This document shows positions 1-64,000 of a stretch of DNA of 64,000 bases, piece after piece. Position numbers and translations under genes: made by a program. The notes beneath the pieces were generated by a model, which was not told the origin of the DNA, searched no databases, and worked only from the letters and a program-made list of their open reading frames with translations. The stretch is taken from NCBI GenBank assembly GCA_958295915.1, contig OY282381.1, forward strand, positions 3,432,722-3,496,721. Reading direction: 5' to 3'. This stretch comes from an uncultured Caldilineaceae bacterium. GTDB lineage: Bacteria; Chloroflexota; Anaerolineae; Caldilineales; Caldilineaceae. Every line of letters begins with the position of its first letter. The stretch's first letter is position 1.

Positions 1-258
1 GCCGACCGCTCCTGGACATACACACTGGCCGGCTGGGGCCATGACGAGGCAACTTGGCGCGAGTTCGTTTCAACGCTGCGCCTCCTCGGCTACGACCACG
101 TGATCTCGCTCGAGATGGAAAGCGAGTACTTCGAAGTGGAGGAGGGCCTGGAGAAGTCGGTGTCGTTTCTCAAGCCGCTGGTGATCGAGAAGCCATCCGG
201 CGCAAAGTGGTGGGAGATTGCCGGCATGGACAGGGCCGGCGGTCTGACGCAGGAGTGA
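1..258 (+). CDS. Sugar phosphate isomerase/epimerase, C-terminal part (5' end outside window)
   Basis: The reading frame is open from base 1 to a TGA at 256-258 and gives 85 residues. The stretch around LGYDHVISLEME, followed by a helix ending in SVSFLKPLV, looks like the last beta strand and C-terminal helix of the xylose-isomerase-like TIM barrel (AP_endonuc_2 family). The glutamate in LEME would be the last metal ligand. These enzymes isomerise or epimerise sugars, inositols or hydroxypyruvate in the cytoplasm. The stop lies 16 bases before the next start, so the two genes are probably co-transcribed. The substrate cannot be told from this fragment. Confidence 0.7.
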   Translation, partial: ADRSWTYTLAGWGHDEATWREFVSTLRLLGYDHVISLEMESEYFEVEEGLEKSVSFLKPLVIEKPSGAKWWEIAGMDRAGGLTQE

Positions 259-274
259 GGAGGAGGCTGATAAC

Positions 275-997
275 ATGGCTGTTCATCTGCAGTGGATTGG
301 CTTGGCGTGTTTTCATCTGAGGCAAGACGAGGGGCCCACGATCGCTATGGACCCCTACGATCCGGCCGTGGTTGCCGCAGCCTGCGGGATAGCCGACCCC
401 GCCGTATTGGACTTTCGGCTTCAAGCGGATACGGTCATCGTCAGTTCGCTGACAGATGAAGCGCATGCCTACTACCAGGCTGTTGAGGGCGAGCCTCGGC
501 TGATCAATGCCCTGGACATCGCGCGGGGCCAGCGTGAGGCGCGCATCAATGGGGAGCCAGTCTTTGCCGTGCAGGCGGCCGAGGCCCCGCACCACCCTGA
601 GGGACCCGATGACAACGCGCTGTACGCCTTCAAAGCCGGCGGTCTGTGGTTCCTGCACATGGGCGACCTGGGGTACGGCATCGGCGCAGATGAGCTTGCG
701 CCCTTCGCCGGTCGCTGTGATGTGCTGCTGACCCTCGTAGGTGAGAATCTGACCCTGCGGCTGGACGAACTGGACCCAATGATCGACTTCCTGAACCCGA
801 CATGGATTGTGCCGATGCACTATAATTTGCCGCCGATCACAGCAGGGATGACCACGATCGACGTATTTCTCAAGCGCCGGCCCCGTGACCCTGTCATCTA
901 TGCCCGTCACCACACAGTGACGTTTCCGCTGCACTCGGCAGGGCTAGGTCGCCCGTCCATCGTTGTGCTCGAGCCGTCCGCCTATCAGCCTATTTGA
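275..997 (+). CDS. MBL-fold protein with a degenerate metal site
   Basis: A 240-residue protein with the outline of the UlaG-like metallo-beta-lactamase fold: an N-terminal strand (WIGLACFHL), MDPYDP near 25-30, a late HMGDLG (residues 128-133) and PMHY (180-183). The metal-binding HxHxDH motif should follow the strand VIVSS, but residues 57-63 read SSLTDEA, so all its histidines and its aspartate are missing, while the later Gly-Asp and His are kept. It is therefore probably not a normal di-metal hydrolase; it may be inactive or use another chemistry. The ATG at 275 follows a GGAGGAGG Shine-Dalgarno-like run. It sits directly downstream of the sugar isomerase fragment. Family membership is fairly sure; activity is unknown. 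Confidence 0.7.
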   Translation: MAVHLQWIGLACFHLRQDEGPTIAMDPYDPAVVAAACGIADPAVLDFRLQADTVIVSSLTDEAHAYYQAVEGEPRLINALDIARGQREARINGEPVFAVQAAEAPHHPEGPDDNALYAFKAGGLWFLHMGDLGYGIGADELAPFAGRCDVLLTLVGENLTLRLDELDPMIDFLNPTWIVPMHYNLPPITAGMTTIDVFLKRRPRDPVIYARHHTVTFPLHSAGLGRPSIVVLEPSAYQPI

Positions 998-1003
998 ATG
1001 CAT

Positions 1004-1035
1004 CCGCGCCTCGGCTCGAAAGAGGCGCATTCAAC
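1004..1035. repeat. Palindromic element A, copy 1
   Basis: CGCGCCTC and GAGGCGC arms around GGCTCGAA, followed by ATTCAAC. The copy starts about 7 bases after the stop of the MBL-fold gene, so it could also form a stem-loop at the 3' end of that transcript. Confidence 0.85.
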
Positions 1036-1144
1036 CTCTTGTTTGGCCGGCTGGCGCCATATCTGGAATTCTCGGGCCCCAATGCGAAAGCAGGACAATC
1101 CTATGCCGGCGCCTATTGGCCGCCAAAGGAGTTGAAATATACCT

Positions 1145-1933
1145 ATGACAGACGATAGCCAATCAACACCCATCGCCTCTTTTCGCGCCCGCATGGCTGC
1201 GGGCCAAATCTGCATTGGCGCATCGATTACCTTTACTGACCCACATGTCACCGACGCACTCGGCGACTCGGTCGATTTTTTCTGGATCGATTTGGAACAC
1301 AGCTTGATGAATCCCGAGGCGCTGGGGGGACATCTGCTGGCGGCGAAAGCAAGAAATGTGCCGGCGCTTGTACGCGTCACGGGTAGCGGCACGCCCTTTA
1401 TTAAACCCGTATTGGATGCAGGCGCGGATGGTATTATCGTACCCCAGGTGCGTTCCGCCGCTGAAGTGCAGCAGGTGGTCAATGATTGCCGCTACCCACC
1501 CCTGGGTCAGCGCGGGTATGGCCCCAGAATACCCACCAACTATGGACGCGAAGGGGGCAGAGCCTATGTTGAGCGGGCCAATCAAGACATCTTTGTGAGC
1601 GTACAAATTGAGAACGTCGAAGCCTTGGAAGCCCTCGATGATATGCTGGCCATTCCTGAATTAGACTCCATTGTGCTCGGCCCGTGGGATCTCTCGGCGT
1701 CATTGGGCGTACTGGGTGATGTGGAACATCCAACCGTCGCAGACGCCCTTGACACCATAATCGCCAAGACGCGATCAGCCGGTCTGTTCGTGGGGGCCGG
1801 CATGGGGCCAGATGCTCACTTTGCCGCCAAGATGGCCAAACGCGGTGTTCAATGGCTGCAAGTGGGTGATGATTGTGGCTATATGATTCTGGCAATGGAC
1901 CAGATAACCAAAACAGTCCACTTACAGATTTAG
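1145..1933 (+). CDS. HpcH/HpaI aldolase family protein
   Basis: A 262-residue TIM-barrel class II aldolase of the HpcH/HpaI/citrate lyase beta family. Such enzymes reversibly cleave 2-keto-3-deoxy sugar acids or 4-hydroxy-2-oxo acids to pyruvate plus an aldehyde in the cytoplasm. Key residues are visible: His52 in DLEHSLM, Arg77 in ALVRV, the GADGIIVP strand (93-100), Glu156 in VQIEN and Asp182 in GPWDLSAS, the last two being the usual divalent-metal ligands. The CRYPPLGQRG segment is typical of the 2-keto-3-deoxy-L-rhamnonate aldolase branch. ATG 1145 is preceded by AAAGGAG at a rather long distance. The exact substrate is not determinable. Confidence 0.9.
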   Translation: MTDDSQSTPIASFRARMAAGQICIGASITFTDPHVTDALGDSVDFFWIDLEHSLMNPEALGGHLLAAKARNVPALVRVTGSGTPFIKPVLDAGADGIIVPQVRSAAEVQQVVNDCRYPPLGQRGYGPRIPTNYGREGGRAYVERANQDIFVSVQIENVEALEALDDMLAIPELDSIVLGPWDLSASLGVLGDVEHPTVADALDTIIAKTRSAGLFVGAGMGPDAHFAAKMAKRGVQWLQVGDDCGYMILAMDQITKTVHLQI

Positions 1934-1957
1934 AATTATCCGATTCGTAACGTATGT

Positions 1958-2731
1958 CTAGGTGAACAGGGCCCGAAAACGCGCCATAGCCTGATGGTCG
2001 TCGGCTTGAGGAAACGCCTCCATGCCGATCACGCCATCATAGCCTACCTCGTGCAGCGCCGACACGATCTGCGGATAGTTGATCTCGCCCGTACCCGGCT
2101 CATGCCGGCCCGGTACGTCCGCTACGTGCACATAGCCAATATAGCTGTGGTAATCGCGGATCGATTGGATGACGTTGCCTTCCTCAATCTGCATGTGGTA
2201 GATGTCGCACAACAGTCGGATGCGCGGGCTGCCCACCTGTTCAATTAGCCGCACCACATCTTCCGTGTGAGGTAGGGGGTAGCCGGCATGGTCCACTTTG
2301 GTGTTCAGCTGTTCCAGACTATAGATGACATCGTGCTTTTCGGCTAACTCCGCCACCTGAGACAAGCATTTGTAGGCCGTGACCCACATCATAGCGGGAT
2401 GCTCGGCGACAGGATGCGCCATTTGCCCTTGCGCGTCAAGCGCGCCGGTCGTGATGCTCAGATTACGGCACTGAAACCGCTCAGCAACAATCAGGTTCTG
2501 CTTCACCCCGGCCAAGTAGGCCTCAACGCCATCAGGGTGAACCATACTGCCCCCGACCCAGCCCGGCATGGCGCAGATTTCGATATCCGCATCGCCGGCA
2601 ACCGTATCGATGGCGCTGTCCTCCCAACCCCACAGGTCAACCCCAAATCCGGCCCGAGCGATCGCGCGTACGCGCTCCAGGAACGACAAGCTGCGCAACA
2701 CGGCGCCTTCACAGACCGACAGACGGAACAT
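1958..2731 (-). CDS. Hydroxypyruvate isomerase-like sugar phosphate isomerase/epimerase
   Basis: A 257-residue TIM-barrel protein of the Hyi/AP_endonuc_2 family. Expected metal and base residues are present: Glu140 in SLEQLN, Asp176 and His179 in LLCDIYHMQ, His202 in YVHVADVPGRHEPGTGEI and Glu238 in GMEAF. The VPGRHEPGTGEINY run is characteristic of hydroxypyruvate isomerase, which interconverts hydroxypyruvate and tartronate semialdehyde in glyoxylate metabolism; related enzymes act on other 2-keto sugars. The ATG at 2731 has a strong GAGGAGGT site 4 bases upstream. It points away from the HpaI aldolase gene, from which it is separated by about 25 bases tail to tail. The family is clear; the physiological substrate is not. 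Confidence 0.85.
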   Translation of the reverse strand: MFRLSVCEGAVLRSLSFLERVRAIARAGFGVDLWGWEDSAIDTVAGDADIEICAMPGWVGGSMVHPDGVEAYLAGVKQNLIVAERFQCRNLSITTGALDAQGQMAHPVAEHPAMMWVTAYKCLSQVAELAEKHDVIYSLEQLNTKVDHAGYPLPHTEDVVRLIEQVGSPRIRLLCDIYHMQIEEGNVIQSIRDYHSYIGYVHVADVPGRHEPGTGEINYPQIVSALHEVGYDGVIGMEAFPQADDHQAMARFRALFT

Positions 2732-2750
2732 ACTTACCTCCTCAAATCAA

Positions 2751-2782
2751 CCGCGCCTCTGCTCGAAAGAGGCGCATTCAAC
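2751..2782. repeat. Palindromic element A, copy 2
   Basis: CCGCGCCTCTGCTCGAAAG with the opposite arm GAGGCGCATTCAAC, lying just upstream of the hydroxypyruvate-isomerase-like start. Confidence 0.9.
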
Positions 2783-2786
2783 TATA

Positions 2787-3406
2787 TCAGGGCCGGCACG
2801 GGTTGTTCAACCGGCAGCCGCCATACGCGCGCTGCCAATGCCCCTCCAACCGGTCGCGCGGTTGCCACTTGAGTAGCTGCTTTGCCTTGTCATTGGGAAA
2901 CTTGCCGTGCGGCAGGTCGCTACAAATATGCAGGATCTCGAAGGGACGTGGGTATGCAGGTACTCGCAGCGCCTGACGCATGGCCGCGCCGGCACGTCCG
3001 CAGATATATCAAAGTCGTAGGCATAGTTTGTGGGATCTGGATAGTGTGGCGTGCTCCCCTGCGGGGGACCCGTATGCACAATGCGACGGATGTCGCACTC
3101 GACAGCGGCCCGCATCATATTGTAGACCCCGACAACGTTGACCCGAAACGCCTCGGCAGGCTGCTCGCGCACGACAGCGCAGTTGATAATGGCATCCATG
3201 CCGTGCGCCGCCCGCATCACCTGTTCAGGGTCGGTGACATCGACGACCTGTATCTCATGGGGCGACTCGAGTATCCGTGGCGCCGGCGCACCCGGCATCT
3301 GCGTTACATACCAGTAGCGTCCGAAGGAGACAGGACTGCCGGCGATCCCGGACGGGTCCGGCTCCTCAAATTCGATGCGAACCGTGTATTGATCGATTTT
3401 CTGCAC
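2787..3406 (-). pseudogene. Decayed NAD-dependent epimerase/dehydratase
   Basis: The frame starting at 3406 holds an SDR-like middle part (VDVTDPEQVMRAAHGMDAII, then VNVVGVYNMMRAAVECDIRR and IVHTGPPQG), ends its similarity near position 2990, and then runs into unrelated residues. The neighbouring minus frame (about 2981-2787) resumes with a family-like tail: PFEILHICSDLPHGKF, then PNDKAKQLLKWQPRDR. So there is a frameshift near 2980-2990 and a deletion of the segment that should hold the YxxxK catalytic pair. The N-terminal GxxGxxG nucleotide loop is not visible either. The remnant is the tail of the importer-1 operon, 10 bases downstream of the permease stop. It is unlikely to make an active enzyme. 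Confidence 0.75.
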
Positions 3407-3416
3407 GCCCTCTAAC

Positions 3417-4343
3417 TTATCCCTTCATACCGCTCACAACCACACCCTGAATGAAGTGCCGCTGCGCGAAGAAGAAAACCATGACGGGCGGCAGGGCAAT
3501 CAGGGTCGAAACGGCCATGATTGCCACCCAAGGCACATAGTGCATTGACCCGGCTCCGTGGGCGGTCTGAACCCAGGTCGTTAAGGCGACAGCCAGAGGC
3601 TGTGTCTCAAACCGATTCAGGTAGATGAGCGGTTCGAAGAACGCGTTCCACTGGCTCATGAAGGTGAAGATGGCCATGGTGCCCAGCGCCGGCTTCGACA
3701 AGGGGAGGATGATGCGCCAGAAGACGCCAAATGTTCCGCACCCATCGATGCGAGCCGCATCGTCGTAGTCCAATGGAATGGTCAGGAAGAACTGGCGCAG
3801 CAGAAAGATGTAGAAGGCGCCTCCCCCGAAGAAACTGGGCACGATCAACGGCTTGAATGAATCCAGCCAACCCAAGGAGCGAAACAGCAGATATTGCGGG
3901 ATCAGGGTTACGTGCGTGGGTATCATCATCGTACTCAGCACCAGCACGAAGAGAGCTGTGCGCCCAGGAAAGCGCACGCGGGCAAAGCCATAGGCAACCA
4001 GGCTGGCGCTCAGCACCGTCCCAACCATCACCCACACCACAATAAGCATCGTGTTCAGCGTCGATCTGAGGAAGGGGAACTCAGTGAGACCAACCACATA
4101 ATTGCTCCATTGAACCGGGTTGGGGATAAAACTGGGCGGTACTTGGAAGGCATCGGTTTCCGTCTTCAGCGAACTGGACACCAGCCAGATGAAAGGAACG
4201 GCGAGCAGGATGCCGACCGCGATCAACAGCATGTAGATCAGAACCTGACCTGCAAACCGCCGGCCCCTGACATGATTTGACCAGTTGGTAAATCCCGGCC
4301 AGCGTCCCGTCTGCCTATCACCCGTACTCAACCGCGTATTCAT
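3417..4343 (-). CDS. Carbohydrate ABC transporter permease, MalG type (importer 1)
   Basis: About 308 residues with six hydrophobic segments and the cytoplasmic EAA loop DDAARIDGCGTFGVFWRI, which docks with the transporter ATPase. The ending FFFAQRHFIQGVVVSGMKG is typical of the MalG/UgpE branch. It forms the inner-membrane channel with the neighbouring MalF-type permease for a sugar delivered by the lipoprotein encoded at 6416-7816. ATG 4343 was preferred; an in-frame GTG lies two codons upstream at 4349. The gene follows the MalF-type gene with a 22-base gap. No ATPase gene is present in this operon. The sugar is unknown. Confidence 0.9.
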   Translation of the reverse strand: MNTRLSTGDRQTGRWPGFTNWSNHVRGRRFAGQVLIYMLLIAVGILLAVPFIWLVSSSLKTETDAFQVPPSFIPNPVQWSNYVVGLTEFPFLRSTLNTMLIVVWVMVGTVLSASLVAYGFARVRFPGRTALFVLVLSTMMIPTHVTLIPQYLLFRSLGWLDSFKPLIVPSFFGGGAFYIFLLRQFFLTIPLDYDDAARIDGCGTFGVFWRIILPLSKPALGTMAIFTFMSQWNAFFEPLIYLNRFETQPLAVALTTWVQTAHGAGSMHYVPWVAIMAVSTLIALPPVMVFFFAQRHFIQGVVVSGMKG

Positions 4344-4365
4344 GGCCACAGTGAATCGTTCTCCA

Positions 4366-5322
4366 TCATCTCACGGCGCCTTCGTAGTAGACATACCGTC
4401 CCGAAACCCGCAGAGATATCAGCGTGAGGGCAAAAATGATGGCGAAGAGAACCCAGGCCAGGCCGGCGGCGTAGCCCATCTTCAGGTAGTTCCAGGCATT
4501 CTGATACAGATAGAGGATATAGAATAGAGAGGCATCCGCTGGGCCGCCCTCTGTGATCACATAGGCGCCTGTGAAGACCTGGAATGTGCCGATCATTCCG
4601 GTGAGGAAGGTGAAAAAGATGACGGGAGAAGTCATGGGCAGAGTGACGTGCCGGAATTTGGCCCACGCGCCGGCCCCGTCCAGCATCGCGGCCTCGTAGA
4701 GCACTGTCGGCACCCCCTGCAGGCCAGCCAGGTAGAGGATCATATTGCCGCCCAAGCCCCACAGGCTCATGATAATGAAGCTGGGAATGACCCACTCACG
4801 CGAGGCGAACCACTGCGGCCCCTGGATGTTGAAGCTGGCGAGCAGGTTGTTGACCAGACCGATCTCCGGATTGAGGATCCAGGCAAACAGGTAGGAGGTG
4901 GCAATGGCCGGCGTCACCACCGGCAGATAATATACGGTGCGGAAAAATCCCAGGCCATGCACAGCCTGATTCAGGAGCAGAGCCAACATATATCCGCCTA
5001 TCGTGCCGAGCGGTACCAGGGCAATCGTATAGATCACAGTCACTTTCAAAGATTGCCAGAAGAGAGGGTCTTTGCTCAGCATTTTGCTATAGTTGTTCAA
5101 GCCGATAAAACGGGGCGGATCCAGAATGGTGTAACGGCTGAAGGATAGCGCAAAAGAGGCGATGATCGGGCCGGCGATGAAGATAATAAAGCCCAGGATC
5201 CAGGGCGAGATGCACAGGTATCCGTCTATCGCCTCGCGCAAGCGCAGACGAGAGATCGTGCGCCGCGGTCTGCCTGGCGCGCCAAGCGCAATATCGCCGC
5301 TGGCTTGAGATGGCGCGGTCAC
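4366..5322 (-). CDS. Carbohydrate ABC transporter permease, MalF type (importer 1)
   Basis: A 318-residue inner-membrane protein with a basic N-terminus, six predicted hydrophobic segments and the EAA loop YEAAMLDGAGAWAKFRHVTL. It pairs with the MalG-type permease encoded next. The start is a GTG at 5322 with GGAGGAG six bases upstream. It overlaps the stop of the upstream epimerase by four bases (GTGA), which indicates translational coupling. The TEGGPADASLFYILYLYQNA segment near the C-terminus is a hallmark of this family. Substrate specificity cannot be read from the permease. Confidence 0.9.
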   Translation of the reverse strand: MTAPSQASGDIALGAPGRPRRTISRLRLREAIDGYLCISPWILGFIIFIAGPIIASFALSFSRYTILDPPRFIGLNNYSKMLSKDPLFWQSLKVTVIYTIALVPLGTIGGYMLALLLNQAVHGLGFFRTVYYLPVVTPAIATSYLFAWILNPEIGLVNNLLASFNIQGPQWFASREWVIPSFIIMSLWGLGGNMILYLAGLQGVPTVLYEAAMLDGAGAWAKFRHVTLPMTSPVIFFTFLTGMIGTFQVFTGAYVITEGGPADASLFYILYLYQNAWNYLKMGYAAGLAWVLFAIIFALTLISLRVSGRYVYYEGAVR

Positions 5323-6242
5323 GACTGCTCCTCCATCCAGACCCGAAAGTCACTTTCCCGCCAGGTGTATCGGGGTTGATATCCCAACATGCGTCTGGCT
5401 TTTTCAAATGAAACGAGGGTTGAAAAGCCAGCCAGGGGTCTCTTCAGGGGTACGTCTGTATAATAGCGAGCTGTGAGCGCCGGCGTCTCCACCAAGGAAC
5501 AGGTGTCAGCGCCGTTGATCAGGAATACCTCATGCGCGATGTCCTCGTTCTCCACTGCCAACCTGAACGCCTGCGCTGCATCCCGCGCATCCGTAACAGT
5601 CCACAGATTGGATTGACCCCTTGCAGGGTCAGCGATATATCGCCGGTATCCTGCCCATTGCTCCTCCACAGCGCGCTGCCTGTCCCACCCTGACCGCACA
5701 GCAATTTCGACCCCAGCCCGGTCGAGGTACCAGTTGTGATTGATGCGCAGGCAGATCGTCTGTATACCATAGGCCTCTGTGTAGCGCTTGCAGGTGATTT
5801 CGTTGATCAGCTTACTGATCCCGTACTCGTTGCGCGGCGCAGCGGGGTGCTCCTCGTCGATGGGGAAATAGCGTGGATATGTGTCACGCTGCCTGAAATC
5901 AGTGTTGAGCGCCTCCTTGGAAGAGCCAAAGATAACCTTCTTCGCCCCCTCTCGCACGGCGGCCTCCAGAACGGTAAAAGCGCCTCTGTCGTTGACATAC
6001 ATCAGCCGCTCTGGCGTGGTGATTCCAGGCCCCGGCACTGCAGCCAGATGAACGATAGCGTCCTGACCCTGACACGCCTTCCCCAACTGCTCCAGATCGG
6101 TGATGGCGCCGTGGATATGCCGCACTCGTTCGACGAGCGGGGCTGTACGGCTGTAGTTTGATACCGTATAGCCAGCAGCCAAGAGCTCGCGGAGCACATA
6201 TCCCCCGATTTTGCCGCTGCCGCCTGTCACCAGAATGTTCAT
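5319..6242 (-). CDS. NAD-dependent epimerase/dehydratase (SDR family)
   Basis: About 307 residues. It starts MNILVTGGSGKIGGYVL, giving the TGxxGxxG nucleotide-binding loop at the very N-terminus, which fixes the start at 6242 even though the frame is open to 6371. The catalytic features are IFGSSKEAL (serine) and the YGISK Tyr-x-x-x-Lys pair. It resembles extended-SDR proteins that oxidise or epimerise sugars, including uronate dehydrogenase-like members. Lying between the binding protein and the two permeases of importer 1, it probably acts on the imported sugar or its derivative. The precise reaction is unknown. Confidence 0.88.
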   Translation of the reverse strand: MNILVTGGSGKIGGYVLRELLAAGYTVSNYSRTAPLVERVRHIHGAITDLEQLGKACQGQDAIVHLAAVPGPGITTPERLMYVNDRGAFTVLEAAVREGAKKVIFGSSKEALNTDFRQRDTYPRYFPIDEEHPAAPRNEYGISKLINEITCKRYTEAYGIQTICLRINHNWYLDRAGVEIAVRSGWDRQRAVEEQWAGYRRYIADPARGQSNLWTVTDARDAAQAFRLAVENEDIAHEVFLINGADTCSLVETPALTARYYTDVPLKRPLAGFSTLVSFEKARRMLGYQPRYTWRESDFRVWMEEQS

Positions 6243-6249
6243 CTTACAG

Positions 6250-6305
6250 AAATGAGTGGAGAGAAGTGAGAAACAGCGCAGTTCTCTCTCCTCTCTCCTT
6301 TTCTC
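6250..6305. repeat. Repeat family F (purine/pyrimidine-rich), copy 1
   Basis: The sequence around GAGAAGTGAGAAACAGCGCA and TTCTCTCTCCTCTCTCC recurs in inverse orientation at 15711-15770 and in part at 31212-31290. All three copies sit between a binding-protein gene and the next gene of a sugar operon. Confidence 0.7.
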
Positions 6306-6360
6306 TCCTCGATATGACACCCCTGTCCCGGCTGGCCGAGACAGAACGTAGTCAAAAAGA

Positions 6361-6388
6361 GACTCGATCAACCTGGATCTGTCGAGTC
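6361..6388 (-). promoter_or_regulatory. Stem-loop after binding-protein gene (importer 1)
   Basis: The perfect arms GACTCGA (6361-6367) and TCGAGTC (6382-6388) enclose 14 bases, 28 bases past the stop of the binding-protein gene. It may stabilise that gene's message or partly terminate transcription before the epimerase and permeases. Confidence 0.5.
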
Positions 6389-6415
6389 CCTTCGATTTAC
6401 CCAGACAGTGTGCGG

Positions 6416-7816
6416 CTACTCTTCCTGCAGAGCGGCATCGATCTCCACTTTGGCGTCCGACATGGCCTGCTGCATCGTCTTCTCGCCCAGGAAGACTTTG
6501 TCATACTCGCGCCGCACCGTATCCGAGAAAAATCTGGCCTTCCTGCCATACCATCTGGGCTTCCAGATCAGATCCTCTGTGGCCGGTTGATACTGGGAAA
6601 AGCGGCTGTCGCGACTCAAGAACACCTCGTAAAAGCGCCGCATCCACCCTTCCGGCAGAGCCGGCAGTTTGTCGATGCTGCGACGCATGTCGTAGGCTGT
6701 GAGATTGATATTGGGTGTAATCCAATCACTGATCGCCTCACTGGTGGTGGCGTAGATGGAGAAGGTAGCGGCAGCGTCCACATTCTCGCTTCCACTCCAT
6801 ACGCCCCACGAGTTGGTGCCCATAAATTGGACGCGGTGTTCCCGCCAAGGCACCGGCATGAAAGCCAGCCCGAACTCTTCCTGATGGACTTTCTGGTCAC
6901 CGACCCCTGGGTGCCTGATCGTGCAGAAGGCCTTCCCAGCCTTGAACAGCCCGCCCTGAACGGCATTGGCCTCGGCTGGCGTGGGCGCTACCTTATCTAC
7001 CAAAGTCAGGTTTATGAAATCCTGCAACGCCTGGACAGACTCTGGCGAGTCGATCAGCGTTTCCGTCTCCTCATAGCCCCAGGTGTCGTCCAGCACATCG
7101 CCCCCGTTGCTGTAGATGAAGTACAGAGCCGTGGCCCCGAACCTGGCCGTGCTATTCGCCAGACCATACTGCTCCACTTCGCCGGCGGAATTGACCTTCG
7201 TCGTAGCCGTAAGCAGTTCGACCAAGTCATCCCAGCGCCATTCGTCAAAGTTCTCGGCCGGGCCATCGTCGCCCCATTCCGGCAGCGTGATGCCCTCCTG
7301 CTCGGCAAGCGTTCTGTTCACGACCAGCTGCCAGTTGGGGCAGTAGATCTGGGACAGCGAGTAGATCTTCCCCTGATTGCCGCATTGCTTCCACGGATCC
7401 GCATCCCACTTGCTATTGTCCACTCCGTGCGCGTTCAGGGCGTCATCCAAAGGCAGCAAAACCTTGAACCACTCACCCTGCCAGTAGCTGTCAACCATGA
7501 CGACATCGGCCGCCACTCCGCCCACCATCTGGGTCAGGAGCTTTGTTGAGTATTCCCCCCAAGGCGTCGACTCGCTGATGGCCGTGATCTCCGGGTGCGC
7601 CTCGGTGATGCCATCGCGAATCGGGTCCCAGAAGCCACCGTGCCAGTGGCTGAAACGGATTTCGACCGCTTCCATGGCTGGGGCGGCCGCTTCTTCATCC
7701 TGCGCGACCTCGGCTGCCGGCGCCGCTGGTTGACAACCGACTGCTACAACGCCTGCAGATCCGACTAAGGATGCCCACAGGAACTCCCGTCGGCTCATGC
7801 CTTTTTTCGTTACCAT
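6416..7816 (-). CDS. Sugar ABC transporter substrate-binding lipoprotein (importer 1)
   Basis: A 466-residue family 1 extracellular binding protein. The N-terminus is a twin-arginine signal (MSRREFLW) with a hydrophobic stretch and lipobox ending AVGC, so the mature protein should be exported folded and lipid-anchored. An Ala/Glu-rich linker follows, then the binding domain starting VEIRFSHWHGGFWDPIRDGI. The ATG at 7816 has AAAGGAG eight bases upstream and is preferred over the internal ATG of MSRREF. It is the first gene of the operon and probably the most strongly expressed one. The ligand is presumably an oligosaccharide; the sequence does not say which. Confidence 0.92.
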   Translation of the reverse strand: MVTKKGMSRREFLWASLVGSAGVVAVGCQPAAPAAEVAQDEEAAAPAMEAVEIRFSHWHGGFWDPIRDGITEAHPEITAISESTPWGEYSTKLLTQMVGGVAADVVMVDSYWQGEWFKVLLPLDDALNAHGVDNSKWDADPWKQCGNQGKIYSLSQIYCPNWQLVVNRTLAEQEGITLPEWGDDGPAENFDEWRWDDLVELLTATTKVNSAGEVEQYGLANSTARFGATALYFIYSNGGDVLDDTWGYEETETLIDSPESVQALQDFINLTLVDKVAPTPAEANAVQGGLFKAGKAFCTIRHPGVGDQKVHQEEFGLAFMPVPWREHRVQFMGTNSWGVWSGSENVDAAATFSIYATTSEAISDWITPNINLTAYDMRRSIDKLPALPEGWMRRFYEVFLSRDSRFSQYQPATEDLIWKPRWYGRKARFFSDTVRREYDKVFLGEKTMQQAMSDAKVEIDAALQEE

Positions 7817-7952
7817 CGTTTTTCTCCTTTTTTTGGATACCTGTGAATACTCCGCGTATACCCTTTCAACCTATGCGAGGCTTTACTCCATTGACAACGT
7901 CGCGGCGGATCATACTCCTTTCCCTCAGCCTGTCAGTTACATCCCTAATTTT

Positions 7953-7969
7953 ACATCACATATTGATGT
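7953..7969. promoter_or_regulatory. Candidate operator upstream of importer 1
   Basis: The inverted repeat ACATCA-CATAT-TGATGT lies about 140 bases upstream of the binding-protein start, in the otherwise gene-free 7817-8088 spacer. Such spaced half-sites are common for dimeric regulators. No regulator gene is adjacent, so this is only a candidate. Confidence 0.35.
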
Positions 7970-8088
7970 GTAGCATAACACGAAATTCAGGCCAGGATAC
8001 AGGCATCAACAGAGATGGATTCCCTCCTGGTGACGCAGCCTCGCTATACCTATGCTCCGCCTGAGAATGACCTATGGCCATCAGAATT

Positions 8089-9633
8089 CTACGACGCCGC
8101 CACTCGGAACGAGTAAAGCTCAGCATCTTTCAGATAGAAGCGCAGACGCGTGTAGCCTACAATTTCATTCACTGCCGACCGCCCTTGCCAGGTGACCACA
8201 TGATCGACAGCATCCCCGCTGAACCGATCCGAATCGCTGCGCGTGTAGCCAGCCCACGGCTCGTCCAGCGGATCGGTAATCTCGACATCGATATATCCCT
8301 TGGCATGGCAGCGAGCGTTGATAATCAGTTTCTCCCCGGTTGAGAAGAAGGGCTTCGTGCTGATAATCCCTTCACGCAGCCCTGCATCCAGCGACACGAA
8401 CCCATCCGCGCGTAATATAGCCAGCCCCAGCCCTTCGTTCAGATCGCTGGGCGGCAGATGCGCCTCGGGCGTATCGAGCCCCTGGGCCTTCCCCACGAAA
8501 GCCCAATCGTGATGAAAATTTGCCCCGCCATAAAAGAGGAAACTCTTGTCGCCCACGCGTAGCGGAGGGATGACGGTATCGACCTGGAACGCATCCCATG
8601 TGTCCTCGCCCGCGCGCGGGATCACCCAAGGCCCATGTGGATAGTGATGCCATTCGATGCCATCATGGCTGTAGACCAATTCTGTGTCCTTGGTATTGTC
8701 GACCGTGTGGAATACCGGCATCAACCCACAGTGGTAGCGTCCCAGGCGGAAGTAAGATAACGCATAAAATTGATCATCCAGATTGTGATAGGCGCCGGGC
8801 GCCAGCACCCGTTCAGGCAACGACCACTCGATCAGATCCTCGCTCTCGAGGCGATAGATCGCCCGCTTTGGAATCCATCCATATGGCTGCCCTGGGTAGT
8901 AGCGTGTAAACCATTGATCGCCAGCTGGATTGCCTGTTTCGGCTGCGTAGTGCCCGCGCCCGTAGATCACATAGCGCGCCCGCTCCGCATCATAGGTCAG
9001 GGTCAACACATCGCCACCCCAGATCAGACTGACTGGATTGGACGGCTCCTGTGTCCAGTTGAACCCGTCTCCGGAGTAGGCAATACAGAGGCCAAGCGAA
9101 TGCGAGTGTGTAATCGTGCTGCGTTTGGGGACATTGATGTTGCGCTTTTCTGGCAGGTAGGCCATCTTATAACGGCGTTGCGGATCCGGGTCGGATGGAT
9201 CGCGCATGATTGAAAGCGCGACGGGCGTGCCCTGCCGATCATCCCAGGCCAGTCTATTCGTATCACGCCCCTCGACTGTAACGGCTCCAAGCGCCGGTTT
9301 CTGCCACTGAATGCCATCGCTGGACTCTGCATAGCTGAATTTCGGCTTCCACAAAGCCTCCGCCCCTCCTGCAAAGCTCAAATTTGTGAAATCCATATAC
9401 CAGCAACGAAATCGTCCATCCTCATCGCGCAGCGCCGTCACTGTCGTGTTGAAATGGGGCCATACTTCCCACGGCTGGTCGCGGCGGATGACTGGGTTTA
9501 CAGGGTGCTTGGTGGCCACATGGTGCGTGCGTTTGATATTCTTCACCCATTCCAAGATGGTGTCATCCAGAAAGTATTGGGGCTGGTCGCCAATGCGCTC
9601 GAAATGGATCTTGGGGTTGTAGCCTGCAATCAT
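8089..9633 (-). CDS. Beta-propeller glycosidase-like protein (GH43/GH32-like)
   Basis: A 514-residue protein without a clear signal peptide. Repeated motifs of a glycosidase beta-propeller are visible: YFLDDTILEW near the N-terminus, FSYAESSDGIQWQKP, AYSGDGFNWTQEP, LESEDLIEWS and YSHDGIEWHH. These are the 'SxDGxxW' blade edges seen in five-bladed GH32/GH43/GH130-like enzymes. The C-terminal about 100 residues (FFSTGEKLIINARCHAKGYI and on) look like the beta-sandwich that accompanies such propellers. It lies just upstream of importer 2 genes on the same strand (3 bases after the permease stop), so it likely processes the imported glycan. Catalytic acids were not assigned. Confidence 0.75.
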   Translation of the reverse strand: MIAGYNPKIHFERIGDQPQYFLDDTILEWVKNIKRTHHVATKHPVNPVIRRDQPWEVWPHFNTTVTALRDEDGRFRCWYMDFTNLSFAGGAEALWKPKFSYAESSDGIQWQKPALGAVTVEGRDTNRLAWDDRQGTPVALSIMRDPSDPDPQRRYKMAYLPEKRNINVPKRSTITHSHSLGLCIAYSGDGFNWTQEPSNPVSLIWGGDVLTLTYDAERARYVIYGRGHYAAETGNPAGDQWFTRYYPGQPYGWIPKRAIYRLESEDLIEWSLPERVLAPGAYHNLDDQFYALSYFRLGRYHCGLMPVFHTVDNTKDTELVYSHDGIEWHHYPHGPWVIPRAGEDTWDAFQVDTVIPPLRVGDKSFLFYGGANFHHDWAFVGKAQGLDTPEAHLPPSDLNEGLGLAILRADGFVSLDAGLREGIISTKPFFSTGEKLIINARCHAKGYIDVEITDPLDEPWAGYTRSDSDRFSGDAVDHVVTWQGRSAVNEIVGYTRLRFYLKDAELYSFRVAAS

Positions 9634-9637
9634 TTTC

Positions 9638-10507
9638 TCATCCCTTCATGCCGGTCGTTGCGATGCCTTCGACAAAATAGCGTTGCAGGAAGAGGAAGGT
9701 AATCACGATCGGTATGACCGCCAGAAATGACCCAGCCGTAAGCGGGCCATACTCGGTCCAATAGAGGCCCATGAACTTGGTCAGTGTAAGCGATATCGTG
9801 AACTTCTCCTCCGCATTGAGCACAATCAAAGGCCAGAAAAACCAATTCCAGTATGCCATCAAATTGAGCAAACTCAGCGCGCCGGCCGCGGACTTGGCCA
9901 GTGGCAGCGCGATCGACCAGAAGATTCTGAACTCGCTGCAACCGTCGAGACGGGCAGAGTCCAGCAGCTCCATGGGGATGCTGAACATAAATTGGCGCAT
10001 CATGAAGACGCCAAAAGAATTATATAGGGAAGGAACGATCAGCGCCGTATAGGAGTTCACCCAGCCCAGGGTAATGATCATCAGGTAAAGAGGAATCGAG
10101 ATCACGTAAAAGGGGAGCATCATGCCCGCCAGACTAATGGCGAAGATCACATCGCGCCCACGGAACTCATATTTGCTGAAGACGAACCCCATCAGCGAAC
10201 TGCTGAACACCGTGGCCGCGGTGATCACAACCGCCACATAAGCCGTATTGATCAGTGAACGCAGGAGTTGGGTTCGATTCCACACCTGTGCGAAGTTGTC
10301 CAGGGTGAGTCGCGATGGCAGCCAGACAGCTGGAATGGCGATGATATCGGCCTGCGTTTTGAACGAGGTGATCACCATGAAAACGAACGGCACAATCATG
10401 ACCAGCGCCCCGAATGTAACCAGGAGCAAGGAGAGCCAATGCGTAACGTCCTCTTTGCGGGTAAAGTATCGCTTGCCGGCCGATGCCATACCCTGCTCTC
10501 TAGCCAT
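9638..10507 (-). CDS. Carbohydrate ABC transporter permease, MalG type (importer 2)
   Basis: A 289-residue inner-membrane permease with the EAA loop ELLDSARLDGCSEFRIFWSI and the typical ending FVEGIATTGMKG. The frame is open far upstream, but the first 100 residues of that extension are antisense-like, and MAREQGMASAG at 10507 is only 5 bases after the upstream permease's stop, so this start was chosen. It pairs with the MalF-type protein and receives sugar from the binding protein encoded at 11498-12958. No ATPase is encoded nearby. Confidence 0.9.
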   Translation of the reverse strand: MAREQGMASAGKRYFTRKEDVTHWLSLLLVTFGALVMIVPFVFMVITSFKTQADIIAIPAVWLPSRLTLDNFAQVWNRTQLLRSLINTAYVAVVITAATVFSSSLMGFVFSKYEFRGRDVIFAISLAGMMLPFYVISIPLYLMIITLGWVNSYTALIVPSLYNSFGVFMMRQFMFSIPMELLDSARLDGCSEFRIFWSIALPLAKSAAGALSLLNLMAYWNWFFWPLIVLNAEEKFTISLTLTKFMGLYWTEYGPLTAGSFLAVIPIVITFLFLQRYFVEGIATTGMKG

Positions 10508-10512
10508 AGCAG

Positions 10513-11439
10513 TCAATATTCCCAGTGGGTACGCATGACGCGAAACTGAATCAGCGTCAACCCAAAAATCAGCAGAAACAGGATGACAGCCAATGTTGCC
10601 CCGTAGCTGTAGTTGAAGCCCCCGACCTCGGAGAAGGCCGTCAGGTAGAGCAGGATCGAAAATACAGTCGTGGCGCGCACCGGGCCGCCAACGACCTCCG
10701 TCGACCCCAGCGTCATGGCGTAGATCACACCAAACTCTTGCAGGGCGGCAATAGAGCCGGTGACGACGATAAACAGCATAACTGGCATCAACAGGGGAAA
10801 GGTGATGCGCCAAAACGCCTGCCAGGCGCCGGCGCCGTCAACTCGGGCTGCATCGAGCAGATCCGTGGGAATCTGATCCAAGCCGGCAAGGAAAAGAATT
10901 ACATTGTATCCCAGCCGCGCCCAGGCAGCCACGAGCGCCACGGTCAAGAGCGCGCTCTTAGGGCTTGCCATCCAGGGTTGAGCCGGCAAACCCAGCGCGG
11001 TCAGCAGCGCGTTGACAGACCCGAACTGGGGTTGAAAAAGAACCCGCATGAGCAGACCAGATACGACCGCCGGTACGATGTAGGGGAGAAAATAGGCCAG
11101 GCGCAAGGTGGGTTGCGCGCGCCTGTGATTTCTGATCAATACGGCGACCAACAAGCCCAGCGCCGTGCTGATGCCGACGAGTTCGGCGCTGAAGATCAGC
11201 GTGCGCAGCAGCGATTCCAGCACAAGCGGATCTCTGACCAGCGCAAATTTGTAATGGGATAGTCCAACAAAGTGCTGCTGCCAGATCGGCTTCAACCCGC
11301 GCCAGTTGAACAGGCTGAGGACGATGGAATACCCCATGGGCCAGAGTCTGAAGCCGCCGTAGAACACCACCAAGAACAGCAGCGAACCATAGACCATGGC
11401 CCGCTGTCCCCTGCGCACGCCCAGGACATTGAGGCTCAT
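10513..11439 (-). CDS. Carbohydrate ABC transporter permease, MalF type (importer 2)
   Basis: A 308-residue permease with six hydrophobic segments and the EAA loop LLDAARVDGAGAWQAFWRIT. The ATG at 11439 has a strong GGGAGG site; an open extension upstream to 11490 has no ribosome site and overlaps a stem-loop. The C-terminal segment FSEVGGFNYSYGATLAVILF is typical for the family. It follows the binding protein gene after a short spacer that contains a strong hairpin. Confidence 0.9.
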   Translation of the reverse strand: MSLNVLGVRRGQRAMVYGSLLFLVVFYGGFRLWPMGYSIVLSLFNWRGLKPIWQQHFVGLSHYKFALVRDPLVLESLLRTLIFSAELVGISTALGLLVAVLIRNHRRAQPTLRLAYFLPYIVPAVVSGLLMRVLFQPQFGSVNALLTALGLPAQPWMASPKSALLTVALVAAWARLGYNVILFLAGLDQIPTDLLDAARVDGAGAWQAFWRITFPLLMPVMLFIVVTGSIAALQEFGVIYAMTLGSTEVVGGPVRATTVFSILLYLTAFSEVGGFNYSYGATLAVILFLLIFGLTLIQFRVMRTHWEY

Positions 11440-11463
11440 CGGATCCTCCCGCGAGGATAACAG

Positions 11464-11491
11464 GGTGAGGGGCGGTTTTCCACCCCTCACC
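11464..11491 (-). promoter_or_regulatory. Stem-loop after binding-protein gene (importer 2)
   Basis: The perfect nine-base-pair arms GGTGAGGGG (11464-11472) and CCCCTCACC (11483-11491) enclose a 10-base loop containing TTTT. It starts 7 bases past the binding-protein stop and lies before the permease ribosome site. Confidence 0.6.
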
Positions 11492-11497
11492 TTGGAC

Positions 11498-12958
11498 CTA
11501 CGTGAATGGATACGCGATCTGCCCCGAACTCCACTCCTCTAGCACAGACAGATCGGACGGCGGCGTATAGTCCGGTTCAAACACGATGAACGGTGTGCCT
11601 GCATTCTGCTCTATGACGATGGCCATCTCGGCCTCGGACGCAGCGATCGCCTCATCGATCGACGTGCCCTGCAAGAGGGATTCCAGCGCTGTTTTGGCGA
11701 TCTCGCGTTGACGCGGGAACTCCTCTCCTCCGAAGGGCGCGCGGTATGGCGCCGTGAGCATGAAGGTCTGAATCTTGGGCGCCTGGAACTGAGGCCACTC
11801 GCGCACAGACAGCATCGAGGGAACAGCGGCCGAATTCACAGCCCAGTTGCCCATGAACTCCTCATCACCATACAGATAGCGCAAGAGCGCGTTGGCGGCT
11901 TCCTTTTCCGTATCCTTCGCAAACTGATTGACACCATATCCAAAGCCCAGATCATCGGCGATGCCCCACCAACCGTTGTCAGGACGATCGGCGGCCAGAG
12001 GCGTCGGAAACACGCCGAACTCTAAGTCGGGGAATTGGTTCTCGAAAGTGCCCACCAGCCAACCCTTGTTGACGGTCATCGCTGCGCGATCGGTGGGGAA
12101 TGCCTCCAAATAGGGCGGCATCTTGGGGCTGTCCACCTTTTCTTCCTGTATCGCGCGGATGTAGTAGGCCATGAATTTGCGCCAGCCAGAGGAGTCGAAG
12201 ACCCGCCCCTGTTCGCGGTTATAGTGATATCCACCATACTGACCAGGCCAGTCGCGCGCGATACGAAATGCTTCGGCATGCATGGAAAAGCCCGCTGTCA
12301 CCACATCGCCGTTGTCGTCCCACTTTGTGAGCGTCTTGCCAATGTCGAGCATCTCATCCCAGGTGCGGGGCACATCTTCATCGGTTAATCCGGCCTCTCG
12401 CCACAGTTTCTTGTTGTAGAATGCGCCCGTCATCAGCGAACCCGGCGGGATGATGTAGGTCTCGCCTTCCCAGTACAGAGCCTCTTGGAATCCAAAGGTG
12501 GATCGAAGCCAATCTGGCTCAAAGTATTTGTCCGATAGCGGTTCCAGTAGGCCATCGCGCATGAACGAAGGCAGTGGGCTGAAGATGGTCGGCTGCTGCT
12601 GTCTGCCCAGCAGAGCGGTCCGGTTTTTGTCATTCATCTCCCGGTTGGGAAAGACGCGAAGATCAACCGTAACCCCAGGGTTGACCTCCTGGAATCGTTG
12701 GATACCAGCCCGGATTACATTGCCAACAGTGGTGTTGTGATCGGTATGCGTCCACCATTCCAGCTGCGCTTCGAAACCCTTGGGCAGCAGCGCAGCCGGA
12801 TGATCGCTCAGTACCGCGGGCGCGGCCGGCTGCTCCTGCGGTGTAGTTGCAGGAGCGCAGGCGCCCAGAAGGGCAGCGCCAACCACGGCTCCACCGCTTA
12901 ATTTGAGGATTTCGCGGCGATTCAATAGACGGTCATTCTTGGCGTGACTCTGGGACAT
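11498..12958 (-). CDS. Sugar ABC transporter substrate-binding lipoprotein (importer 2)
   Basis: A 486-residue family 1 binding protein. It has a twin-arginine signal (NRREILKLSG) and lipobox ending LLGAC, then an Ala/Pro linker and the domain start AQLEWWTHTDHNTTVGNVIR. The ATG at 12958 has an AAGGAGG site in GGAGGGTCCA; the frame upstream of it, open to 13060, runs through a palindromic element and is not expected to be translated. Internal motifs such as YIIPPGSLMTGAFYNKKLWR are typical of the family's hinge region. It delivers an unknown sugar to the permeases at 9638-11439. Confidence 0.92.
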   Translation of the reverse strand: MSQSHAKNDRLLNRREILKLSGGAVVGAALLGACAPATTPQEQPAAPAVLSDHPAALLPKGFEAQLEWWTHTDHNTTVGNVIRAGIQRFQEVNPGVTVDLRVFPNREMNDKNRTALLGRQQQPTIFSPLPSFMRDGLLEPLSDKYFEPDWLRSTFGFQEALYWEGETYIIPPGSLMTGAFYNKKLWREAGLTDEDVPRTWDEMLDIGKTLTKWDDNGDVVTAGFSMHAEAFRIARDWPGQYGGYHYNREQGRVFDSSGWRKFMAYYIRAIQEEKVDSPKMPPYLEAFPTDRAAMTVNKGWLVGTFENQFPDLEFGVFPTPLAADRPDNGWWGIADDLGFGYGVNQFAKDTEKEAANALLRYLYGDEEFMGNWAVNSAAVPSMLSVREWPQFQAPKIQTFMLTAPYRAPFGGEEFPRQREIAKTALESLLQGTSIDEAIAASEAEMAIVIEQNAGTPFIVFEPDYTPPSDLSVLEEWSSGQIAYPFT

Positions 12959-13002
12959 TGGACCCTCCTTTTTGGATATAGACACACCGTTTCTCTGACA
13001 GG

Positions 13003-13031
13003 GCGCGCCCAACAGTGGCGCGCAATTCAAG
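13003..13031. repeat. Palindromic element B, copy 1 (forward)
   Basis: GCGCGCCCAACAGTGGCGCG followed by CAATTCAA, upstream of the importer-2 binding protein. Confidence 0.85.
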
Positions 13032-13036
13032 TTGCT

Positions 13037-13060
13037 TGGCGCCCTAGTGGGGCGCGACAT
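13037..13060. repeat. Palindromic element B, diverged inverse copy
   Basis: GGCGCCCTAGTGGGGCGCGA followed by CAT looks like a diverged reverse copy of element B, facing the forward copy six bases away. Confidence 0.55.
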
Positions 13061-13145
13061 GCGTTTGGAGAATAAAAAATAGAGAGACTATATGAGCTTA
13101 CACGCCGCCCGGTGTCCACTGCCCATATCGCGCAATTCCGGTTCT

Positions 13146-13790
13146 TCATCGCCGCATATTGGCTGCGCCAGGGGACACCGACTCTGAGGACGAAATCGGT
13201 TCATCAGCCACCAGAAAAGTCGGTATCACGGCCAGGGCGCGCGCAATCGCGATCCGCTGCTGCTGCCCGCCACTGAATTCATGCGGGTAGCGGTTGCGCA
13301 ATCCTGGATTGAGTCCCACCGTCCTGAGCATCTCGCTCACCCGATCATCCAAATCGCTCCCGCTGGCCATTTTGTGGATAAGCAGCGGTTCGGCAATGGC
13401 ATGCCCGATAGGCATACGCGGATCCAGCGACGAATAGGGGTCTTGAAAGACGATCTGCATTTTGCGTCTGAGGGATCGCAATGCCCGCATTTTCAGCTTT
13501 TGAATATCGACGCCCTCGAAGAAGATCTGACCGCTTGTTGGCGTATAGAGATGCAGGATCGTCTGGCCCAGGGTAGATTTGCCGCAGCCGCTTTCCCCTA
13601 CCAGCCCAGCCCCAGGACCTCGCCGCGTGGAAAGCACAGCCTGAGGGTATACGCGACACATTGGGCGGCATACCTTCAATGGTCTTCAGAATATCCTGCG
13701 TCCGCCCCTCTAATGTGGGCATCGAAGCCAGCAACCCAGCCGTGTATGGATGTTTCGGGCGCAGGAACAGAGCTTCAACAGATGCTGCTT
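13146..13790 (-). pseudogene. Fused remnants of oligopeptide ABC ATPases (oppD 3' end and oppF)
   Basis: Two neighbouring minus frames carry different pieces. About 13790-13624 encodes the OppD C-terminal hallmark (PKHPYTAGLLASMPTLEGR, then [16 protein letters not shown]). About 13625-13180 encodes an OppF core: Walker [14 protein letters not shown]-loop [14 protein letters not shown], signature [15 protein letters not shown] and a Walker B ending VADEP. The OppF piece lacks its N-terminus and stops right after ADEPIS, losing the D-loop, switch histidine and C-terminal domain. A deletion joined the two genes, with a frame change at the junction. Neither product should work. This marks a lost peptide importer just downstream of importer 3. 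Confidence 0.8.
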
Positions 13791-13856
13791 CCACGTGAAG
13801 AGTTGAATGCTGTCGAATACTGTCGAATACAGTTCGGTGTTGCTCCAGTTTGGTTG

Positions 13857-14705
13857 CTACCCCTTGATAGCCCCCATCGTCAGCCCTCCGGCCAGGTAGC
13901 GCTGAACCACCAGGGCCAACAGCAACACCGGCACGGTGACGACGGCCGCCGCCGCGCACAGCGCGCCCCAATTTACCTGACCATAGGCCAGAAAGCCGTA
14001 CACGGCCAAGGGCAGCGTCATTGTCTTGGAGCCGCCGAGGATGAGCACAAAGATAAAGTTGTTCCAAGAGGAGATGAAGCTCAAAATCGCCACTGCCGTA
14101 ATTCCAGGCAGACTGAGCGGAATCATAATGCGGATCATCGTGCCCAATTGAGAACAGCCATCGATCAGAGCCGCGTCGAGCAGTTCGCTCGGCACATCCT
14201 CGAAGAAACCTATCATGACCCACATGATGAGGGGCAATACTGTCAAGATGTGTGTGATCACAACGCCTGAGTAGGTGTCCAGCAACCCAAATCGCTTATA
14301 CACAATAAAGAGCGGTACCAGGAATGTGATCCCGGGCAGCATGCGCACCACGAGTAAGGCCAACGCCAGGCTGGTCTGTTTGTGCTTAGCGATACTGTAG
14401 GCCGCTGGCAATCCGATGACCAGTGACAGGCCGACAGAAGTGATAGCGATGATCAGACTGTTGAGCAGGTACTTGACAAAAGGATTCTGTCGAAACACCT
14501 CGACATAGTGTTCCAGTGTCGGTTTGAAGAACCACACCGGCGGATCACTGGTGATCAGGAGATTTGGCTTGAAGGAAGAGACAAACATCCAAAAGAAAAT
14601 AAACAGAAAGAGCGCCAGCAGTACCGTCAAGAGAGCCCAGAACAGCGCATCCTGCACACGCCTGGCGGTCGTCATGCTCATTGTTCTCCGTGATAGTCTG
14701 TTCAT
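13857..14705 (-). CDS. Carbohydrate ABC transporter permease, MalG type (importer 3)
   Basis: A 282-residue inner-membrane permease with the EAA loop ELLDAALIDGCSQLGTMIRI and the ending AGGLTMGAIKG, as in trehalose/maltose-type SugB/MalG permeases. It lies 52 bases after its partner permease. ATG 14705 was used; MSMTTARRV a few codons later is an alternative. No adjacent ATPase survives: the ATPase remnant downstream is of the oligopeptide type and broken. Confidence 0.9.
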   Translation of the reverse strand: MNRLSRRTMSMTTARRVQDALFWALLTVLLALFLFIFFWMFVSSFKPNLLITSDPPVWFFKPTLEHYVEVFRQNPFVKYLLNSLIIAITSVGLSLVIGLPAAYSIAKHKQTSLALALLVVRMLPGITFLVPLFIVYKRFGLLDTYSGVVITHILTVLPLIMWVMIGFFEDVPSELLDAALIDGCSQLGTMIRIMIPLSLPGITAVAILSFISSWNNFIFVLILGGSKTMTLPLAVYGFLAYGQVNWGALCAAAAVVTVPVLLLALVVQRYLAGGLTMGAIKG

Positions 14706-14756
14706 GTACAGTCCTGTGCAAAGGCGCAGATGTGGGGCGCCATCCTTCGGACCGGA

Positions 14757-15680
14757 CTACAACCAGGCCCTCTGCCTGAGCCTGATCAAGACGATGCTGA
14801 TGACCAGGATGATCCCCATGAAGACCAGGATCACAGCCGAGCCGTAGCCCAATTCATAGAACTCAAACGCTGTTAAGTAGGAGTAGACATGCAGCGTCTC
14901 GCTCTTCCGGCCGGGGCCGCCGCGCGTCATGATCCAGATGACATCGAACACCTTGAGCGTATCGATGGCGCGGAAAAGCATGGCGACCACAATGGCGGGT
15001 TTCAACAGCGGAAGCGTGATCTGAACGAACTCCTGCAGCTTGCTGGCCCCATCGATACGCGCGGCCTCGAAAGGTTCCCTGGGCAGCGACCTGAGCCCAG
15101 CCAGGAGAATCAGCATGACGAAGGGAACGCCATGCCAGGCGTTGATCCAGACAAGGCTGGGGATCACCGTTGTCGGGCTGGCTACCCATAGACTTGGCGG
15201 CAGCCGCAGGAGTTCCAGAAAGTAGTTGAGTATGCCAATGGACGGTTCCATCATGATGAGCCAGATCACCGATGTCGCCGTCGGTGTCGCGACAAGAGGC
15301 AGCAGAAAGAGAGTGCGAATAACGCTTAGACCGCGAAATGTCCTGTTCAGAACCAGCGCCATGATCATGGCGAGCGCCAGTTCCAGGAGCAGGCTGGCAA
15401 CGCTAAAGTAGAGTGTGACCCAAACCGCGTTGCGAAATCGATCGTCCTCAAGCAGGACCTTCACCAAGTTGGCGGCCCCCACAAAGGAAAAGCGGGTCAA
15501 TGTGACATCGACCCGCTGCACACTCAACATAAGCGTGTATACGAAAGGGTATCCCATCAGCAGGGCAATCACAATAACCGCCGGCGCGGGCAAAATAAGC
15601 GCCAATCTGCGGTCTATCAGGGCGAAAACGCGCCGGAGCAGGCCCGTGTGTTGCGATCTTGACCTTGCTTGCTGCTGCAT
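14757..15680 (-). CDS. Carbohydrate ABC transporter permease, MalF type (importer 3)
   Basis: About 307 residues with six hydrophobic segments and the EAA loop PFEAARIDGASKLQEFVQIT; MTRGGPGRKSETLHVYSY near the C-terminus is diagnostic of the sugar permease family. ATG 15680 was chosen; a TTG two codons upstream keeps the frame open to 15686. It pairs with the MalG-type gene downstream. Confidence 0.9.
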   Translation of the reverse strand: MQQQARSRSQHTGLLRRVFALIDRRLALILPAPAVIVIALLMGYPFVYTLMLSVQRVDVTLTRFSFVGAANLVKVLLEDDRFRNAVWVTLYFSVASLLLELALAMIMALVLNRTFRGLSVIRTLFLLPLVATPTATSVIWLIMMEPSIGILNYFLELLRLPPSLWVASPTTVIPSLVWINAWHGVPFVMLILLAGLRSLPREPFEAARIDGASKLQEFVQITLPLLKPAIVVAMLFRAIDTLKVFDVIWIMTRGGPGRKSETLHVYSYLTAFEFYELGYGSAVILVFMGIILVISIVLIRLRQRAWL

Positions 15681-15710
15681 CGGCAACTCTCAGGATGAGG
15701 CATGAACGCC

Positions 15711-15770
15711 TGAGGAGAAAAGGAATGAGGAGAGAGAATTGCGCCGTTTCTCACCTCTCTTTTCTCGATC
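15711..15770. repeat. Repeat family F, copy 2 (inverse), with stem-loop
   Basis: This is the inverse copy of the 6250-6305 repeat. GAGAAAAG (15715-15722) and CTTTTCTC (15759-15766) can pair, so this copy also supplies the stem-loop between the importer-3 binding protein and permease genes. Confidence 0.65.
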
Positions 15771-15809
15771 CTCACTACTCGCTCTGGCGGGAATGCCGAA
15801 TTGTCGTTT

Positions 15810-17204
15810 TTATTGGTCCTCCTGCTCTTCCAGCATCTGCAGAAGCTCTTGCTGGCTTTTCTGGGCCGCAGCTCTGACATCATTGCCCTCGATCGAGGCG
15901 ACGATCACTTGGGCAATAGATTCTCTCGCCTTCATCAAGTTTATGATTGATGGCGGAGCCGGCGGCGAAAAGTCGCCGATGGCGCGCGAATCCAACAAAA
16001 CCTGAACGTAGTCCAGATCGTCCTGCGTCGCCTGCTCTTTGTACTGGGCACTCTCATAAGGAGATCTGCGTGGAGCAGCGCCCCCATCGAGTACGTATTT
16101 GAGCATGCTCTCTTTGTTGGACAAGTACTGAAGCAGATACCAACCCGCCTCTTTCTTCTCTGAGAGGCCGCCGACTGTGATGCTCCAGCCGCCAGCGGAT
16201 GCTCTCTGCCCGTTGGGGCCTTTCGGCATCAGGAAGTATCCGATGTTGCCGGCGACAACCGACTTGCTTGGCTCCTGGAAGTCCTTGCGGAAGACAGCAT
16301 CGTCGATGATCATGCCGGCCTTGCCCTGGCTGAAGATATTGACTGCCCCGACGTGGTCGATATTGGGTGAGCCGGGCGGGCCGTAAAGGCGCAGCAACCT
16401 GCCGTAGAAATCAAAGGCCGCAATGGCCTCTTCCGAATCCATTAGGGGTACGCCGTCTTCGTCCTCCCACATGATCCCCATTCCGCCCAGGAAGCCCTTG
16501 AAAACCGAAGTCGGTACCGGTGGCTTCCCACGCATCGTGATCCCAAAAATATCTCCTCCGCTCATTTCCTGAACCGTCTTGGCAGCCGCTTCGAGTTCGT
16601 CGAAATCACGCGGCGGCCCCTCGATGCCATACTCCTCAAACAGGTCTTTGTGGTAGTAGCCGATCATAGCGCTCATCTGCATCGGCACAGAGACCAAGCT
16701 GCCTCTTGACGCGTAGCCTTCCATTAAGTAGTCGCGCCCCATGTCTTCCCAGAGGTCGTACCCCTCATGGGTCATGCTGGGGTCATCGACCCAAGGGCCG
16801 ATGTCGTTGAGCCAGCCAGCATCAAACCAGACGTTCCTCTCCTCTGCGCCTGCAGGCAACTGAAAGACATCCATGTCCTCATTGCTTGCCATCAATTCGA
16901 CCCGAATCTTTTGAACCATCTGCGCCCATGGTAGGATCTCGGTATTGACCTTGATCCCGGTCATCTCTTCAAATTCGGGCAGAATGGAGAGCACGTGGTC
17001 GCTGAGCGGTTGGGTCTCGCCGACGTACCTGAGTTCTGTGCCGGCATAGCGCTTCCAATCAAAGATAGCGGATGCAGACGCAGCCTCTTCGGCAGCGGGA
17101 GGAGAGGCTGCGGGAACGGCCGGAGCGCAGGCAGCCAGGTAAGCCCCTGCTGTGCCCATCCCCAGCCACTTCAATACCTGTCGACGACTGATGTGTGATC
17201 GCAT
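15810..17204 (-). CDS. Sugar ABC transporter substrate-binding lipoprotein (importer 3)
   Basis: A 464-residue family 1 binding protein. The N-terminus MRSHISRRQVLKWLGMG has the twin-arginine pair and ends in lipobox LAAC. The domain contains ILPEFEEMTGIKVNTEILPW near residue 75 and GKAGMIIDDA later, both typical. The ATG at 17204 has AAAGGAG ten bases upstream; a TTG seven codons further up is a weaker choice. It is the first gene of the importer-3 operon, preceded by a 370-base spacer. Confidence 0.92.
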   Translation of the reverse strand: MRSHISRRQVLKWLGMGTAGAYLAACAPAVPAASPPAAEEAASASAIFDWKRYAGTELRYVGETQPLSDHVLSILPEFEEMTGIKVNTEILPWAQMVQKIRVELMASNEDMDVFQLPAGAEERNVWFDAGWLNDIGPWVDDPSMTHEGYDLWEDMGRDYLMEGYASRGSLVSVPMQMSAMIGYYHKDLFEEYGIEGPPRDFDELEAAAKTVQEMSGGDIFGITMRGKPPVPTSVFKGFLGGMGIMWEDEDGVPLMDSEEAIAAFDFYGRLLRLYGPPGSPNIDHVGAVNIFSQGKAGMIIDDAVFRKDFQEPSKSVVAGNIGYFLMPKGPNGQRASAGGWSITVGGLSEKKEAGWYLLQYLSNKESMLKYVLDGGAAPRRSPYESAQYKEQATQDDLDYVQVLLDSRAIGDFSPPAPPSIINLMKARESIAQVIVASIEGNDVRAAAQKSQQELLQMLEEQEDQ

Positions 17205-17225
17205 GATTGGAGTTCTCCTTTCCAA

Positions 17226-17575
17226 AACAATAAGAATTCTTTGAAATTATCCGGTATCATAGTTAGCCTAGAGCAAGCGCAGACACCGGCTACGTCCTGG
17301 CAGTCTGTTGATGACCAGGCCTTGCCCCGTCGCGGTCCTGGATGTCAGCAGGTCTGCTGTACGTGGTCTTCCGCCTAGTTTACACGCTGGTAGTAAGGGA
17401 GATACCATTGTTCATCGGTCAGGTCACTGGGGGTATGGTTTGCGTGTCATGCCTACAATTTTAGCATACGTCTCAAATTTTGGAAACACTCTGTAAGGCA
17501 AGGGGAAGGGAAAGACCTCTTCATCTTCCGCAGATCGTATAGAAACAGCCCCTAAAACCCAATGCTTTGGGGCGC
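17226..17575. other. Gene-free spacer with promoter of importer 3
   Basis: No plausible gene was found. It must hold the promoter of the binding protein at 17204, and the AT-rich part (about 17455-17490) is the likeliest place, but no convincing -35/-10 pair was identified. Confidence 0.4.
17555..17572 (-). terminator. Weak intrinsic terminator candidate after the 17576-22605 operon
   Basis: On the minus strand CCCAA-AGCA-TTGGG followed by TTTT lies a few bases past the stop at 17576. The stem is short, so confidence is limited. Confidence 0.4.
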
Positions 17576-18682
17576 TCACTGCGCGCTATACCGTATCAAA
17601 GCCTGAGCGTCCATCCCCGCCACACCTAACCTGGCCGGAGTGCGCGCTTCCTGCCAGAAATCTCGCCGCAGGGCCGCGCCGGCCAGGGCTACCAAGGAGC
17701 GCATCAGCGGTGTCTCTGCGCCCACCTGCGCTCCCAAAAGACTCCATGCCCCCAGCCCGTAGGGAATGTCCTCCGTCAGCCAGCGGCTGTCGACGGCGCC
17801 GGGCGCTCGCAATTGCGTGAGCATACGGCTGCCGTTGATCGTTGCCCATAGATCGCCCTTCGGCCCAAATCCAGCAGCGTGGAAGGCAGAATCGACCGGC
17901 GTCAAATCGAGTCCCAACGCCCGGCCAATCCCTCGTCGTTCGGCGTCGACAGCGTAGATCACATCGGCTACAGTCGGTGTAACACCCTCTTCATAGAAGT
18001 AAAAATCTCCACGTGAGTACTCAACCCGTCCGGCATTCATCAGAACGCCAGGAGGATGAACAACTGGGTTCATAGCCGACAGCCCGCAAGCGAGCGCATT
18101 GGGGTACGGGGAAATGGCTGTCGGCTGACCGCTGCGGCCATCGCGGGTAAAAAGCTCCTGCACAGCGTTGACAACCGTCTCTGTCCCCGCTGCTGGATAA
18201 ACGCCCAATCCCAGACCTGTGACTACGCCCCAAATGTGAGCCGAGTGCGGCGCGGTTTTGCGACAGACGTACGGCGCCGTATCTGTCTCGGCAAAGAGAA
18301 TCTCGCTGTCATTGCCCGCGCTTCGCACAACATGGGCAAATTCCAACGATCCCAGCGTCCCAGGTGTGATGACAACGATATGGCCGTCCCGTAGATGGGG
18401 GGCGCAGAACTCAGCAAATGGTCGGTGGGCATAGGCAGGCACGATCAGGAGCAGCAGGTCGTTCTGCAGCCCCTCTGCTGCACTGATTGTAAGATGGCGA
18501 ATTTGCGCTGTACCCGTTTCGGCTACACCCGCCAAGTGAATCTCTCTATCCGACTGGATCGATTCCAAAGTCCAAGCATAGTCTGGATGTTCGCACAGGG
18601 TAACGGCAACCCCGCGCAATGCCAGGTTGGCGGCAACGGCAAATGCCGTGTTGCCGCCACCGAGAATAGTCAATGAATTCAT
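17576..18682 (-). CDS. NAD(P)-dependent opine (octopine/nopaline) dehydrogenase family protein
   Basis: A 368-residue protein starting MNSLTILGGGNTAFAVAANL, a Rossmann GxGxxA/G dinucleotide loop at the extreme N-terminus, which fixes the start at 18682 although the frame is open upstream. PAYAHRPFAEFCAPHL and VVITPGTLGSLEFA belong to the NAD-binding half. The second half (SPYPNALACGLSAMNPVVHP, then GVLMNAG) carries the conserved Asn/His region of the octopine dehydrogenase helical domain. Such enzymes reductively condense an amino acid with a keto acid, or run the reverse. It is the last gene of a five-gene unit; the 79-base gap upstream suggests co-transcription with the MetE-like gene. Confidence 0.85.
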   Translation of the reverse strand: MNSLTILGGGNTAFAVAANLALRGVAVTLCEHPDYAWTLESIQSDREIHLAGVAETGTAQIRHLTISAAEGLQNDLLLLIVPAYAHRPFAEFCAPHLRDGHIVVITPGTLGSLEFAHVVRSAGNDSEILFAETDTAPYVCRKTAPHSAHIWGVVTGLGLGVYPAAGTETVVNAVQELFTRDGRSGQPTAISPYPNALACGLSAMNPVVHPPGVLMNAGRVEYSRGDFYFYEEGVTPTVADVIYAVDAERRGIGRALGLDLTPVDSAFHAAGFGPKGDLWATINGSRMLTQLRAPGAVDSRWLTEDIPYGLGAWSLLGAQVGAETPLMRSLVALAGAALRRDFWQEARTPARLGVAGMDAQALIRYSAQ

Positions 18683-18761
18683 GATCCCTGTAGTCCTTTG
18701 CTGAACTGGTTCTGGCGAGGCATCAGCGGCTTCCCGCTCAGTGACTTGCCCACCGTGGTCG

Positions 18762-19823
18762 TCAACCATATCTGTCCCGTAGACGCCTGGCCGCGTCCAC
18801 TTCGTTCTGCAGCTTAATGAAGACCTCATCCAAACTGACAACGGCCGCCGAACCCGGTGCGAATCCACAATCGGGATTCAAGGTGATCCGGTCCGCATCC
18901 AGGTGTTCCAGCGCTGCTTCGACCCGCTTGACAATGGATTCGACCGAGTCGACTTCTCCGGGTTGGCAACTGACACAGCCCAGCCCGATTTCAAAATCTT
19001 CTCGCAGTTGCCGGAAGACGGCCATGTCGCCAGCGCCTGGCGCCGTGAATTCCATCGTCAGATGATCTACCTTCAGGCGATTCAGTTGTCGGATGATCGG
19101 ACCGTAGCCCCCGCGGAACTGAGCCTCCCCGCGGGCGCGCGCTCCAGCGCGACGGCATAGGTGGACAGCCAAGCGGACACCCTCGACCCCAGCGACAACC
19201 TGATTGATCATGTCAACCGCAAAATCAGCGGCCTTGTCGGCATCTTCATACGCGGCGCGCACCTTGTTGTCCACAAACAGGCACAGGTGCGGGTCGTCGA
19301 TCTGCACGATCGTTACGCCCTCCTCGCGCAGCAGCTCAACTTCACGTCGCAGGATGGGCACACACGCGCGTACAAAGTCTGCACGCGTGGGATAGGCGCG
19401 GGACGATTTCTCCGCATCCCACATCCTTTCGCCCAACAGCGCTGGAGCCGGGAGCGTCGCTTTGATCGCTTTAGTCGTGATCTGTTTCAAATACGAAACT
19501 TCGCGCCCAATAAAGCCTGGGTTCTTCGGCTCCAGCCTGTCCACAACAACCGTCCACGGTCGCCCATCGGCCGGATTCAGACTCAATTCGAAGCCATCAG
19601 CCAGTTCGGCGATGACGCCAATATACGACTTCCGCCACCATTCGCCGTCGGTGATGACATCAAGTCCGGCGCATTCCTGTAAGGCGACGACGGCATGGAT
19701 CGCGGCTCGCATCAGACGCTCGTACTCATCCGCTGAATAATCCGAGTTGTCGCTGATTAAGTGTTTGACAAATCCCGGACGGGGCATCGAACCGACAACC
19801 GAGGTGGGGAATCGCGCGCTCAT
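18762..19823 (-). CDS. MetE C-terminal-like (cobalamin-independent methionine synthase family) protein
   Basis: A 353-residue single-domain protein matching only the catalytic C-terminal barrel of MetE. It has FPTSVVGSMPRP at the start, DVITDGEWWRKSY, VQIDDPHLCL, zinc-ligand candidates HLCRR (His/Cys) and NPDCGFAPGSA (Cys), and a glutamate in TMEFTAPGAGDM. Family members move methyl groups onto thiols or act on related C-S/C-P substrates. Short stand-alone versions like this often are not methionine synthases. ATG 19821-19823 overlaps the TAA of the upstream gene by one base (TAATG), showing translational coupling to the nucleotidyltransferase. The substrate is unknown. Confidence 0.85.
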   Translation of the reverse strand: MSARFPTSVVGSMPRPGFVKHLISDNSDYSADEYERLMRAAIHAVVALQECAGLDVITDGEWWRKSYIGVIAELADGFELSLNPADGRPWTVVVDRLEPKNPGFIGREVSYLKQITTKAIKATLPAPALLGERMWDAEKSSRAYPTRADFVRACVPILRREVELLREEGVTIVQIDDPHLCLFVDNKVRAAYEDADKAADFAVDMINQVVAGVEGVRLAVHLCRRAGARARGEAQFRGGYGPIIRQLNRLKVDHLTMEFTAPGAGDMAVFRQLREDFEIGLGCVSCQPGEVDSVESIVKRVEAALEHLDADRITLNPDCGFAPGSAAVVSLDEVFIKLQNEVDAARRLRDRYG

Positions 19824-20608
19824 TAGTGCTGTCTCCCGAAGCGACGTTGATGGCGCAATCGCGGCCATCGCTGTTGCGCGTACTCGAAATCCTGCAGAGT
19901 ATCGATCTCGATATAGCCGCCGGGCGTGTCTACGTGTACCATCCGTTCGCCGGCTTCGATCATCTCCTGAAACAGGTGGATCAGGTATGCCTTTTCGAAC
20001 GTATTTGCTTCACGGAAGGGCTGACCAGCGTAGCGCTGGCGGCATCGCAGGTAATGCTGGCGCAGACATGCGGCGCCAGCGGCGGAGAACTTGGCCATAC
20101 CAATATATTCGCCGTGCGCCTCCCAATCGTCAATCTCGCGGTGGATGCGCGTCACGACCCCGTTGCGCACAGTGACCTTTTCGGCGTCATCGCTTGGATG
20201 GTCCGTGCGCTGCGCATAACGCTCCAACCAGTGTGTATCAACGACCAGTGACATGTCCGCGTCGCTCGCCAGCACAGCTGACACTACGCCCGAGGTGAAT
20301 AGCGTATCGGAGTAGCAGCAAATGAATGGCTCTTCCATCAGGTCCTGGGCGATCATCAACGACGCCAGAATATTGTTGTTTTCCCAATCAGTGTTATGCC
20401 GAAACGTGAACTCTGGATAGTCGCGACGGACCTTTTCGATCTGGTACCCACCAATGAAGCAAATCCGGTTGATGCCGTTATCGCTAAACGCCTGGAGCGT
20501 CCAATCCAAGATGCGCCGCCCAGACACTTCGGCAAAGCATTTGGGCGTATGAGCCGTCGTAGGCATCAACCGCGCGCCGCGTCCGGCGCCGATGATGATC
20601 GCTCTCAC
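19823..20608 (-). CDS. Nucleotidyltransferase (sugar/alcohol phosphate NTP-transferase family)
   Basis: A 261-residue GT-A-like transferase. The signature loop IIIGAGRGARLMPTTAHTPK (GxGxR...P-K) binds the nucleoside triphosphate; RHNTDWENNNILASLMIA resembles LicC/choline-phosphate cytidylyltransferase-like enzymes; ICCYSDTLF and YIEIDTLQDFEYAQ supply the metal aspartates. The GTG at 20608 begins exactly at the first strand (VRAIIIGAG) and has a GGAGCG site; the frame upstream to 20683 is judged untranslated. It should activate a phosphorylated small molecule as an NDP/CMP derivative in the cytoplasm. Tight coupling to the MetE-like gene suggests a common product. Confidence 0.85.
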   Translation of the reverse strand: MRAIIIGAGRGARLMPTTAHTPKCFAEVSGRRILDWTLQAFSDNGINRICFIGGYQIEKVRRDYPEFTFRHNTDWENNNILASLMIAQDLMEEPFICCYSDTLFTSGVVSAVLASDADMSLVVDTHWLERYAQRTDHPSDDAEKVTVRNGVVTRIHREIDDWEAHGEYIGMAKFSAAGAACLRQHYLRCRQRYAGQPFREANTFEKAYLIHLFQEMIEAGERMVHVDTPGGYIEIDTLQDFEYAQQRWPRLRHQRRFGRQH

Positions 20609-20686
20609 AAATTCGCTCCATCGAAACGCTCGTCGATTTTTCTTGATCGCAAAGCGGGGGGCGCCCTCTGGGCCACTCAGCATCTC

Positions 20687-21811
20687 CTAACCTGTGAAGT
20701 CTTCCTCGCGCATCCAGCAGCCTCGAATATAGGACTTTGGCGCCGCGTCGCGGTGATGATAGACGCAGAAAATCTCACCGTCCTCGAACTGAACCCACCC
20801 ACTGTATCCGTAGTCGCCTGGCGACTCACTACCGTCATGCTCCAGTTCCAGAAAGCGCGACTCGCCTCCCGCCCCTTCCAACCCTGCCAAGTCGCCAAGC
20901 CAGGCCCACGTGCCAGTTCGGGCTGAGCGCGCCGCAGGTCTTGCGCATCGTGCGAAGCCCGAATCATGACGGCCCGCCTTATTCAGCTTCACTTCCCCAG
21001 GGGCCGGCTCCACATTGCGATAGATGACCAGCAGCCGACCACTCGCCAGCAAGCCGGCAGCCGGGCGATCACCGTAGAAAGGCGTGGGACGCGGCGTTGA
21101 CCAGGTGTATCCTTCGTCCTCGGAGAGGACATAGTGCGAAGGGCGCGTTGTGTGTACGTTTTCACGCATCACACACAGCAGCCGGCCATCTGGCAAGCGG
21201 ATAACCGACGGCTCGTCATGTTGATAGCCATCCTGTTCTGCCGCCAGGGCGCTAAGCGGCCAGGTGCGGCCACCATCAAAGGAGTGTACCGCGTGCAACC
21301 GAAAGGCGCCGGGAAAACGGATGCTCCAATATGCGATGGCGATGAGCCAGTGATCGGCCGTCAGCGCCAGTATCTTGTCCGGACAGATTCCCTGAACCTC
21401 CGTCAAGTGGCGCTCCGTCCATGTCTGACCCTCATCCTCGCTGAACCAGAGAAAGGTCTGGGAAGACAGCCGGCTCTGCGGCCAATCCCAGTGGTTGGCC
21501 TCGTCCGGAAAGATGAAGGCATCGAAGTTTGCGACGATCCGGCCATCCTGCAGCCGGCCGATACGCGGCGCGTTCCAGATGGCGCGGTCCTCGGCAAATG
21601 AGTACCTGATGTCCAGTTGGCGCGGGTTGACCCAGGTGTGACCGCGGTCAACGCTCTCGATGAGCATGGTCCGCGACGTACTGGCCACGTGAAGATCCGA
21701 CTCTCGGTAGATACATAGGAGTTTGCCGCATGGCAACAGGCAGATGTCGGGAAATGCCTCGTAGATGGTATCGTCACGCGCGATGGTTACGTGGCGCAAG
21801 CTGTCTGTCAT
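20687..21811 (-). CDS. BNR/sialidase-fold protein
   Basis: A 374-residue protein with four Asp-box repeats (SVDRGHTW, SEDEGQTW, SFDGGRTW, SEDEGYTW), the hallmark of six-bladed sialidase-type propellers. An N-terminal FPDICLLPCGKLLCIYRES and two arginine-rich blade strands are compatible with an exo-alpha-sialidase-like fold. There is no signal peptide, so it is probably cytoplasmic or not a classical sialidase. A stretch around residues 280-320 (KLNKAGRHDSGFARCARPAA) looks low-complexity and may be a local insertion or frame disturbance. Its ATG overlaps the upstream aldolase TGA (ATGA). The substrate is unknown. Confidence 0.75.
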   Translation of the reverse strand: MTDSLRHVTIARDDTIYEAFPDICLLPCGKLLCIYRESDLHVASTSRTMLIESVDRGHTWVNPRQLDIRYSFAEDRAIWNAPRIGRLQDGRIVANFDAFIFPDEANHWDWPQSRLSSQTFLWFSEDEGQTWTERHLTEVQGICPDKILALTADHWLIAIAYWSIRFPGAFRLHAVHSFDGGRTWPLSALAAEQDGYQHDEPSVIRLPDGRLLCVMRENVHTTRPSHYVLSEDEGYTWSTPRPTPFYGDRPAAGLLASGRLLVIYRNVEPAPGEVKLNKAGRHDSGFARCARPAARSARTGTWAWLGDLAGLEGAGGESRFLELEHDGSESPGDYGYSGWVQFEDGEIFCVYHHRDAAPKSYIRGCWMREEDFTG

Positions 21812-22605
21812 TGTGATAGCCCCAGAGTGTCTATGATTGTCTTGAACGCCTCTCTCATGTGCCGATAATCAGCCTCAAGGTGGTCCAAATCAAAGCCGGC
21901 TAATAGCAACCGATACCCTTCCTGTATGCGCGCCGCCAGCATCTCTGGCGTCAAGGCAACGGCGGCGGCTGCTTTGCCGGCCTTCTGGCACGCGTCAACC
22001 ACGTGTTCCAATTCGCTCTGAATATTGGCGTGAGCGGTGTACTCGTCCGACTCCCGACCGAGCCGCAACGACAGATCACGGTGGCCGACGAACAACGCGT
22101 CCACGCCAGGAACCCCGGCAATGGCTTCAGCGTTCTCGACCCCCTCGGGCGTTTCAATCATCATGACCGTCATGATGCGCTTATTCCATTCACTCAAGTC
22201 TTCCTCAACCCGTTCCATGCGGATGGCGCCAAACGAGCGCTTGCCGAAGGGTGGATAGTAACAGCGGGACACGATCTCTTCCGCCTGTTCCGCTGTATCC
22301 ACAATGGGCACGATGATCCCCTCGGCGCCTGTGTCGAGCAGCCGTTCGATCGTGCCGCCCTCATGCGTCCAGGTTCGGACCAGCACCGGTATCCTCATCC
22401 CATACGCTGTGCGGACGCCATGCGCCAGGGTCTGCCAATCCGAGTGGGTGTGCTGGGCCTCCCACCAGATCCAGTCCATGTCGACAGCCGTATACTCTAT
22501 CACATCGGGCGAGCCGGAAAAGATGCCAGCCCCGATCAGATGCTGGCCGGCGGCCAAGCGCTGCTTCAGATGCATTTCATCTCTCTCAATCCGAAACCTT
22601 TGCAT
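21808..22605 (-). CDS. HpcH/HpaI aldolase family protein
   Basis: About 265 residues, a second member of the HpcH/HpaI class II aldolase family. Visible features are WIWWEAQHTH (in place of the usual D-x-E-H), IPVLVRTW (Arg), DTGAEGIIVPIVDTAEQAEE, CYYPPFGKRSFG, MMIETPEGVEN (metal Glu) and FVGHRDLSLRLG (metal Asp). The active-site His is shifted to QHTH, so the substrate may differ from that of the aldolase at 1145. ATG 22605 was chosen because homology starts there; the ribosome site is poor. It is the first gene of the five-gene overlapping operon ending at 17576. Confidence 0.88.
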   Translation of the reverse strand: MQRFRIERDEMHLKQRLAAGQHLIGAGIFSGSPDVIEYTAVDMDWIWWEAQHTHSDWQTLAHGVRTAYGMRIPVLVRTWTHEGGTIERLLDTGAEGIIVPIVDTAEQAEEIVSRCYYPPFGKRSFGAIRMERVEEDLSEWNKRIMTVMMIETPEGVENAEAIAGVPGVDALFVGHRDLSLRLGRESDEYTAHANIQSELEHVVDACQKAGKAAAAVALTPEMLAARIQEGYRLLLAGFDLDHLEADYRHMREAFKTIIDTLGLSQ

Positions 22606-22686
22606 TGCAGGTGAGCGTACCACATGTGGGGGTGGCCAACAAGCAGCGGCCTCGGCCACGCCTCGTTGGTCTGAGCCAAAGCATCA

Positions 22687-22880
22687 TCAGTACGTGGCTA
22701 TGTTGAGCATGGCCTGTTCCTCAGGCGTCAGGGCCGCGATCTGCGCTTCGCTCATGCCCCGAAAGTGGGTATTCGGCGGAATGCCAGCCTCCAGCCCCCA
22801 CATCCACAGGCTCCTCTTCCGTCATCGTCGCCCGGACCTCCGCCGACATATAGCCATCCCGTTCCAGTTCGACTGTGTGT
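22687..22880 (-). pseudogene. Unrecognised gene fragment with frameshift
   Basis: On the minus strand one frame encodes VELERDGYMSAEVRATMTEE and a neighbouring frame continues GIPPNTHFRGMSEAQIAALT to a TGA at 22687-22689. Both look like real protein rather than chance coding, so this is probably a broken or 5'-truncated gene. I do not recognise the family. It fills most of the 326-base gap between the aldolase start and the efflux adaptor. Confidence 0.4.
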
Positions 22881-22931
22881 CGATCGATATCGAAGGGCGC
22901 TTATGCCTCATTCACTGCTTGTTGACAGAAC

Positions 22932-24140
22932 CTAGCGTTCAAATATCTGCTCGTTCTCTTCCAGGCCGGCCAGCACTTCTGTTCGCTCACCATCTGTCAC
23001 GCCCAGCGTGATGTCGACTTCCAGCGTGCGCTCACCGTCTTTGACCAGCACGTAGCGCCGGTTGAAATAGCTGTGAATCGTGACATTGGGAATGGTCAGC
23101 GCATCCTCCTTTTTCTCCACAACGATGCGCATATCGGCCAACGAGCCGATCTCCAGGTCCAGGTCGGGCGCCGTGAATTCAATCCGAATGGGCAACCCTT
23201 CATCCGTGCCATCAGCGCGGGCTGGCGTTGAGACCTGAATGAGTTTGCCCGTCACCTCGCGCTGTGGATAGTCACGGAAGACAATGGTCACTGTCTGGCC
23301 GAGTCGCAACTTCGGCGCCTCCTCCTCGCTGGGCAGCGAACTTCTGACCTCCAGGGCGTCAGGCGCCGCCAGACCCATGACGGGCACATATTCTGCGATC
23401 ATCTGTCCAATTTCACCATCTGTGTAACGCACCACTCCGTTGAAGGGCGCCAGCAACCGCGTCTGCTCGATGCGAGCCTGGAGCATGTCCACATCGATCG
23501 CCATGAACTCGACCTCCGCCTCTAAGAGAGCCATTTCGCGGTCATGTTGCTCTGTCAACAGCTTCAATTTAGTCTCAGCCGTTTCAACCGCCAGCTCTTG
23601 GCGCACGATGGCGTGCTCTTCTGCATCAGGATTTACAGGGTTTGAGGATGCGCGCGCTTGCTCCAACTGCAGCCTGGCGAGTTCAAGGGCTGCCTGAGCA
23701 TCAGCCAATGTCAAAGATCTGGACCCCTCGGCCGCGCTCAGCCGCAGTCTGGCTATCTCCAGCTGCTTTTGCGCCTTGGCCAGCTCATGCGGCAGAAAGC
23801 CAACATCCAGCTCTGCCAATACCTGTCCCGCTTCCACTGGACCGCCTGGCTGGACACGAAACCCGTTCAGGCGGCCACCGATGCGGAAGGAGAGATTCAC
23901 CCGTCGCTGCGAGTCCACAATCCCTAACAGCGTCACGCTATCGATGATATCGCCGCGTTCAACGCGATAGACCGCTTTGGGGAGGGGAACAGGTGTGGGA
24001 ATGGGTGTGGGCGTAACCAATACGTCGCCGGGAAGCTGTTCACAGGCCGCCAGGGCCGTGGCCAGGGTCAGCAGCCAGACAACCAGCCAGTAGCCAGTAG
24101 CCAGTACTGGCCACTGGGAACTTCCCACTGCAGTTCTCAC
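22932..24140 (-). CDS. Efflux RND/MacA-type periplasmic adaptor lipoprotein
   Basis: A 402-residue membrane fusion protein. A hydrophobic N-terminus ending ALAAC gives a lipoprotein signal. Then come a barrel-sandwich half (GRLNGFRVQPGGPVEAGQVL), a long alpha-helical hairpin (about residues 125-215, KAQKQLEIARLRLSAAEG through LLEAEVEFMAIDVDML), the second lipoyl-like half (APFNGVVRYTDGEIGQMI), a beta-barrel and a membrane-proximal domain. Such adaptors link an inner-membrane ABC or RND pump to the outside. No pump gene is adjacent on this strand. The start is GTG 24140, and the residues of the signal stretch (WPVLATGYWLVVWL) are encoded by a repeat of family C. Confidence 0.85.
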   Translation of the reverse strand: MRTAVGSSQWPVLATGYWLVVWLLTLATALAACEQLPGDVLVTPTPIPTPVPLPKAVYRVERGDIIDSVTLLGIVDSQRRVNLSFRIGGRLNGFRVQPGGPVEAGQVLAELDVGFLPHELAKAQKQLEIARLRLSAAEGSRSLTLADAQAALELARLQLEQARASSNPVNPDAEEHAIVRQELAVETAETKLKLLTEQHDREMALLEAEVEFMAIDVDMLQARIEQTRLLAPFNGVVRYTDGEIGQMIAEYVPVMGLAAPDALEVRSSLPSEEEAPKLRLGQTVTIVFRDYPQREVTGKLIQVSTPARADGTDEGLPIRIEFTAPDLDLEIGSLADMRIVVEKKEDALTIPNVTIHSYFNRRYVLVKDGERTLEVDITLGVTDGERTEVLAGLEENEQIFER

Positions 24141-24145
24141 TGGTT
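24085..24145. repeat. Repeat family C, copy 1
   Basis: AGCCAGTAGCCAGTAGCCAG and TACTGGCCACTGGGAACTTC belong to a dispersed CCAGT(A/G)-type repeat with many internal inverted matches. It overlaps the start and signal sequence of the efflux adaptor gene. Confidence 0.65.
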
Positions 24146-24161
24146 TTTTCTCTCTCCTCGC

Positions 24162-25235
24162 TTACACGATTTCATCAGGTCTGACCTCGCGGCCCTCTTG
24201 CGCAGATAGCTGTGCAGCGCGGCAGAACTGGAGCGCCGCCTTCCCCTCCTCGCCGCTGAGCGGCGACTGCCGCCCTTCAGATATGGCATCGACGAAGTCA
24301 TGCACGCCGGCGACGAAGCTGGCGCCCCAGTCCGAATCCACGTTGGAGAACTGCGTGGTTTTCCCGTCCCTGTACATCTCCACTGGCGGCCTATCCAGCA
24401 GCATTGAGGTGCATCGGTTTATCCAAATAAAGCCGTGGGAGCCGGTCAGCTCGACCCACTCGTCTTCCGGGCGCCCGTATTTGGAGGGCACCAGTATGTC
24501 ATCAGAGGTTATCGCCTCGTAGGAGCCGTACTTTTCGGCGTTTTGGTACTTCCAGATGACGACCGCCGGGCTATCGAGCATCCATCCATGCTGTATAGGA
24601 CGGTATGTTATCCAGGCGAATACCTTTTCCACCGCGCCCAGGTACCACATGGCGATAGAGAAAAGATGATAGCCGTAATCGAAGATAACCCGACCGCCGC
24701 CGCTCTGAGCAGGGTCGAAGCGCCATACCCAGCGCCTGTAGGGTATCTCCCAGTCTTCTCCCGTGGTGCCCTGCACACACTTGATACGTATGGAAAGCGG
24801 CTCGCCAATGGCGCCGGCCTCGAGCAGATCCTTGGCTTTCACCAGGGGTGGGTAGAAGCGGAAGTTTTCGAACACGCGCAACAGCTTGCGCGCGCGTCGG
24901 GCCGCCTTGATGAGCGCATCGCACTCGGCAACATTGATCGCCATCGGCTTCTGCACGGAGACGTGCTTGCCCGCCTCCAGCGCGGCGATACCCATCTCGG
25001 CGTGCAGATGGTGGGGTGTGATGACCTCCACCGCGTCCACGTCGGGGTCGGCGAGCAACGCCCGGTAATCGGTGTATCTCTTCTCGACTTGCCAGTCGCT
25101 GGCTCGCCTCTGGAGCAGATCTTCATCTACATCGCAAATGGCGTAGAGCGCTGCTTTGGGGTTGTCCTTGTAGCCCAGGTAGTGCAGATCGGTAATGGCG
25201 CCCGCGCCTATGAAGCCCACGCGTAGCTTTCTCAT
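24162..25235 (-). CDS. Gfo/Idh/MocA family oxidoreductase
   Basis: A 357-residue NAD(P)-dependent oxidoreductase. The N-terminal Rossmann loop is VGFIGAGAITDLHYLGY; VITPHHLHAEMGIAALEAGKHVSVQKPMA contains the conserved Glu/Gln-Lys-Pro (here QKP), and IFDYGYHLFSIAMWYLG supplies the catalytic-region histidine. These enzymes oxidise or reduce sugars, inositols and related rings in the cytoplasm. The ATG at 25235 overlaps the TGA of the upstream TPP enzyme by four bases (ATGA). The QKP in place of the commoner EKP is a small oddity. The substrate is unknown. Confidence 0.9.
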   Translation of the reverse strand: MRKLRVGFIGAGAITDLHYLGYKDNPKAALYAICDVDEDLLQRRASDWQVEKRYTDYRALLADPDVDAVEVITPHHLHAEMGIAALEAGKHVSVQKPMAINVAECDALIKAARRARKLLRVFENFRFYPPLVKAKDLLEAGAIGEPLSIRIKCVQGTTGEDWEIPYRRWVWRFDPAQSGGGRVIFDYGYHLFSIAMWYLGAVEKVFAWITYRPIQHGWMLDSPAVVIWKYQNAEKYGSYEAITSDDILVPSKYGRPEDEWVELTGSHGFIWINRCTSMLLDRPPVEMYRDGKTTQFSNVDSDWGASFVAGVHDFVDAISEGRQSPLSGEEGKAALQFCRAAQLSAQEGREVRPDEIV

Positions 25236-26935
25236 CGTTCTGTCTCGGCGTCGAACATCCGCGCCGAAGGTTCCATCACCGGCCACGGCATCGGTCCTGG
25301 CACTTCGATCAATGTGATCCTGTCTGCCGCGATCGCCTCTGCAACCGTCGGGCCGAGTTGATCCATGGCTGTGACTCGGCGGCCGTCAACACCGAACGCC
25401 TGGGCGAGCGCCATAAAGTCCGGATTCACAAGGTCAACAGCGTGCGTGCGCCCGTAGCGCGCCTCCTGCTGCGGCCGCAGGACACCGTAGGCGTTGTCGT
25501 TGAAGACCAGTACCACGATCGGCACGTCAAACTGCACGGCGACCGCCAGTTCCTGGCAGTTGAACAGAAAGCCGCCATCGCCTGAAAGGACAACTACCGG
25601 GCGCTCTGGCCGCGCCAGCTTTGCGCCGATCGCCGCCGGCATGCCAAAGCCCAGCGTGCAGAAACCCCATGGGTATACGTTCGTGCGCGGCTCGTATATA
25701 TCGAGCAACCGCCGACACCAGTAAGCGGCTACGGTCAGATCGCTCACGACGACCGTCTCGCGCGGCAGGGCAGCCCGCAGTGTGCGCACGAGTTCTACGC
25801 CTTCGGGCGCACGCGCATGACAGTAGCGCAAAATATCTTGCCGCAGTTTGGCGACATCCTCGCGCCTTTTTGTAGGGGCGCCCATCGCGCCCCACTGTGG
25901 CGCGCAAAACGATCTTGTGGTTGCCCAGCTGCCCAGCTTCTGCGCCTCCCGCAACTGCGCGTTGATCTGTCGCAACGACGCACGCGCATCCCCCACAACA
26001 CCGACCGCCGCCGGGTAATTGCGGTCGATTTCCTCTCGATCTACGTCGATGTGAATCAGTGAGGCCGGCAGGCGCAGGGCCCAGCGCTCCGTTTCCTCTT
26101 CCGTAAAGCGCGTGCCGACGGCCAGCATAACATCACATTCGGCGAGAAATTCGCGGGCCGCGGGATGCAGGATCACGCTCCCGGCGGACAGTGGATGATC
26201 GTCCGCAATCGCGCCCTTTCCCAGCACCGTGGTGAAGATCGGCGTTTGCATGCGCTCGGCCAGCTGCCGCAGCTCGTCGCTGGCGTCGCTGGTGATCACG
26301 CCGCCGCCCGCCCAGATGACGGGACGCCGGGCCGCTTTTAACAGCGCGACGGCCCGGTCGATCTGGTCCGCATCCGGCGCCAGACGACGCGCTACAGCCG
26401 CTTCGGGGATTGTCACGTCGTCACTGGCATCCAGCGCATCGCACGGAACTTCAACTGCCGCCGGGCGTGGTCGGTCAGTTTGCATGCGCGCAAACGCCTC
26501 CCGCATGACGCCGGGGATCGAGCGCACCGTGTCAGCGCGTGCGCACCATTTTGTCACCGCGCGAAAGCCGCCCAACTGGTCGCGACACTCGTGCAGAAAC
26601 CCCTTGTCCAGACCGATCCCGGCCGCAGGGATCTGGCTGGCAATGCACAGCACGGGTGACGAATCGCTGAAGGCCGTCCCGAGCGAGGCCAGGGTATTGA
26701 GGGCGGCAGGTCCAGTAGTGCTCAGGCACACACCGACCCGACCGCTGGCCCGGGCGTAGCCGTCGGCCATGAAGGCGGCGCCCTGTTCATGGCGCGCGAC
26801 GATGTGCCGGATACTGCCGGCATCGCCTAGCGCGTCATACACAGCCAGATTATGGGTGCCCGGAATGCCGAACACCATGTTGACATTATGCGCTGTCAGA
26901 GAACGAACGACAGCTTCACCACCGGTCATGCGCAT
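25232..26935 (-). CDS. Thiamine-pyrophosphate enzyme, acetolactate-synthase-like, with an in-frame repeat insertion
   Basis: A 567-residue three-domain TPP enzyme. The N-domain has FGIPGTHNLAVYDAL and the catalytic Glu50 in ARHEQGAAFMADGYAR. The middle domain has RPVIWAGGGVITSD. The C-domain has the TPP-Mg motif GDGGFLFN...NDNAYG. Members decarboxylate or carboligate 2-keto acids (acetolactate synthase, oxalyl-CoA decarboxylase and similar). In the linker between middle and C-terminal domains, roughly residues 333-355 (GSWATTRSFCAPQWGAMGAP) are encoded by a long copy of repeat B without breaking the frame. ATG 26935 has AAAGGAG ten bases upstream. It is coupled to the Gfo/Idh gene. Confidence 0.9.
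   Translation of the reverse strand: MRMTGGEAVVRSLTAHNVNMVFGIPGTHNLAVYDALGDAGSIRHIVARHEQGAAFMADGYARASGRVGVCLSTTGPAALNTLASLGTAFSDSSPVLCIASQIPAAGIGLDKGFLHECRDQLGGFRAVTKWCARADTVRSIPGVMREAFARMQTDRPRPAAVEVPCDALDASDDVTIPEAAVARRLAPDADQIDRAVALLKAARRPVIWAGGGVITSDASDELRQLAERMQTPIFTTVLGKGAIADDHPLSAGSVILHPAAREFLAECDVMLAVGTRFTEEETERWALRLPASLIHIDVDREEIDRNYPAAVGVVGDARASLRQINAQLREAQKLGSWATTRSFCAPQWGAMGAPTKRREDVAKLRQDILRYCHARAPEGVELVRTLRAALPRETVVVSDLTVAAYWCRRLLDIYEPRTNVYPWGFCTLGFGMPAAIGAKLARPERPVVVLSGDGGFLFNCQELAVAVQFDVPIVVLVFNDNAYGVLRPQQEARYGRTHAVDLVNPDFMALAQAFGVDGRRVTAMDQLGPTVAEAIAADRITLIEVPGPMPWPVMEPSARMFDAETER
25872..25937. repeat. Palindromic element B, long version, inside the TPP enzyme gene
   Basis: TGTAGGGGCGCCCATCGCGC, CCCACTGTGGCGCGCAAAAC and CTTGTGGTTGCCCAG match the intergenic block at 27921-27978 almost base for base. 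Here the block lies inside an open coding region. Confidence 0.85.
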
Positions 26936-26943
26936 TCGTAGCA

Positions 26944-27013
26944 GTCTCCTTTGGGAACTTCCCAGTTGTTAGTTGCGAGTCACTGCAGTTCACTGACTAC
27001 TGAAAACTGCAGT
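26944..27013. repeat. Repeat family C, copy 2
   Basis: GGGAACTTCCCAGTTGTTAG, CACTGCAGTTCACTGACTAC and TGAAAACTGCAGTCAG form overlapping inverted matches in the spacer between a permease stop and the TPP enzyme start. Confidence 0.6.
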
Positions 27014-27879
27014 CAGGCCTTTAACCCGGTCATGGCGATGCCCCGGATGAAGTATCGCGAGGCGAAGCTGTAGATGATCATGATCGGCACAACCGTCAGT
27101 ATGGAGCCGGCCGCCCACATCTCGTAACGCGTCCACCACAGGTTGCGCAGGCCAGCCAGCACCAGCGGCAGTGTCTGCTTGTCAAGGCTGTTCAGGACGA
27201 TCAGGGGCCACAGGTAGCTATCCCAGTTGCTGAGGAAGACAAAAACGGCCAGTGCAGACATCGGTGAAAGGGACATTGGCAGCACGAGCATGAAGAAGAT
27301 GCGCCATTCGGATGCGCCATCGATGCGAGCCGCATCGATCAACTCGAAAGGGATGCTCTCCATGAACTGACGCATCAGGAAGATGCCGAACGCCGTGAAG
27401 AACCCCGTGACGATGATGCCGCCCAGCTCGTCGGCAAGCTTGAAGTCTCGGGCGATTGTGACATAAAGCGGCACCATCACGACGGCGAATGGCACCATCA
27501 TCGTAGAAAGGATGATGGTGAACAGGAGCTCCTTGCCTGGAAAGCGGTACTTGGAGAATATATACCCCATGACCGCAGAGGTGAACACGGACACCACCGT
27601 CACCGATATCGCTGCCACCAGGCTGTTGCGAAAGGCAGCCACGAAGTTCACCCGGTTCAAGATCTCCTCAAAGTTTTGCAGCGTCCACGTGTGGGGCAGG
27701 AGGTCTTTGGATTCAACGAGCTCCTTGAACGGTTTGAAGGAGGCGAAGGTCATCCACACGAAAGGAAAGATGGCCATTACCGACATCCCCAACAGCAACG
27801 CGTGGAGGATACCTTGCGATATGAGTATGCGCGCTGCTGGCCAGCGCTGCGCGTGCCCTGATTTCCTGATAGCTGCCAT
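27013..27879 (-). CDS. Carbohydrate ABC transporter permease, MalG type (importer 4)
   Basis: About 288 residues with six hydrophobic segments and the EAA loop ELIDAARIDGASEWRIFFML; it ends FIRGIAMTGLKA as usual for this branch. ATG 27879 (MAAIRKSGH) has an AAGGA site ten bases upstream; MKDTSVMAAI at 27897 is a second option. The frame is open further up to 28011 only because it runs through a stop-free B element. It pairs with the permease encoded at 28016. Confidence 0.88.
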   Translation of the reverse strand: MAAIRKSGHAQRWPAARILISQGILHALLLGMSVMAIFPFVWMTFASFKPFKELVESKDLLPHTWTLQNFEEILNRVNFVAAFRNSLVAAISVTVVSVFTSAVMGYIFSKYRFPGKELLFTIILSTMMVPFAVVMVPLYVTIARDFKLADELGGIIVTGFFTAFGIFLMRQFMESIPFELIDAARIDGASEWRIFFMLVLPMSLSPMSALAVFVFLSNWDSYLWPLIVLNSLDKQTLPLVLAGLRNLWWTRYEMWAAGSILTVVPIMIIYSFASRYFIRGIAMTGLKA

Positions 27880-27920
27880 AACTGAAGTGTCCTTCATCGA
27901 AACCACAGTGGTTCGTGATC

Positions 27921-27978
27921 GGTAGGAACAACCATCGCGCCCCACTGTGGCGCGCAAAACAACCTTGTGGTTGCCCAG
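27921..27978. repeat. Palindromic element B, long version, intergenic
   Basis: ATCGCGCCCCACTGTGGCGC with the flanks AACAACCTTGTGGTTGCCCA matches the insertion in the TPP enzyme gene. It is followed directly by a family D unit. Confidence 0.85.
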
Positions 27979-28005
27979 GGGCCGGCGCAAGACGCCGACC
28001 CTACT
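27979..28005. repeat. Repeat family D, copy 1
   Basis: GGCCGGCGCAAGACGCCGAC with CCTACT; the CAAGACGCCGACCCTAC core recurs at 34783-34800, there too next to TTGCCCAG. Confidence 0.6.
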
Positions 28006-28015
28006 GGCCACTGAC

Positions 28016-28969
28016 TTAGTAGGACCACGTGGGACGGATCAACTTGATCTGCAATATGCTGATGGTCAGGATGAACACAAACTGCAACAGGGAGGCAGCC
28101 GTGGCCGTGCCGAAACGTGTGTCTACGAATGCTTCCTCGTAGATCAGCATGTTATATAAGTAGGTAGCGCTGCCCGGCCCACCCTGCGTAAGGACAGTGG
28201 GCAACGTAAACTCCTGCAGGGAACCGATGGCCAGCAGCACCGTGATCAGAACCACAGTATGGCCCAGCAGGGGCAGTGTGATGCGCCAGAACTGCTGCCA
28301 GGCATTGGTGCCATCGACCAGGGCCGCGTCGTACAGCTCCGCGGGTATGTTCAGTATACCGGCCGTGAGGATTACGACGAAGAAACCGATCCCTTTCCAG
28401 GCGGCGATAATGACAGCGGTCGGCAGCGCGGTCGCGGAGCTGGAAAGCCATTGGAGTTCGGGCAGCCCTACGGAACTCAGCAGTTTGTTAAGTTGCCCCA
28501 CCTCCGGATCCATCAACATTCTGAACAGCAGCGACACGGCGACCAGCGATACGACGACCGGGATGAAGATCAATGCCTGATAGATATTGCGCCCCCGCCT
28601 GACCTTGGACAGAAAGACAGCAATCAGCATGGCCAGAGGCAGATTGAACACAAACGACAGCGCAGCCCAGAGGAGCGTATTCTTGATCGAAACGAGGAAC
28701 AGAGGATGCTGGGCGATCTTCAGAAAGTTGCCGATACCTACAAATGGGCTATTGGCTGGCTCCATGATCTTGTACGTAACTGTGGACATGCGGAACGCGC
28801 CAATGATTGGCCTGAAGCTGAATATCCAGTACCAGGCCAACAGGGGTGTAATCATCGTCACGCCGAACCAGAACTGCGGCTTGCGCAGCGCTTTTCTCAA
28901 CATTAGCCAGACACGTTGAAAGCCAACCGCTTCTTCCGCGGTCTGGCCCTTGCCCGCCATTGAGGTCAT
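28016..28969 (-). CDS. Carbohydrate ABC transporter permease, MalF type (importer 4)
   Basis: A 317-residue permease with the EAA loop ELYDAALVDGTNAWQQFWRI and TQGGPGSATYLYNMLIYEEA near the C-terminus. The long cytoplasmic N-terminus (about 35 residues) is usual. ATG 28969 lies in TTCAGAGCTGATGACC without a clear Shine-Dalgarno. With the MalG-type partner, the GH36 enzyme and the binding protein at 31303 it makes an alpha-galactoside-like uptake set, though the ligand is only inferred from the glycosidase. Confidence 0.88.
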   Translation of the reverse strand: MTSMAGKGQTAEEAVGFQRVWLMLRKALRKPQFWFGVTMITPLLAWYWIFSFRPIIGAFRMSTVTYKIMEPANSPFVGIGNFLKIAQHPLFLVSIKNTLLWAALSFVFNLPLAMLIAVFLSKVRRGRNIYQALIFIPVVVSLVAVSLLFRMLMDPEVGQLNKLLSSVGLPELQWLSSSATALPTAVIIAAWKGIGFFVVILTAGILNIPAELYDAALVDGTNAWQQFWRITLPLLGHTVVLITVLLAIGSLQEFTLPTVLTQGGPGSATYLYNMLIYEEAFVDTRFGTATAASLLQFVFILTISILQIKLIRPTWSY

Positions 28970-29000
28970 CAGCTCTGAATCCCTTTACATTGAATATCGT

Positions 29001-29027
29001 TGAATTGCGCGCCACTGTTGAGCGCGA
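29001..29027. repeat. Palindromic element B, inverse copy
   Basis: TGAATTGCGCGCCACTGTTG then AGCGCGA, in the spacer between the GH36 gene and the MalF-type permease gene. Confidence 0.8.
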
Positions 29028-29074
29028 AATAGTCTACCTGTGGCGAGCGACATCCAGTCTGTCCCCCAAGCTAT

Positions 29075-31204
29075 TCAGTCGATCGCCTCGACTATCAGTA
29101 GCTCCGAAGTCAATGCAGCCTCCAGGCGCACATGTATTCCAATTCTGGAAAGCGCGAATCCCTCCAGCACACAGGTCTCAGCGGTGTTGTCGAACGTGAC
29201 CCGATAGCGCCGCGCGGGGTCGATCCCCCGCAACCGCAGCAGGTACTTCGGTTCCGCCGGATCGCTGAGTCGAAACAGCCCCACAACTGCCCGCCCGCGA
29301 TCCCGAGATGCCAATTCCAGCACGCCCCAACCATGCGGCTCGAACCCTTTGACGACCGGCGTATGATGGTAGATGCGGCTGGTCTGATGGATGGGCCGCA
29401 CAAAGTTCTTATAGATCTCCACCGCATTCCGGACGCGCGCCAGTTGAACCGGGTTGGGGTTTGCGTCCTTGAGGTGGAACCAGTTCAGCGACGGATGCAC
29501 AAACAGCTGCAGTCGAAACTGAAAATCGAGCTCGGCGGCCCGCTGACCTGACTGACCCATGCCGGCAAGGCGGTCCACCCGCTCCGGCGGCAGGGCCATG
29601 GACATCCCATTGGTGATCGAGAAGGATCTCGGCGCGATCTGCCAGTCGGTGATCCAAGTATGATCGAAGTAACGGATCATGCCCACATCCGTGCGCGCGC
29701 CGCCGCTGGCGCAGTTCTGAAAGATCACATGCTTATGACGTGCCGACAGGCGTTCGTAGATGCCGTAGACAGCCTCGTAGTAGCGCCAGTAGGCGTTCTC
29801 GACGAAGCCAGACTGAAGGCTGTACCCGCCAGAGCCGATGTTGCCGACATTGTAGTCCAACCGAAAGAGATCCAGCTCGTGTTCCACGATCAGACGGTCG
29901 ATCTCGCTCTCCATCCATGCGGCAACCGCCGGCTGGGTGAGATCGATCAGCCCACCCAGTTCAGCCTGACCGTCATAGGGACAGGCCAACCATTCGGGAT
30001 GCTCCTGGGCGACCCGGCTCTCTGCGCCGATGCGCTCCGCGTCCATCCACAGGCCGAACCGCATACCCTTGGCATGAACGTAGTCGCGAAACGGCTTCAG
30101 CCCTTCCGCAAAGCGCGCCCGGTTTACATGCCAATCGCCAACCGTCGCCTGCCAACTGCCATAGGGCGGCGTGTACCAGCTGGCATCGATAAGGAATACC
30201 TCCGCGCCCACATCGGCCACAGCGTCTATCTCGAAGAAGATCAGCTCTGGCGTGAGTTCCTGCTCCGGCCCGATACCGCTGACGACCAGCCCCGCATGCT
30301 CGGGCGCCTGCGGAGGCAGGACGCTGCGGCGCAGGTGATCGTGCAGCGCCTGTATGCAGCCATCGAAATCTGCGATGACCATACCCAGGTGCATCTCAGG
30401 CGTGGTCACCGTCTCCCCCGGCGCGATGACGCGCAAGGGGGCGGGCGCGTCCGGGCCGGCGCGAAACCACAGCCGTGATTGGCCCCGTTCATGTCCATCA
30501 TCCAGATCGAACTCGAAGGCATACCCCCCTGACCAGGCCAGAGTGCCCACGAACTGCTCGCCGCTGCGATGGTTGCGCAGGACAAAGAAAGGATGCCTGT
30601 GACGTCCTCGCCGGTAGCGGCCATCGATGCGATAGCCCGCGTATGGCAGCGCGCGCCAGTCGAAATCTCCCTCATTGCCCCAATGGGTGTCCACAAAGTA
30701 CCCGACTGAGTAAGGGGATTCTTCTTCATCAATGTCATAGGCGGCCGTCTGTAAAACACCGCTCCAGGGGAAGGCCGCGGAGAGCGCGGCCGGCTGCTCA
30801 GAGCGGTTGACGATCTCTAGCCAGCGCGTCAGGACGGGCGTGCCATCCAGCCGTGTATGGACTCGGAGCGTCACCGGGCGCACCGTGTGATGCAATTCCA
30901 ACACAGTCGCCAGCCCAGAGGCGTCTTCAGTCTGCGTAAGGTTGCCCCATTCCCAGTGCGACCGCAGGAGTTGCCCGTCCAGTTCCACCCAGAACGCCTG
31001 AGGCGCTGGGTGCGTGGCTGGATCGAAGCGTTCGGGTTCAGGATTGGTATACCCTGAGCCGTTCCAACTGCGGCCGACGAGCTGTCCTCGGATCAATGAT
31101 TCCTGATAGGCGACAAGCCCCGACCGGTAGGTGATGGTCGGCTCTGGATCGTGCGCTACAAAGACATCAGTGAAGGTTGCGCAAGAAGGAGAAGCGGCAG
31201 GCAT
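29075..31204 (-). CDS. Alpha-galactosidase, GH36 (melibiase) family
   Basis: About 709 residues in the usual GH36 order: an N-terminal beta-supersandwich (to about 290), a TIM barrel (about 300-620) and a C-terminal beta-domain. Catalytic signatures are LFRLDYNVGN, whose Asp (about 450) is the nucleophile position, and NCASGGARTD, whose final Asp (about 506) is the acid/base. FLIDASWY and FGLWMDAERIG are the sugar-binding strands. It hydrolyses terminal alpha-galactosides. It has no signal peptide, so it acts on imported oligosaccharides in the cytoplasm. The ATG at 31204 has GAGGA six bases upstream; an ATG two codons earlier has none. It is embedded in the importer-4 operon. Confidence 0.92.
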   Translation of the reverse strand: MPAASPSCATFTDVFVAHDPEPTITYRSGLVAYQESLIRGQLVGRSWNGSGYTNPEPERFDPATHPAPQAFWVELDGQLLRSHWEWGNLTQTEDASGLATVLELHHTVRPVTLRVHTRLDGTPVLTRWLEIVNRSEQPAALSAAFPWSGVLQTAAYDIDEEESPYSVGYFVDTHWGNEGDFDWRALPYAGYRIDGRYRRGRHRHPFFVLRNHRSGEQFVGTLAWSGGYAFEFDLDDGHERGQSRLWFRAGPDAPAPLRVIAPGETVTTPEMHLGMVIADFDGCIQALHDHLRRSVLPPQAPEHAGLVVSGIGPEQELTPELIFFEIDAVADVGAEVFLIDASWYTPPYGSWQATVGDWHVNRARFAEGLKPFRDYVHAKGMRFGLWMDAERIGAESRVAQEHPEWLACPYDGQAELGGLIDLTQPAVAAWMESEIDRLIVEHELDLFRLDYNVGNIGSGGYSLQSGFVENAYWRYYEAVYGIYERLSARHKHVIFQNCASGGARTDVGMIRYFDHTWITDWQIAPRSFSITNGMSMALPPERVDRLAGMGQSGQRAAELDFQFRLQLFVHPSLNWFHLKDANPNPVQLARVRNAVEIYKNFVRPIHQTSRIYHHTPVVKGFEPHGWGVLELASRDRGRAVVGLFRLSDPAEPKYLLRLRGIDPARRYRVTFDNTAETCVLEGFALSRIGIHVRLEAALTSELLIVEAID

Positions 31205-31211
31205 GAGCATT

Positions 31212-31290
31212 CCTCAAGGAGAGACAAGAGAAGTGAGAAACGACGAGAAAAGAGGAGAGAGAAATGAGAGGAGTTCTCTCTCCTCTCGAT
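31212..31290 (-). repeat. Repeat family F, copy 3, with stem-loop after binding-protein gene (importer 4)
   Basis: GAGAAGTGAGAAACGACGAG matches the 6250 copy. AGAGGAGAGA (31251-31260) pairs perfectly with TCTCTCCTCT (31277-31286), giving a ten-base-pair stem 17 bases after the binding-protein stop. Confidence 0.65.
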
Positions 31291-31302
31291 GTAGCTACGG
31301 GA

Positions 31303-32712
31303 TTACGGTTCCAAACCCAGTTCTCGCACGTCACTGACCCATTCTGTATATTGGGCCTCGCACCGCGCCTGGATCATGTTGACCGCTTCCTCACTCGCCA
31401 TATTCTGCTGACGCACTTCCGCGCACCCTTCGGTGATGGCTGCGCCGATCTCGGCGATGGAGCCGAACCCCACGCCTTCGAATCGGGTCTGAGGCAGAAG
31501 ATGATCCTGGAATACCTTGGTCAACGCCACCAGAGGCCCGTCAGGATCAGCGTCGGTGAAATGATCGTAGACGCCGACCAAACCCTTCCATGCCGTATTG
31601 GGTTGGCCGCCGTAGATCCTGGCGTATTCTGTCTGGCCCTCGTCGGTGGCCATCATGCGCAGAAACTCGATGGTGAGTTCTGGGCTCTTGGACTGTTTCA
31701 GCCCGATGAAACCCCAACCGCCTTCGCCACAGAATATCGGCAACTGCCCCTCCATGACCTTGGGCGCGCCAGCCATGCGGTAGGTGTAGCCAAGTCCCCA
31801 GGATATCGGCATAGATGGTGTCCCGTTCCCGCGCGCGAGCGCCACCTTGCCGGCCAAGGCCGCATCGACGTGGCTCTGGTCCAGTTGCGTCTCAATGCCC
31901 ATCTGCACCGGTGTCTCGACAAACAGCCTCATGGCTTCGACGCCTTCTTCGGTGTCGATGTTGAACTGTTTGTTTTCCAGATTCCACCAGTCGTCGCCTT
32001 TGGGATCGAGCAGAGAACGCAGGATGCCGAGATAACTCATGTCGTCCCAGCCCTGGCTGCTCAGGCCCCACTTGACCACCTTGCCGTCCTCTTCGATCTG
32101 CAGCTCTGTGGCCAGCTCCCACAGGCTTTCGTAGCTCTCGAAGAAAACCTCCCCGTTTAACGGCGGGTACTGATCGTCCAGCCCCAGCGCAATCACATCC
32201 TCGCTTGGCACATTGACCATGTTGCCGACGCCGTTACACTCTGTAGGCACGCCCCAGATCTCTCCCTGCCAGGAGTAGGCTCCGATGGCGTCGCCGATGA
32301 AGTCCTCATCGGGATCCACGTCCATATGGTTGTAGACCTGTTCGGTGCAGGAGACCAAAGCCTGATGCAGATGGAGACTCGTCAGCTGTTCGCCCATGAT
32401 GCAAGCGACGTCGGGCTGGGTGCCGGCGGCCAGCGCGGCAATCACCTTGGGTGGGATGGGCCAGGCCTGGGGCTGCACAGTGACCTTTGCGCCCTGCTGC
32501 TGTTCGAACAGATCGGCCAGACGCTGGTAGGCTTCGACATGAGGGTCGTACTGCAGACCCCAGAGAACACCTTCCTGTTGCTCCATGGGCACAGCGCCCG
32601 ACCCACCTTCGCCGGCCTGCGGGAGCGGCGCCGCGCACGCGGCCAGAAGGCCGACCCCCATCGCCCCTGCCGTGGTTTTCAGAACGTCCCTGCGGCTGTA
32701 CATCTTTCGCAT
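31303..32712 (-). CDS. Sugar ABC transporter substrate-binding lipoprotein (importer 4)
   Basis: A 469-residue family 1 binding protein starting MRKMYSRRDVLKTTAG, with twin-arginine residues and lipobox LLAAC. A Gly/Pro linker leads to the domain start GVLWGLQYDPHVEAYQRLAD. The ATG at 32712 has AGGAGGAAG upstream, a clear choice over the open extension to 32874. The gene directly precedes the alpha-galactosidase gene, so an alpha-galactoside such as melibiose or raffinose is a reasonable guess for its ligand. Confidence 0.92.
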   Translation of the reverse strand: MRKMYSRRDVLKTTAGAMGVGLLAACAAPLPQAGEGGSGAVPMEQQEGVLWGLQYDPHVEAYQRLADLFEQQQGAKVTVQPQAWPIPPKVIAALAAGTQPDVACIMGEQLTSLHLHQALVSCTEQVYNHMDVDPDEDFIGDAIGAYSWQGEIWGVPTECNGVGNMVNVPSEDVIALGLDDQYPPLNGEVFFESYESLWELATELQIEEDGKVVKWGLSSQGWDDMSYLGILRSLLDPKGDDWWNLENKQFNIDTEEGVEAMRLFVETPVQMGIETQLDQSHVDAALAGKVALARGNGTPSMPISWGLGYTYRMAGAPKVMEGQLPIFCGEGGWGFIGLKQSKSPELTIEFLRMMATDEGQTEYARIYGGQPNTAWKGLVGVYDHFTDADPDGPLVALTKVFQDHLLPQTRFEGVGFGSIAEIGAAITEGCAEVRQQNMASEEAVNMIQARCEAQYTEWVSDVRELGLEP

Positions 32713-32799
32713 GCTTCTTCCTCCTGATTTGATCATGAATTTGACGCAAGTGAAAGTACGGTTGTTACAGTTTGCTTGCAAGCCGGGTAGAATTGAGGA

Positions 32800-32830
32800 A
32801 AGATCGTGAATTGACTCGTCAAGCGATCTT
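32800..32830. promoter_or_regulatory. Nested palindrome in a divergent promoter region
   Basis: AAGATCG (32800-32806) and CGATCTT (32824-32830) flank the inner palindrome TTGAC-TC-GTCAA (32811-32822). It lies between two divergent binding-protein genes, 88 bases from one start and 117 from the other. It is a plausible operator, not more. Confidence 0.35.
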
Positions 32831-32946
32831 GCTATACAATCGTGAACTAAGATGTTGACACCGTATTGTATCACTTATGTCAGCAAATTCATAATTGACA
32901 AATTCGATCAGGTTTGACGCCCAAGATACTGGGAAAGGGAGAAGTC

Positions 32947-34569
32947 ATGTTTCAGAGAATGACATGGAGATGCGTGGTTTTCGTTATGATATTGGCTGTC
33001 GCGTTGGCGGGCTGTCAGGCGCAACCTATTCAACAGGCGGCGCCAGCCGATGCCGCGCAGAGTGATGCGGATGCCTCGGCAGAAATGGGTGACATGGCCG
33101 GCGAAGAGGTTATCATCGCCGTTGGCATCGAACCGGTCAGCCTGGATGCCTGGCGCTCCTTCGCGGGAACCGGTGGGCCGGGTTTCCGCAATGCGATCGA
33201 ACAGTTGGTGAACCGTGATTTCACCACGGGCGCGTTCGTCCCGTTGCTGGCGACTTCCTGGGAATGGGTGAACGACACCACGATGCGCTTCACTCTGCGC
33301 CAAGGGGTGACCTTCCACGATGGCTCGCCTTTCAACGCCGAAGCCGCCGCCGCCAGCATCAACCACACATTCGATCAGGAAAATGCCTTCGATCTGCTCG
33401 ATTTTCTGGGGTCGATGACTGCTGAAGCGGTAGATGAGTTCACGCTGGACATATCGACGCCAGAACCAGATCCCATCCTGCTCGGAAAGGTCGAATTTGT
33501 GGGCATCTCGTCTGCGCAACAGCTGGCAGAAGATCCCAACTCCTACCATACGAATCTTGTCGGCACCGGACCCTACAAGTTTGTGGAATGGCGCCAAGGT
33601 GAGTCGATTCACTATGAAGCCAACCCCGACTGGTGGGGTCTCGACGATCCCGACGCGGCGCGCGGCAGCCAGACCTTCCAGAAGGCTACATACAGATTCC
33701 TGCAGGAGGATCAGGTTCGGGTCTCTGCGGTCCAGGCAGGTGAGATCGATCTGGCGCAGTTCGTAACGCCAGAACAATGCCAGATTCTTGAGGCGGATGC
33801 CGACAGCATCTGCGTGTCGGCCCCGAGCGTGGAGACGATCTTTATCCGCATGGATACCAACAGCCCGCTGCTGTCCGACCGGCGCGCGCGCTTGGCATTT
33901 CAGTTGGCCATCGACAAGGAGGCTATCGCCGAAAGTATCTTGGGCGGCGCGGCCACGGTCGCCGGCCAGATCGTCAACTCATCGGCCACAGGTCACAACC
34001 CCAGCCTGGAACCATATCCCTACGCTCCGGAGCAAGCTCGCGCGCTTCTGTCTGAAGCTGCAGCTGACGGCGTGCCCGTAGATATGGAGATTACGCTGGG
34101 GGCACGCCATGCGGTTTTCCCCAGAGTGGACGAAGTGATGCAGGCGGTGGCTTCAATGCTCACCGATGTCGGTTTCAACGTTACGACCACCTTCTACGAT
34201 CCGGAAGGATTCGGCAAGGTCATGCTGCTCAACATCAAGGATGTCCCTGTTGAGCGGAATTTCGTCGCTATCCACCTGCATGGCAACGAAATCATGGATT
34301 ACGCCACCTCCTACCGTTTCTACTACTCCTGCGAAGGCATTCTCTCAGTCTACTGCAACGAGGAAGCCGATGCAGTGTGGGAAAAGGCGCTGCCGTTAAC
34401 CGGCGAGGAACGCGAGAAGACGCTACAGGAGCTCAATCAGATTGTGTACGATGATGTCGGTGTTGGCTACATTGGCCACTTGGATCTCTCATATGGCCTG
34501 AGCGATCGGCTCGTATGGACGCCCCAACTCGACCACCGCATTCTCGTCAAGGAGATGACACTCAGATAG
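32947..34569 (+). CDS. Peptide-type ABC transporter substrate-binding lipoprotein (family 5), orphan
   Basis: A 540-residue family 5 binding protein (DppA/OppA/NikA type). A Sec-type lipoprotein signal ends ALAGC after WRCVVFVMILAVALAG, unlike the twin-arginine signals of the sugar binders. Family marks are WEWVNDTTMRFTLRQGVTFH, DGSPFNAEA, VGTGPYKFVEW and DRRARLAFQLAIDKEAI. The ATG at 32947 follows GGGAGAAG. No permease or ATPase genes follow; the next gene downstream is an unrelated small membrane protein, so it must work with a transporter encoded elsewhere. Ligands of this family include peptides, nickel chelates and oligosaccharides. Confidence 0.9.
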   Translation: MFQRMTWRCVVFVMILAVALAGCQAQPIQQAAPADAAQSDADASAEMGDMAGEEVIIAVGIEPVSLDAWRSFAGTGGPGFRNAIEQLVNRDFTTGAFVPLLATSWEWVNDTTMRFTLRQGVTFHDGSPFNAEAAAASINHTFDQENAFDLLDFLGSMTAEAVDEFTLDISTPEPDPILLGKVEFVGISSAQQLAEDPNSYHTNLVGTGPYKFVEWRQGESIHYEANPDWWGLDDPDAARGSQTFQKATYRFLQEDQVRVSAVQAGEIDLAQFVTPEQCQILEADADSICVSAPSVETIFIRMDTNSPLLSDRRARLAFQLAIDKEAIAESILGGAATVAGQIVNSSATGHNPSLEPYPYAPEQARALLSEAAADGVPVDMEITLGARHAVFPRVDEVMQAVASMLTDVGFNVTTTFYDPEGFGKVMLLNIKDVPVERNFVAIHLHGNEIMDYATSYRFYYSCEGILSVYCNEEADAVWEKALPLTGEEREKTLQELNQIVYDDVGVGYIGHLDLSYGLSDRLVWTPQLDHRILVKEMTLR

Positions 34570-34642
34570 ACAGAGGCGGCCAGGTTATCGGTTTGGAGGA
34601 CCGGATTTGCCTATCTGTTTGCTTAGAAATCCTCGTTCCGTG

Positions 34643-34674
34643 TGTTCGCGGCGCTGCCAGCAACGCCGCGAACA
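34643..34674 (+). terminator. Strong stem-loop after the family 5 binding-protein gene
   Basis: TGTTCGCGGCG (34643-34653) and CGCCGCGAACA (34664-34674) form a perfect 11-base-pair stem with a 10-base loop, 74 bases past the stop. No U-run follows, so it may act as an mRNA 3' barrier rather than a classic terminator. Confidence 0.5.
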
Positions 34675-34689
34675 GTGTATAGGGATATA

Positions 34690-34758
34690 GATCAGTTGCC
34701 AGTAGTCAGTTGCCAGTGACCAGAGCCGTTACCGGCCACTGGTGACTGGCAACTGCAG
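34690..34758. repeat. Repeat family C, copy 3
   Basis: CAGTTGCCAGTGACCAG (34707-34723) is nearly the reverse complement of CTGGTGACTGGCAACTG (34739-34755), so the copy folds on itself. Confidence 0.65.
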
Positions 34759-34764
34759 TTATGA

Positions 34765-34800
34765 TTGCCCAGAGAGCAGGCATAAGACGCCGACCCTACG
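34765..34800. repeat. Repeat family D, copy 2
   Basis: TTGCCCAGAGAGCAGGCATA then AGACGCCGACCCTAC; shares its two ends with the unit at 27971-28005. Confidence 0.55.
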
Positions 34801-34828
34801 AAGAGGCGCGGTGTAGCGGAGATACACG

Positions 34829-35041
34829 ATGAGTTCTAACAGGCGAATGGGTATCATTGTGGCGGGTGTGATAGGAGGCGCTCTTTTGGGCGGTGTGTTC
34901 GCCTGGCTATCCAGCGCCCGATCTGAGAAGAGCGACAGCACAGCCATCGAAGCCATCGGTCCGTCCGAATATTTTCAGCTCGGAATCGGCATTCTTACCC
35001 TGGCGCGACAGTTTCAGTTGATGCTTCAGCGCAAAGCATGA
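34829..35041 (+). CDS. Small membrane protein (YtxH-like)
   Basis: A 70-residue protein: a short basic start (MSSNRRMG), one membrane segment rich in glycine (VAGVIGGALLGGVFAWL) and a charged Ser-rich tail. A glycine-zipper membrane segment plus a small soluble tail is typical of YtxH/general stress small proteins. It lies 28 bases upstream of the ferredoxin reductase on the same strand, so the two may be co-transcribed. The function is unknown. Confidence 0.65.
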   Translation: MSSNRRMGIIVAGVIGGALLGGVFAWLSSARSEKSDSTAIEAIGPSEYFQLGIGILTLARQFQLMLQRKA

Positions 35042-35069
35042 ACTTTTCTCTGCATAAAGGAACATTGCA

Positions 35070-36623
35070 TTGGCCCATACAGGAAAACGTTTAATGCGCT
35101 TCTGCTCGAAAGAAGCGCGATTCGGAAGCAGCGGCAGACCTGTGCGGATTGCGATCATCGGCGCTGGACCGTCCGGCTTTTACGCTGCTGGCGCGCTGCT
35201 ACAGCAAAAAGATGCCCATGTAGCGATCGATATGTTCGACCGGCTGCCCACCCCATACGGATTGGTGCGCTACGGAGTGGCTCCAGATCACCAGAAAATC
35301 AAGTCGGTCACGCGTATCTATGAACGCACGATGAAGGATGGCCGGGTGCGCTATTTTGGTAACATCGATCTGGGAACGGATATCACCCACGACGATCTGA
35401 AAGCCCATTACGATCAGATCGTCTACGCGGTGGGCGCACAATCGGATAAGAAGATCGACATTCCCGGCGAGGATTTGGCAGGCAGCTTTTCCGCTACAGA
35501 GTTCGTGGCCTGGTACAACGGCCATCCGGACTTTCGCCAGTATGAATTCGATCTGAGCGTTGAAAGTGTCGCTGTGATCGGTGTTGGCAACGTGGCCATG
35601 GACGTGACCCGTATTTTGGCGAAATCCGTTGCCGAGCTGAGATCCACAGACATCGCTGACTATGCCCTGGACGAACTGCGGGATAGCAAAGTCAGGCGCA
35701 TTCACATCTTCGCCCGGCGGGGGCCGGTGCAGGTCAAGTTCACAAATCCAGAGATCAAAGAGTTGGGCGAACTGGAGATCGCGGATGTGATCGTCAATCC
35801 GTCCGACCTGATTCTGGACGACGCCAGCCAAGCCGAATTGGAAGGGGACCGCACAGCCCAGCGCAATCTGGAAACGCTGCGCGCGCTGGCGGAGCGTGGC
35901 GCTACGGGGAAGCCCAAGCAGATCATCTTCCACTTTTTGCGCTCGCCGACGGAGATTATCGGCGAAGAGGGTTGTATCAGCGCCATCATGACAGAAAAGA
36001 ATGTACTATGCCCCACCGAAACGGGCTATCTTTCCTGTCGGGGTACCGGTGTATGCAGAGCGTTTGATGTGGGGCTGGTCTTTCGTTCCATCGGCTATAG
36101 AGGTGTACCGATTCCAGGTGTCCCATTCCACGACCGCTGGGGCATCATTCCCAACGTGAAAGGGCGTGTGACCGCAGAACATGGCGGTGCGGTTGTGCCT
36201 GGTGAGTACACCGTCGGGTGGGCCAAGCGGGGCCCAACAGGCGTGATCGGCACGAACAAACCGGACGCGGCCGAGACGGTAACGTTAATGCTGGAGGATA
36301 TTGTTGAACGCGCCTCTGCTCGAGAGAGGAGCGACGCCGCATGCGCGGCAGATTCTGCGATGGCGGGCGCCCCTTGGGCGCGAAAGCCCCTTCCAAACGG
36401 CGAGCAGGCCCGCCCTGATGCAATGGTTTCTCTCCTGCAGGAACGGGGCGTGGAGTTCGTTACCTTCGCCGACTGGCAGATCCTCGAGCGAATCGAAAAT
36501 GAACGGGGCGCACAGCGCGGACAACCCCGGGTGAAAATCACGGATGTTGAAGAGATGCTGCGCCTGATTCGGGCTGCCAAAGCAACGCCCGCGCCAGATC
36601 CGCTTAAGGTGACCGCGGATTAG
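35070..36623 (+). CDS. FprA-type ferredoxin-NADP reductase (adrenodoxin reductase family) carrying two palindromic elements
   Basis: A 517-residue flavoprotein with an FAD loop GAGPSG at 31-36, the family stretch RLPTPYGLVRYGVAPDHQ at 58-75 and an NADP loop GVGNVAMDV near 171-179; RSIGYRGVPIPGVPFH and GWAKRGPTGVIGTNK close the core. It moves electrons between NADPH and ferredoxin in the cytoplasm. The N-terminus (LMRFCSKEARF) is encoded by palindromic element A. A second element A (about residues 412-421, RASARERSD) follows the end of the core and opens a 100-residue tail. The start is uncertain: TTG 35070 has an AAAGGA site, while the ATG at 35094 lies inside the element. Confidence 0.88.
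   Translation: MAHTGKRLMRFCSKEARFGSSGRPVRIAIIGAGPSGFYAAGALLQQKDAHVAIDMFDRLPTPYGLVRYGVAPDHQKIKSVTRIYERTMKDGRVRYFGNIDLGTDITHDDLKAHYDQIVYAVGAQSDKKIDIPGEDLAGSFSATEFVAWYNGHPDFRQYEFDLSVESVAVIGVGNVAMDVTRILAKSVAELRSTDIADYALDELRDSKVRRIHIFARRGPVQVKFTNPEIKELGELEIADVIVNPSDLILDDASQAELEGDRTAQRNLETLRALAERGATGKPKQIIFHFLRSPTEIIGEEGCISAIMTEKNVLCPTETGYLSCRGTGVCRAFDVGLVFRSIGYRGVPIPGVPFHDRWGIIPNVKGRVTAEHGGAVVPGEYTVGWAKRGPTGVIGTNKPDAAETVTLMLEDIVERASARERSDAACAADSAMAGAPWARKPLPNGEQARPDAMVSLLQERGVEFVTFADWQILERIENERGAQRGQPRVKITDVEEMLRLIRAAKATPAPDPLKVTAD
35089..35123. repeat. Palindromic element A, copy 3 (compensated arms, at a gene start)
   Basis: Arms read GCGCTTC and GAAGCGC: a C-to-T change is matched by G-to-A on the other side, so pairing is kept. 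It encodes the N-terminus of the ferredoxin reductase. Confidence 0.85.
36303..36335. repeat. Palindromic element A, copy 4 (inside ferredoxin reductase)
   Basis: GTTGAACGCGCCTCTGCTCG then AGAGAGGAGCGAC, in frame after the conserved reductase core; the right arm is slightly diverged. Confidence 0.8.
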
Positions 36624-36685
36624 CGCTATTGAGGTATGAGCGCCTGATCACACAATCATAATCAGATGTTGAATTGGCGCGCTAT

Positions 36686-38104
36686 TTAACCCTTCCCCTC
36701 TGTCGAACGGGGCAACGAAGGCCGGCCGATGGGAGGTTGCTCCGTCCGCTCCGCCGGTTCCAGCAGCGCATCCATCTCCTGGGTTTCCTCTTCACGCTCT
36801 CCATACGCTGCCTGGCTCTCGCCGGCATCATTGCCAGCGCCCTGCAAGTCGGACGCCTCAACCTCCGAGTCTGCCGGCATAGTTGAAGTATTCAATAAGG
36901 CTGCGCTCTCTGCACGCGTCCCGCTCATCGCCATCGCTTTCTCATCCAACTCCGTCGCCGGCTCATCAGGCAACGATGGCCAGTGGGACATGACCGACGC
37001 CAGCACCGGCAGTTCGTCCAGGCTGCGGGTCTGCGATTTCTGGTCAGGCAGTGCCTGTTGCAACGCATCCGGCCCTTTGGGCAATTGCTGCATCGTCTGG
37101 TAGAGCTGGGCCAGCGTTGAACCGACCGCTTCCAGAGGCAGGCGGCTGCGCACCGGCGTGTCCGATGTTTCCCATAGCTCGGCCAGCGCGGGAAAGTCCC
37201 AAACCGCGCAAAGCACACTCTCGCTGCGGAAGTTCGACGCTTCCACGAGAATACCGCCAGCGCGGGGGGTGAGTTCCTGGGGAGCCAGCACCGACGAACG
37301 GCCCACAAATGGGTGTCGCTGGCGGTGGCTGAACTCATTGTGACCGACCAGAAAGCTGATGGCGGCAAATAACTGATTGTCCTGCATCCGGGCCAGCATC
37401 CCGGAGCGCAACTTTTCGTACAACACCCGATCCGTGGCTGCGCCCTGGGCGATGAGCATCTCCGCGCCCTGATAAGCCAGCAGCCGACCTACTTCCGGAT
37501 AGAGCACATCCCCGCCCAACATCAACCCAATATGCCCGACGGGCGTCTGGATGACGTTCCACTCGCTGCCGGGCTGAGCGAGGTCCTCGTCTTCCGCATG
37601 CAGGATGCGTTTGGCCTGATAGCCCAGACGTTCACCTCCCGGCCCATATACGACTGCCAGATTGCGCAACACCCCATCCACAGGGTCCGGCAGATAGGCG
37701 CTGGGCGCCACAAGCGTCACATCGAACTCTCGGGCCAATCTACCGAAGACGTCGTCGTAGGCATTCCAGACCATCTCCGGCTGTGTTGTCAACAGCGCGC
37801 CGGCCATCTGGCGGAAATCGGCGTTGAGCCAGCCGGCAAGCGCGCCGCAAAACCCACCGTTGATCTTCTGCCACAGGCTTGTTCGCCGCCGTCGGGCCCG
37901 GTCTGCCTGCTTCAGCAGATCCGCCTGAAAGCCGCTGAGGAGAGAGGGGATGACCATCACTCCGGCTAGTTCCGGAAAGATCACCAGCCGGGCGCGTTTG
38001 TTGGCCGCAGCCCGCAAAAAACGGCGCATATCTTCCCGATACTCCTCCAGCGTCTGGGGTAGACGCATCTGCTGCTGGATACAAGCGACAATGAGCCTTT
38101 CCAT
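36686..38104 (-). CDS. Nitrilase-superfamily protein lacking the catalytic cysteine
   Basis: A 472-residue protein. Residues 1-310 follow the carbon-nitrogen hydrolase fold: Glu45 in IFPELAG, Lys165 in YQAKRILHAED, and the nucleophile elbow at 190-204 with YPEVGRLLAYQGAEM after it. The elbow normally reads I-C-x-D but here is LMLGGDVLYPE, with Gly197 where the cysteine should be. The protein has therefore probably lost amidase/nitrilase activity. Residues 320-472 form an acidic, low-complexity tail rich in Glu, Ala, Ser and Pro, unusual for this family. ATG 38104 was taken as the start; it is monocistronic. The function is unknown, perhaps a binding or scaffold role. Confidence 0.8.
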   Translation of the reverse strand: MERLIVACIQQQMRLPQTLEEYREDMRRFLRAAANKRARLVIFPELAGVMVIPSLLSGFQADLLKQADRARRRRTSLWQKINGGFCGALAGWLNADFRQMAGALLTTQPEMVWNAYDDVFGRLAREFDVTLVAPSAYLPDPVDGVLRNLAVVYGPGGERLGYQAKRILHAEDEDLAQPGSEWNVIQTPVGHIGLMLGGDVLYPEVGRLLAYQGAEMLIAQGAATDRVLYEKLRSGMLARMQDNQLFAAISFLVGHNEFSHRQRHPFVGRSSVLAPQELTPRAGGILVEASNFRSESVLCAVWDFPALAELWETSDTPVRSRLPLEAVGSTLAQLYQTMQQLPKGPDALQQALPDQKSQTRSLDELPVLASVMSHWPSLPDEPATELDEKAMAMSGTRAESAALLNTSTMPADSEVEASDLQGAGNDAGESQAAYGEREEETQEMDALLEPAERTEQPPIGRPSLPRSTEGKG

Positions 38105-38167
38105 GAGAAGTTGCCTGATAGAATCCTTTTTTCAGAGAGTATCACATGTATAACCGCGCCTGTCAAA

Positions 38168-38213
38168 GTCGTGCCCAACAGTGAGGTATGAACGCGCCAC
38201 TGTAGGGCGCGAC
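38168..38213. repeat. Palindromic element B, composite copy
   Basis: GTCGTGCCCAACAGTG (forward half) is followed by AACGCGCCACTGTAGGGCGC plus GACA (inverse copy), between the nitrilase-like start and the Gfo/Idh stop. Confidence 0.7.
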
Positions 38214-38229
38214 ACGGACAGCGCCAGAA

Positions 38230-39303
38230 CTAGCTCTTGTATGCCTTGGTGATATCGATGATCAACCCCACATCTTTGCGCGCCTGGTCCAGAGATGTGC
38301 GCGACTTCCTGCCATTGACAATACAATCATGAAAGTGCCGCAGTTCACGAATGAAGGCGCTGTCCCAGTCGATGGCCGGCTCTGTGCGGTAGGTGGCGCC
38401 GTTGCTGTCGATTCCCTGAATCGACACTGTTGACAAGATCCCCCGCGAGAAGCCGGTCGGGTAGGCGACGACTACCCGCTTGTCATCGCCGTAGATTTCC
38501 AGCGTCTCTTTGAAATCCCACAGATGCGGCAGATCGATCCACGTGCCCGCGCAGCGGGCGCCGTTTTCGTAGGCCAGCGTAAAAGTAACGGCCCGCCCTT
38601 CCTGCCAGATATCCGTATGCGCCACTTCCACCGGCAGGCCCATAATCTCCCGCAAACCATACAGGTCATGGATCATACTTCCAGCCAACAGATGGAAGGC
38701 GCGCTCCACGTGGGGCGCGACCTCGCCGATGGCCTGCCGGCGGGCGGCCAGCCGGGCTTCAGCTGTGCTCTGCGCCACCTCTTGAGGCAAATCATCGAAG
38801 CGACGCACATCGAACTGTTGCAGATGCAACGCGTTGTCCGGATGCAGGTGATGGATCTGCACAAAGCGCACATCCATCCCTGCCGCTTCCTGCTTTGCCA
38901 GCTCAAAGGCCGGATCGTAGACTTTCATATAGCCAGCCTGGCCCACCTTCCCGCAACGCTGCCAAGCCTCGATCATTTCGTCCATCTCTTGCAGAGAAAA
39001 GCAGACCGGCTTCTCGATGAAAACATGCTTGCCGGCGTTAAAGGCGGCGACGGCCGCATCCTTTTTGGGGTCCGTTTGGCAGAGCAACACCGCTTCCACA
39101 TCGGATGCCAGCAGATCGCGGTAGTCGCTAAAGCGCCGGGGCACATGAAAGCGGTTGGCCACGTATTGGGCCGCGCCAGCAGACACGTCACAGACGGCGA
39201 CCACCTCGAACTCGTCCTGCAATTCGCTCAAATTGGGCATATGATGGACCTGGGCGATGGCCCCGCATCCGATCACGCCGATCTTCACTCGTCTCACTTG
39301 CAT
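38230..39303 (-). CDS. Gfo/Idh/MocA family oxidoreductase
   Basis: A 357-residue NAD(P)-dependent sugar/inositol oxidoreductase. It has the Rossmann loop IGVIGCGAIAQVHHMPNL, FNAGKHVFIEKPVCFSLQEM with the conserved Glu-Lys-Pro, and a later HLLAGSMIHDLYGLREIMG giving the active-site histidine region. ATG 39303 is preceded by GGAGA. It stands alone, with 104 bases to the cupin gene upstream on the same strand. The substrate is unknown. Confidence 0.9.
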   Translation of the reverse strand: MQVRRVKIGVIGCGAIAQVHHMPNLSELQDEFEVVAVCDVSAGAAQYVANRFHVPRRFSDYRDLLASDVEAVLLCQTDPKKDAAVAAFNAGKHVFIEKPVCFSLQEMDEMIEAWQRCGKVGQAGYMKVYDPAFELAKQEAAGMDVRFVQIHHLHPDNALHLQQFDVRRFDDLPQEVAQSTAEARLAARRQAIGEVAPHVERAFHLLAGSMIHDLYGLREIMGLPVEVAHTDIWQEGRAVTFTLAYENGARCAGTWIDLPHLWDFKETLEIYGDDKRVVVAYPTGFSRGILSTVSIQGIDSNGATYRTEPAIDWDSAFIRELRHFHDCIVNGRKSRTSLDQARKDVGLIIDITKAYKS

Positions 39304-39407
39304 GTCTCCAATTGCTGGGGATGGGATGAAATCCTACGTCAGCGTTACGATTTCGGTATTCCCGCTGGTTTACTGTTTGATTACCGATGATTGCGCTCAT
39401 ACCTCAA

Positions 39408-40058
39408 TCAGGGACCGCTATATTCTGTATCCACTGTGCGGGAGGTGAAGTTGTTCCAGACATCCGCCAGGACAAAGGCGCTGCCGTAGGCCGGGTAGAG
39501 ATCTTCCCACATCGCGTCTCTGGCCGCGTGGGCCGCCTCTTCATCACCGGCAGCCCGCGCCGCTTTGTAGGCTGCGATCTGTTCCCGTTGTGTCTGGGTA
39601 TTCGCCTCGACCGCGGCCAGCCATGCCTCCGCCGCGGCCAGCTGCTGGTCGAGAATCTCATCAGTAGGAGTCGTGCGGTCCACTTCTACGTCGTAGGCGG
39701 TATTCAAGACGAAGCGGGGCGGCATTTTGGCGCCGTCTTCGTTCCAATAGGTATGGGTCGGCTGGATGTGAGGCGTGACCGACAAATACATGATGACCGC
39801 TTCGTCCCCCACATTGCGCACCTGATGGGCCTCATCGGTGAGAGCGATGCAGAGCTGCCCGGGCCCTAACACCTGGGAGTGGCCTTCGATGGTAAACTCC
39901 GCCTGTCCTTGTAAGATCAGAAAGATCTCATGGCCCAAATCGTGGGTATGGCTCTGCGCGGTCACGCCCACATCGAACTGCAGAAAACGGGCGCGGATCT
40001 GCGGCGTTGTCAGAATATTGCGGATGTCCTTGTGGAAGTCGTATACCTGAAAGGGCAC
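39408..40058 (-). CDS. Cupin domain protein
   Basis: About 216 residues. The cupin core is early: SHTHDLGHEIFLILQGQAEF holds the HxH...E metal-ligand motif and PGQLCIALTDEAHQV the second-motif His. The C-terminal half (EILDQQLAAAEAWLAAVEAN on) is a charged helical region not needed for the cupin fold. The frame is open to 40136, but a GTG at 40058 (VPFQVYDF) has an AAGGAG six bases upstream and starts where the fold begins; the region beyond is repeat family E. Starts at 40091, 40124 or 40136 are possible alternatives. The function is unknown. Confidence 0.7.
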   Translation of the reverse strand: MPFQVYDFHKDIRNILTTPQIRARFLQFDVGVTAQSHTHDLGHEIFLILQGQAEFTIEGHSQVLGPGQLCIALTDEAHQVRNVGDEAVIMYLSVTPHIQPTHTYWNEDGAKMPPRFVLNTAYDVEVDRTTPTDEILDQQLAAAEAWLAAVEANTQTQREQIAAYKAARAAGDEEAAHAARDAMWEDLYPAYGSAFVLADVWNNFTSRTVDTEYSGP

Positions 40059-40139
40059 AGTGCTCTCCTTTTGTGAGACATTCTGCTCCATCACATAAAT
40101 TTGACCGGGGTCCTTATGATTCATCTGATTACCCATGAT

Positions 40140-40185
40140 TAAATCATCTTAATCACATAAATCACAAGAATCATAGTTCAGACAG
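40140..40185. repeat. Repeat family E, copy 1
   Basis: TTAAATCATCTTAATCACAT and AAATCACAAGAATCATAG resemble the AATCA-rich units at 52040, 59128 and 63844. Confidence 0.5.
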
Positions 40186-40195
40186 TGGTCAGAAA

Positions 40196-41131
40196 TCAGT
40201 CAATACGCCGGCGCAGCTTCGGGTCGAGGAAATCCCTGAAGGCGTCGCCGAAGAGATTGGCCGCCATAATGGCGCAGGTGATGGCCAAGCCGGGGAAGAC
40301 CACCAGCCACCAGGGCGGACGGAATGCCGCGGCCAGCACACCACCGAGCATATTGCCCCAACTAGGCGCCGGAGGGGGAATGCCCATCCCCAGAAAGCTC
40401 AGCGCAGACTCGGCGAAGATGGCTCCGCCCAAATGCAGGGTAGCGACCACCAGAATCGGCGCAGCCGCCTGAGGCGCCACATGGCGCGTCATAATGCGTA
40501 AATTCGACGCGCCGATCATCCTGGCGGCCTCTACGTAGGAAGCCTCCTTGATGGAAAGCACTACCGCGCGGGTGATGCGAGTGGCCGAGGGGATGCGGGT
40601 TACGGAGATGGCGATGATAACCGTCGTCAGGCCAGCCCCCAGCACAACGAGCAACAGCAATGCCAGAATCAAGCCGGGAAAGGACATGAGCACATCCACC
40701 ACCCGTTGGCTGATGAGATCGAAGCGCTGACCCAGATAGCCGCTGGCAATACCCCAGATGAAGCCGATCAGATCGCCGATGAATACAGCGGTGATGCTGA
40801 CAATCAGGGTAATACGCGACCCGAAGATAATGCGACTGAGCAAGTCCCGGCCCAATTGATCCGTGCCCAAAATGTGTTTGGCAGTCGGTCCTTCCCGGAT
40901 GACCGTATAATCGGCCTCCAGTGGATCGAAGGGCGCCAGTTGGGGCGCAAAGATAGCCACGAAGAGCATCAGCAACCAGATACTCAGGGCGACCGCGCCG
41001 ATGGGCGAGGACTGCGCGAATCGAACCAGCGCACGACCGAGCCGCCGCATCAGATTGGGCCGCTGGCCCTGGATGTCGAAAACAAACTCTTCAGAAACAC
41101 CATCGGCAAGAAGTGATTTGGTCCTTGCCAT
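40196..41131 (-). CDS. Dpp/Opp-type ABC transporter permease, DppC-like
   Basis: A 311-residue permease. The N-terminal segment PIGAVALSIWLLMLFVAIFA and the DPLEADY...HILGTDQLGRDLLSRI stretch are hallmarks of DppC/OppC; the EAA loop is YVEAARMIGASNLRIMTRHV. ATG 41131 has an AGGAAACGAG site. It follows the DppB-like gene with a 129-base gap. It forms the channel for peptides or other family 5 ligands. No ATPases (DppD/F) follow; oppD/oppF-like remnants exist at 13146-13790 but are broken. Confidence 0.9.
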   Translation of the reverse strand: MARTKSLLADGVSEEFVFDIQGQRPNLMRRLGRALVRFAQSSPIGAVALSIWLLMLFVAIFAPQLAPFDPLEADYTVIREGPTAKHILGTDQLGRDLLSRIIFGSRITLIVSITAVFIGDLIGFIWGIASGYLGQRFDLISQRVVDVLMSFPGLILALLLLVVLGAGLTTVIIAISVTRIPSATRITRAVVLSIKEASYVEAARMIGASNLRIMTRHVAPQAAAPILVVATLHLGGAIFAESALSFLGMGIPPPAPSWGNMLGGVLAAAFRPPWWLVVFPGLAITCAIMAANLFGDAFRDFLDPKLRRRID

Positions 41132-41260
41132 CTCGTTTCCTGTTTTCAATACGAAAACCGCTGTTTCAACGCAATGTCGCTATGGCGCGAGGACGCAAAG
41201 AAAACCCCGGAGAAATCATTGCGTCGTTGCGTCTCTGCGCCTTTGCGTTCTATTTTCATT

Positions 41261-42223
41261 TCACGATTCGTAGCGGATGCGCGGGTCGAGAAACGCGTAG
41301 CTCAGATCGACGATCAAATTAATGATGACGTAGATCAATCCGTATAACAGGACCAGATTCTGAATCATCATCCAGTCCCGTTCGGTCATGCCTTGCACCA
41401 GCAAACTGCCGAGGCCGGGCACCGCGAACGCCTTTTCGACAGAAACGGCTCCCCCCAGCAGGCCGCCCAGAGCCAACCCAGTTGTGGTGACCACCGGCAG
41501 CATGGCATTCTTGAAGACATGACGCCAGACGACGAGCGCCGCTCGCAGTCCCTTCGCCCGCGCGGTGCGGATATAATCCTCATACAGCACCTCTAATGCG
41601 GCGGAGCGGGCCATACGCGCGGTCGCCGCAGACAGGCCCAGGCCCAGAGCCAGGGCAGGCAGCAGTGTCATCGACAGATTGCCAATGGGATCTTCCCACA
41701 ACTGGATAATGGTGATGGGCGGACGCCAGGTAAAGACCAGAACGGTGAAGAGAATAATCAGCAACCCAAGCCAATAACTCGGCATAGCGATGAAGAGAGT
41801 AATGCCAACGCGGGACAGATGATCCACCAGAGAGTTGCGCCACATCGCGCTGATCATCCCGATCGGCACGCCGATCAGCCAGGAGAGCGCGACGGCCATG
41901 ATCGCAATCTGGGCGGAAATCGGCCCCCGACGCAGAATCATGCCGCTGATTGGCTCTTTGATCCAGAATGACGAACCCATATCGCCACGAAGAACCTGCC
42001 CCATCCAATCCAAATACTGGATGTGGTAGGGTTTGTCCAACCCCAGGCTGGCGCGCAGAGCTTGCAGTTCCTCCTCACTCAGCACGTACACCCCATCCGT
42101 TTCCGAGACGATCAACTGTAGCGGATCGCCAGGAATCACCCGCATCGCCAGAAAGATGAGGATCGTGACGCCGATGATGGTAGGAATGGCAATGAGTAGG
42201 CGGTTGAGAATGTATTTGGACAT
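41261..42223 (-). CDS. Dpp/Opp-type ABC transporter permease, DppB-like
   Basis: A 320-residue inner-membrane protein starting MSKYILNRLLIAIPTIIGVT, the standard OppB/DppB N-terminus. It has RVIPGDPLQLI, GLDKPYHIQYLDWMGQVLRG and the EAA-like loop YEDYIRTARAKGLRAALVVW, ending YAFLDPRIRYES. The frame is complete. It pairs with the DppC-like protein; the binding protein is encoded 58 bases upstream, separated by a stem-loop. Confidence 0.93.
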   Translation of the reverse strand: MSKYILNRLLIAIPTIIGVTILIFLAMRVIPGDPLQLIVSETDGVYVLSEEELQALRASLGLDKPYHIQYLDWMGQVLRGDMGSSFWIKEPISGMILRRGPISAQIAIMAVALSWLIGVPIGMISAMWRNSLVDHLSRVGITLFIAMPSYWLGLLIILFTVLVFTWRPPITIIQLWEDPIGNLSMTLLPALALGLGLSAATARMARSAALEVLYEDYIRTARAKGLRAALVVWRHVFKNAMLPVVTTTGLALGGLLGGAVSVEKAFAVPGLGSLLVQGMTERDWMMIQNLVLLYGLIYVIINLIVDLSYAFLDPRIRYES

Positions 42224-42236
42224 GTGGTTGAAGGAA

Positions 42237-42276
42237 TTTGAGATGAAAGATGGATCCTCGCATCTCTCATCTCAAA
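42237..42276 (-). promoter_or_regulatory. Stem-loop between binding-protein and permease genes (Dpp-type importer)
   Basis: TTTGAGATGA (42237-42246) and TCATCTCAAA (42267-42276) form a perfect ten-base-pair stem, 5 bases after the binding-protein stop. Confidence 0.6.
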
Positions 42277-42281
42277 CGTTT

Positions 42282-44021
42282 CTATGCTTCCTCATCTATC
42301 CATACTGTCTCCATCCGGCCCCACTCCGCAAAGGCCCGCTCGTCCAGAGCCAAACCCTTAACCCGGTTGTTCCACATGGGCAGATGGAAGGTGTACCCAA
42401 CCAGATATTCCGGCGGGTTGGCATCCAACATGTCCTCGGCCTCAGCGATCTGCCCCTGCCGGGTGTCGATGTCCAGCTCCACATCGATCTCATCCAGCAA
42501 TGCATCAAAGTCCGCATCGCTGTAGCCGCCGAAATTCTGGGAGCCACCGCTGCGCCACCACAGGTTGCCCCGAGGTGAGATGTCAGAGACGCCGTGCCCT
42601 CGGGTGTGAACCATCAGCTGGTAGCTGCCTGTCTGCTGTTCGGACCCTAACAACGCTCGCTCGACGATGCGAATTTCAGTCTCGATGTTCAGAGTGCGTT
42701 TGAGCATATCCTGGAAGGCCGGGGCCAGCAGTTCGCCCTGAGGGCCGGCTGCGGCCAGGAGTTCGATGCCTGTCAGGCCGTCTCCGTACCCGGCATCGGC
42801 CATGAGCTGCTGGGCAGCGGCGATATCCTCCTCCTTCTCAGCCCTGTAGCCGGGCAGCGTAGCCAGTACGTCCGGCGCGGTGGCGTACGGATCCCCCTGG
42901 GGCACCCAACGGGTGATGTTGATCAGTTCCTGGGTGCCGAACGCTGCAGCCAGATTCTGCTTGCTAACCGCCAGATGAATCGCGCGGCGGACCCGCGCAT
43001 CATCAAAGGGGGCTTCCCGGTTATTGATGAAGACCCAATACGCGCCGAAGTTGGCGAGTTTGTTGACCCGCACAATATCGGCGCGATTCTGGCCCTCGTC
43101 CCACGTCTCTTTTGCAACGTTCCATGACATGTCAGCCTGATCTGTCAGCACCGCCGTGCCCCGATCTGACCAGGCCGGCACGTGCAACATCTCCAGCCCG
43201 TCTACGTAGGGTAGCTCTGCATCCCAGTAGTCGGGATTGCGTTCCATCACCCATTTCTCTGCCGGCAGATGTTCGACAAAGCGGAATGCCCCTGTGCCGG
43301 GAGCGATGACTCCCCGCAGATCGAAGTTATGCTCTTCCAAAGATTTCTTCGAGTAGATCAGCGCATTGGTGGGCGTAAGCAGGTTGAGGAAGAAAGGCCG
43401 GGGCGAATTCAGGTTGAAACGCACGCTCATATCATCCAGGGCCTCGACCGAATCGACGAACGTGAAGTTGGCCTTAAGTGGACTGACGATACCCGCCGGT
43501 GGGTCCAGGATGCGATTGAAGGTCGCGACCACATCAGCAGATGTGAGTGGTTCGCCGTCGTGGAATTTGACGCCAGCGCGCAGATGGAAGGTGTAGGATA
43601 GGCCGCCGTCATCCACCTCCCAGCTTTCAGCCAGATCGGGGATGATGGTACGCAAGCCATCCACCAGATTGTTACGTACCAGATTGTTGTACATATGGCA
43701 CAGGACATGTGTGCCGCCACCCTGATGCGCATCGAAGTGCGCCATGGTCACACCGAAGGCTGTACGTAAAATGCCGCCGTGCTTGGGGCTGCCCTCTGGG
43801 CGCATCATGCCCGCGCCGGAGGTGACCGGTTCTGGCATGGGCACTGGCGTGGGTGTGTCCGCCGCGGCAGGCGCGGCGGCCTGTTCAGCGGGCGCGCCCG
43901 CTGTGGCGCACGCAGCCAGAACGGACGCGCTGGCGCCTGCCGCCATCATCTTCAGAAAAGTGCGACGGTCAACAGAACGCGCTCCATTGTCCTTGCTCGG
44001 GAACTTTTTTGGCTGAATCAT
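42282..44021 (-). CDS. Peptide-type ABC transporter substrate-binding lipoprotein (family 5)
   Basis: A 579-residue family 5 binding protein. The N-terminus has DRRTFLKMMAAG (twin-arginine) and lipobox LAAC, then a long Ala/Pro/Thr linker. The core shows PDLAESWEVDDGGLSYTFHL, RAGVKFHDGEPLTSADVVAT, FVEHLPAEKWVMERNPDYWD and VRRAIHLAVSKQNLAAAFG. ATG 44021 heads the operon that also encodes the two Dpp-like permeases. Ligands could be peptides or glycosides; family 5 proteins in this kind of organism often bind oligosaccharides. Confidence 0.92.
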   Translation of the reverse strand: MIQPKKFPSKDNGARSVDRRTFLKMMAAGASASVLAACATAGAPAEQAAAPAAADTPTPVPMPEPVTSGAGMMRPEGSPKHGGILRTAFGVTMAHFDAHQGGGTHVLCHMYNNLVRNNLVDGLRTIIPDLAESWEVDDGGLSYTFHLRAGVKFHDGEPLTSADVVATFNRILDPPAGIVSPLKANFTFVDSVEALDDMSVRFNLNSPRPFFLNLLTPTNALIYSKKSLEEHNFDLRGVIAPGTGAFRFVEHLPAEKWVMERNPDYWDAELPYVDGLEMLHVPAWSDRGTAVLTDQADMSWNVAKETWDEGQNRADIVRVNKLANFGAYWVFINNREAPFDDARVRRAIHLAVSKQNLAAAFGTQELINITRWVPQGDPYATAPDVLATLPGYRAEKEEDIAAAQQLMADAGYGDGLTGIELLAAAGPQGELLAPAFQDMLKRTLNIETEIRIVERALLGSEQQTGSYQLMVHTRGHGVSDISPRGNLWWRSGGSQNFGGYSDADFDALLDEIDVELDIDTRQGQIAEAEDMLDANPPEYLVGYTFHLPMWNNRVKGLALDERAFAEWGRMETVWIDEEA

Positions 44022-44034
44022 TGGATTGGCTCCT

Positions 44035-44063
44035 TGTCGCGCCCAACAGTGGCGCGTAATTCA
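44035..44063. repeat. Palindromic element B
   Basis: TGTCGCGCCCAACAGTGGCG then CGTAATTCA, 14 bases upstream of the family 5 binding-protein start, so it should lie in its leader. Confidence 0.85.
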
Positions 44064-44094
44064 AAATTCTCACAGTGATGTACTGGATGATCTA

Positions 44095-44108
44095 TGTCTG
44101 ATCAGACA
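44095..44108. promoter_or_regulatory. Perfect 14-base palindrome upstream of the Dpp-type operon
   Basis: TGTCTGATCAGACA is a perfect palindrome 74 bases upstream of the binding-protein ATG. Its size and form fit an operator for a small dimeric (for example GntR-type) regulator; none is encoded nearby. Confidence 0.45.
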
Positions 44109-44174
44109 GTATGACACATTATTACGATAGTAACCAAGGGGAATTATATACTTAACTGCACAAGTATATCTTTC

Positions 44175-45320
44175 TCAGCCAGCTTTCGGCTGTGCGGGAA
44201 ATTCCCACCCGCGTTCCTGAATATTTTTAGCGGCGTTCAGATCCCGGTCTTCCGTATGCCGGCACGAGAGGCATACAAAGGTCCGATAGTCCGCCAGCTT
44301 CTCTTTCCTTACTTCACCACAATGGGAACAGGTCTTGGATGTGTTCCTGGGGTCCACTTCAACGAATTGTCTACCGGCCCATTCTGCCTTGTAGCGCAAC
44401 TGTTGAAATAGTATGCCCCAAGTCTGTTCCATCATACTGCGATTCAAGCCACGTTTACGATTGCCGCCACGTCGAGACATGTTCTGTATGGCCAGCTTTT
44501 CGATCGCTATTTTCTGATAGTTTCGCACGATAGCAGTGGTCAACTGATGGCATTCATTGCGATTGCGTACTGCATTCCTACGTTTCTCGCGGGCATACGT
44601 AGCTATTGCCTTTCGCCGTCTGTTACTTCCTTTCTTCTTTGTGGAAATCGCCTGTTGCAGACTTGTTTCCCTGCTTCTGTCAAGTACACGCCGGGAAACT
44701 GTCTTCCCATCGCTGAAGGTCATGCGTTCGTGTACGCCCACATCGATACCTACCACAGTATCCACAGGCGCCAGGATGTTCTGTTCCTCTTCATATACCA
44801 GGTCAACTGTCAGAATACGTCCGTGCATCACGAGCCGCAAGGCTTTCAATTGGCTACTATCTGGCAATTCACGATTAGGACGTATCCTGATAGCGGGCAA
44901 TCCTTTTACCTTGATACAATTGCCCTTCACCATGCCCGCTGTAACGCTTGCCAACTCAAGGCACTGATAGCGCTGATGCGGCTTGAAGCGTGGATAGCCC
45001 GGCTTTTCCCCAGCTTTCACCCTACGGAAGAAGGCCTTGAATGCCTGGTCTACTCTCACTAACACCCCGCGGGCAACTGGTAATCCTATATCTCGCCAGA
45101 ACTGTTGTTCCTTTCGTAGCTGGGTTAGCCCCTTCATCTGCGTATACAAGGTCATACCTTTGCCATCGGCAAGATAGGTATTCTTTCTCTGTGCAAGGGA
45201 ATGATTGTAGAGCCAGCAGCAAGCGCGCAGCGCCTCGCGAATGCGAGCATAGCCAGGGCGCGAACAGTAGCCTCGTTCTTGATATGTTTTGTGAGTTGTG
45301 GTAGTCTGGGGCGTATCCAT
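44175..45320 (-). CDS. tnpB: TnpB (IS605 OrfB family) RNA-guided nuclease/transposon protein
   Basis: A 381-residue TnpB with all catalytic features intact: RuvC-I Asp193 in VGIDVGVHE, RuvC-II Glu274 in IAIEKLAIQNM, RuvC-III Asp360 in DRDLNAAKNI, and a zinc ribbon with Cys331, Cys334, Cys350 and Cys353. The N-terminal helix-turn-helix/WED part includes LRACCWLYNHSLAQRKNTY and KAFFRRVKAGEKPGYPRFK. TnpB proteins cut DNA guided by an RNA made from the element's right end, which here would be the region just after the stop (44139-44174) plus the gene's 3' part. The open frame suggests it could be functional. Confidence 0.92.
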   Translation of the reverse strand: MDTPQTTTTHKTYQERGYCSRPGYARIREALRACCWLYNHSLAQRKNTYLADGKGMTLYTQMKGLTQLRKEQQFWRDIGLPVARGVLVRVDQAFKAFFRRVKAGEKPGYPRFKPHQRYQCLELASVTAGMVKGNCIKVKGLPAIRIRPNRELPDSSQLKALRLVMHGRILTVDLVYEEEQNILAPVDTVVGIDVGVHERMTFSDGKTVSRRVLDRSRETSLQQAISTKKKGSNRRRKAIATYAREKRRNAVRNRNECHQLTTAIVRNYQKIAIEKLAIQNMSRRGGNRKRGLNRSMMEQTWGILFQQLRYKAEWAGRQFVEVDPRNTSKTCSHCGEVRKEKLADYRTFVCLSCRHTEDRDLNAAKNIQERGWEFPAQPKAG

Positions 45321-45342
45321 AAGCCATCACCTTGTGGGTCGC

Positions 45343-45377
45343 AGCCCGTAGTGTTCCCGCACTGACGGGCTTTTCTT
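45343..45377 (+). terminator. Intrinsic terminator-like hairpin at the TnpB left end
   Basis: AGCCCGT (45343-45349) and ACGGGCT (45365-45371) pair around a 15-base loop and are followed by TTTTCTT on the plus strand. It lies 23 bases upstream of tnpB (minus strand). It could stop plus-strand transcription coming into the element, or shape the tnpB leader. Confidence 0.5.
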
Positions 45378-45607
45378 ATGGAACAGCTCCTCTTGTTGGG
45401 AATTATGTACGTACGCAGTTAAGTACATAATTCTCAGCCTTTAAGAAAGGCTGCGCGGGATCTGAATTCCCACCCGCGTTCCATTTTTTTGAGTGCCCCA
45501 TCATACCACAATAGCACATATGCTCACCCAACGCAACTTCAACATACGATAATCTTACTTGTGCAGTTAAGTATATAATTCCCAATTAAATCTATATCAA
45601 ACCAGTT

Positions 45608-45637
45608 AAACGTCTTGACAATCTTGTTAAGACGTTT
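45608..45637. other. Hairpin in the IS605/IS607 junction
   Basis: AAACGTCTT and AAGACGTTT pair perfectly around a 12-base loop in an AT-rich stretch just right of the TnpB element. Confidence 0.6.
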
Positions 45638-45690
45638 TCATATTTAAGGCTTGACAAACTCTCTCACCTATACTACGCTGATTTCATCAC

Positions 45691-45779
45691 GTTATACACA
45701 TAACAGCTTCGGAAATCTTTGATTTCTGAAAAAAGACTGAAGGGGACATCATGTCCCCTTGCCCTGTAATGTGTATAAC
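45691..45779. ncRNA. Candidate structured RNA/DNA: three-way junction
   Basis: An outer stem of 11 perfect pairs, GTTATACACAT (45691-45701) with ATGTGTATAAC (45769-45779), encloses two hairpins. Hairpin 1 is TTCGGAAATC (45708-45717) with GATTTCTGAA (45721-45730), one G-U pair. Hairpin 2 is AAGGGGACAT-C-ATGTCCCCTT (45740-45760). No gene overlaps it. It lies directly upstream of the IS607 tnpA remnant, so it may be the left end of that element or a separate structured element. That it is transcribed is inference. Confidence 0.45.
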
Positions 45780-45802
45780 TGTGGCAAGTCTACAATTGGT
45801 TT

Positions 45803-46160
45803 ATGCCATACACAACATAAGCAGGCAGCTGAGAAACTGGGCGTCTCTCGAAAGACCATCCGACTGTGGGCTGACTAGGGACGCATTCCGTCAATTCGAA
45901 TCTGGGAAATCACAGACGCTATGACCTCGACAACCATTTCGGACTTGTCCCTGTTCTCTGCTATTGCCGTGTCTCAAGCGCAAGGCGTTCGAGTTTGGCA
46001 AAGTCGTGCTGGATGTGAATGAAGCGTACACGACAAAGACCTGTAGCTGGACAGGTGAAGTCGATCATAAGCTGGGCGGCGCCAAAGTCGTGGTAGGTAG
46101 CGATGGCAAACGCATGGATCGGGATCTGAATGGCGCGCGTGGGATATTCCTATATAATTC
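45803..46160 (+). mobile_element. IS607-family wreck: tnpA start joined to tnpB end
   Basis: The first part encodes the MerR-like recognition helix of an IS607 serine recombinase: QAAEKLGVSRKTIRLWAD, then a TAG where glutamate is expected, then GRIPSIR; after a frame change comes GNHRRYDLDNHF. After about 45955 a different frame gives the end of TnpB: LKRKAFEFGKVVLDVNEAYT, TKTCSWTGE (half zinc ribbon) and DRDLNGARGIFL (RuvC-III). A large internal deletion removed the recombinase catalytic domain and most of TnpB. All parts are non-functional. Confidence 0.8.
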
Positions 46161-46246
46161 CCATAGAAAAAGATCAGCGTCAAAGCCAAGCCTGTGCTCG
46201 AATGTCCTCGACAGCTGTATCTGAGTCGATGAATCGTGGTAAAATG

Positions 46247-46278
46247 GTTGAATGCGCCTCTGCTCGAAAGAGGCGCGC
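46247..46278. repeat. Palindromic element A, copy 5
   Basis: GTTGAATGCGCCTCTGCTCG then AAAGAGGCGCG; followed 50 bases later by tandem B elements. Confidence 0.9.
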
Positions 46279-46328
46279 TTGCCGAACCATCCGCCGCTCT
46301 CGAGTCTGCGCCACCTTGCCGGCAGCTT

Positions 46329-46391
46329 TGTCGCGCCCAACAGTGGCGCGCAGTGCAACCTTGTCGCGCCCAACAGTGGCGCGCAGTGCAA
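46329..46391. repeat. Tandem pair of palindromic element B
   Basis: TGTCGCGCCCAACAGTGGCG CGCAGTGCAA occurs at 46329-46358 and again at 46362-46391, a 33-base period, ending 22 bases before the Gfo/Idh start. Confidence 0.9.
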
Positions 46392-46413
46392 TCGTATTGT
46401 CAGTGGAGGAATT

Positions 46414-47508
46414 ATGAGCAAGAGAGTAGCCATCATCGGACACACCGGGCGCGGCAATTATGGGCACGCCGTCGACCAAGCCTTCGTCGGGGCGCAGGGC
46501 GCGACGATCGTCGCCCTCGCCGACCCAGACGAGGCCGGACGCCAAAAGGCCATTGAACGCACCGGCGCCAAGAAGGGATACGCCGACTACCACCAGATGC
46601 TGGCGGCAGAGCGCCCGGATATCACCGTCATTGCCACCCGCGAGATTGGCGATCATTTTGCCATGGCGATGGCTGCGGCCGCAGCCGGCTCCCATATTTA
46701 CATCGAGAAGCCGATCGCAGCCTCGCCGGCCCAGGTCGATCAGATGGTCGCGGCCTGCGCACAGCGCCAGAAATTGCTCATCGTTGCCTGTCCCTGGCGC
46801 GGCCATCCCCCCATTCAGCGCCTGGCCATTCCACTCATTACAGGAGGCAAAATTGGCGAACCTCGCCTCGCCCGCATCTACGGTATGAACGGGCATGAAG
46901 GGGGCAATCAGCTTTTCCTTGACCTCTACCCCCACTTTTTCGACTTCCTGTGGCAGATTTGGGGCCAACCACTCTGGTGTCACGCCCACATCACGCAGGA
47001 TGGTCGGGACGCCACGCCGCAGGATCTCAAGGAGGGCGTCGAAGGGATGGGCCTGGTCGCCGGGAACGGTATACGGGCGTATTATGTGTTCAATGATGGC
47101 TTTGCCGCCGACTTTGAATCCTACGAAGGGGACCACAAAGAGCGCCCCTATCGGATCGACATCCACGGCACAGCGGGCGTCCTTTCGCTGCCCGGTCCCA
47201 TGAGCAACCAACCCGATATCTACTACCACCCGCTGGCCAGTCCGGGGCTCTTCAACGATGATCGTTGGGAAGTCATCCCGTCCGAACCGCCTCCCGATGA
47301 TCAGAAGTGGGTGAAAGCGCACCACCGCATGGCCCGCTCGATGCTCGATATGCTGGATGGCCGGGAGCCGGAGTTTGCGCTGCTTGATGGGCGTACTGCC
47401 CGGCGCCATCTCGAGTGGGCCATGGCCGCGCATGCCTCGCACATGGCGGGCGCGCGCGTTTCGCTTCCATTGGCAGACTCGAAAAACCCGTTTGACTCCT
47501 GGCGCTAA
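46414..47508 (+). CDS. Gfo/Idh/MocA family oxidoreductase
   Basis: A 364-residue protein with Rossmann start MSKRVAIIGHTGRGNYGHAV (a variant G-x-T-G-R-G loop in place of GxGxxG), AAAAGSHIYIEKPIAASPAQ with the conserved Glu-Lys-Pro, and LDLYPHFFDFLWQIWGQP where the catalytic-region His sits. The ATG at 46414 has GGAGGA 4-5 bases upstream. The frame is open upstream to 46252 only because it runs through stop-free elements A and B. It likely works with the following PhyH-like dioxygenase gene, 169 bases downstream. The substrate is unknown. Confidence 0.88.
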   Translation: MSKRVAIIGHTGRGNYGHAVDQAFVGAQGATIVALADPDEAGRQKAIERTGAKKGYADYHQMLAAERPDITVIATREIGDHFAMAMAAAAAGSHIYIEKPIAASPAQVDQMVAACAQRQKLLIVACPWRGHPPIQRLAIPLITGGKIGEPRLARIYGMNGHEGGNQLFLDLYPHFFDFLWQIWGQPLWCHAHITQDGRDATPQDLKEGVEGMGLVAGNGIRAYYVFNDGFAADFESYEGDHKERPYRIDIHGTAGVLSLPGPMSNQPDIYYHPLASPGLFNDDRWEVIPSEPPPDDQKWVKAHHRMARSMLDMLDGREPEFALLDGRTARRHLEWAMAAHASHMAGARVSLPLADSKNPFDSWR

Positions 47509-47511
47509 AGC

Positions 47512-47543
47512 GTTGAATGCGCCTCTGCTCGAAAGAGGCGCGA
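47512..47543. repeat. Palindromic element A, copy 6
   Basis: GTTGAATGCGCCTCTGCTCG then AAAGAGGCGCG, 4 bases after the Gfo/Idh stop. Confidence 0.9.
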
Positions 47544-47554
47544 TGAATGAGCTT

Positions 47555-47584
47555 TGTCGCGCCCAACAGAGGCGCGCAATTGAA
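47555..47584. repeat. Palindromic element B
   Basis: TGTCGCGCCCAACAGAGGCG then CGCAATTGAA; 12 bases after an A element. Confidence 0.85.
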
Positions 47585-47677
47585 CACTTTTTAGCCGTAG
47601 GCGCAAGAGTATGTCATTGCGAGCATATCAGGAAATCGTCCAATTGCGACCTACCCAGTAGTAAAAGGAGATATCCA

Positions 47678-48694
47678 ATGCAGCCTTTTCTTGATTCGAC
47701 GGATGTATTGCAGGATGGAGCCGAACTGCAACAGCGTATGACACGGGATGGCTATCTGTTCATCCGCCGGCTGCTCCCCCCCGCCGTAGTAGAAAGCCTG
47801 CGCCTGCAGATCCTTGCGATCGCGCGGGATGCCGGCTGGATTCAGGCCGGCGCGCCTCTCGCAGATGCCATCGCTGATCTGAACGGCTCTTGCGTCGAAC
47901 CAGAGCCGGCATACATGCAGACATATCATGCCATGTACAAGCTGCCAGATTTCCACGCCATCCAGCATCACCCCAACCTGATCGGGTTTTTCGAGCGGAT
48001 GCTGGGCGAGTCCGTATTGCCGTCCCCACGCATCATCGGGCGGACCATGTTCCCGCAACGAGAAGCATTCACCACTCCGCCGCATCAGGACTTCATCCCA
48101 TTTCAGGGGGCGGCTGACACCTACACCGCCTGGATTCCCTTGAGTGATCTGCCGATAGAATTGGGCGGGCTTCAGGTGGCTGCCGGTTCACATAAGCGCG
48201 GTGTCTATGAATTTCAGCCTGCGCTGGGCGCCGGCGGCCTGGGGGTGCTCGACCCTCTCGATGGCACGTGGGCATATAGCCCATTCAAGCAAGGGGATGT
48301 GCTCATCTTCCACAGTATGACGGTGCACAAGGGCCTGGCTAATACCTCTGACCGCCTGCGTATGTCGCTGGATGGCCGCTACCAGAAAGTCAGCGATCCG
48401 ATCTCGCCCGGCAGCTTGCAACCGCACAACCTACTGAGTGCCTGGGAGGATATCTATGCGGATTGGCCGGACACGGACCTGAAATACTACTGGCGCAAGT
48501 GGGATCTGAAAATCAAAGAATACGACAACAGTTACCACGATAAGCGGGACCAGATGGCGTTCGATATGGCCGCAGAAGGCGATACGCGTGCCATTTCAAC
48601 CCTCCAGCGAATCGTCGTGCACGACCCCGACCCGGCCAAGCGCAGGAAAGCGGAAGAGTTGCTTGCTGTGTTGGAAGAACCGGCAGACGCATAA
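47678..48694 (+). CDS. Phytanoyl-CoA dioxygenase family (PhyH-like) protein
   Basis: A 338-residue Fe(II)/2-oxoglutarate oxygenase. The iron triad is visible as HQD in TPPHQDFIPFQG and the His in MTVHKGLANTSD; the Arg that binds 2-oxoglutarate is in DRLRMSLDGRYQ. The cupin-like barrel runs from GYLFIRRLLPP to there. The C-terminal helix region (KWDLKIKEYDNSYHDKRDQM) is longer than minimal. The ATG at 47678 has AAAGGAG seven bases upstream. Family members hydroxylate varied small molecules; the substrate is not predictable. It may act downstream of the Gfo/Idh enzyme. Confidence 0.9.
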   Translation: MQPFLDSTDVLQDGAELQQRMTRDGYLFIRRLLPPAVVESLRLQILAIARDAGWIQAGAPLADAIADLNGSCVEPEPAYMQTYHAMYKLPDFHAIQHHPNLIGFFERMLGESVLPSPRIIGRTMFPQREAFTTPPHQDFIPFQGAADTYTAWIPLSDLPIELGGLQVAAGSHKRGVYEFQPALGAGGLGVLDPLDGTWAYSPFKQGDVLIFHSMTVHKGLANTSDRLRMSLDGRYQKVSDPISPGSLQPHNLLSAWEDIYADWPDTDLKYYWRKWDLKIKEYDNSYHDKRDQMAFDMAAEGDTRAISTLQRIVVHDPDPAKRRKAEELLAVLEEPADA

Positions 48695-48737
48695 CGCCAC
48701 GTAGGATGAGTTACCAACAGATGCTACGCGATAGTAG

Positions 48738-48758
48738 GGGCGGGTCTTGTACCCGCCC
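48738..48758. repeat. Repeat family G: GC-rich hairpin
   Basis: GGGCGGGT-CTTGT-ACCCGCCC, a perfect eight-pair stem, in the 183-base spacer before the methyltransferase gene. Its form (AGTAGGGGCGGGTCTTGTAC) looks like a dispersed repeat unit. Confidence 0.5.
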
Positions 48759-48877
48759 ACTTGTGCCTGCCCACTGGATTCGGCTCCTTTACTCCTGCGA
48801 ATCCTGATTCTGACCGCTGAGTACGCAATACGCAACCGGACGCGCCCTGGATCGCCACTCTCCGACTCGGACTGCCC

Positions 48878-51800
48878 GTGTTTCAACTCAAAGCCACACA
48901 CAAAGTCGTCAAAGACTACTTCGCCGAGATAAACAGACTGACCCAGCTCGGCCTCGTGCATGAGGGCGCGGTGGCCCCCGCCTTCGCCAATCTCCTGCGC
49001 GCGGCCGCCCAACCCTTCGGCTGGACGCTGGCCGAGCAGTACGCCCGCAAACCGCGCGGAGAGCGCATCATTCGCATCGACGGCGCGCTGCTGGACAGCT
49101 TCAGGCTGGCCCACGGCTACTGGGAGGCCAAGGACAGCGCCGACGACCTGGATGTGGAGATACGCCGGAAGCTGGCGGCCGGCTATCCCGATGACAATAT
49201 CCTCTTCCAGGCCCCCGATCGCATGATCATAATCCAGCAGGGGCAACGGGTGTGGGACAGCCCTATCGGGGAGCCAGATGCGCTCATCGCCGGGCTGCGG
49301 GTCTTCTTCGCCTACCGGCCGCCGGCCTTTGCCGACTGGCAGCAGGCCGTGGAGGAGTTCAAAGCGGTAGTGCCGGAACTGGCTGCGGCTCTGCTGTCTC
49401 TGATCGAAGGGGAGCGCCGCGACAATCGGGTCTTTATCGACGCCTTCGGCCGCTTCGCGGGTCTGTGTCGCGAGGCCATCAACCCCAACATCTCCGATCA
49501 GGCGGTGGAGGAGATGTTGATCCAGCATCTGCTGACCGAGCGCATCTTCCGGCGCGTGTTCGACAATCCGGACTTTGTGGCGCGCAACGTGATCGCCCGC
49601 GAGATCGAAGAGGTGGCGCGCGCGTTGACCAGCCAGCGTTTCAGTCGGCGGGAGTTCTTCCGCCCCTTGGATCGCTTCTACGCCGCTATCGAAACCACTG
49701 CCGCCACCATCGACGACTTTTCCGAGAAGCAGGGCTTTCTCAACACCGTCTACGAGAATTTCTTTCAGGGTTTTTCTGTCAGAGTGGCCGACACGCACGG
49801 CATCGTCTACACGCCGCAGCCGATCGTCGACTTTATGGTGCGTTCGGTGGAGAGTCTACTGCGCCGCGAGTTTGACCGCTCCCTGGCCGATGCGGGCGTC
49901 CATCTGCTGGATCCCTTCGTGGGCACGGGCAACTTCATCCTGCGCGTCATGCGCCATATCCAGGAGATGGGCAAACTTTCCCGCCTGCCCGACAAGTACG
50001 CGCGTGAGCTGCACTGCAACGAAATGCTGCTGCTGCCGTACTACATTGCGGCCATGAACATCGAGCATGAATACTATGAACTGACCGGTCAGTACGCGCC
50101 CTTCGGCGGCATCTGTCTGGTGGACACCTTCGAGCTGGCCGAGGACATCCAACTCAGCCTCTTTGCGCCGGAGAACAGTGAACGGGCGCAGTCTCAGCAG
50201 GGACAGGATATCACCGTCATCATCGGCAATCCGCCCTACAACGTGGGCCAGGTCAACGAGAACGACAACAACAAGAATCGAACGTATAGGATGATGGATG
50301 CGCGCGTGCGGGAGACCTACGCGCAAGCCTCGAAGGCGACCAATAAAAACGCATTGGCTGACCCGTATGTGAAGGCGATGCGCTGGGCATCGGACCGCAT
50401 TGGCGAGGAAGGGATTGTCGCCTTTGTGACCAACAACGGCTTTCTCGATGGCGTGGCGTTTGATGGTATGAGAAAATGTCTTGCAGACGATTTCGACGCC
50501 ATCTACATTCTCGATCTGAGTGGGAACGTACGCAAGAACCCAAAGCTCTCAGGCACAACGCACAACGTCTTTGGGATTCAGGTGGGTGTGAGCGTCAACT
50601 TTTTCATCAAAAGGCGCGACAAAGCAAATGCCCAAGCCGAACCGCGCCTCTGCTCGCTAGAGGCGCATTCAACAATCTTCTACGCGCGTGTCGATGAGTT
50701 GTGGCGCAAGGAAGAGAAGTATCGCTACCTCGATGCAAAGGATCAGTACCGCAACATCGAATGGCAGCCGATAACGCCGGACAAGCGCCACACCTGGCTG
50801 ACAGAAGGACTCCACGCCGAATTTGAGACCTTTATGCCGCTGGGAAGCAGGGAAGCGAAGGCGGCAAAAGGCGAGGCGGTGGATGTGATCTTTTACACGT
50901 ACAGTAATGGCGTTCAAACCAGCCGGGATGCCTGGGCGTGTAATTTCAACCGCGACGCGCTCACAGAGAACATGGGTCGGATGATCGATTTCTACAATGA
51001 GCAGGTGTTCAAGTGGAAAGGGCGGGGAAATCAGGAGGCAAACGTCGATGATTTCGTGGTCTATGATGATGAGAAAATCAAGTGGAGTTCAAGCTTAAAA
51101 CAGAAATTGAAGGGCGGGCAAGTCGCAGAATTTGCCGAAGCAAAAATCCGACAATCCCTCTACCGTCCTTTCACGAAAATGAATCTGTTCTTTGATAGAA
51201 TTCTAACCCACGGAGTTTTTGTTTTTCCGTCCATCTTCCCCACAGCGCAGACCGAAACGGAAAATCGGGTGATATGGCTCAAGATTGGACAAGAATGGCC
51301 GATGTTTGCGCTGATGGTCAACAGAATTCCCGATCTGTTGCCGCAAGGTGGTTCCCAATGTTTTCCCTTCTACACCTATGACGAGGACGGGACAAACCGC
51401 CAGGAGAACATCACCGATTGGGCCTTGGCGCAGTTCCGCAGGCAGTACAGCGACGATGCCATCGGGAAATGGGACATCTTCCATTCCGTCTACGCCATCC
51501 TGCACCATCCGCGCTACCGCGAGCGCTACCAGGCCAACCTCAAGCGCGATCTGCCGCGCCTGCCCTTTGCCCCGGACTTCTGGACCTTTGCCCAAGCCGG
51601 CGCGCGCCTGGCGAAAATCCACGTCGGCTATGAAGAGACGCCTGCCTATCCGCTCAACATGACAGAGACGTCGGGTCAGTCCCTCGATTGGCGCGTCGAG
51701 AAGATGAAGCTCTCCCGAGACAAAACGCAGATCCGCTACAACGACTTCCTGATATTGGGCGGGATTCCAGCGAAAGCGTTACGCTATCGGCTGGGCAACC

Positions 51801-51982
51801 GCTCGGCTCTGGAGTGGATCATCGACCAGTACCGCGTCAAGACCGACAGACGCAGCGGCATCGTCAACGACCCCAACCGCGCCGATGACCCGCAGTACAT
51901 CGTCAATCTGATCGGAAAGGTCATCAGCGTCAGCCTGGAGACAGTAGAAATTGTAGACAGTCTGCCAGCATTGAGACCATGA
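48878..51982 (+). CDS. Single-chain nuclease-adenine methyltransferase-specificity protein (type ISP/IIG-like)
   Basis: A 1034-residue protein. Residues 66-86 (RIDGALLDSFRLAHGYWEAK) look like a PD-(D/E)xK nuclease site with Asp73 (or Asp68), Glu83 and Lys85. Residues 285-460 hold the N6-adenine methyltransferase core: SAM motif DPFVGTGNF at 345-353 and catalytic NPPY at 451-454. The C-terminal third matches the type ISP target-recognition region (SLYRPFTKMNLFFDRIL, YNDFLILGGIPAKALRY). There is no helicase, unlike the about 1600-residue type ISP enzymes. An element A is inserted in frame near residues 588-598 (EPRLCSLEAHST). The start is GTG 48878. Confidence 0.85.
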   Translation: MFQLKATHKVVKDYFAEINRLTQLGLVHEGAVAPAFANLLRAAAQPFGWTLAEQYARKPRGERIIRIDGALLDSFRLAHGYWEAKDSADDLDVEIRRKLAAGYPDDNILFQAPDRMIIIQQGQRVWDSPIGEPDALIAGLRVFFAYRPPAFADWQQAVEEFKAVVPELAAALLSLIEGERRDNRVFIDAFGRFAGLCREAINPNISDQAVEEMLIQHLLTERIFRRVFDNPDFVARNVIAREIEEVARALTSQRFSRREFFRPLDRFYAAIETTAATIDDFSEKQGFLNTVYENFFQGFSVRVADTHGIVYTPQPIVDFMVRSVESLLRREFDRSLADAGVHLLDPFVGTGNFILRVMRHIQEMGKLSRLPDKYARELHCNEMLLLPYYIAAMNIEHEYYELTGQYAPFGGICLVDTFELAEDIQLSLFAPENSERAQSQQGQDITVIIGNPPYNVGQVNENDNNKNRTYRMMDARVRETYAQASKATNKNALADPYVKAMRWASDRIGEEGIVAFVTNNGFLDGVAFDGMRKCLADDFDAIYILDLSGNVRKNPKLSGTTHNVFGIQVGVSVNFFIKRRDKANAQAEPRLCSLEAHSTIFYARVDELWRKEEKYRYLDAKDQYRNIEWQPITPDKRHTWLTEGLHAEFETFMPLGSREAKAAKGEAVDVIFYTYSNGVQTSRDAWACNFNRDALTENMGRMIDFYNEQVFKWKGRGNQEANVDDFVVYDDEKIKWSSSLKQKLKGGQVAEFAEAKIRQSLYRPFTKMNLFFDRILTHGVFVFPSIFPTAQTETENRVIWLKIGQEWPMFALMVNRIPDLLPQGGSQCFPFYTYDEDGTNRQENITDWALAQFRRQYSDDAIGKWDIFHSVYAILHHPRYRERYQANLKRDLPRLPFAPDFWTFAQAGARLAKIHVGYEETPAYPLNMTETSGQSLDWRVEKMKLSRDKTQIRYNDFLILGGIPAKALRYRLGNRSALEWIIDQYRVKTDRRSGIVNDPNRADDPQYIVNLIGKVISVSLETVEIVDSLPALRP
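50642..50673. repeat. Palindromic element A, copy 7 (inside nuclease-methyltransferase)
   Basis: CCGCGCCTCTGCTCGCTAGA then GGCGCATTCAAC, in frame between ...RRDKANAQ and IFYARVDELWRK of the host protein. Confidence 0.88.
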
Positions 51983-52039
51983 CTTACTGTGAGTATTCAG
52001 GATCGACCATGATTTCATTCTGTCCATCCTCTGACCACG

Positions 52040-52138
52040 AATTTGTGTGATTTGTATGATTACCATGATAACGGCAGTTCATCATCCCCATCACATAAAT
52101 CAAGCAAATCAAAGGTCTGAATCAGGAGAATCAGATTC
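52040..52138. repeat. Repeat family E, copy 2, supplying a ribosome site
   Basis: TGATTTGTATGATTACCATG, CATCACATAAATCAAGCAAA and GAATCAGGAGAATCAGATTC. The AGGAG inside it is about ten bases upstream of the ATG at 52139. Confidence 0.55.
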
Positions 52139-53269
52139 ATGCAATCAGACATCTCATGCCTACGCAAGGCGCGCGCCGGCCGCGCCTCCTCCTGGGATAC
52201 GACCGGCCGCAATGCCGATGCCTGGGTCATCCCCGCTGGGGAGACCCAAGTGCTGGCCGACATCAATGGGCCTGGCCTCATCACCCATATATGGATGACC
52301 CAGCGCAACCACTACCGGGACTGCCTGCTGAAGATCACCTGGGACAACGCGGCCCACCCCAGTGTACTCGTGCCGTTGGGCGATTTCTTCGGCCTGGGAC
52401 ACGCAATCGTCAACTCCTATCAATCGCAGCTGTTCACCGCATCCACCCGCTGGAACAATCAGTTCGAGATGGGCTGCGCGCTCAACTGCTACGCGCCCAT
52501 GCCCTTCCGGGAGCGAGCAGTGGTGGAATTGATCAACGAGAGCAGCGAAGATCACCGCCAGTATTTCTATGTGGATTATGAGTTGGTCGACGAAATGCCG
52601 CAGGAGAGGGGCTACTTCCACGCCGAGTTCCGGCGCGCGAACCCCTTCGGCGGCTGGGGACATGAGATCCTCGTCAACAGACCAGAAGCCAATATCGTCA
52701 ATACAGAGCGGCAGGCCTGGGAGGACAACTACGTCATTCTGGAGACCCAGGGCCGCGGCCATTACATCGGCTGTACTCTGTCCGTCACAAACTTTCAGGG
52801 CCCCTGGTGGGGCGAGGGCGACGATATGATCTGGGTGGATGGCTACAAGTGGCCCCCGGATCTCCACGGTACCGGTAGTGAAGACTATCTGAATCAGGCC
52901 TGGGGTATGCAGCGCAACGCCTTCCTGCGCAACGGTTCCTCAATATACGAGGAGGACACCGACGGCTATCAGACATCGTATGTGCTGCATCTGGAGAATC
53001 CGGTGCGCTTTCAGAAAGAGGTGAAGGTGACGATCGAGCATGGTCACGGCAACCACCTGGCCAACGAAATGGCGTCGGTAGCCTACTGGTATGCGGCCAC
53101 GCCGACGAAACCGATCGAGCCGCCGCCTGTAGCTCAGCGCCAACCGGTACCGCGGGACAATCAGGGAAACTGGCTCCACGATGCGGTCAACCAGGCGCCG
53201 GGGCGGGCCGTTCCCGTCAACCAGGAGATGCAGGCCATGAAGAAGCGCTGGGCGGAGCGACAAGCGTGA
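52139..53269 (+). CDS. DUF2961/GH172 family glycoside hydrolase-like protein
   Basis: A 376-residue double jelly-roll protein. GH172-type marks are ARAGRASSWDTTGRNADAWV near the N-terminus, ITHIWMTQRNHYRDCLLKIT, PLGDFFGLGHA, and the core PWWGEGDDMIWVDGYKWPPD and LHGTGSEDYLNQAWG, whose acidic residues form the likely active site. Characterised members act on fructofuranose and arabinofuranose linkages. It has no signal peptide, so it is probably cytoplasmic. The ATG at 52139 uses an AGGAG within repeat E. The natural substrate here is unknown. Confidence 0.88.
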   Translation: MQSDISCLRKARAGRASSWDTTGRNADAWVIPAGETQVLADINGPGLITHIWMTQRNHYRDCLLKITWDNAAHPSVLVPLGDFFGLGHAIVNSYQSQLFTASTRWNNQFEMGCALNCYAPMPFRERAVVELINESSEDHRQYFYVDYELVDEMPQERGYFHAEFRRANPFGGWGHEILVNRPEANIVNTERQAWEDNYVILETQGRGHYIGCTLSVTNFQGPWWGEGDDMIWVDGYKWPPDLHGTGSEDYLNQAWGMQRNAFLRNGSSIYEEDTDGYQTSYVLHLENPVRFQKEVKVTIEHGHGNHLANEMASVAYWYAATPTKPIEPPPVAQRQPVPRDNQGNWLHDAVNQAPGRAVPVNQEMQAMKKRWAERQA

Positions 53270-53283
53270 GAACGGCAGAGGTT

Positions 53284-53315
53284 AGTGCCGTTTCTGGTCA
53301 CTAGCCACTGGTTTT
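53284..53315. repeat. Repeat family C, short copy
   Basis: TGCCGTTTCTGGTCACTAGC then CACTGG, between the converging GH172 and flavin reductase genes. Confidence 0.45.
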
Positions 53316-53322
53316 TCTCACT

Positions 53323-53850
53323 TCATCCTTGACTCGGCGCCATCTGGCGATATGTGCCGCCATAGAACAGCACCGGCTCGCCATCAACATGCTCCAGATA
53401 TTCGACCTGCCCAATGTATAATGTGTGATCGCCAGCGGGGTGGGCATCAACGACTGTGCAGACAAAGTAGGCCAGCGCGTTGGGAAGCACTGGATAGCCA
53501 TGGCGACGTTCGAAGAGGATTTCCAGACCCTCTACCGGCCAGCCGGCAAAATGGCTACTGTAGTCCTCCTGATCGTGCCGCAGGATGCTGATTGCGTAGC
53601 GACCAGTCTGCTGCAACTTTTCATGCAGGGCCGCTTTGTGCCCCACAGAGATGACCAGCAAGGGTGGATCCAATGAGACAGACATGAATGCGTTGGCGGT
53701 CATGCCGTGCACGTCGCCGTCCAGTTCAGTGGTGACGACGGTGATGCCGGTGGCAAAGCGGCCACAGGCGTTGCGGAGTTCACGGGAGTCGATGGCGGCA
53801 GAACTACTGTCGCGCCCAACAGAGGCGCGCAATTCAGAATTTTCAGGCAT
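53323..53850 (-). CDS. Flavin reductase-like FMN-binding protein with a repeat-encoded N-terminus
   Basis: A 175-residue split-barrel protein. FATGITVVTTELDGDVHGMT and ANAFMSVSLDPPLLVISVGH are the FMN-binding signature, and DHTLYIGQVEYLEH and PVLFYGGTYRQM close the barrel. It reduces flavins with NAD(P)H to supply a monooxygenase, or acts as an oxidoreductase itself. The first 15 residues (MPENSELRASVGRDS) are the translation of palindromic element B at 53809-53835, read in reverse; the ATG is just outside the element. If the true start lay downstream it would have to be a rare codon. No partner monooxygenase is adjacent. Confidence 0.85.
   Translation of the reverse strand: MPENSELRASVGRDSSSAAIDSRELRNACGRFATGITVVTTELDGDVHGMTANAFMSVSLDPPLLVISVGHKAALHEKLQQTGRYAISILRHDQEDYSSHFAGWPVEGLEILFERRHGYPVLPNALAYFVCTVVDAHPAGDHTLYIGQVEYLEHVDGEPVLFYGGTYRQMAPSQG
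53809..53835. repeat. Palindromic element B (5' end of flavin reductase)
   Basis: TGTCGCGCCCAACAGAGGCG then CGCAATT; read on the minus strand in frame as ELRASVGRD. Confidence 0.85.
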
Positions 53851-53854
53851 GGGA

Positions 53855-54146
53855 AACGCTCACTGGTCGTGCAAGGGAAGATCGGTAGACTGTATGATTT
53901 CCGCCGGTTAACTGAATTCGGAATTGACAAATAGACGGTATTGACAAATAGACGGTCAATGATAGGATACAACGAAATCCAGAATCGATCCTATTCTGGG
54001 TTCTGGCGAAATCGATCTGCCGTAGGATAGCGTCTGTTCAGTTTCTGATCTCCGGAGGAAGAGATGAAAGATGCCAGAGTCCAGGTCCATCGTGCCTCTT
54101 TCGAGCAGAGGCGCATTCAACATTCCTGAGAGAATGAGAGCGACTG
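53855..54146. other. Spacer with element A and a tandem motif
   Basis: The sequence TTGACAAATAGACGGT occurs twice, at about 53925-53940 and 53942-53957, back to back. The rest has no gene; an A element follows at 54091. The duplicated TTGACA could be promoter-like, but no -10 was assigned. Confidence 0.4.
54091..54121. repeat. Palindromic element A, copy 8 (loop inverted)
   Basis: CGTGCCTCTTTCGAGCAGAG then GCGCATTCAAC; the loop is in the opposite orientation to copies 1-7. Confidence 0.88.
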
Positions 54147-55139
54147 ATGGCTGGTGAACAATATCGCGCCCAACAAAGGCGCGCAACTGAACATTTTTTT
54201 GTGACCGGCGCGCTGGGCTGCTTGGGTGCGTGGGTCGTACGCAATCTGATCCGGGAAGGCGTCGGGGTGACAGTCTACGATCTGGGCGCCAGTATGCACC
54301 GCCTCGAACTGCTGATGGAACCGCAGGAAATCGCCCAAATTCAGTTTATCCAGGACGACATTACCGATACAGAAACCGTCTGTCGCGCGGTCGAGGAGAG
54401 CGGGGTCAATCGCATCGTCCATCTGGCCGCATTGCAGGTGCCGTTCTGCAAGTCCAATCCCCCTCTCGGCGCGGCGGTGAATGTCGTCGGCACTGTGAAT
54501 GTGTTCGAAGCGGCCAAACGGGCGGGCATCTCGCCGGTGGTCTACGCCAGCAGTATGGCTGTCTACGGCGGCGCGGATCTGTACGGCCCAGAGGTGCAGG
54601 ATGGAGATCCCTTCCACCCCTTGAACCTGTACGGCGTCTACAAAGAAGCCAACGAAGGCACAGCCCGTATCTACTGGCAGGACGACGGCATTGCCAGCCT
54701 GGCCCTGCGGCCCTACACAGTGTACGGCCCGGCGCGCGATCAGGGCATGACCTCCACCCCCACCCAGGCGATGCTGGCCGCAGCCAAAGGCGAAGCCTAC
54801 CATATCTCCTTCGGCGGCACATGCGGCTATCAGTATGCCGACGATGTGGCGCAGACATTCATTGCATTGGCCCGCCTGCCCTACGAAGGCGCATCGGTTT
54901 TTAATATTCGCGGCAGCGTCGCCCATATGTCGGAGGTGGTAGACGCCATCGTTGCCGCCGAGCCGAGCGCCGCCGGCCGCATCACCTATGAGGAAACTCC
55001 CTTACCTTTCGCAGAGGCGCAGAACGAGGAGCCCCTGCAGAATCTGCTGAGGAAGGCGCCGTATACGCCCCTCAGCGCAGGCATCGCCCGCACAATTGCG
55101 CATTTTAAGCAGGCGCTCGCTGCCGGCAAGATTCAATAG
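54147..55139 (+). CDS. NAD-dependent epimerase/dehydratase with a repeat-encoded N-terminus
   Basis: A 330-residue extended SDR. The nucleotide loop FVTGALGCLGAWVVRNL starts only at residue 18; VVYASSMAVYGG gives the Ser and LYGVYKEANEG the Tyr-x-x-x-Lys. It should act on a nucleotide sugar or free sugar. Residues 5-15 (QYRAQQRRATE) are encoded by palindromic element B at 54164-54191, in frame, so the element replaced the normal N-terminal codons or lies just ahead of them. A run of seven T follows the element. The ATG at 54147 has only a weak ribosome site. It probably forms a unit with the FAH-family gene 36 bases downstream. Confidence 0.85.
   Translation: MAGEQYRAQQRRATEHFFVTGALGCLGAWVVRNLIREGVGVTVYDLGASMHRLELLMEPQEIAQIQFIQDDITDTETVCRAVEESGVNRIVHLAALQVPFCKSNPPLGAAVNVVGTVNVFEAAKRAGISPVVYASSMAVYGGADLYGPEVQDGDPFHPLNLYGVYKEANEGTARIYWQDDGIASLALRPYTVYGPARDQGMTSTPTQAMLAAAKGEAYHISFGGTCGYQYADDVAQTFIALARLPYEGASVFNIRGSVAHMSEVVDAIVAAEPSAAGRITYEETPLPFAEAQNEEPLQNLLRKAPYTPLSAGIARTIAHFKQALAAGKIQ
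54164..54191. repeat. Palindromic element B (5' end of epimerase gene)
   Basis: TCGCGCCCAACAAAGGCGCG then CAACTGAA, in frame with the epimerase. Confidence 0.85.
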
Positions 55140-55175
55140 TCGTTTTCAATCGAACACTCTTGAGGAGCGGATCAG

Positions 55176-55982
55176 ATGAGATGGTTGCGGTTTGAGCATA
55201 ACGGAAAAGAGGTATACGGCGCGGCCAGTGGAGATACCATCGAAGTCACCGATGCCACTTGGTCCGATATTCTGGCCGGCGAGACCGGCACGGTGGTCGA
55301 TTCGGTGGACCGCAGCAGTGTGAAGCTCCTGTGTCCGCTGGAACGACCGGGCAAGATCGTCGCTATCGGCCTGAATTATCTGGACCACTGCCGAGAAACG
55401 AACACCCCACCCCCGGAACGACCAGTGATCTTCACAAAGTTCACGACGAGTATCGTCGCTCCTGGCGATGAGATCGTCTGGGATCCAGCTCTGACCGCTG
55501 AAGTGGACTATGAAGCGGAGCTGGCGGCGGTGATCGGCAGAACGGCTCGCCACGTGAGCCGAGCCGACGCGCTGAGCTACGTGGCTGGCTACACCTGTTC
55601 CAACGACGTCAGCGCTCGGGATCTGCAGTTGGGCGACCCCCAATGGATTCGGGGCAAAAGCCTGGATACCTTCTGCCCCATCGGCCCAGCCTTTGTGACA
55701 GCGGATGACGTGCCGGACCCGCAAAACCTCGGCATCCGTTGTATCCTCAACGGCGAAGTGATGCAGGACAGCAACACCAGAGAGATGATCTTCGACGTGG
55801 CGGAGCTGATCGAGTTCAGCTCCACCGCCTTCACCCTGGAGCCGGGAGATGTGATCCTCACCGGCACCCCGCACGGCGTGGGCATGGGGCGAGATCCGCA
55901 GGTCTGGATGCAAGACGGCGATACAGTCGCCATCGAAATCGAAATACTGGGCCGGCTGGAGAACGTCTGTCGCGTCGTGTGA
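55176..55982 (+). CDS. Fumarylacetoacetate hydrolase (FAH) family protein
   Basis: A 268-residue FAH-fold protein. GKIVAIGLNYLDHCRE, PVIFTKFTTSIVAPGDEIVW, VDYEAELAAVIG (metal acidic residues), VAGYTCSNDVSARDLQ, RGKSLDTFCPIGPAFV and PGDVILTGTPHGVGMG are the full set of family motifs. Members hydrolyse or decarboxylate acylpyruvates, or dehydrate 2-keto-3-deoxy sugar acids. Next to an SDR epimerase it may take part in a sugar-acid pathway. ATG 55176 is used; GAGGAGCGG lies upstream. Confidence 0.92.
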   Translation: MRWLRFEHNGKEVYGAASGDTIEVTDATWSDILAGETGTVVDSVDRSSVKLLCPLERPGKIVAIGLNYLDHCRETNTPPPERPVIFTKFTTSIVAPGDEIVWDPALTAEVDYEAELAAVIGRTARHVSRADALSYVAGYTCSNDVSARDLQLGDPQWIRGKSLDTFCPIGPAFVTADDVPDPQNLGIRCILNGEVMQDSNTREMIFDVAELIEFSSTAFTLEPGDVILTGTPHGVGMGRDPQVWMQDGDTVAIEIEILGRLENVCRVV

Positions 55983-56064
55983 CCGCAATCGAAAATTCGG
56001 AGCAAATATGTATGATATGATAGTGGTGGCACTAAGAGATCGTGTACCTCGAAATCGTGGCAGG

Positions 56065-56093
56065 GTCGCGCCCAACAGTGGCGCGCAATGCAA
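56065..56093. repeat. Palindromic element B
   Basis: GTCGCGCCCAACAGTGGCGC then GCAATGCAA, 38 bases upstream of the importer-5 binding-protein start. Confidence 0.85.
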
Positions 56094-56131
56094 TTCTTCT
56101 CGATTCCATTCAATTTGATAAGGAGGCTCAC

Positions 56132-57580
56132 ATGAACCGGGTACATTTCGTATTGCCAGTGATCGTGATTGCACTGGCGCTTTTGGTTTCAGCTTGCGCA
56201 TCACCAGCAGCGCCTGTTCAGGTGGATACCGGCGCGGAGGAAGACGCGCCGGCCGCCGCGGACAGCGGCGCGGAAGATGAGATCATGACCGTCAATCTGG
56301 TGGCCCGCTGCAAGGCCAGCCCGCCCTATGAAAACGGCCGCTGCGACAACCTGACCGCCGCGGTCGAGGCTGCCAACGCGGTGCTGGAAGCCAACGGAGA
56401 CAACCGCCGGATCGCGCTGGAAACCATTCAGGATGACGCCGACTGGGGAGACTACAAAACTGAGTTCGAGCTGGCGTCAGACGCCGGCGAGGCCCCAGAC
56501 ATTATCGTCTCCGGGCATGAGCACATCGGTGACTGGGCCACAGCCGGCTATCTGGTGAACATCACCGAGCAGGTCAACAGCGGTGAATTTGCCGAATTTG
56601 ACGATGTCATCGACTCCCTTTGGGAATCCACAATGCTCAACGGCAGTATCTGGGGCGTGCCCCAGGATGCAGAAGCCCGCCCACTGTACTTCAGCAAAAT
56701 TCTCCTGCAAGAGCTGGGCTGGAGCCAAGAAGAGATCGATAGTCTGCCGAGCCGCATCCAAAGCTGTGACTATACCTGGCAGGATATGTTCGACACGGCC
56801 CAGCAAGCAGTAGAGGCAGAGATTGTCGCCGAAGGCGAAGGCTGGTGGCATCGCCCCGCCAATGGGCCAGACTTTCTCTACTACTACTTTGCCGCCGGTG
56901 GCGAGATCGTGAGCGATATGGATGCGCTGATCTTCGACAGCGCCGCCGCCCAAACCGTGTATGAACTGCTGCACAACGCCGTCCACGAACGCAAGATCAT
57001 TCGCCTTAACAAACTGGACGGCGACTGGGACTACCACAAAGAGTATACCTCCAGCTTCAAAAACGTGATGTTCGTCTTTGAAGGCACGTGGCGTTGGGCG
57101 AGTTGGCATACCAACTATCTCCAGGATCAGGGCGGCGAGGAATATCTCTTCGAAAATGTCGGCTTCGCGCCGATTCCCTGCTTGGAAGGCGGCATTGGAC
57201 GCCCTATTACCCTTACCCATCCATTAGTCTATATGATCAGCAGTTTGAGCGAGTACCCAGACTTGGCGCTGCTCCTCATCGCCAAGACGACGGTCAAGGA
57301 ACTGAACACACCCTACGCGGTTGAAAGCGGGCACCTGGGAATTCTGAAGTCCCAGGCGGACTACGAGCCTTACATGACCGCTGAGTTCCTGAGCGCCACC
57401 CTCTCTCTGTTGGATCACACGACCTTCCTGCCCAACAGTCCCTACTGGAGCGCCTGGTCAGAAGCCTACTATCTGGGCATTCAGGCAGTCGAGTCAGGCG
57501 ACCTCACGCCCGCGGAAGCGATTGAAGTCGTCATCGATCAGCTCCAAAACGAGCTGGGCGACAATGTAATTGTGCAGTAG
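56132..57580 (+). CDS. Sugar ABC transporter substrate-binding lipoprotein (importer 5)
   Basis: A 482-residue family 1 binding protein. A Sec-type lipoprotein signal ends LLVSAC after MNRVHFVLPVIVIALA; unlike the minus-strand binders it lacks twin arginines. The domain includes EAPDIIVSGHEHIGDWATAG, SLWESTMLNGSIWGVPQDAE and KNVMFVFEGTWRWASWHTNY. The ATG at 56132 has AAGGAGG six bases upstream. It heads a complete importer with two permeases and an ATPase. Ligand unknown. Confidence 0.92.
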   Translation: MNRVHFVLPVIVIALALLVSACASPAAPVQVDTGAEEDAPAAADSGAEDEIMTVNLVARCKASPPYENGRCDNLTAAVEAANAVLEANGDNRRIALETIQDDADWGDYKTEFELASDAGEAPDIIVSGHEHIGDWATAGYLVNITEQVNSGEFAEFDDVIDSLWESTMLNGSIWGVPQDAEARPLYFSKILLQELGWSQEEIDSLPSRIQSCDYTWQDMFDTAQQAVEAEIVAEGEGWWHRPANGPDFLYYYFAAGGEIVSDMDALIFDSAAAQTVYELLHNAVHERKIIRLNKLDGDWDYHKEYTSSFKNVMFVFEGTWRWASWHTNYLQDQGGEEYLFENVGFAPIPCLEGGIGRPITLTHPLVYMISSLSEYPDLALLLIAKTTVKELNTPYAVESGHLGILKSQADYEPYMTAEFLSATLSLLDHTTFLPNSPYWSAWSEAYYLGIQAVESGDLTPAEAIEVVIDQLQNELGDNVIVQ

Positions 57581-57600
57581 ATACAATGTAAAAATTGCAG

Positions 57601-57638
57601 AATGAAGAGTGAAGCGCCTGCTACCTTCACTCTTCATT
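57601..57638 (+). promoter_or_regulatory. Strong stem-loop after binding-protein gene (importer 5)
   Basis: AATGAAGAGTGAAG (57601-57614) and CTTCACTCTTCATT (57625-57638) form a perfect 14-pair stem with a 10-base loop, 20 bases after the stop. It is followed directly by an A element. Confidence 0.65.
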
Positions 57639-57669
57639 CGCGCCTCTTTCGAGCAGAGGCGCATTCAAC
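57637..57669. repeat. Palindromic element A, copy 9 (loop inverted)
   Basis: TTCGCGCCTCTTTCGAGCAG then AGGCGCATTCAAC, adjoining the stem-loop at 57601-57638 and 26 bases before the permease ATG. Confidence 0.88.
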
Positions 57670-57694
57670 ATTCTTGATTCTCATTGCCGGCCCA

Positions 57695-59122
57695 ATGGCG
57701 ACGACGCAGATCCTGTCAGAAATCCAAGATCCTCGAACTGGCCGCGGCCGCTGGCTGCTGTTGGCCGCCGGTTTTGTTCTGCTAGGTTGCTTTTTTCTGC
57801 CTTGGCTTCGTTTCGTCATCACCGCCAATGACCGGATCGCGCTTTCGCTGACAGGTCTACAGGCGGTGACAATGCCGCCCGTGGAGACGACCGACGGCGG
57901 GCTGCTCTATCGCAGTTCGCCTTGGATGTACCTGGCCCCTCTAGCCGGTATCGTCGCCCTGGGGCTGGGGTTGCTCACCCTGCGGCCGGGCCGCTCTGCG
58001 CCCTGGCACGGCCTCTTTGCCATCATACTCAGCGTGACGGCAGCCGTGGCTGTGTGGAGCGTAGTTACAGCGGCCCAAGAGATCGCGCAGAAGCAGAAAG
58101 TATCCGTGGAGGTGCAGTGGGGGCTGGCCCTGACATTTATGGCGCTGCTTCTGTTCCTTATCAGCGGTCTTGTCGCGCTGCGGGACGCTGGCGCGCAACA
58201 GCCCACCTTCCGGGCTGCGCTTGACGCGCTGGATTTCATGGCCCCGGGTACGGTGCTGGTCATTGTCTTTTTCGTTCTGCCTGCCATTATTCTTTTCATC
58301 CTCAGCCTGACGGATCTCTCCAGCGCCAACTTCAGCGAGCCCTGGACGTTTGTCGGTTTCGACAACTACAGGCGGATGTTCAGCGACCGTTTCTTCCCCA
58401 AAATTCTGCGTAATACCTTTCAGTACGTCATCCTTACACTTCTGTTCTTTAACGTTGGTCTGGCTCTGCTACTCGCCCTCTTGACGGCCCATGTAAGCCG
58501 ACGTGTCGGTTTCTTCTTTCGCTTGCTGTGGCTGCTGCCCCGTATCACGCCGTCCGTCGTCTACATTGTGATGTGGCAACGCATTGCCCAACAACCCCCG
58601 TACGGCATTCTTAACCAGCTTCTTGGCTGGCTTGGTGTCGAAAATCAGCCCTATTGGATCCCGGAAGCGCCGTGGGTGTTTGTCGTTCTCGTCAATGGAT
58701 TCGTGGGCGCGTCGTTTGGCATGATTATCTTTACCTCAGCCATCGAAGCGATCCCGGCGGACCTGATAATTGCCGCCAAAGTGGATGGCGCTGGCGACTT
58801 GGCGCTCATCCGTGACATTACACTGCCATTGCTGCGCTGGCCCCTGCTGTTCGTCGTTACCTACCAGACCCTTTCATTGCTCGTCTCCTTCGAGTACATT
58901 CTGCTGCTCACAAACGGCGGGCCAGGGCTTTTCACAACAGAAGTATGGGCGCTGACAGCATACAAGCGCGCCTTGCAGACCTATTTCGGCTCGAATCAGT
59001 GGGCCTATGGCGCAGCCTGGGGCTTTGTGCTGGTGGTGATCGGCGTCGTCCTATCGGTACTCTATCTGCGGGTCTTCCGCTTTAACGATCTGGTCCAGGA
59101 ACCGAAGATCGATGTGTTGTGA
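57695..59122 (+). CDS. Carbohydrate ABC transporter permease, MalF type, with extra N-terminal membrane domain (importer 5)
   Basis: A 475-residue permease, well over the usual about 300. The last about 290 residues are standard, with the EAA loop LIIAAKVDGAGDLALIRDIT and LLTNGGPGLFTTEVWALTAY. The first about 180 residues add roughly four hydrophobic segments (WLLLAAGFVLLGCFFLPWLR, APLAGIVALGLGLLTL, LFAIILSVTAAVAVWSVV, LALTFMALLLFLISGLVAL), making about ten in all, somewhat like E. coli MalF with its extra N-terminal part. ATG 57695 has no clear ribosome site. The frame is open upstream through a palindromic element, so an earlier start is possible. Confidence 0.85.
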   Translation: MATTQILSEIQDPRTGRGRWLLLAAGFVLLGCFFLPWLRFVITANDRIALSLTGLQAVTMPPVETTDGGLLYRSSPWMYLAPLAGIVALGLGLLTLRPGRSAPWHGLFAIILSVTAAVAVWSVVTAAQEIAQKQKVSVEVQWGLALTFMALLLFLISGLVALRDAGAQQPTFRAALDALDFMAPGTVLVIVFFVLPAIILFILSLTDLSSANFSEPWTFVGFDNYRRMFSDRFFPKILRNTFQYVILTLLFFNVGLALLLALLTAHVSRRVGFFFRLLWLLPRITPSVVYIVMWQRIAQQPPYGILNQLLGWLGVENQPYWIPEAPWVFVVLVNGFVGASFGMIIFTSAIEAIPADLIIAAKVDGAGDLALIRDITLPLLRWPLLFVVTYQTLSLLVSFEYILLLTNGGPGLFTTEVWALTAYKRALQTYFGSNQWAYGAAWGFVLVVIGVVLSVLYLRVFRFNDLVQEPKIDVL

Positions 59123-59127
59123 AATAT

Positions 59128-59200
59128 GACTCTGATTCAATTGACTATTGTGATGGACAGGATGACTGCCGTAAATCATCTGCATCAGGAGAATCATAGT
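59128..59200. repeat. Repeat family E, copy 3
   Basis: TCTGATTCAATTGACTATTG, GTAAATCATCTGCATCAGGA then GAATCATAG, between the two permease genes of importer 5. Confidence 0.55.
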
Positions 59201-59223
59201 CAGCAGTGAGCAGGAGGAGGAAT

Positions 59224-60123
59224 GTGGCTCCGCAGGGGATGGAAATCGAGCGGCGGAATGAGACCAGGCTTACGCTAGGGCAGGCGCTTCCCTATGCGCT
59301 GCTGACAGTCAGCATTCTGCCAATTCTGGCTGGCTATGCCTGGGTTCTGATCGCGACTTTTTCTCAGCGCACGAACGGCCTCCTGCCGCTGGACGCGCAG
59401 GGCAATCTCGGGGGACTGACCTTCGAAAATTGGGCATTTCTGTCTGAGTCGGATATATGGAAGGCGACCCTCAACTCCTTCGGCATTGGCATGAGCATGG
59501 TCGTAGGCGTTGGTTCCATTTCCGCGCTGGCCGCGTACGCGCTTTCCCGCATGAACTTTCCGGGACGCAAAGGATTTCTGGGCATGACGATGGTCCTGCA
59601 CGCCTTTCGTCCAGAAATGCTTCTGATCGCCATCTTTCAGGTGCTGTTGTTCATCGGCGGCATCCCCCTGCTCGGTGATCTGTTCGGCTTCAATACTGTA
59701 GGCGGCGTGGCCCTGGTGATGGTTACACTGGACCTGCCCCTGGGCATCTGGCTGATGAAAGGGTTCTTTGATAACCTCTCCTGGGATATGGAGCGAGCTG
59801 CCCTCATTGATGGCGCAAGCCGGTTTCGGGTATGGTGGGAGATTCTTCTGCCGCAGATTCGCCCCGGTCTGGCGGCCCTGTCGATCTTTATGTTCATTCA
59901 AGGTTGGAACGCCTATATCATCCCTTTCACCTTTACCATCGGCTCGAGGGTCGCCAATCTGCCGGTGTACATCAACAGGTTCTCCGGTGACACGAGTTTC
60001 GTCAGCTGGAACAAAGTGGCGGCCATCGGTCTTTTCCAATTGATTCCGGTTCTGATCTTTTTCATCTTCACCCAGGAAGCTCTGCTGAATATCTACGGCG
60101 GCGGCAGCAAAGGGGGAACGTAA
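59224..60123 (+). CDS. Carbohydrate ABC transporter permease, MalG type (importer 5)
   Basis: About 299 residues with six hydrophobic segments and the EAA loop MERAALIDGASRFRVWWEIL; LPVYINRFSGDTSFVSWNKV is typical of the C-terminal part. GTG 59224 with AGGAGGAGG five bases upstream is preferred; ATG 59239 and an earlier GTG at 59206 are alternatives. The TAA overlaps the start of the ATPase gene by one base (TAATG), so the two are translationally coupled. Confidence 0.9.
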   Translation: MAPQGMEIERRNETRLTLGQALPYALLTVSILPILAGYAWVLIATFSQRTNGLLPLDAQGNLGGLTFENWAFLSESDIWKATLNSFGIGMSMVVGVGSISALAAYALSRMNFPGRKGFLGMTMVLHAFRPEMLLIAIFQVLLFIGGIPLLGDLFGFNTVGGVALVMVTLDLPLGIWLMKGFFDNLSWDMERAALIDGASRFRVWWEILLPQIRPGLAALSIFMFIQGWNAYIIPFTFTIGSRVANLPVYINRFSGDTSFVSWNKVAAIGLFQLIPVLIFFIFTQEALLNIYGGGSKGGT

Positions 60124-61199
60124 TGCGCGTCGAACTGGACAACCTGACCAAACGCTGGGGCGACGTGACCGGCGCGGATGGCATCACCCTTGACATGCAA
60201 AATGGGGAGTTCGTGGCCTTCCTCGGCCCATCCGGCTGTGGCAAAACGACAACGCTGCTGATGGTGGCCGGCATCTATAAGCCGACAGCGGGAGAGATCC
60301 GCTTCGACGAGCGCGTCGTCAATCAGGTCGCTCCCAAAGACCGCAACATCGGCATGGTTTTCCAGAGCTACGCCCTCTACCCGCATATGAGCGTCCGCCA
60401 GAACATCGGCTATCCTCTCAAACTCAAAAAGACACCGGCGGACGAAATGGAGAAGCGGGTGCAGCGGGTAGCGGATATGATGGGCATCGGCCATTTGCTG
60501 GCGCGCCGCCCCGCACAACTCTCCGGTGGGCAACAGCAGCGGGTAGCCCTGGGCCGAGCGCTGGTGAAAGAGCCAAGCCTGCTCCTTTTTGATGAGCCTC
60601 TCTCCAATCTGGACGCCAGACTGCGCCTGACCATGCGCAGTGAAATCAAGCGTCTGCAACTGGACTTGGGGATCACCTCCATTTATGTTACCCATGATCA
60701 GGTGGAAGCCATGACCATGGCCGACCGCATTGCCGTGATGAAAGAAGGGAAGTTGCAGGCCTACGCGCCGCCCAACGAACTGTACGAGCAGCCCCGCACG
60801 ATTTTTATTGCCGGTTTCGTCGGCAACCCGCCGATGAATCTGTTCGATGCCCAAATCGTGCAGGAGGGGAAACGCTATCTGGCACGCCGCCAGGGCTTCG
60901 AGATGGAAGTCCCGCACAAGCAGGGTAGCCGGGCCGTGGGCAAAGGACAAGTGGTCGTCGGCATCCGACCGGAGGATATCTCTCTGGCACAGAATACAGG
61001 CATCACTGGCGAAGTTTTTGTGGTCGAACCCCTGGGCCGGGACAACCTGGTTGACGTGCGGATCGAAGATCTGCATCTCTTCGTCCTGGCGGATCCGAGG
61101 CAACCCTTGCAGATCGGCGATCCAGTGCAACTACAGATCGACGGCGGCAAAGTGCAGCTCTTCGATCCCGAGACCGAGTACTCTCTTCTGTGGACATAA
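60123..61199 (+). CDS. Sugar ABC transporter ATP-binding protein, MalK/UgpC type
   Basis: A 358-residue ATPase: Walker A GPSGCGKTT (35-43), Q-loop MVFQSYALYPHMSV, signature LSGGQQQRVALGRAL, Walker B LLLFDEPLSNLD and switch His in IYVTHDQVEA. The C-terminal about 110 residues (VVGIRPEDISLAQNTGITGE on) are the TOBE/regulatory domain of the CUT1 family. It drives import through the importer-5 permeases. It is the only intact transporter ATPase in the window, and may also serve the ATPase-less importers 1-4, as MsiK does in Streptomyces; that is inference. Confidence 0.95.
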   Translation: MRVELDNLTKRWGDVTGADGITLDMQNGEFVAFLGPSGCGKTTTLLMVAGIYKPTAGEIRFDERVVNQVAPKDRNIGMVFQSYALYPHMSVRQNIGYPLKLKKTPADEMEKRVQRVADMMGIGHLLARRPAQLSGGQQQRVALGRALVKEPSLLLFDEPLSNLDARLRLTMRSEIKRLQLDLGITSIYVTHDQVEAMTMADRIAVMKEGKLQAYAPPNELYEQPRTIFIAGFVGNPPMNLFDAQIVQEGKRYLARRQGFEMEVPHKQGSRAVGKGQVVVGIRPEDISLAQNTGITGEVFVVEPLGRDNLVDVRIEDLHLFVLADPRQPLQIGDPVQLQIDGGKVQLFDPETEYSLLWT

Positions 61200-62404
61200 T
61201 TGCAAAAGCGATCATCGCTACCTTTGTTCTCTCTGCCTGCGCCGCGCCATCCTCCCTGCCCCCATCAGACGCCCGTGGCGCTGCCGGGTTGGATGGCGCG
61301 CCACGGATGGGCGCGACAAAAATTTACAATATCGACAGCGCCACCCCGACCGCCCCAGTCATTGAAACCGTCCTTACCGGGCTGGACAATCCTCGCGGTG
61401 TCGTTGTGTTGATGGATGGGTCCCTGCTGGTGGCCGAAGCAGGCACCGGCTACGACGCGGTCGAACCCACAAACTGGACCGGCAAGCTCTCCCACTTCCA
61501 GGACGGCAACGGCGATGGCGACTTCACGGATAATGGCGAGCGCATCGATTGGTTTCGCCACCTGCCCACATACAATGCGCTGCAGTTCTTCGCCACTCGG
61601 CGAGACGAAGTCAACGGCCCCGGCGATCTGCTGCGCCACCCCGACGGCCGGCTCTTCCTGAGCGTCGACGCTGGCCTGGATCGTATCGGGCTGTATGAGA
61701 TCAGCCCGGACAGGCGTATAGGGCGTAATCTGTCCCCGCGCAGCAATATGAACGGCCTCGCCTTCTCTCGGGACTTCTCCCAAATCTATCTGGCCGAGAG
61801 CACGGCCAATGCGCTGTCCGTTGTGCGAATCGCCGATGGCGCCTACCGGCAGATCGTTCAGTTCGATACCCTTGCGAACGGACAGCAGTCAGTACCCGCA
61901 GGGCTGGCCGTGGATCCGCGCAATGGCGATGTGCTGGTGGCTCTCTTTTCCGGCGCGGTAGCGGTGAACGGTGAGGTGATCCCTTTTATGCCTGGCGCTG
62001 GTAAAATCGTGCGGGTGGACCCGTCCACAGGCACGGTTGAAGACGCCGTCACCGGCCTGACAACGTCGATCGATGTGGCCATCGATCGCGCCGGCAGTAT
62101 CTTCGTTGTTGAGATGACCAGCGGGTACGCGGACCTGCTCGACCGCACCCATGATCTATTCGACCCGGACCAACCAGCGCTTCACGGCGGCTATCTGCGC
62201 TACAGCGGGCGAGTCAGCCGCTATCTGCCCGGTGGCAGCGCGCCCCATATCCTGGCGGATGGCTTGGACATGCCCACGAATATCACCCTCGCGCCGGATG
62301 GAGCGGTTTACATTTCAACCGGCCAGGGCACGCCGAGCCGTCCGATTCCTGGACCGGATGGACCAACACGAATTGTCGGGAAGGTGATTCGCATACGGAT
62401 CTGA
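61190..62404 (+). CDS. ScyD/ScyE-like beta-propeller lipoprotein
   Basis: A 404-residue exported protein. The N-terminus (MDIIAKAIIATFVLSACAAP) is a short lipoprotein signal. Propeller repeats follow: VLTGLDNPRGVVVLMDGSLL, VAEAGTG, NGPGDLLRHPDGRLFLSVDA, PAGLAVDPRNGDVLVALFSG, DVAIDRAGSIFVVEMTSGYA and TNITLAPDGAVYISTGQGTP. The GLDNPRG...VAEAGTG opening is typical of ScyD/ScyE-type NHL-like proteins. The start is a GTG at 61190, overlapping the end of the ATPase gene by ten bases; a later start would lose the signal. Function unknown, perhaps binding or oxidising the sugar taken up. Confidence 0.8.
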   Translation: MDIIAKAIIATFVLSACAAPSSLPPSDARGAAGLDGAPRMGATKIYNIDSATPTAPVIETVLTGLDNPRGVVVLMDGSLLVAEAGTGYDAVEPTNWTGKLSHFQDGNGDGDFTDNGERIDWFRHLPTYNALQFFATRRDEVNGPGDLLRHPDGRLFLSVDAGLDRIGLYEISPDRRIGRNLSPRSNMNGLAFSRDFSQIYLAESTANALSVVRIADGAYRQIVQFDTLANGQQSVPAGLAVDPRNGDVLVALFSGAVAVNGEVIPFMPGAGKIVRVDPSTGTVEDAVTGLTTSIDVAIDRAGSIFVVEMTSGYADLLDRTHDLFDPDQPALHGGYLRYSGRVSRYLPGGSAPHILADGLDMPTNITLAPDGAVYISTGQGTPSRPIPGPDGPTRIVGKVIRIRI

Positions 62405-62410
62405 TTGCAG

Positions 62411-62523
62411 CGCTCGCATAGCGTGCAGCCAACTATCCGCCTGGATGCGCCCGCAGTACCTCCTCCACAATCTCTACGCCCCAACCCGGCCCGGCGGGAA
62501 GGTCATATACCCGCCGATGATTT
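62411..62523. repeat. Duplicated 113-base segment, copy 1
   Basis: GCTCGCATAGCGTGCAGCCA and the following sequence through CCGCCGATGATTTCAG match 63888-64000 except for a few substitutions and small indel differences. The segment covers the 3' end of a mandelate-racemase-family gene and 22 bases beyond. Confidence 0.9.
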
Positions 62524-62787
62524 CAGGCGGGTTTGTCACCATCTCGTCCTTCCAGGGTACGTCATCGATATCGATCTCCATAATACGCACATTCGGCAGG
62601 ACTGCGCACAGGTTGGCGCTGATGTACGATGACAGGTGGCTGTAGTGGTTGTAGGGAGCAATGTTCATCTGAAAGGTCTGCGCCAGTTCCCCCACCCGTT
62701 TAGATGGGGCGAAGCCGTTCCAGGGCACGTCGATCATCAGAAAGTCTGACGCACGGGCCTGGAGATAGAGCAGAATTTCTGACGGGT
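62433..62787 (-). pseudogene. 3' fragment of a mandelate racemase/enolase-superfamily gene
   Basis: The minus frame encodes LLYLQARASDFLMIDVPWNG, FQMNIAPYNHYSHLSSYISA and NPPEIIGGYMT, the C-terminal part of an enolase-superfamily enzyme (the HYSHLSSYISANL stretch is the last barrel strands). A small length change near 62490 shifts the frame: it reads TFPPGRVGA and stops, while the next frame carries GWGVEIVEEVLRAHPGG. The 5' half of the gene is missing; the fragment abuts the Uma2 stop. It is a broken duplicate of the gene whose end appears at 63906-64000. Confidence 0.8.
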
Positions 62788-62795
62788 ATTTATGC

Positions 62796-63704
62796 TCAGG
62801 AGAGTTGTTGGCGCAGTCGGGCCAATTCGGCTTCCAGCGCTTGCGCCCGCTCTTCCGCTGCTCGTCGGGCGACCGCTTCCGTTGTGGCCTGTTCCTCTGC
62901 CTTCTGACGGGCGGCTGCTTCGGTATCGGCCCTGACGACAGCGGCCCGATATTCGGGTAGGACATACCCCGCATACACCTCATCCAGAGCCAGATTTTTC
63001 ATATCCGGCAACCTCAGCAGATCGCGTCGCCGAAACTGAAATCCAGGCAACACCCGCGAGCGAATCACTCCCTCCGCGTCCGGCCGAATCTCTTCGTAGC
63101 GCCCATCCGCGCCGAGACGATAGAAGCGCATATAGCGGTCGTCCGGATCGAGAATGAAGTATTCCTGCACCCCAGCCAGAGCATAGTCTCTCTTCTTCTC
63201 CTCCGTGTCCCGGCGCACCTCCGCCAGTGTCGAATCGGACACTGCCTCCACGCACAGATTGCAGACCCCCTTAAACGCCCGATCAGTGATCCTCCAGAGT
63301 ATCGGATTGTCATCCAGAACCACGCCGATGTCCGGCTTGCGCACCGCCTCCCGTATGCCAGACAGCTCTTTTGAGTCTGGCATGGTCAGACTGAAGCCAG
63401 TTTCCAGATTGATCAGCCTGGCAATGGGATGGCTCTCCACATAGCGGCGCAAGATGTCGAGGAACCAATTGTAGAGGTCAAGTTGAAGGGGAGTGGGCAA
63501 GGGTTTGGCCTCCAGGATGCCGTTGTTCCATTCGTAGCTGACGTCGATGTTGGGGTAGGGGTTTTCATACCACTTGGCCCAGTACTCTTCCTTGGTGACA
63601 CGGCGGCCATCGTCGGGCGCCAATGGGTTGACCCGCGTGGGTCGGCCGTTGGCCTGCTCTGCCTGTTCCTGAGGCGCGTCACGCAACCGCGTTGTGGATT
63701 CCAT
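62796..63704 (-). CDS. Uma2-family PD-(D/E)xK nuclease-like protein with coiled-coil tail
   Basis: A 302-residue protein. The Uma2/DUF820 core shows YEWNNGILEAKPLPTPLQ, VRKPDIGVVLDD (catalytic Asp), LCVEAVSDSTLAE (Glu) and DTEEKKRDYALAGVQEYFIL (Lys), then DPDDRYMRFYRL. Residues 240-302 are Ala/Glu/Arg-rich with heptad-like spacing (RADTEAAARQKAEEQATTEA), a likely coiled coil, common at the end of this family. Its role is unknown; Uma2 genes are abundant in Chloroflexota and cyanobacteria. It lies between the two copies of a duplicated racemase gene end. Confidence 0.88.
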   Translation of the reverse strand: MESTTRLRDAPQEQAEQANGRPTRVNPLAPDDGRRVTKEEYWAKWYENPYPNIDVSYEWNNGILEAKPLPTPLQLDLYNWFLDILRRYVESHPIARLINLETGFSLTMPDSKELSGIREAVRKPDIGVVLDDNPILWRITDRAFKGVCNLCVEAVSDSTLAEVRRDTEEKKRDYALAGVQEYFILDPDDRYMRFYRLGADGRYEEIRPDAEGVIRSRVLPGFQFRRRDLLRLPDMKNLALDEVYAGYVLPEYRAAVVRADTEAAARQKAEEQATTEAVARRAAEERAQALEAELARLRQQLS

Positions 63705-63843
63705 GCTCCCTCCTCTCGCTCTGACATAGCGAACTCGGCACTGCGCGCACTGCAGCTATCTGTGGAAATTCTATCACGATTCATTTGATTGAGGCAATGG
63801 CGCATCTGAGCCAGGGTATGTCCCAGATTTTGAGGAGAGGAAC

Positions 63844-63872
63844 ACATTGTCTGAATCAGGATTATCAGGATG
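63844..63872. repeat. Repeat family E, copy 4
   Basis: TTGTCTGAATCAGGATTATC then AGGATGGAA, just beyond the second copy of the racemase gene end. Confidence 0.5.
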
Positions 63873-63887
63873 GAAGGCTAAACAGCT

Positions 63888-64000
63888 CGCATAGCGTGCA
63901 GCCAACTATCCGCCTGGATGCGCGCGCAGTGCCTCCTCCACAATCTCTGTGCCCCAACCTGGCCCGGAGGGAATGGTCATATACCCGCCGATGATTTCAG
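63888..64000. repeat. Duplicated 113-base segment, copy 2
   Basis: Second copy of the segment at 62411-62523; it runs off the window end, so the duplication may be longer. Confidence 0.9.
63906..64000 (-). CDS. Mandelate racemase/enolase-superfamily protein, C-terminal end (partial)
   Basis: The minus frame encodes EIIGGYMTIPSGPGWGTEIV then EEALRAHPGG and a TAG at 63906-63908. This is the usual ending of mandelate racemase/muconate cycloisomerase-type sugar-acid dehydratases. Unlike the copy at 62433 the frame is intact here, so this is probably the functional gene; the rest is outside the window. Confidence 0.75.
   Translation of the reverse strand, partial: EIIGGYMTIPSGPGWGTEIVEEALRAHPGG

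Follow-up and report, generated by a model that had tools for sequence, protein, structure and literature searches.

Most REPs lie between genes, and intragenic REPs are known from several species (PMC3733652). Mobilisation of GTAG REPs by RAYT (Y1) transposases has been proposed, and Chloroflexi are already among the carriers of GTAG repeats (PMC3733652). The same 2013 survey noted that some species with REPs may lack RAYT genes (PMC3733652), so that the presence of RAYT is to be regarded as typical, not strictly defining, of GTAG REPs. In Rickettsia, palindromic repeats are found in frame within genes, and a guanylate kinase (gmk) that carries such a repeat is active with the repeat translated (PMC2229807; PMC10969869). 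In-frame palindromic repeats are already established in Rickettsia and in other bacteria; what is distinctive about the locus reported here is its nested structure and the missing transposase. In the open-licence literature we found no description of in-frame palindromic repeats in Caldilineaceae.

The window, a stretch of 64,000 nucleotides from an uncultured Caldilineaceae bacterium, carries such a repeat in the gene of a TPP-dependent enzyme. Like the intragenic GTAG/CGTC REPs (BMC Genomics 2013, PMC3733652), the repeat has a GTAG hairpin, forms dimers and is mainly intergenic, with some copies in ORFs, single or grouped, that code for about 20-30 residues. Unlike them, its REP loop contains a second palindrome family, and a search of 17 genomes of the genus for a Y1/RAYT transposase was negative. 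It shares with the palindromic elements of Rickettsia (Ogata et al. 2000, 2002; relayed in PMC2229807 and PMC10969869) the picture of selfish palindromic DNA placed in frame in many unrelated conserved genes with function kept, but verified genic copies are far fewer here. According to the same relayed accounts, those elements (RPEs) measure about 105-150 bp and are of another sequence type, whereas the element described here has 57 bp, and the REP-type RPEs of R. conorii are CGTC-tagged whereas the present element begins with GTAG, which sets the two apart by tag and by description. The element behaves as a protein-coding palindromic element of the Rickettsia type, lying in frame in conserved genes whose orthologues are without the copy. 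Among bacterial MITEs, ERIC, Correia (107 bp) and YPAL have open frames (PMC2229807); short and non-autonomous, they likewise form in-frame fusions with ORFs of the host, but MITE-type terminal inverted repeats with a TA target duplication were not recognised here.

Insertion in the linker of the TPP-dependent enzyme

25232 to 26935, minus strand: gene for a TPP-dependent enzyme of 567 aa (ORF, Pfam and NCBIfam profiles)
25872 to 25928, plus strand: inserted composite palindromic repeat of 57 bp, missing from all orthologues and sharing its junctions with the repeat family

The Pfam domains TPP_enzyme_N, M and C were detected at residues 3-121, 192-323 and 404-545, respectively (E 1e-40 to 1e-42), and the 567 codons contain no stop and no frameshift, all three domains being complete. 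The best NCBIfam model, PRK08266, reached 504.5 bits where 571 are required; as this score is below the cut-off, the enzyme is named only to the level of the acetolactate synthase superfamily and no substrate is assigned. Read on the minus strand, the repeat supplies 19 extra codons, about W337-T355, between the M and C domains, and the stretch of the protein that spans it is WATTRSFCAPQWGAMGAPTK.

The repeat had been recognised in an earlier, sequence-only reading of this DNA, and its reality was borne out by the match of 25872-25933 to 27922-27983 with 87% identity. Furthermore, in a search of the whole genome (5.06 Mb), a 47-bp core was 96% identical to this neighbouring copy (E = 4e-15), and matches turned up at about 45 other places. 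The extent has to be corrected from the 66 bp (25872-25937) and about 20 residues originally given, since other full copies stop at the same base as 25928 (match to query bases 33-89), which leaves 57 bp and 19 codons. Compared to the family consensus, about 5 of the 57 sites are different in the TPP-gene copy, so that the insertion is not a fresh one.

Orthologues were searched in 16 other species of the genus. Full-length orthologues from 13 other species (543-546 aa, about 72-77% identity) are all without the segment, as are the 3′ fragments of the orthologue present in two congeners. Two distant orthologues from other phyla, of a Lentisphaeria MAG and a Fuerstiella MAG, likewise do not carry it, and since the segment is missing from these as well, the insertion represents the derived state. 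In the protein alignment residues 335-351 occur in this species alone, with rows L017 and L021 uninformative and one of the two, as L040, separately found to be without the segment. Deleting the 57 bp in silico kept the frame open and left the linker EAQKLGRKRREDVAK between QLR and LRQ, whose 15 residues correspond to the orthologue length; excision of exactly 57 bp thus gives the linker length of the orthologues, as expected for a 19-codon insertion. Taken together with the orthologues without the segment, this excludes an unrelated linker of equal length in the orthologues, the contrary outcome that the earlier reading had foreseen. An 8-bp tandem, GCTGGGCA, is found at one end of the insert only, and the linker DNA is too diverged among the species to place the empty site.

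The dN/dS ratio of the TPP gene against each congener was 0.13-0.17, a value that reflects mostly divergence older than the insertion. Intact domains and a low dN/dS fit a gene that is probably functional. In an AlphaFold2 model, which is weak (mean pLDDT 59, built from five sequences), residues 330-353 form a coil and pLDDT is below 50 over residues 332-365. This predicted low-confidence coil is consistent with a flexible linker. The proposal of an in-frame insertion tolerated in a linker, with the reading frame and the N, M and C domains left intact, is therefore supported by orthologues, domains and dN/dS, and the idea of new protein sequence made from a repeat holds for the predicted reading frame.

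Nested architecture of the element

25872 to 25883, plus strand: left arm of the outer GTAG-tagged REP, GTAGGGGCGCCC (consensus GTAGGGGCAACC)
25884 to 25913, plus strand: inner species-specific palindrome, about 33 bp (consensus ATCGCGCCCCACAGTGGCGCGCAAAACAAC)
25914 to 25928, plus strand: right arm of the outer GTAG REP, CTTGTGGTTGCCCAG

Alignment of the copies resolved the composite into GTAGGGGCAACC - ATCGCGCCCCACAGTGGCGCGCAAAACAAC - CTTGTGGTTGCCCAG. At L044:14783 and L054:13612 the outer parts are joined directly, as GTAGGGGCAACCCTTGTGGTTGCCCAG, in copies that are empty of the inner palindrome. The outer consensus, GTAG followed by GGGCAACC-CTTGT-GGTTGCCC, folds to an 8-bp stem with GTAG unpaired, and judged by sequence and predicted fold the outer element has the form of a GTAG-tagged REP. 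In the TPP copy GTAG is retained, and folding indicated a degraded stem. The inner palindrome begins with GTCG and has no fixed C ahead of it. Membership in a repeat family, as claimed under the name of a long B element, was confirmed by this analysis, but what had been taken for a single element is a composite in which one palindrome family is nested within another. The length of the composite (57 bp) is divisible by three. Only one frame of the six is interrupted by a stop codon, and the inner palindrome is open in all six. REP dimers in opposite orientation, read by eye, are located at 27922-28004, at genome position 2113044 and in L063 near 5969.

Recurrence in other genes

Genome 3565988 to 3569017 (L083): DEAD-box helicase with an in-frame insertion of about 40 residues
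Genome 21557 to 22960 (L076): CinA with an in-frame insertion of about 28 residues
Genome 3392943 to 3394385 (L006): GlpC-like Fe-S protein with an in-frame composite plus extra sequence

In-frame insertion thus recurs within one genome, in the TPP enzyme and at least three other genes. The three further loci were tested against the genus, and all aligned congeners are without the segments of the GlpC-like protein, CinA and the helicase, the flanks being conserved. The insertions in the three proteins sit in linkers or other variable stretches. That of the helicase contains, besides the inner palindrome, a member of a second palindrome family with the reading APLSSRGAFN. The other insert-bearing genes read the repeat of the TPP gene in different frames. 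These are orthologue-verified cases of selfish palindromic DNA turned coding, in a phylum with little documentation of the kind.

Several further copy-bearing loci fall in long open frames. Judged from open frames, candidate in-frame copies are present in a restriction/modification-like gene (L005:93-2948), a DNA adenine methylase-like gene (L071:1095-2072), a gene for an FtsL-like short protein (L085:1168-1896) and a gene for an unknown protein (L086:818-2038). L005 has a second repeat as well, which reads GNAGVPPAVASGT.

The position of the inner palindrome relative to coding sequence was evaluated in 60 stretches of 20 kb and the window (1.26 Mb in all, regions partly picked for holding copies). 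Clusters of the inner palindrome were found between in-register coding flanks in 8-10% of cases, compared to 35-41% of random sites. Clusters with flanks on the same strand were in register in 11-14 cases and out of register in 2-5, depending on which of four settings was used, and a strict coding test gave nine in-register clusters and one out-of-register cluster; the test rests on a simple codon model, and the out-of-register cases may represent spacers between adjacent genes. Genic depletion combined with register bias is the pattern predicted for purifying selection on insertions.

Origin and retention of the linker copy

27922 to 27978, plus strand: related composite copy, upstream of a minus-strand ABC-transporter permease gene
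27978 to 28004, minus strand: second GTAG-type REP in opposite orientation, GTAGGGTCGGCGTCTTGCGCCGGCCCC, which makes the intergenic site a REP dimer

The findings very probably reflect the insertion of a non-autonomous palindromic element after the species split and its toleration in the linker. The 57-bp element, a GTAG-tagged REP hairpin with a second, species-specific palindrome in its loop, would have entered the TPP gene once this species had separated from the sequenced congeners, presumably moving as a REP-type single-stranded hairpin unit. The element landed between the middle and C-terminal domains, in a linker of variable sequence, and the protein, longer there by 19 residues, probably still works. 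The protein would accordingly be made and active with its insert, and the insertion would be neutral. Retention would have been possible because little harm was done, as suggested by genic depletion, in-register bias and the linker or variable sites used in at least three other conserved proteins. The insertion is best read as an example of selfish palindromic DNA that linkers tolerate, comparable to intragenic REPs and to the palindromic elements of Rickettsia.

With an intergenic copy only 2 kb away, the linker copy might be a product of local duplication or gene conversion and not of dispersed movement of the family. The two copies are close together and share the less common ACTGTGG loop, which would favour such an origin. 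However, the TPP copy is as far from a copy at genome position 1305629 as it is from 27922-27978, with 6 differences in 57 sites in either comparison. The 1305629 copy shares with it both the ACTGTGG loop and the AACGA variant, whereas a GGAAC change is private to the 27922 copy, which also precedes a second REP without counterpart in the gene. We therefore consider a local origin unlikely. The near-identical neighbour at 27921-27978 described in the sequence-only reading is indeed related, but its special closeness did not withstand comparison with the equally near 1305629 copy. As a specific parent of the 25872 copy the 27922 copy was rejected, the 1305629 copy being equidistant; from the sequences compared it appears as one of several family members, not demonstrably the source.

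Two further explanations concern the reason why the insertion persists, and both appear very improbable compared to neutral toleration in the linker. The 19 residues might have been recruited, altering oligomerisation, regulation or a partner contact and being kept by positive selection. The copy is somewhat diverged from the consensus yet open and in frame, and the divergence ratio from the congeners is slightly higher for the TPP protein (1.77) than for the three other insert-bearing proteins (1.3-1.66). On the other hand, the residues merely follow the frame of the repeat, and other genes use different frames, as expected for tolerance and not for a useful peptide; the AlphaFold2 model gives an unstructured coil, and there is no second insert-bearing species in which conservation could show. 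Alternatively, the TPP gene might already be decaying and non-functional, so that an insertion is tolerated as nothing depends on the gene. This species does form the longest branch of the TPP gene tree (about 0.3 compared to a median of 0.049), and the genome contains 17 further matches to the TPP enzyme family, several of them full-length. Arguing against decay are the 567 codons without stop or frameshift, the three intact domains and the dN/dS of 0.13-0.17; moreover, the species stands apart in other genes too, being more distant also in the three other insert-bearing proteins.

Spread within the genus and mobilisation

Allowing up to 3 mismatches, 370 copies of the inner palindrome were counted in this genome (control 0), whereas two congeners have a single match each, with 3 mismatches, and the other 14 have none. 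The outer REP is present in all 17 genomes, with 64 copies here and 1-177 per genome in the 16 congeners (up to 3 mismatches; reversed-pattern control 0); with zero mismatches the outer pattern had one match only. As the REP is genus-wide and the inner palindrome species-restricted, an old REP holds in its loop a palindrome that multiplied here. The inner palindrome is found alone, in tandem arrays and within the composite; a search for it in viral contigs gave no match. Composites with identical junctions at several unrelated sites would fit dispersal of the composite as a unit, or the inner palindrome may have entered the same position of the REP loop repeatedly.

The search for a REP-type Y1 (RAYT) transposase with PF01797 was negative in this genome and its 16 congeners, whereas 5 of 14 controls were positive. 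Either the mobilising enzyme has been lost, or it is too divergent for the PF01797 model, or another route is in use. We tentatively suggest, as a possibility held with some doubt, that in this Chloroflexota lineage a species-specific palindrome burst rode inside an older GTAG REP without a recognisable Y1 transposase and wrote new linker peptides into conserved proteins, a Rickettsia-like situation outside the proteobacteria. The nesting, together with an inner palindrome so sharply confined to one species, provides a natural experiment on repeat spread without an obvious transposase, which also bears on where proteins accept random insertions.

Several other repeats were observed. Short tandem arrays of the inner palindrome with a period of about 31-38 bp occur at genome positions 2138373-2138470, 3637143-3637356 and 4024276-4024367 and in the window at 46331-46391. 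A second palindrome family, GCGCCTCTGCTCGAAAGAGGCGC, is present in both orientations in the window at 1001, 2748, 35084, 36298, 46242, 47507, 50632, 54090 and 57638, and a relative of it lies in frame within the helicase. Finally, an 89-bp direct repeat with 93% identity, showing no relation to the palindromes, is located at 62412-62500 and 63885-63973 of the window, the two copies being 1.47 kb apart.
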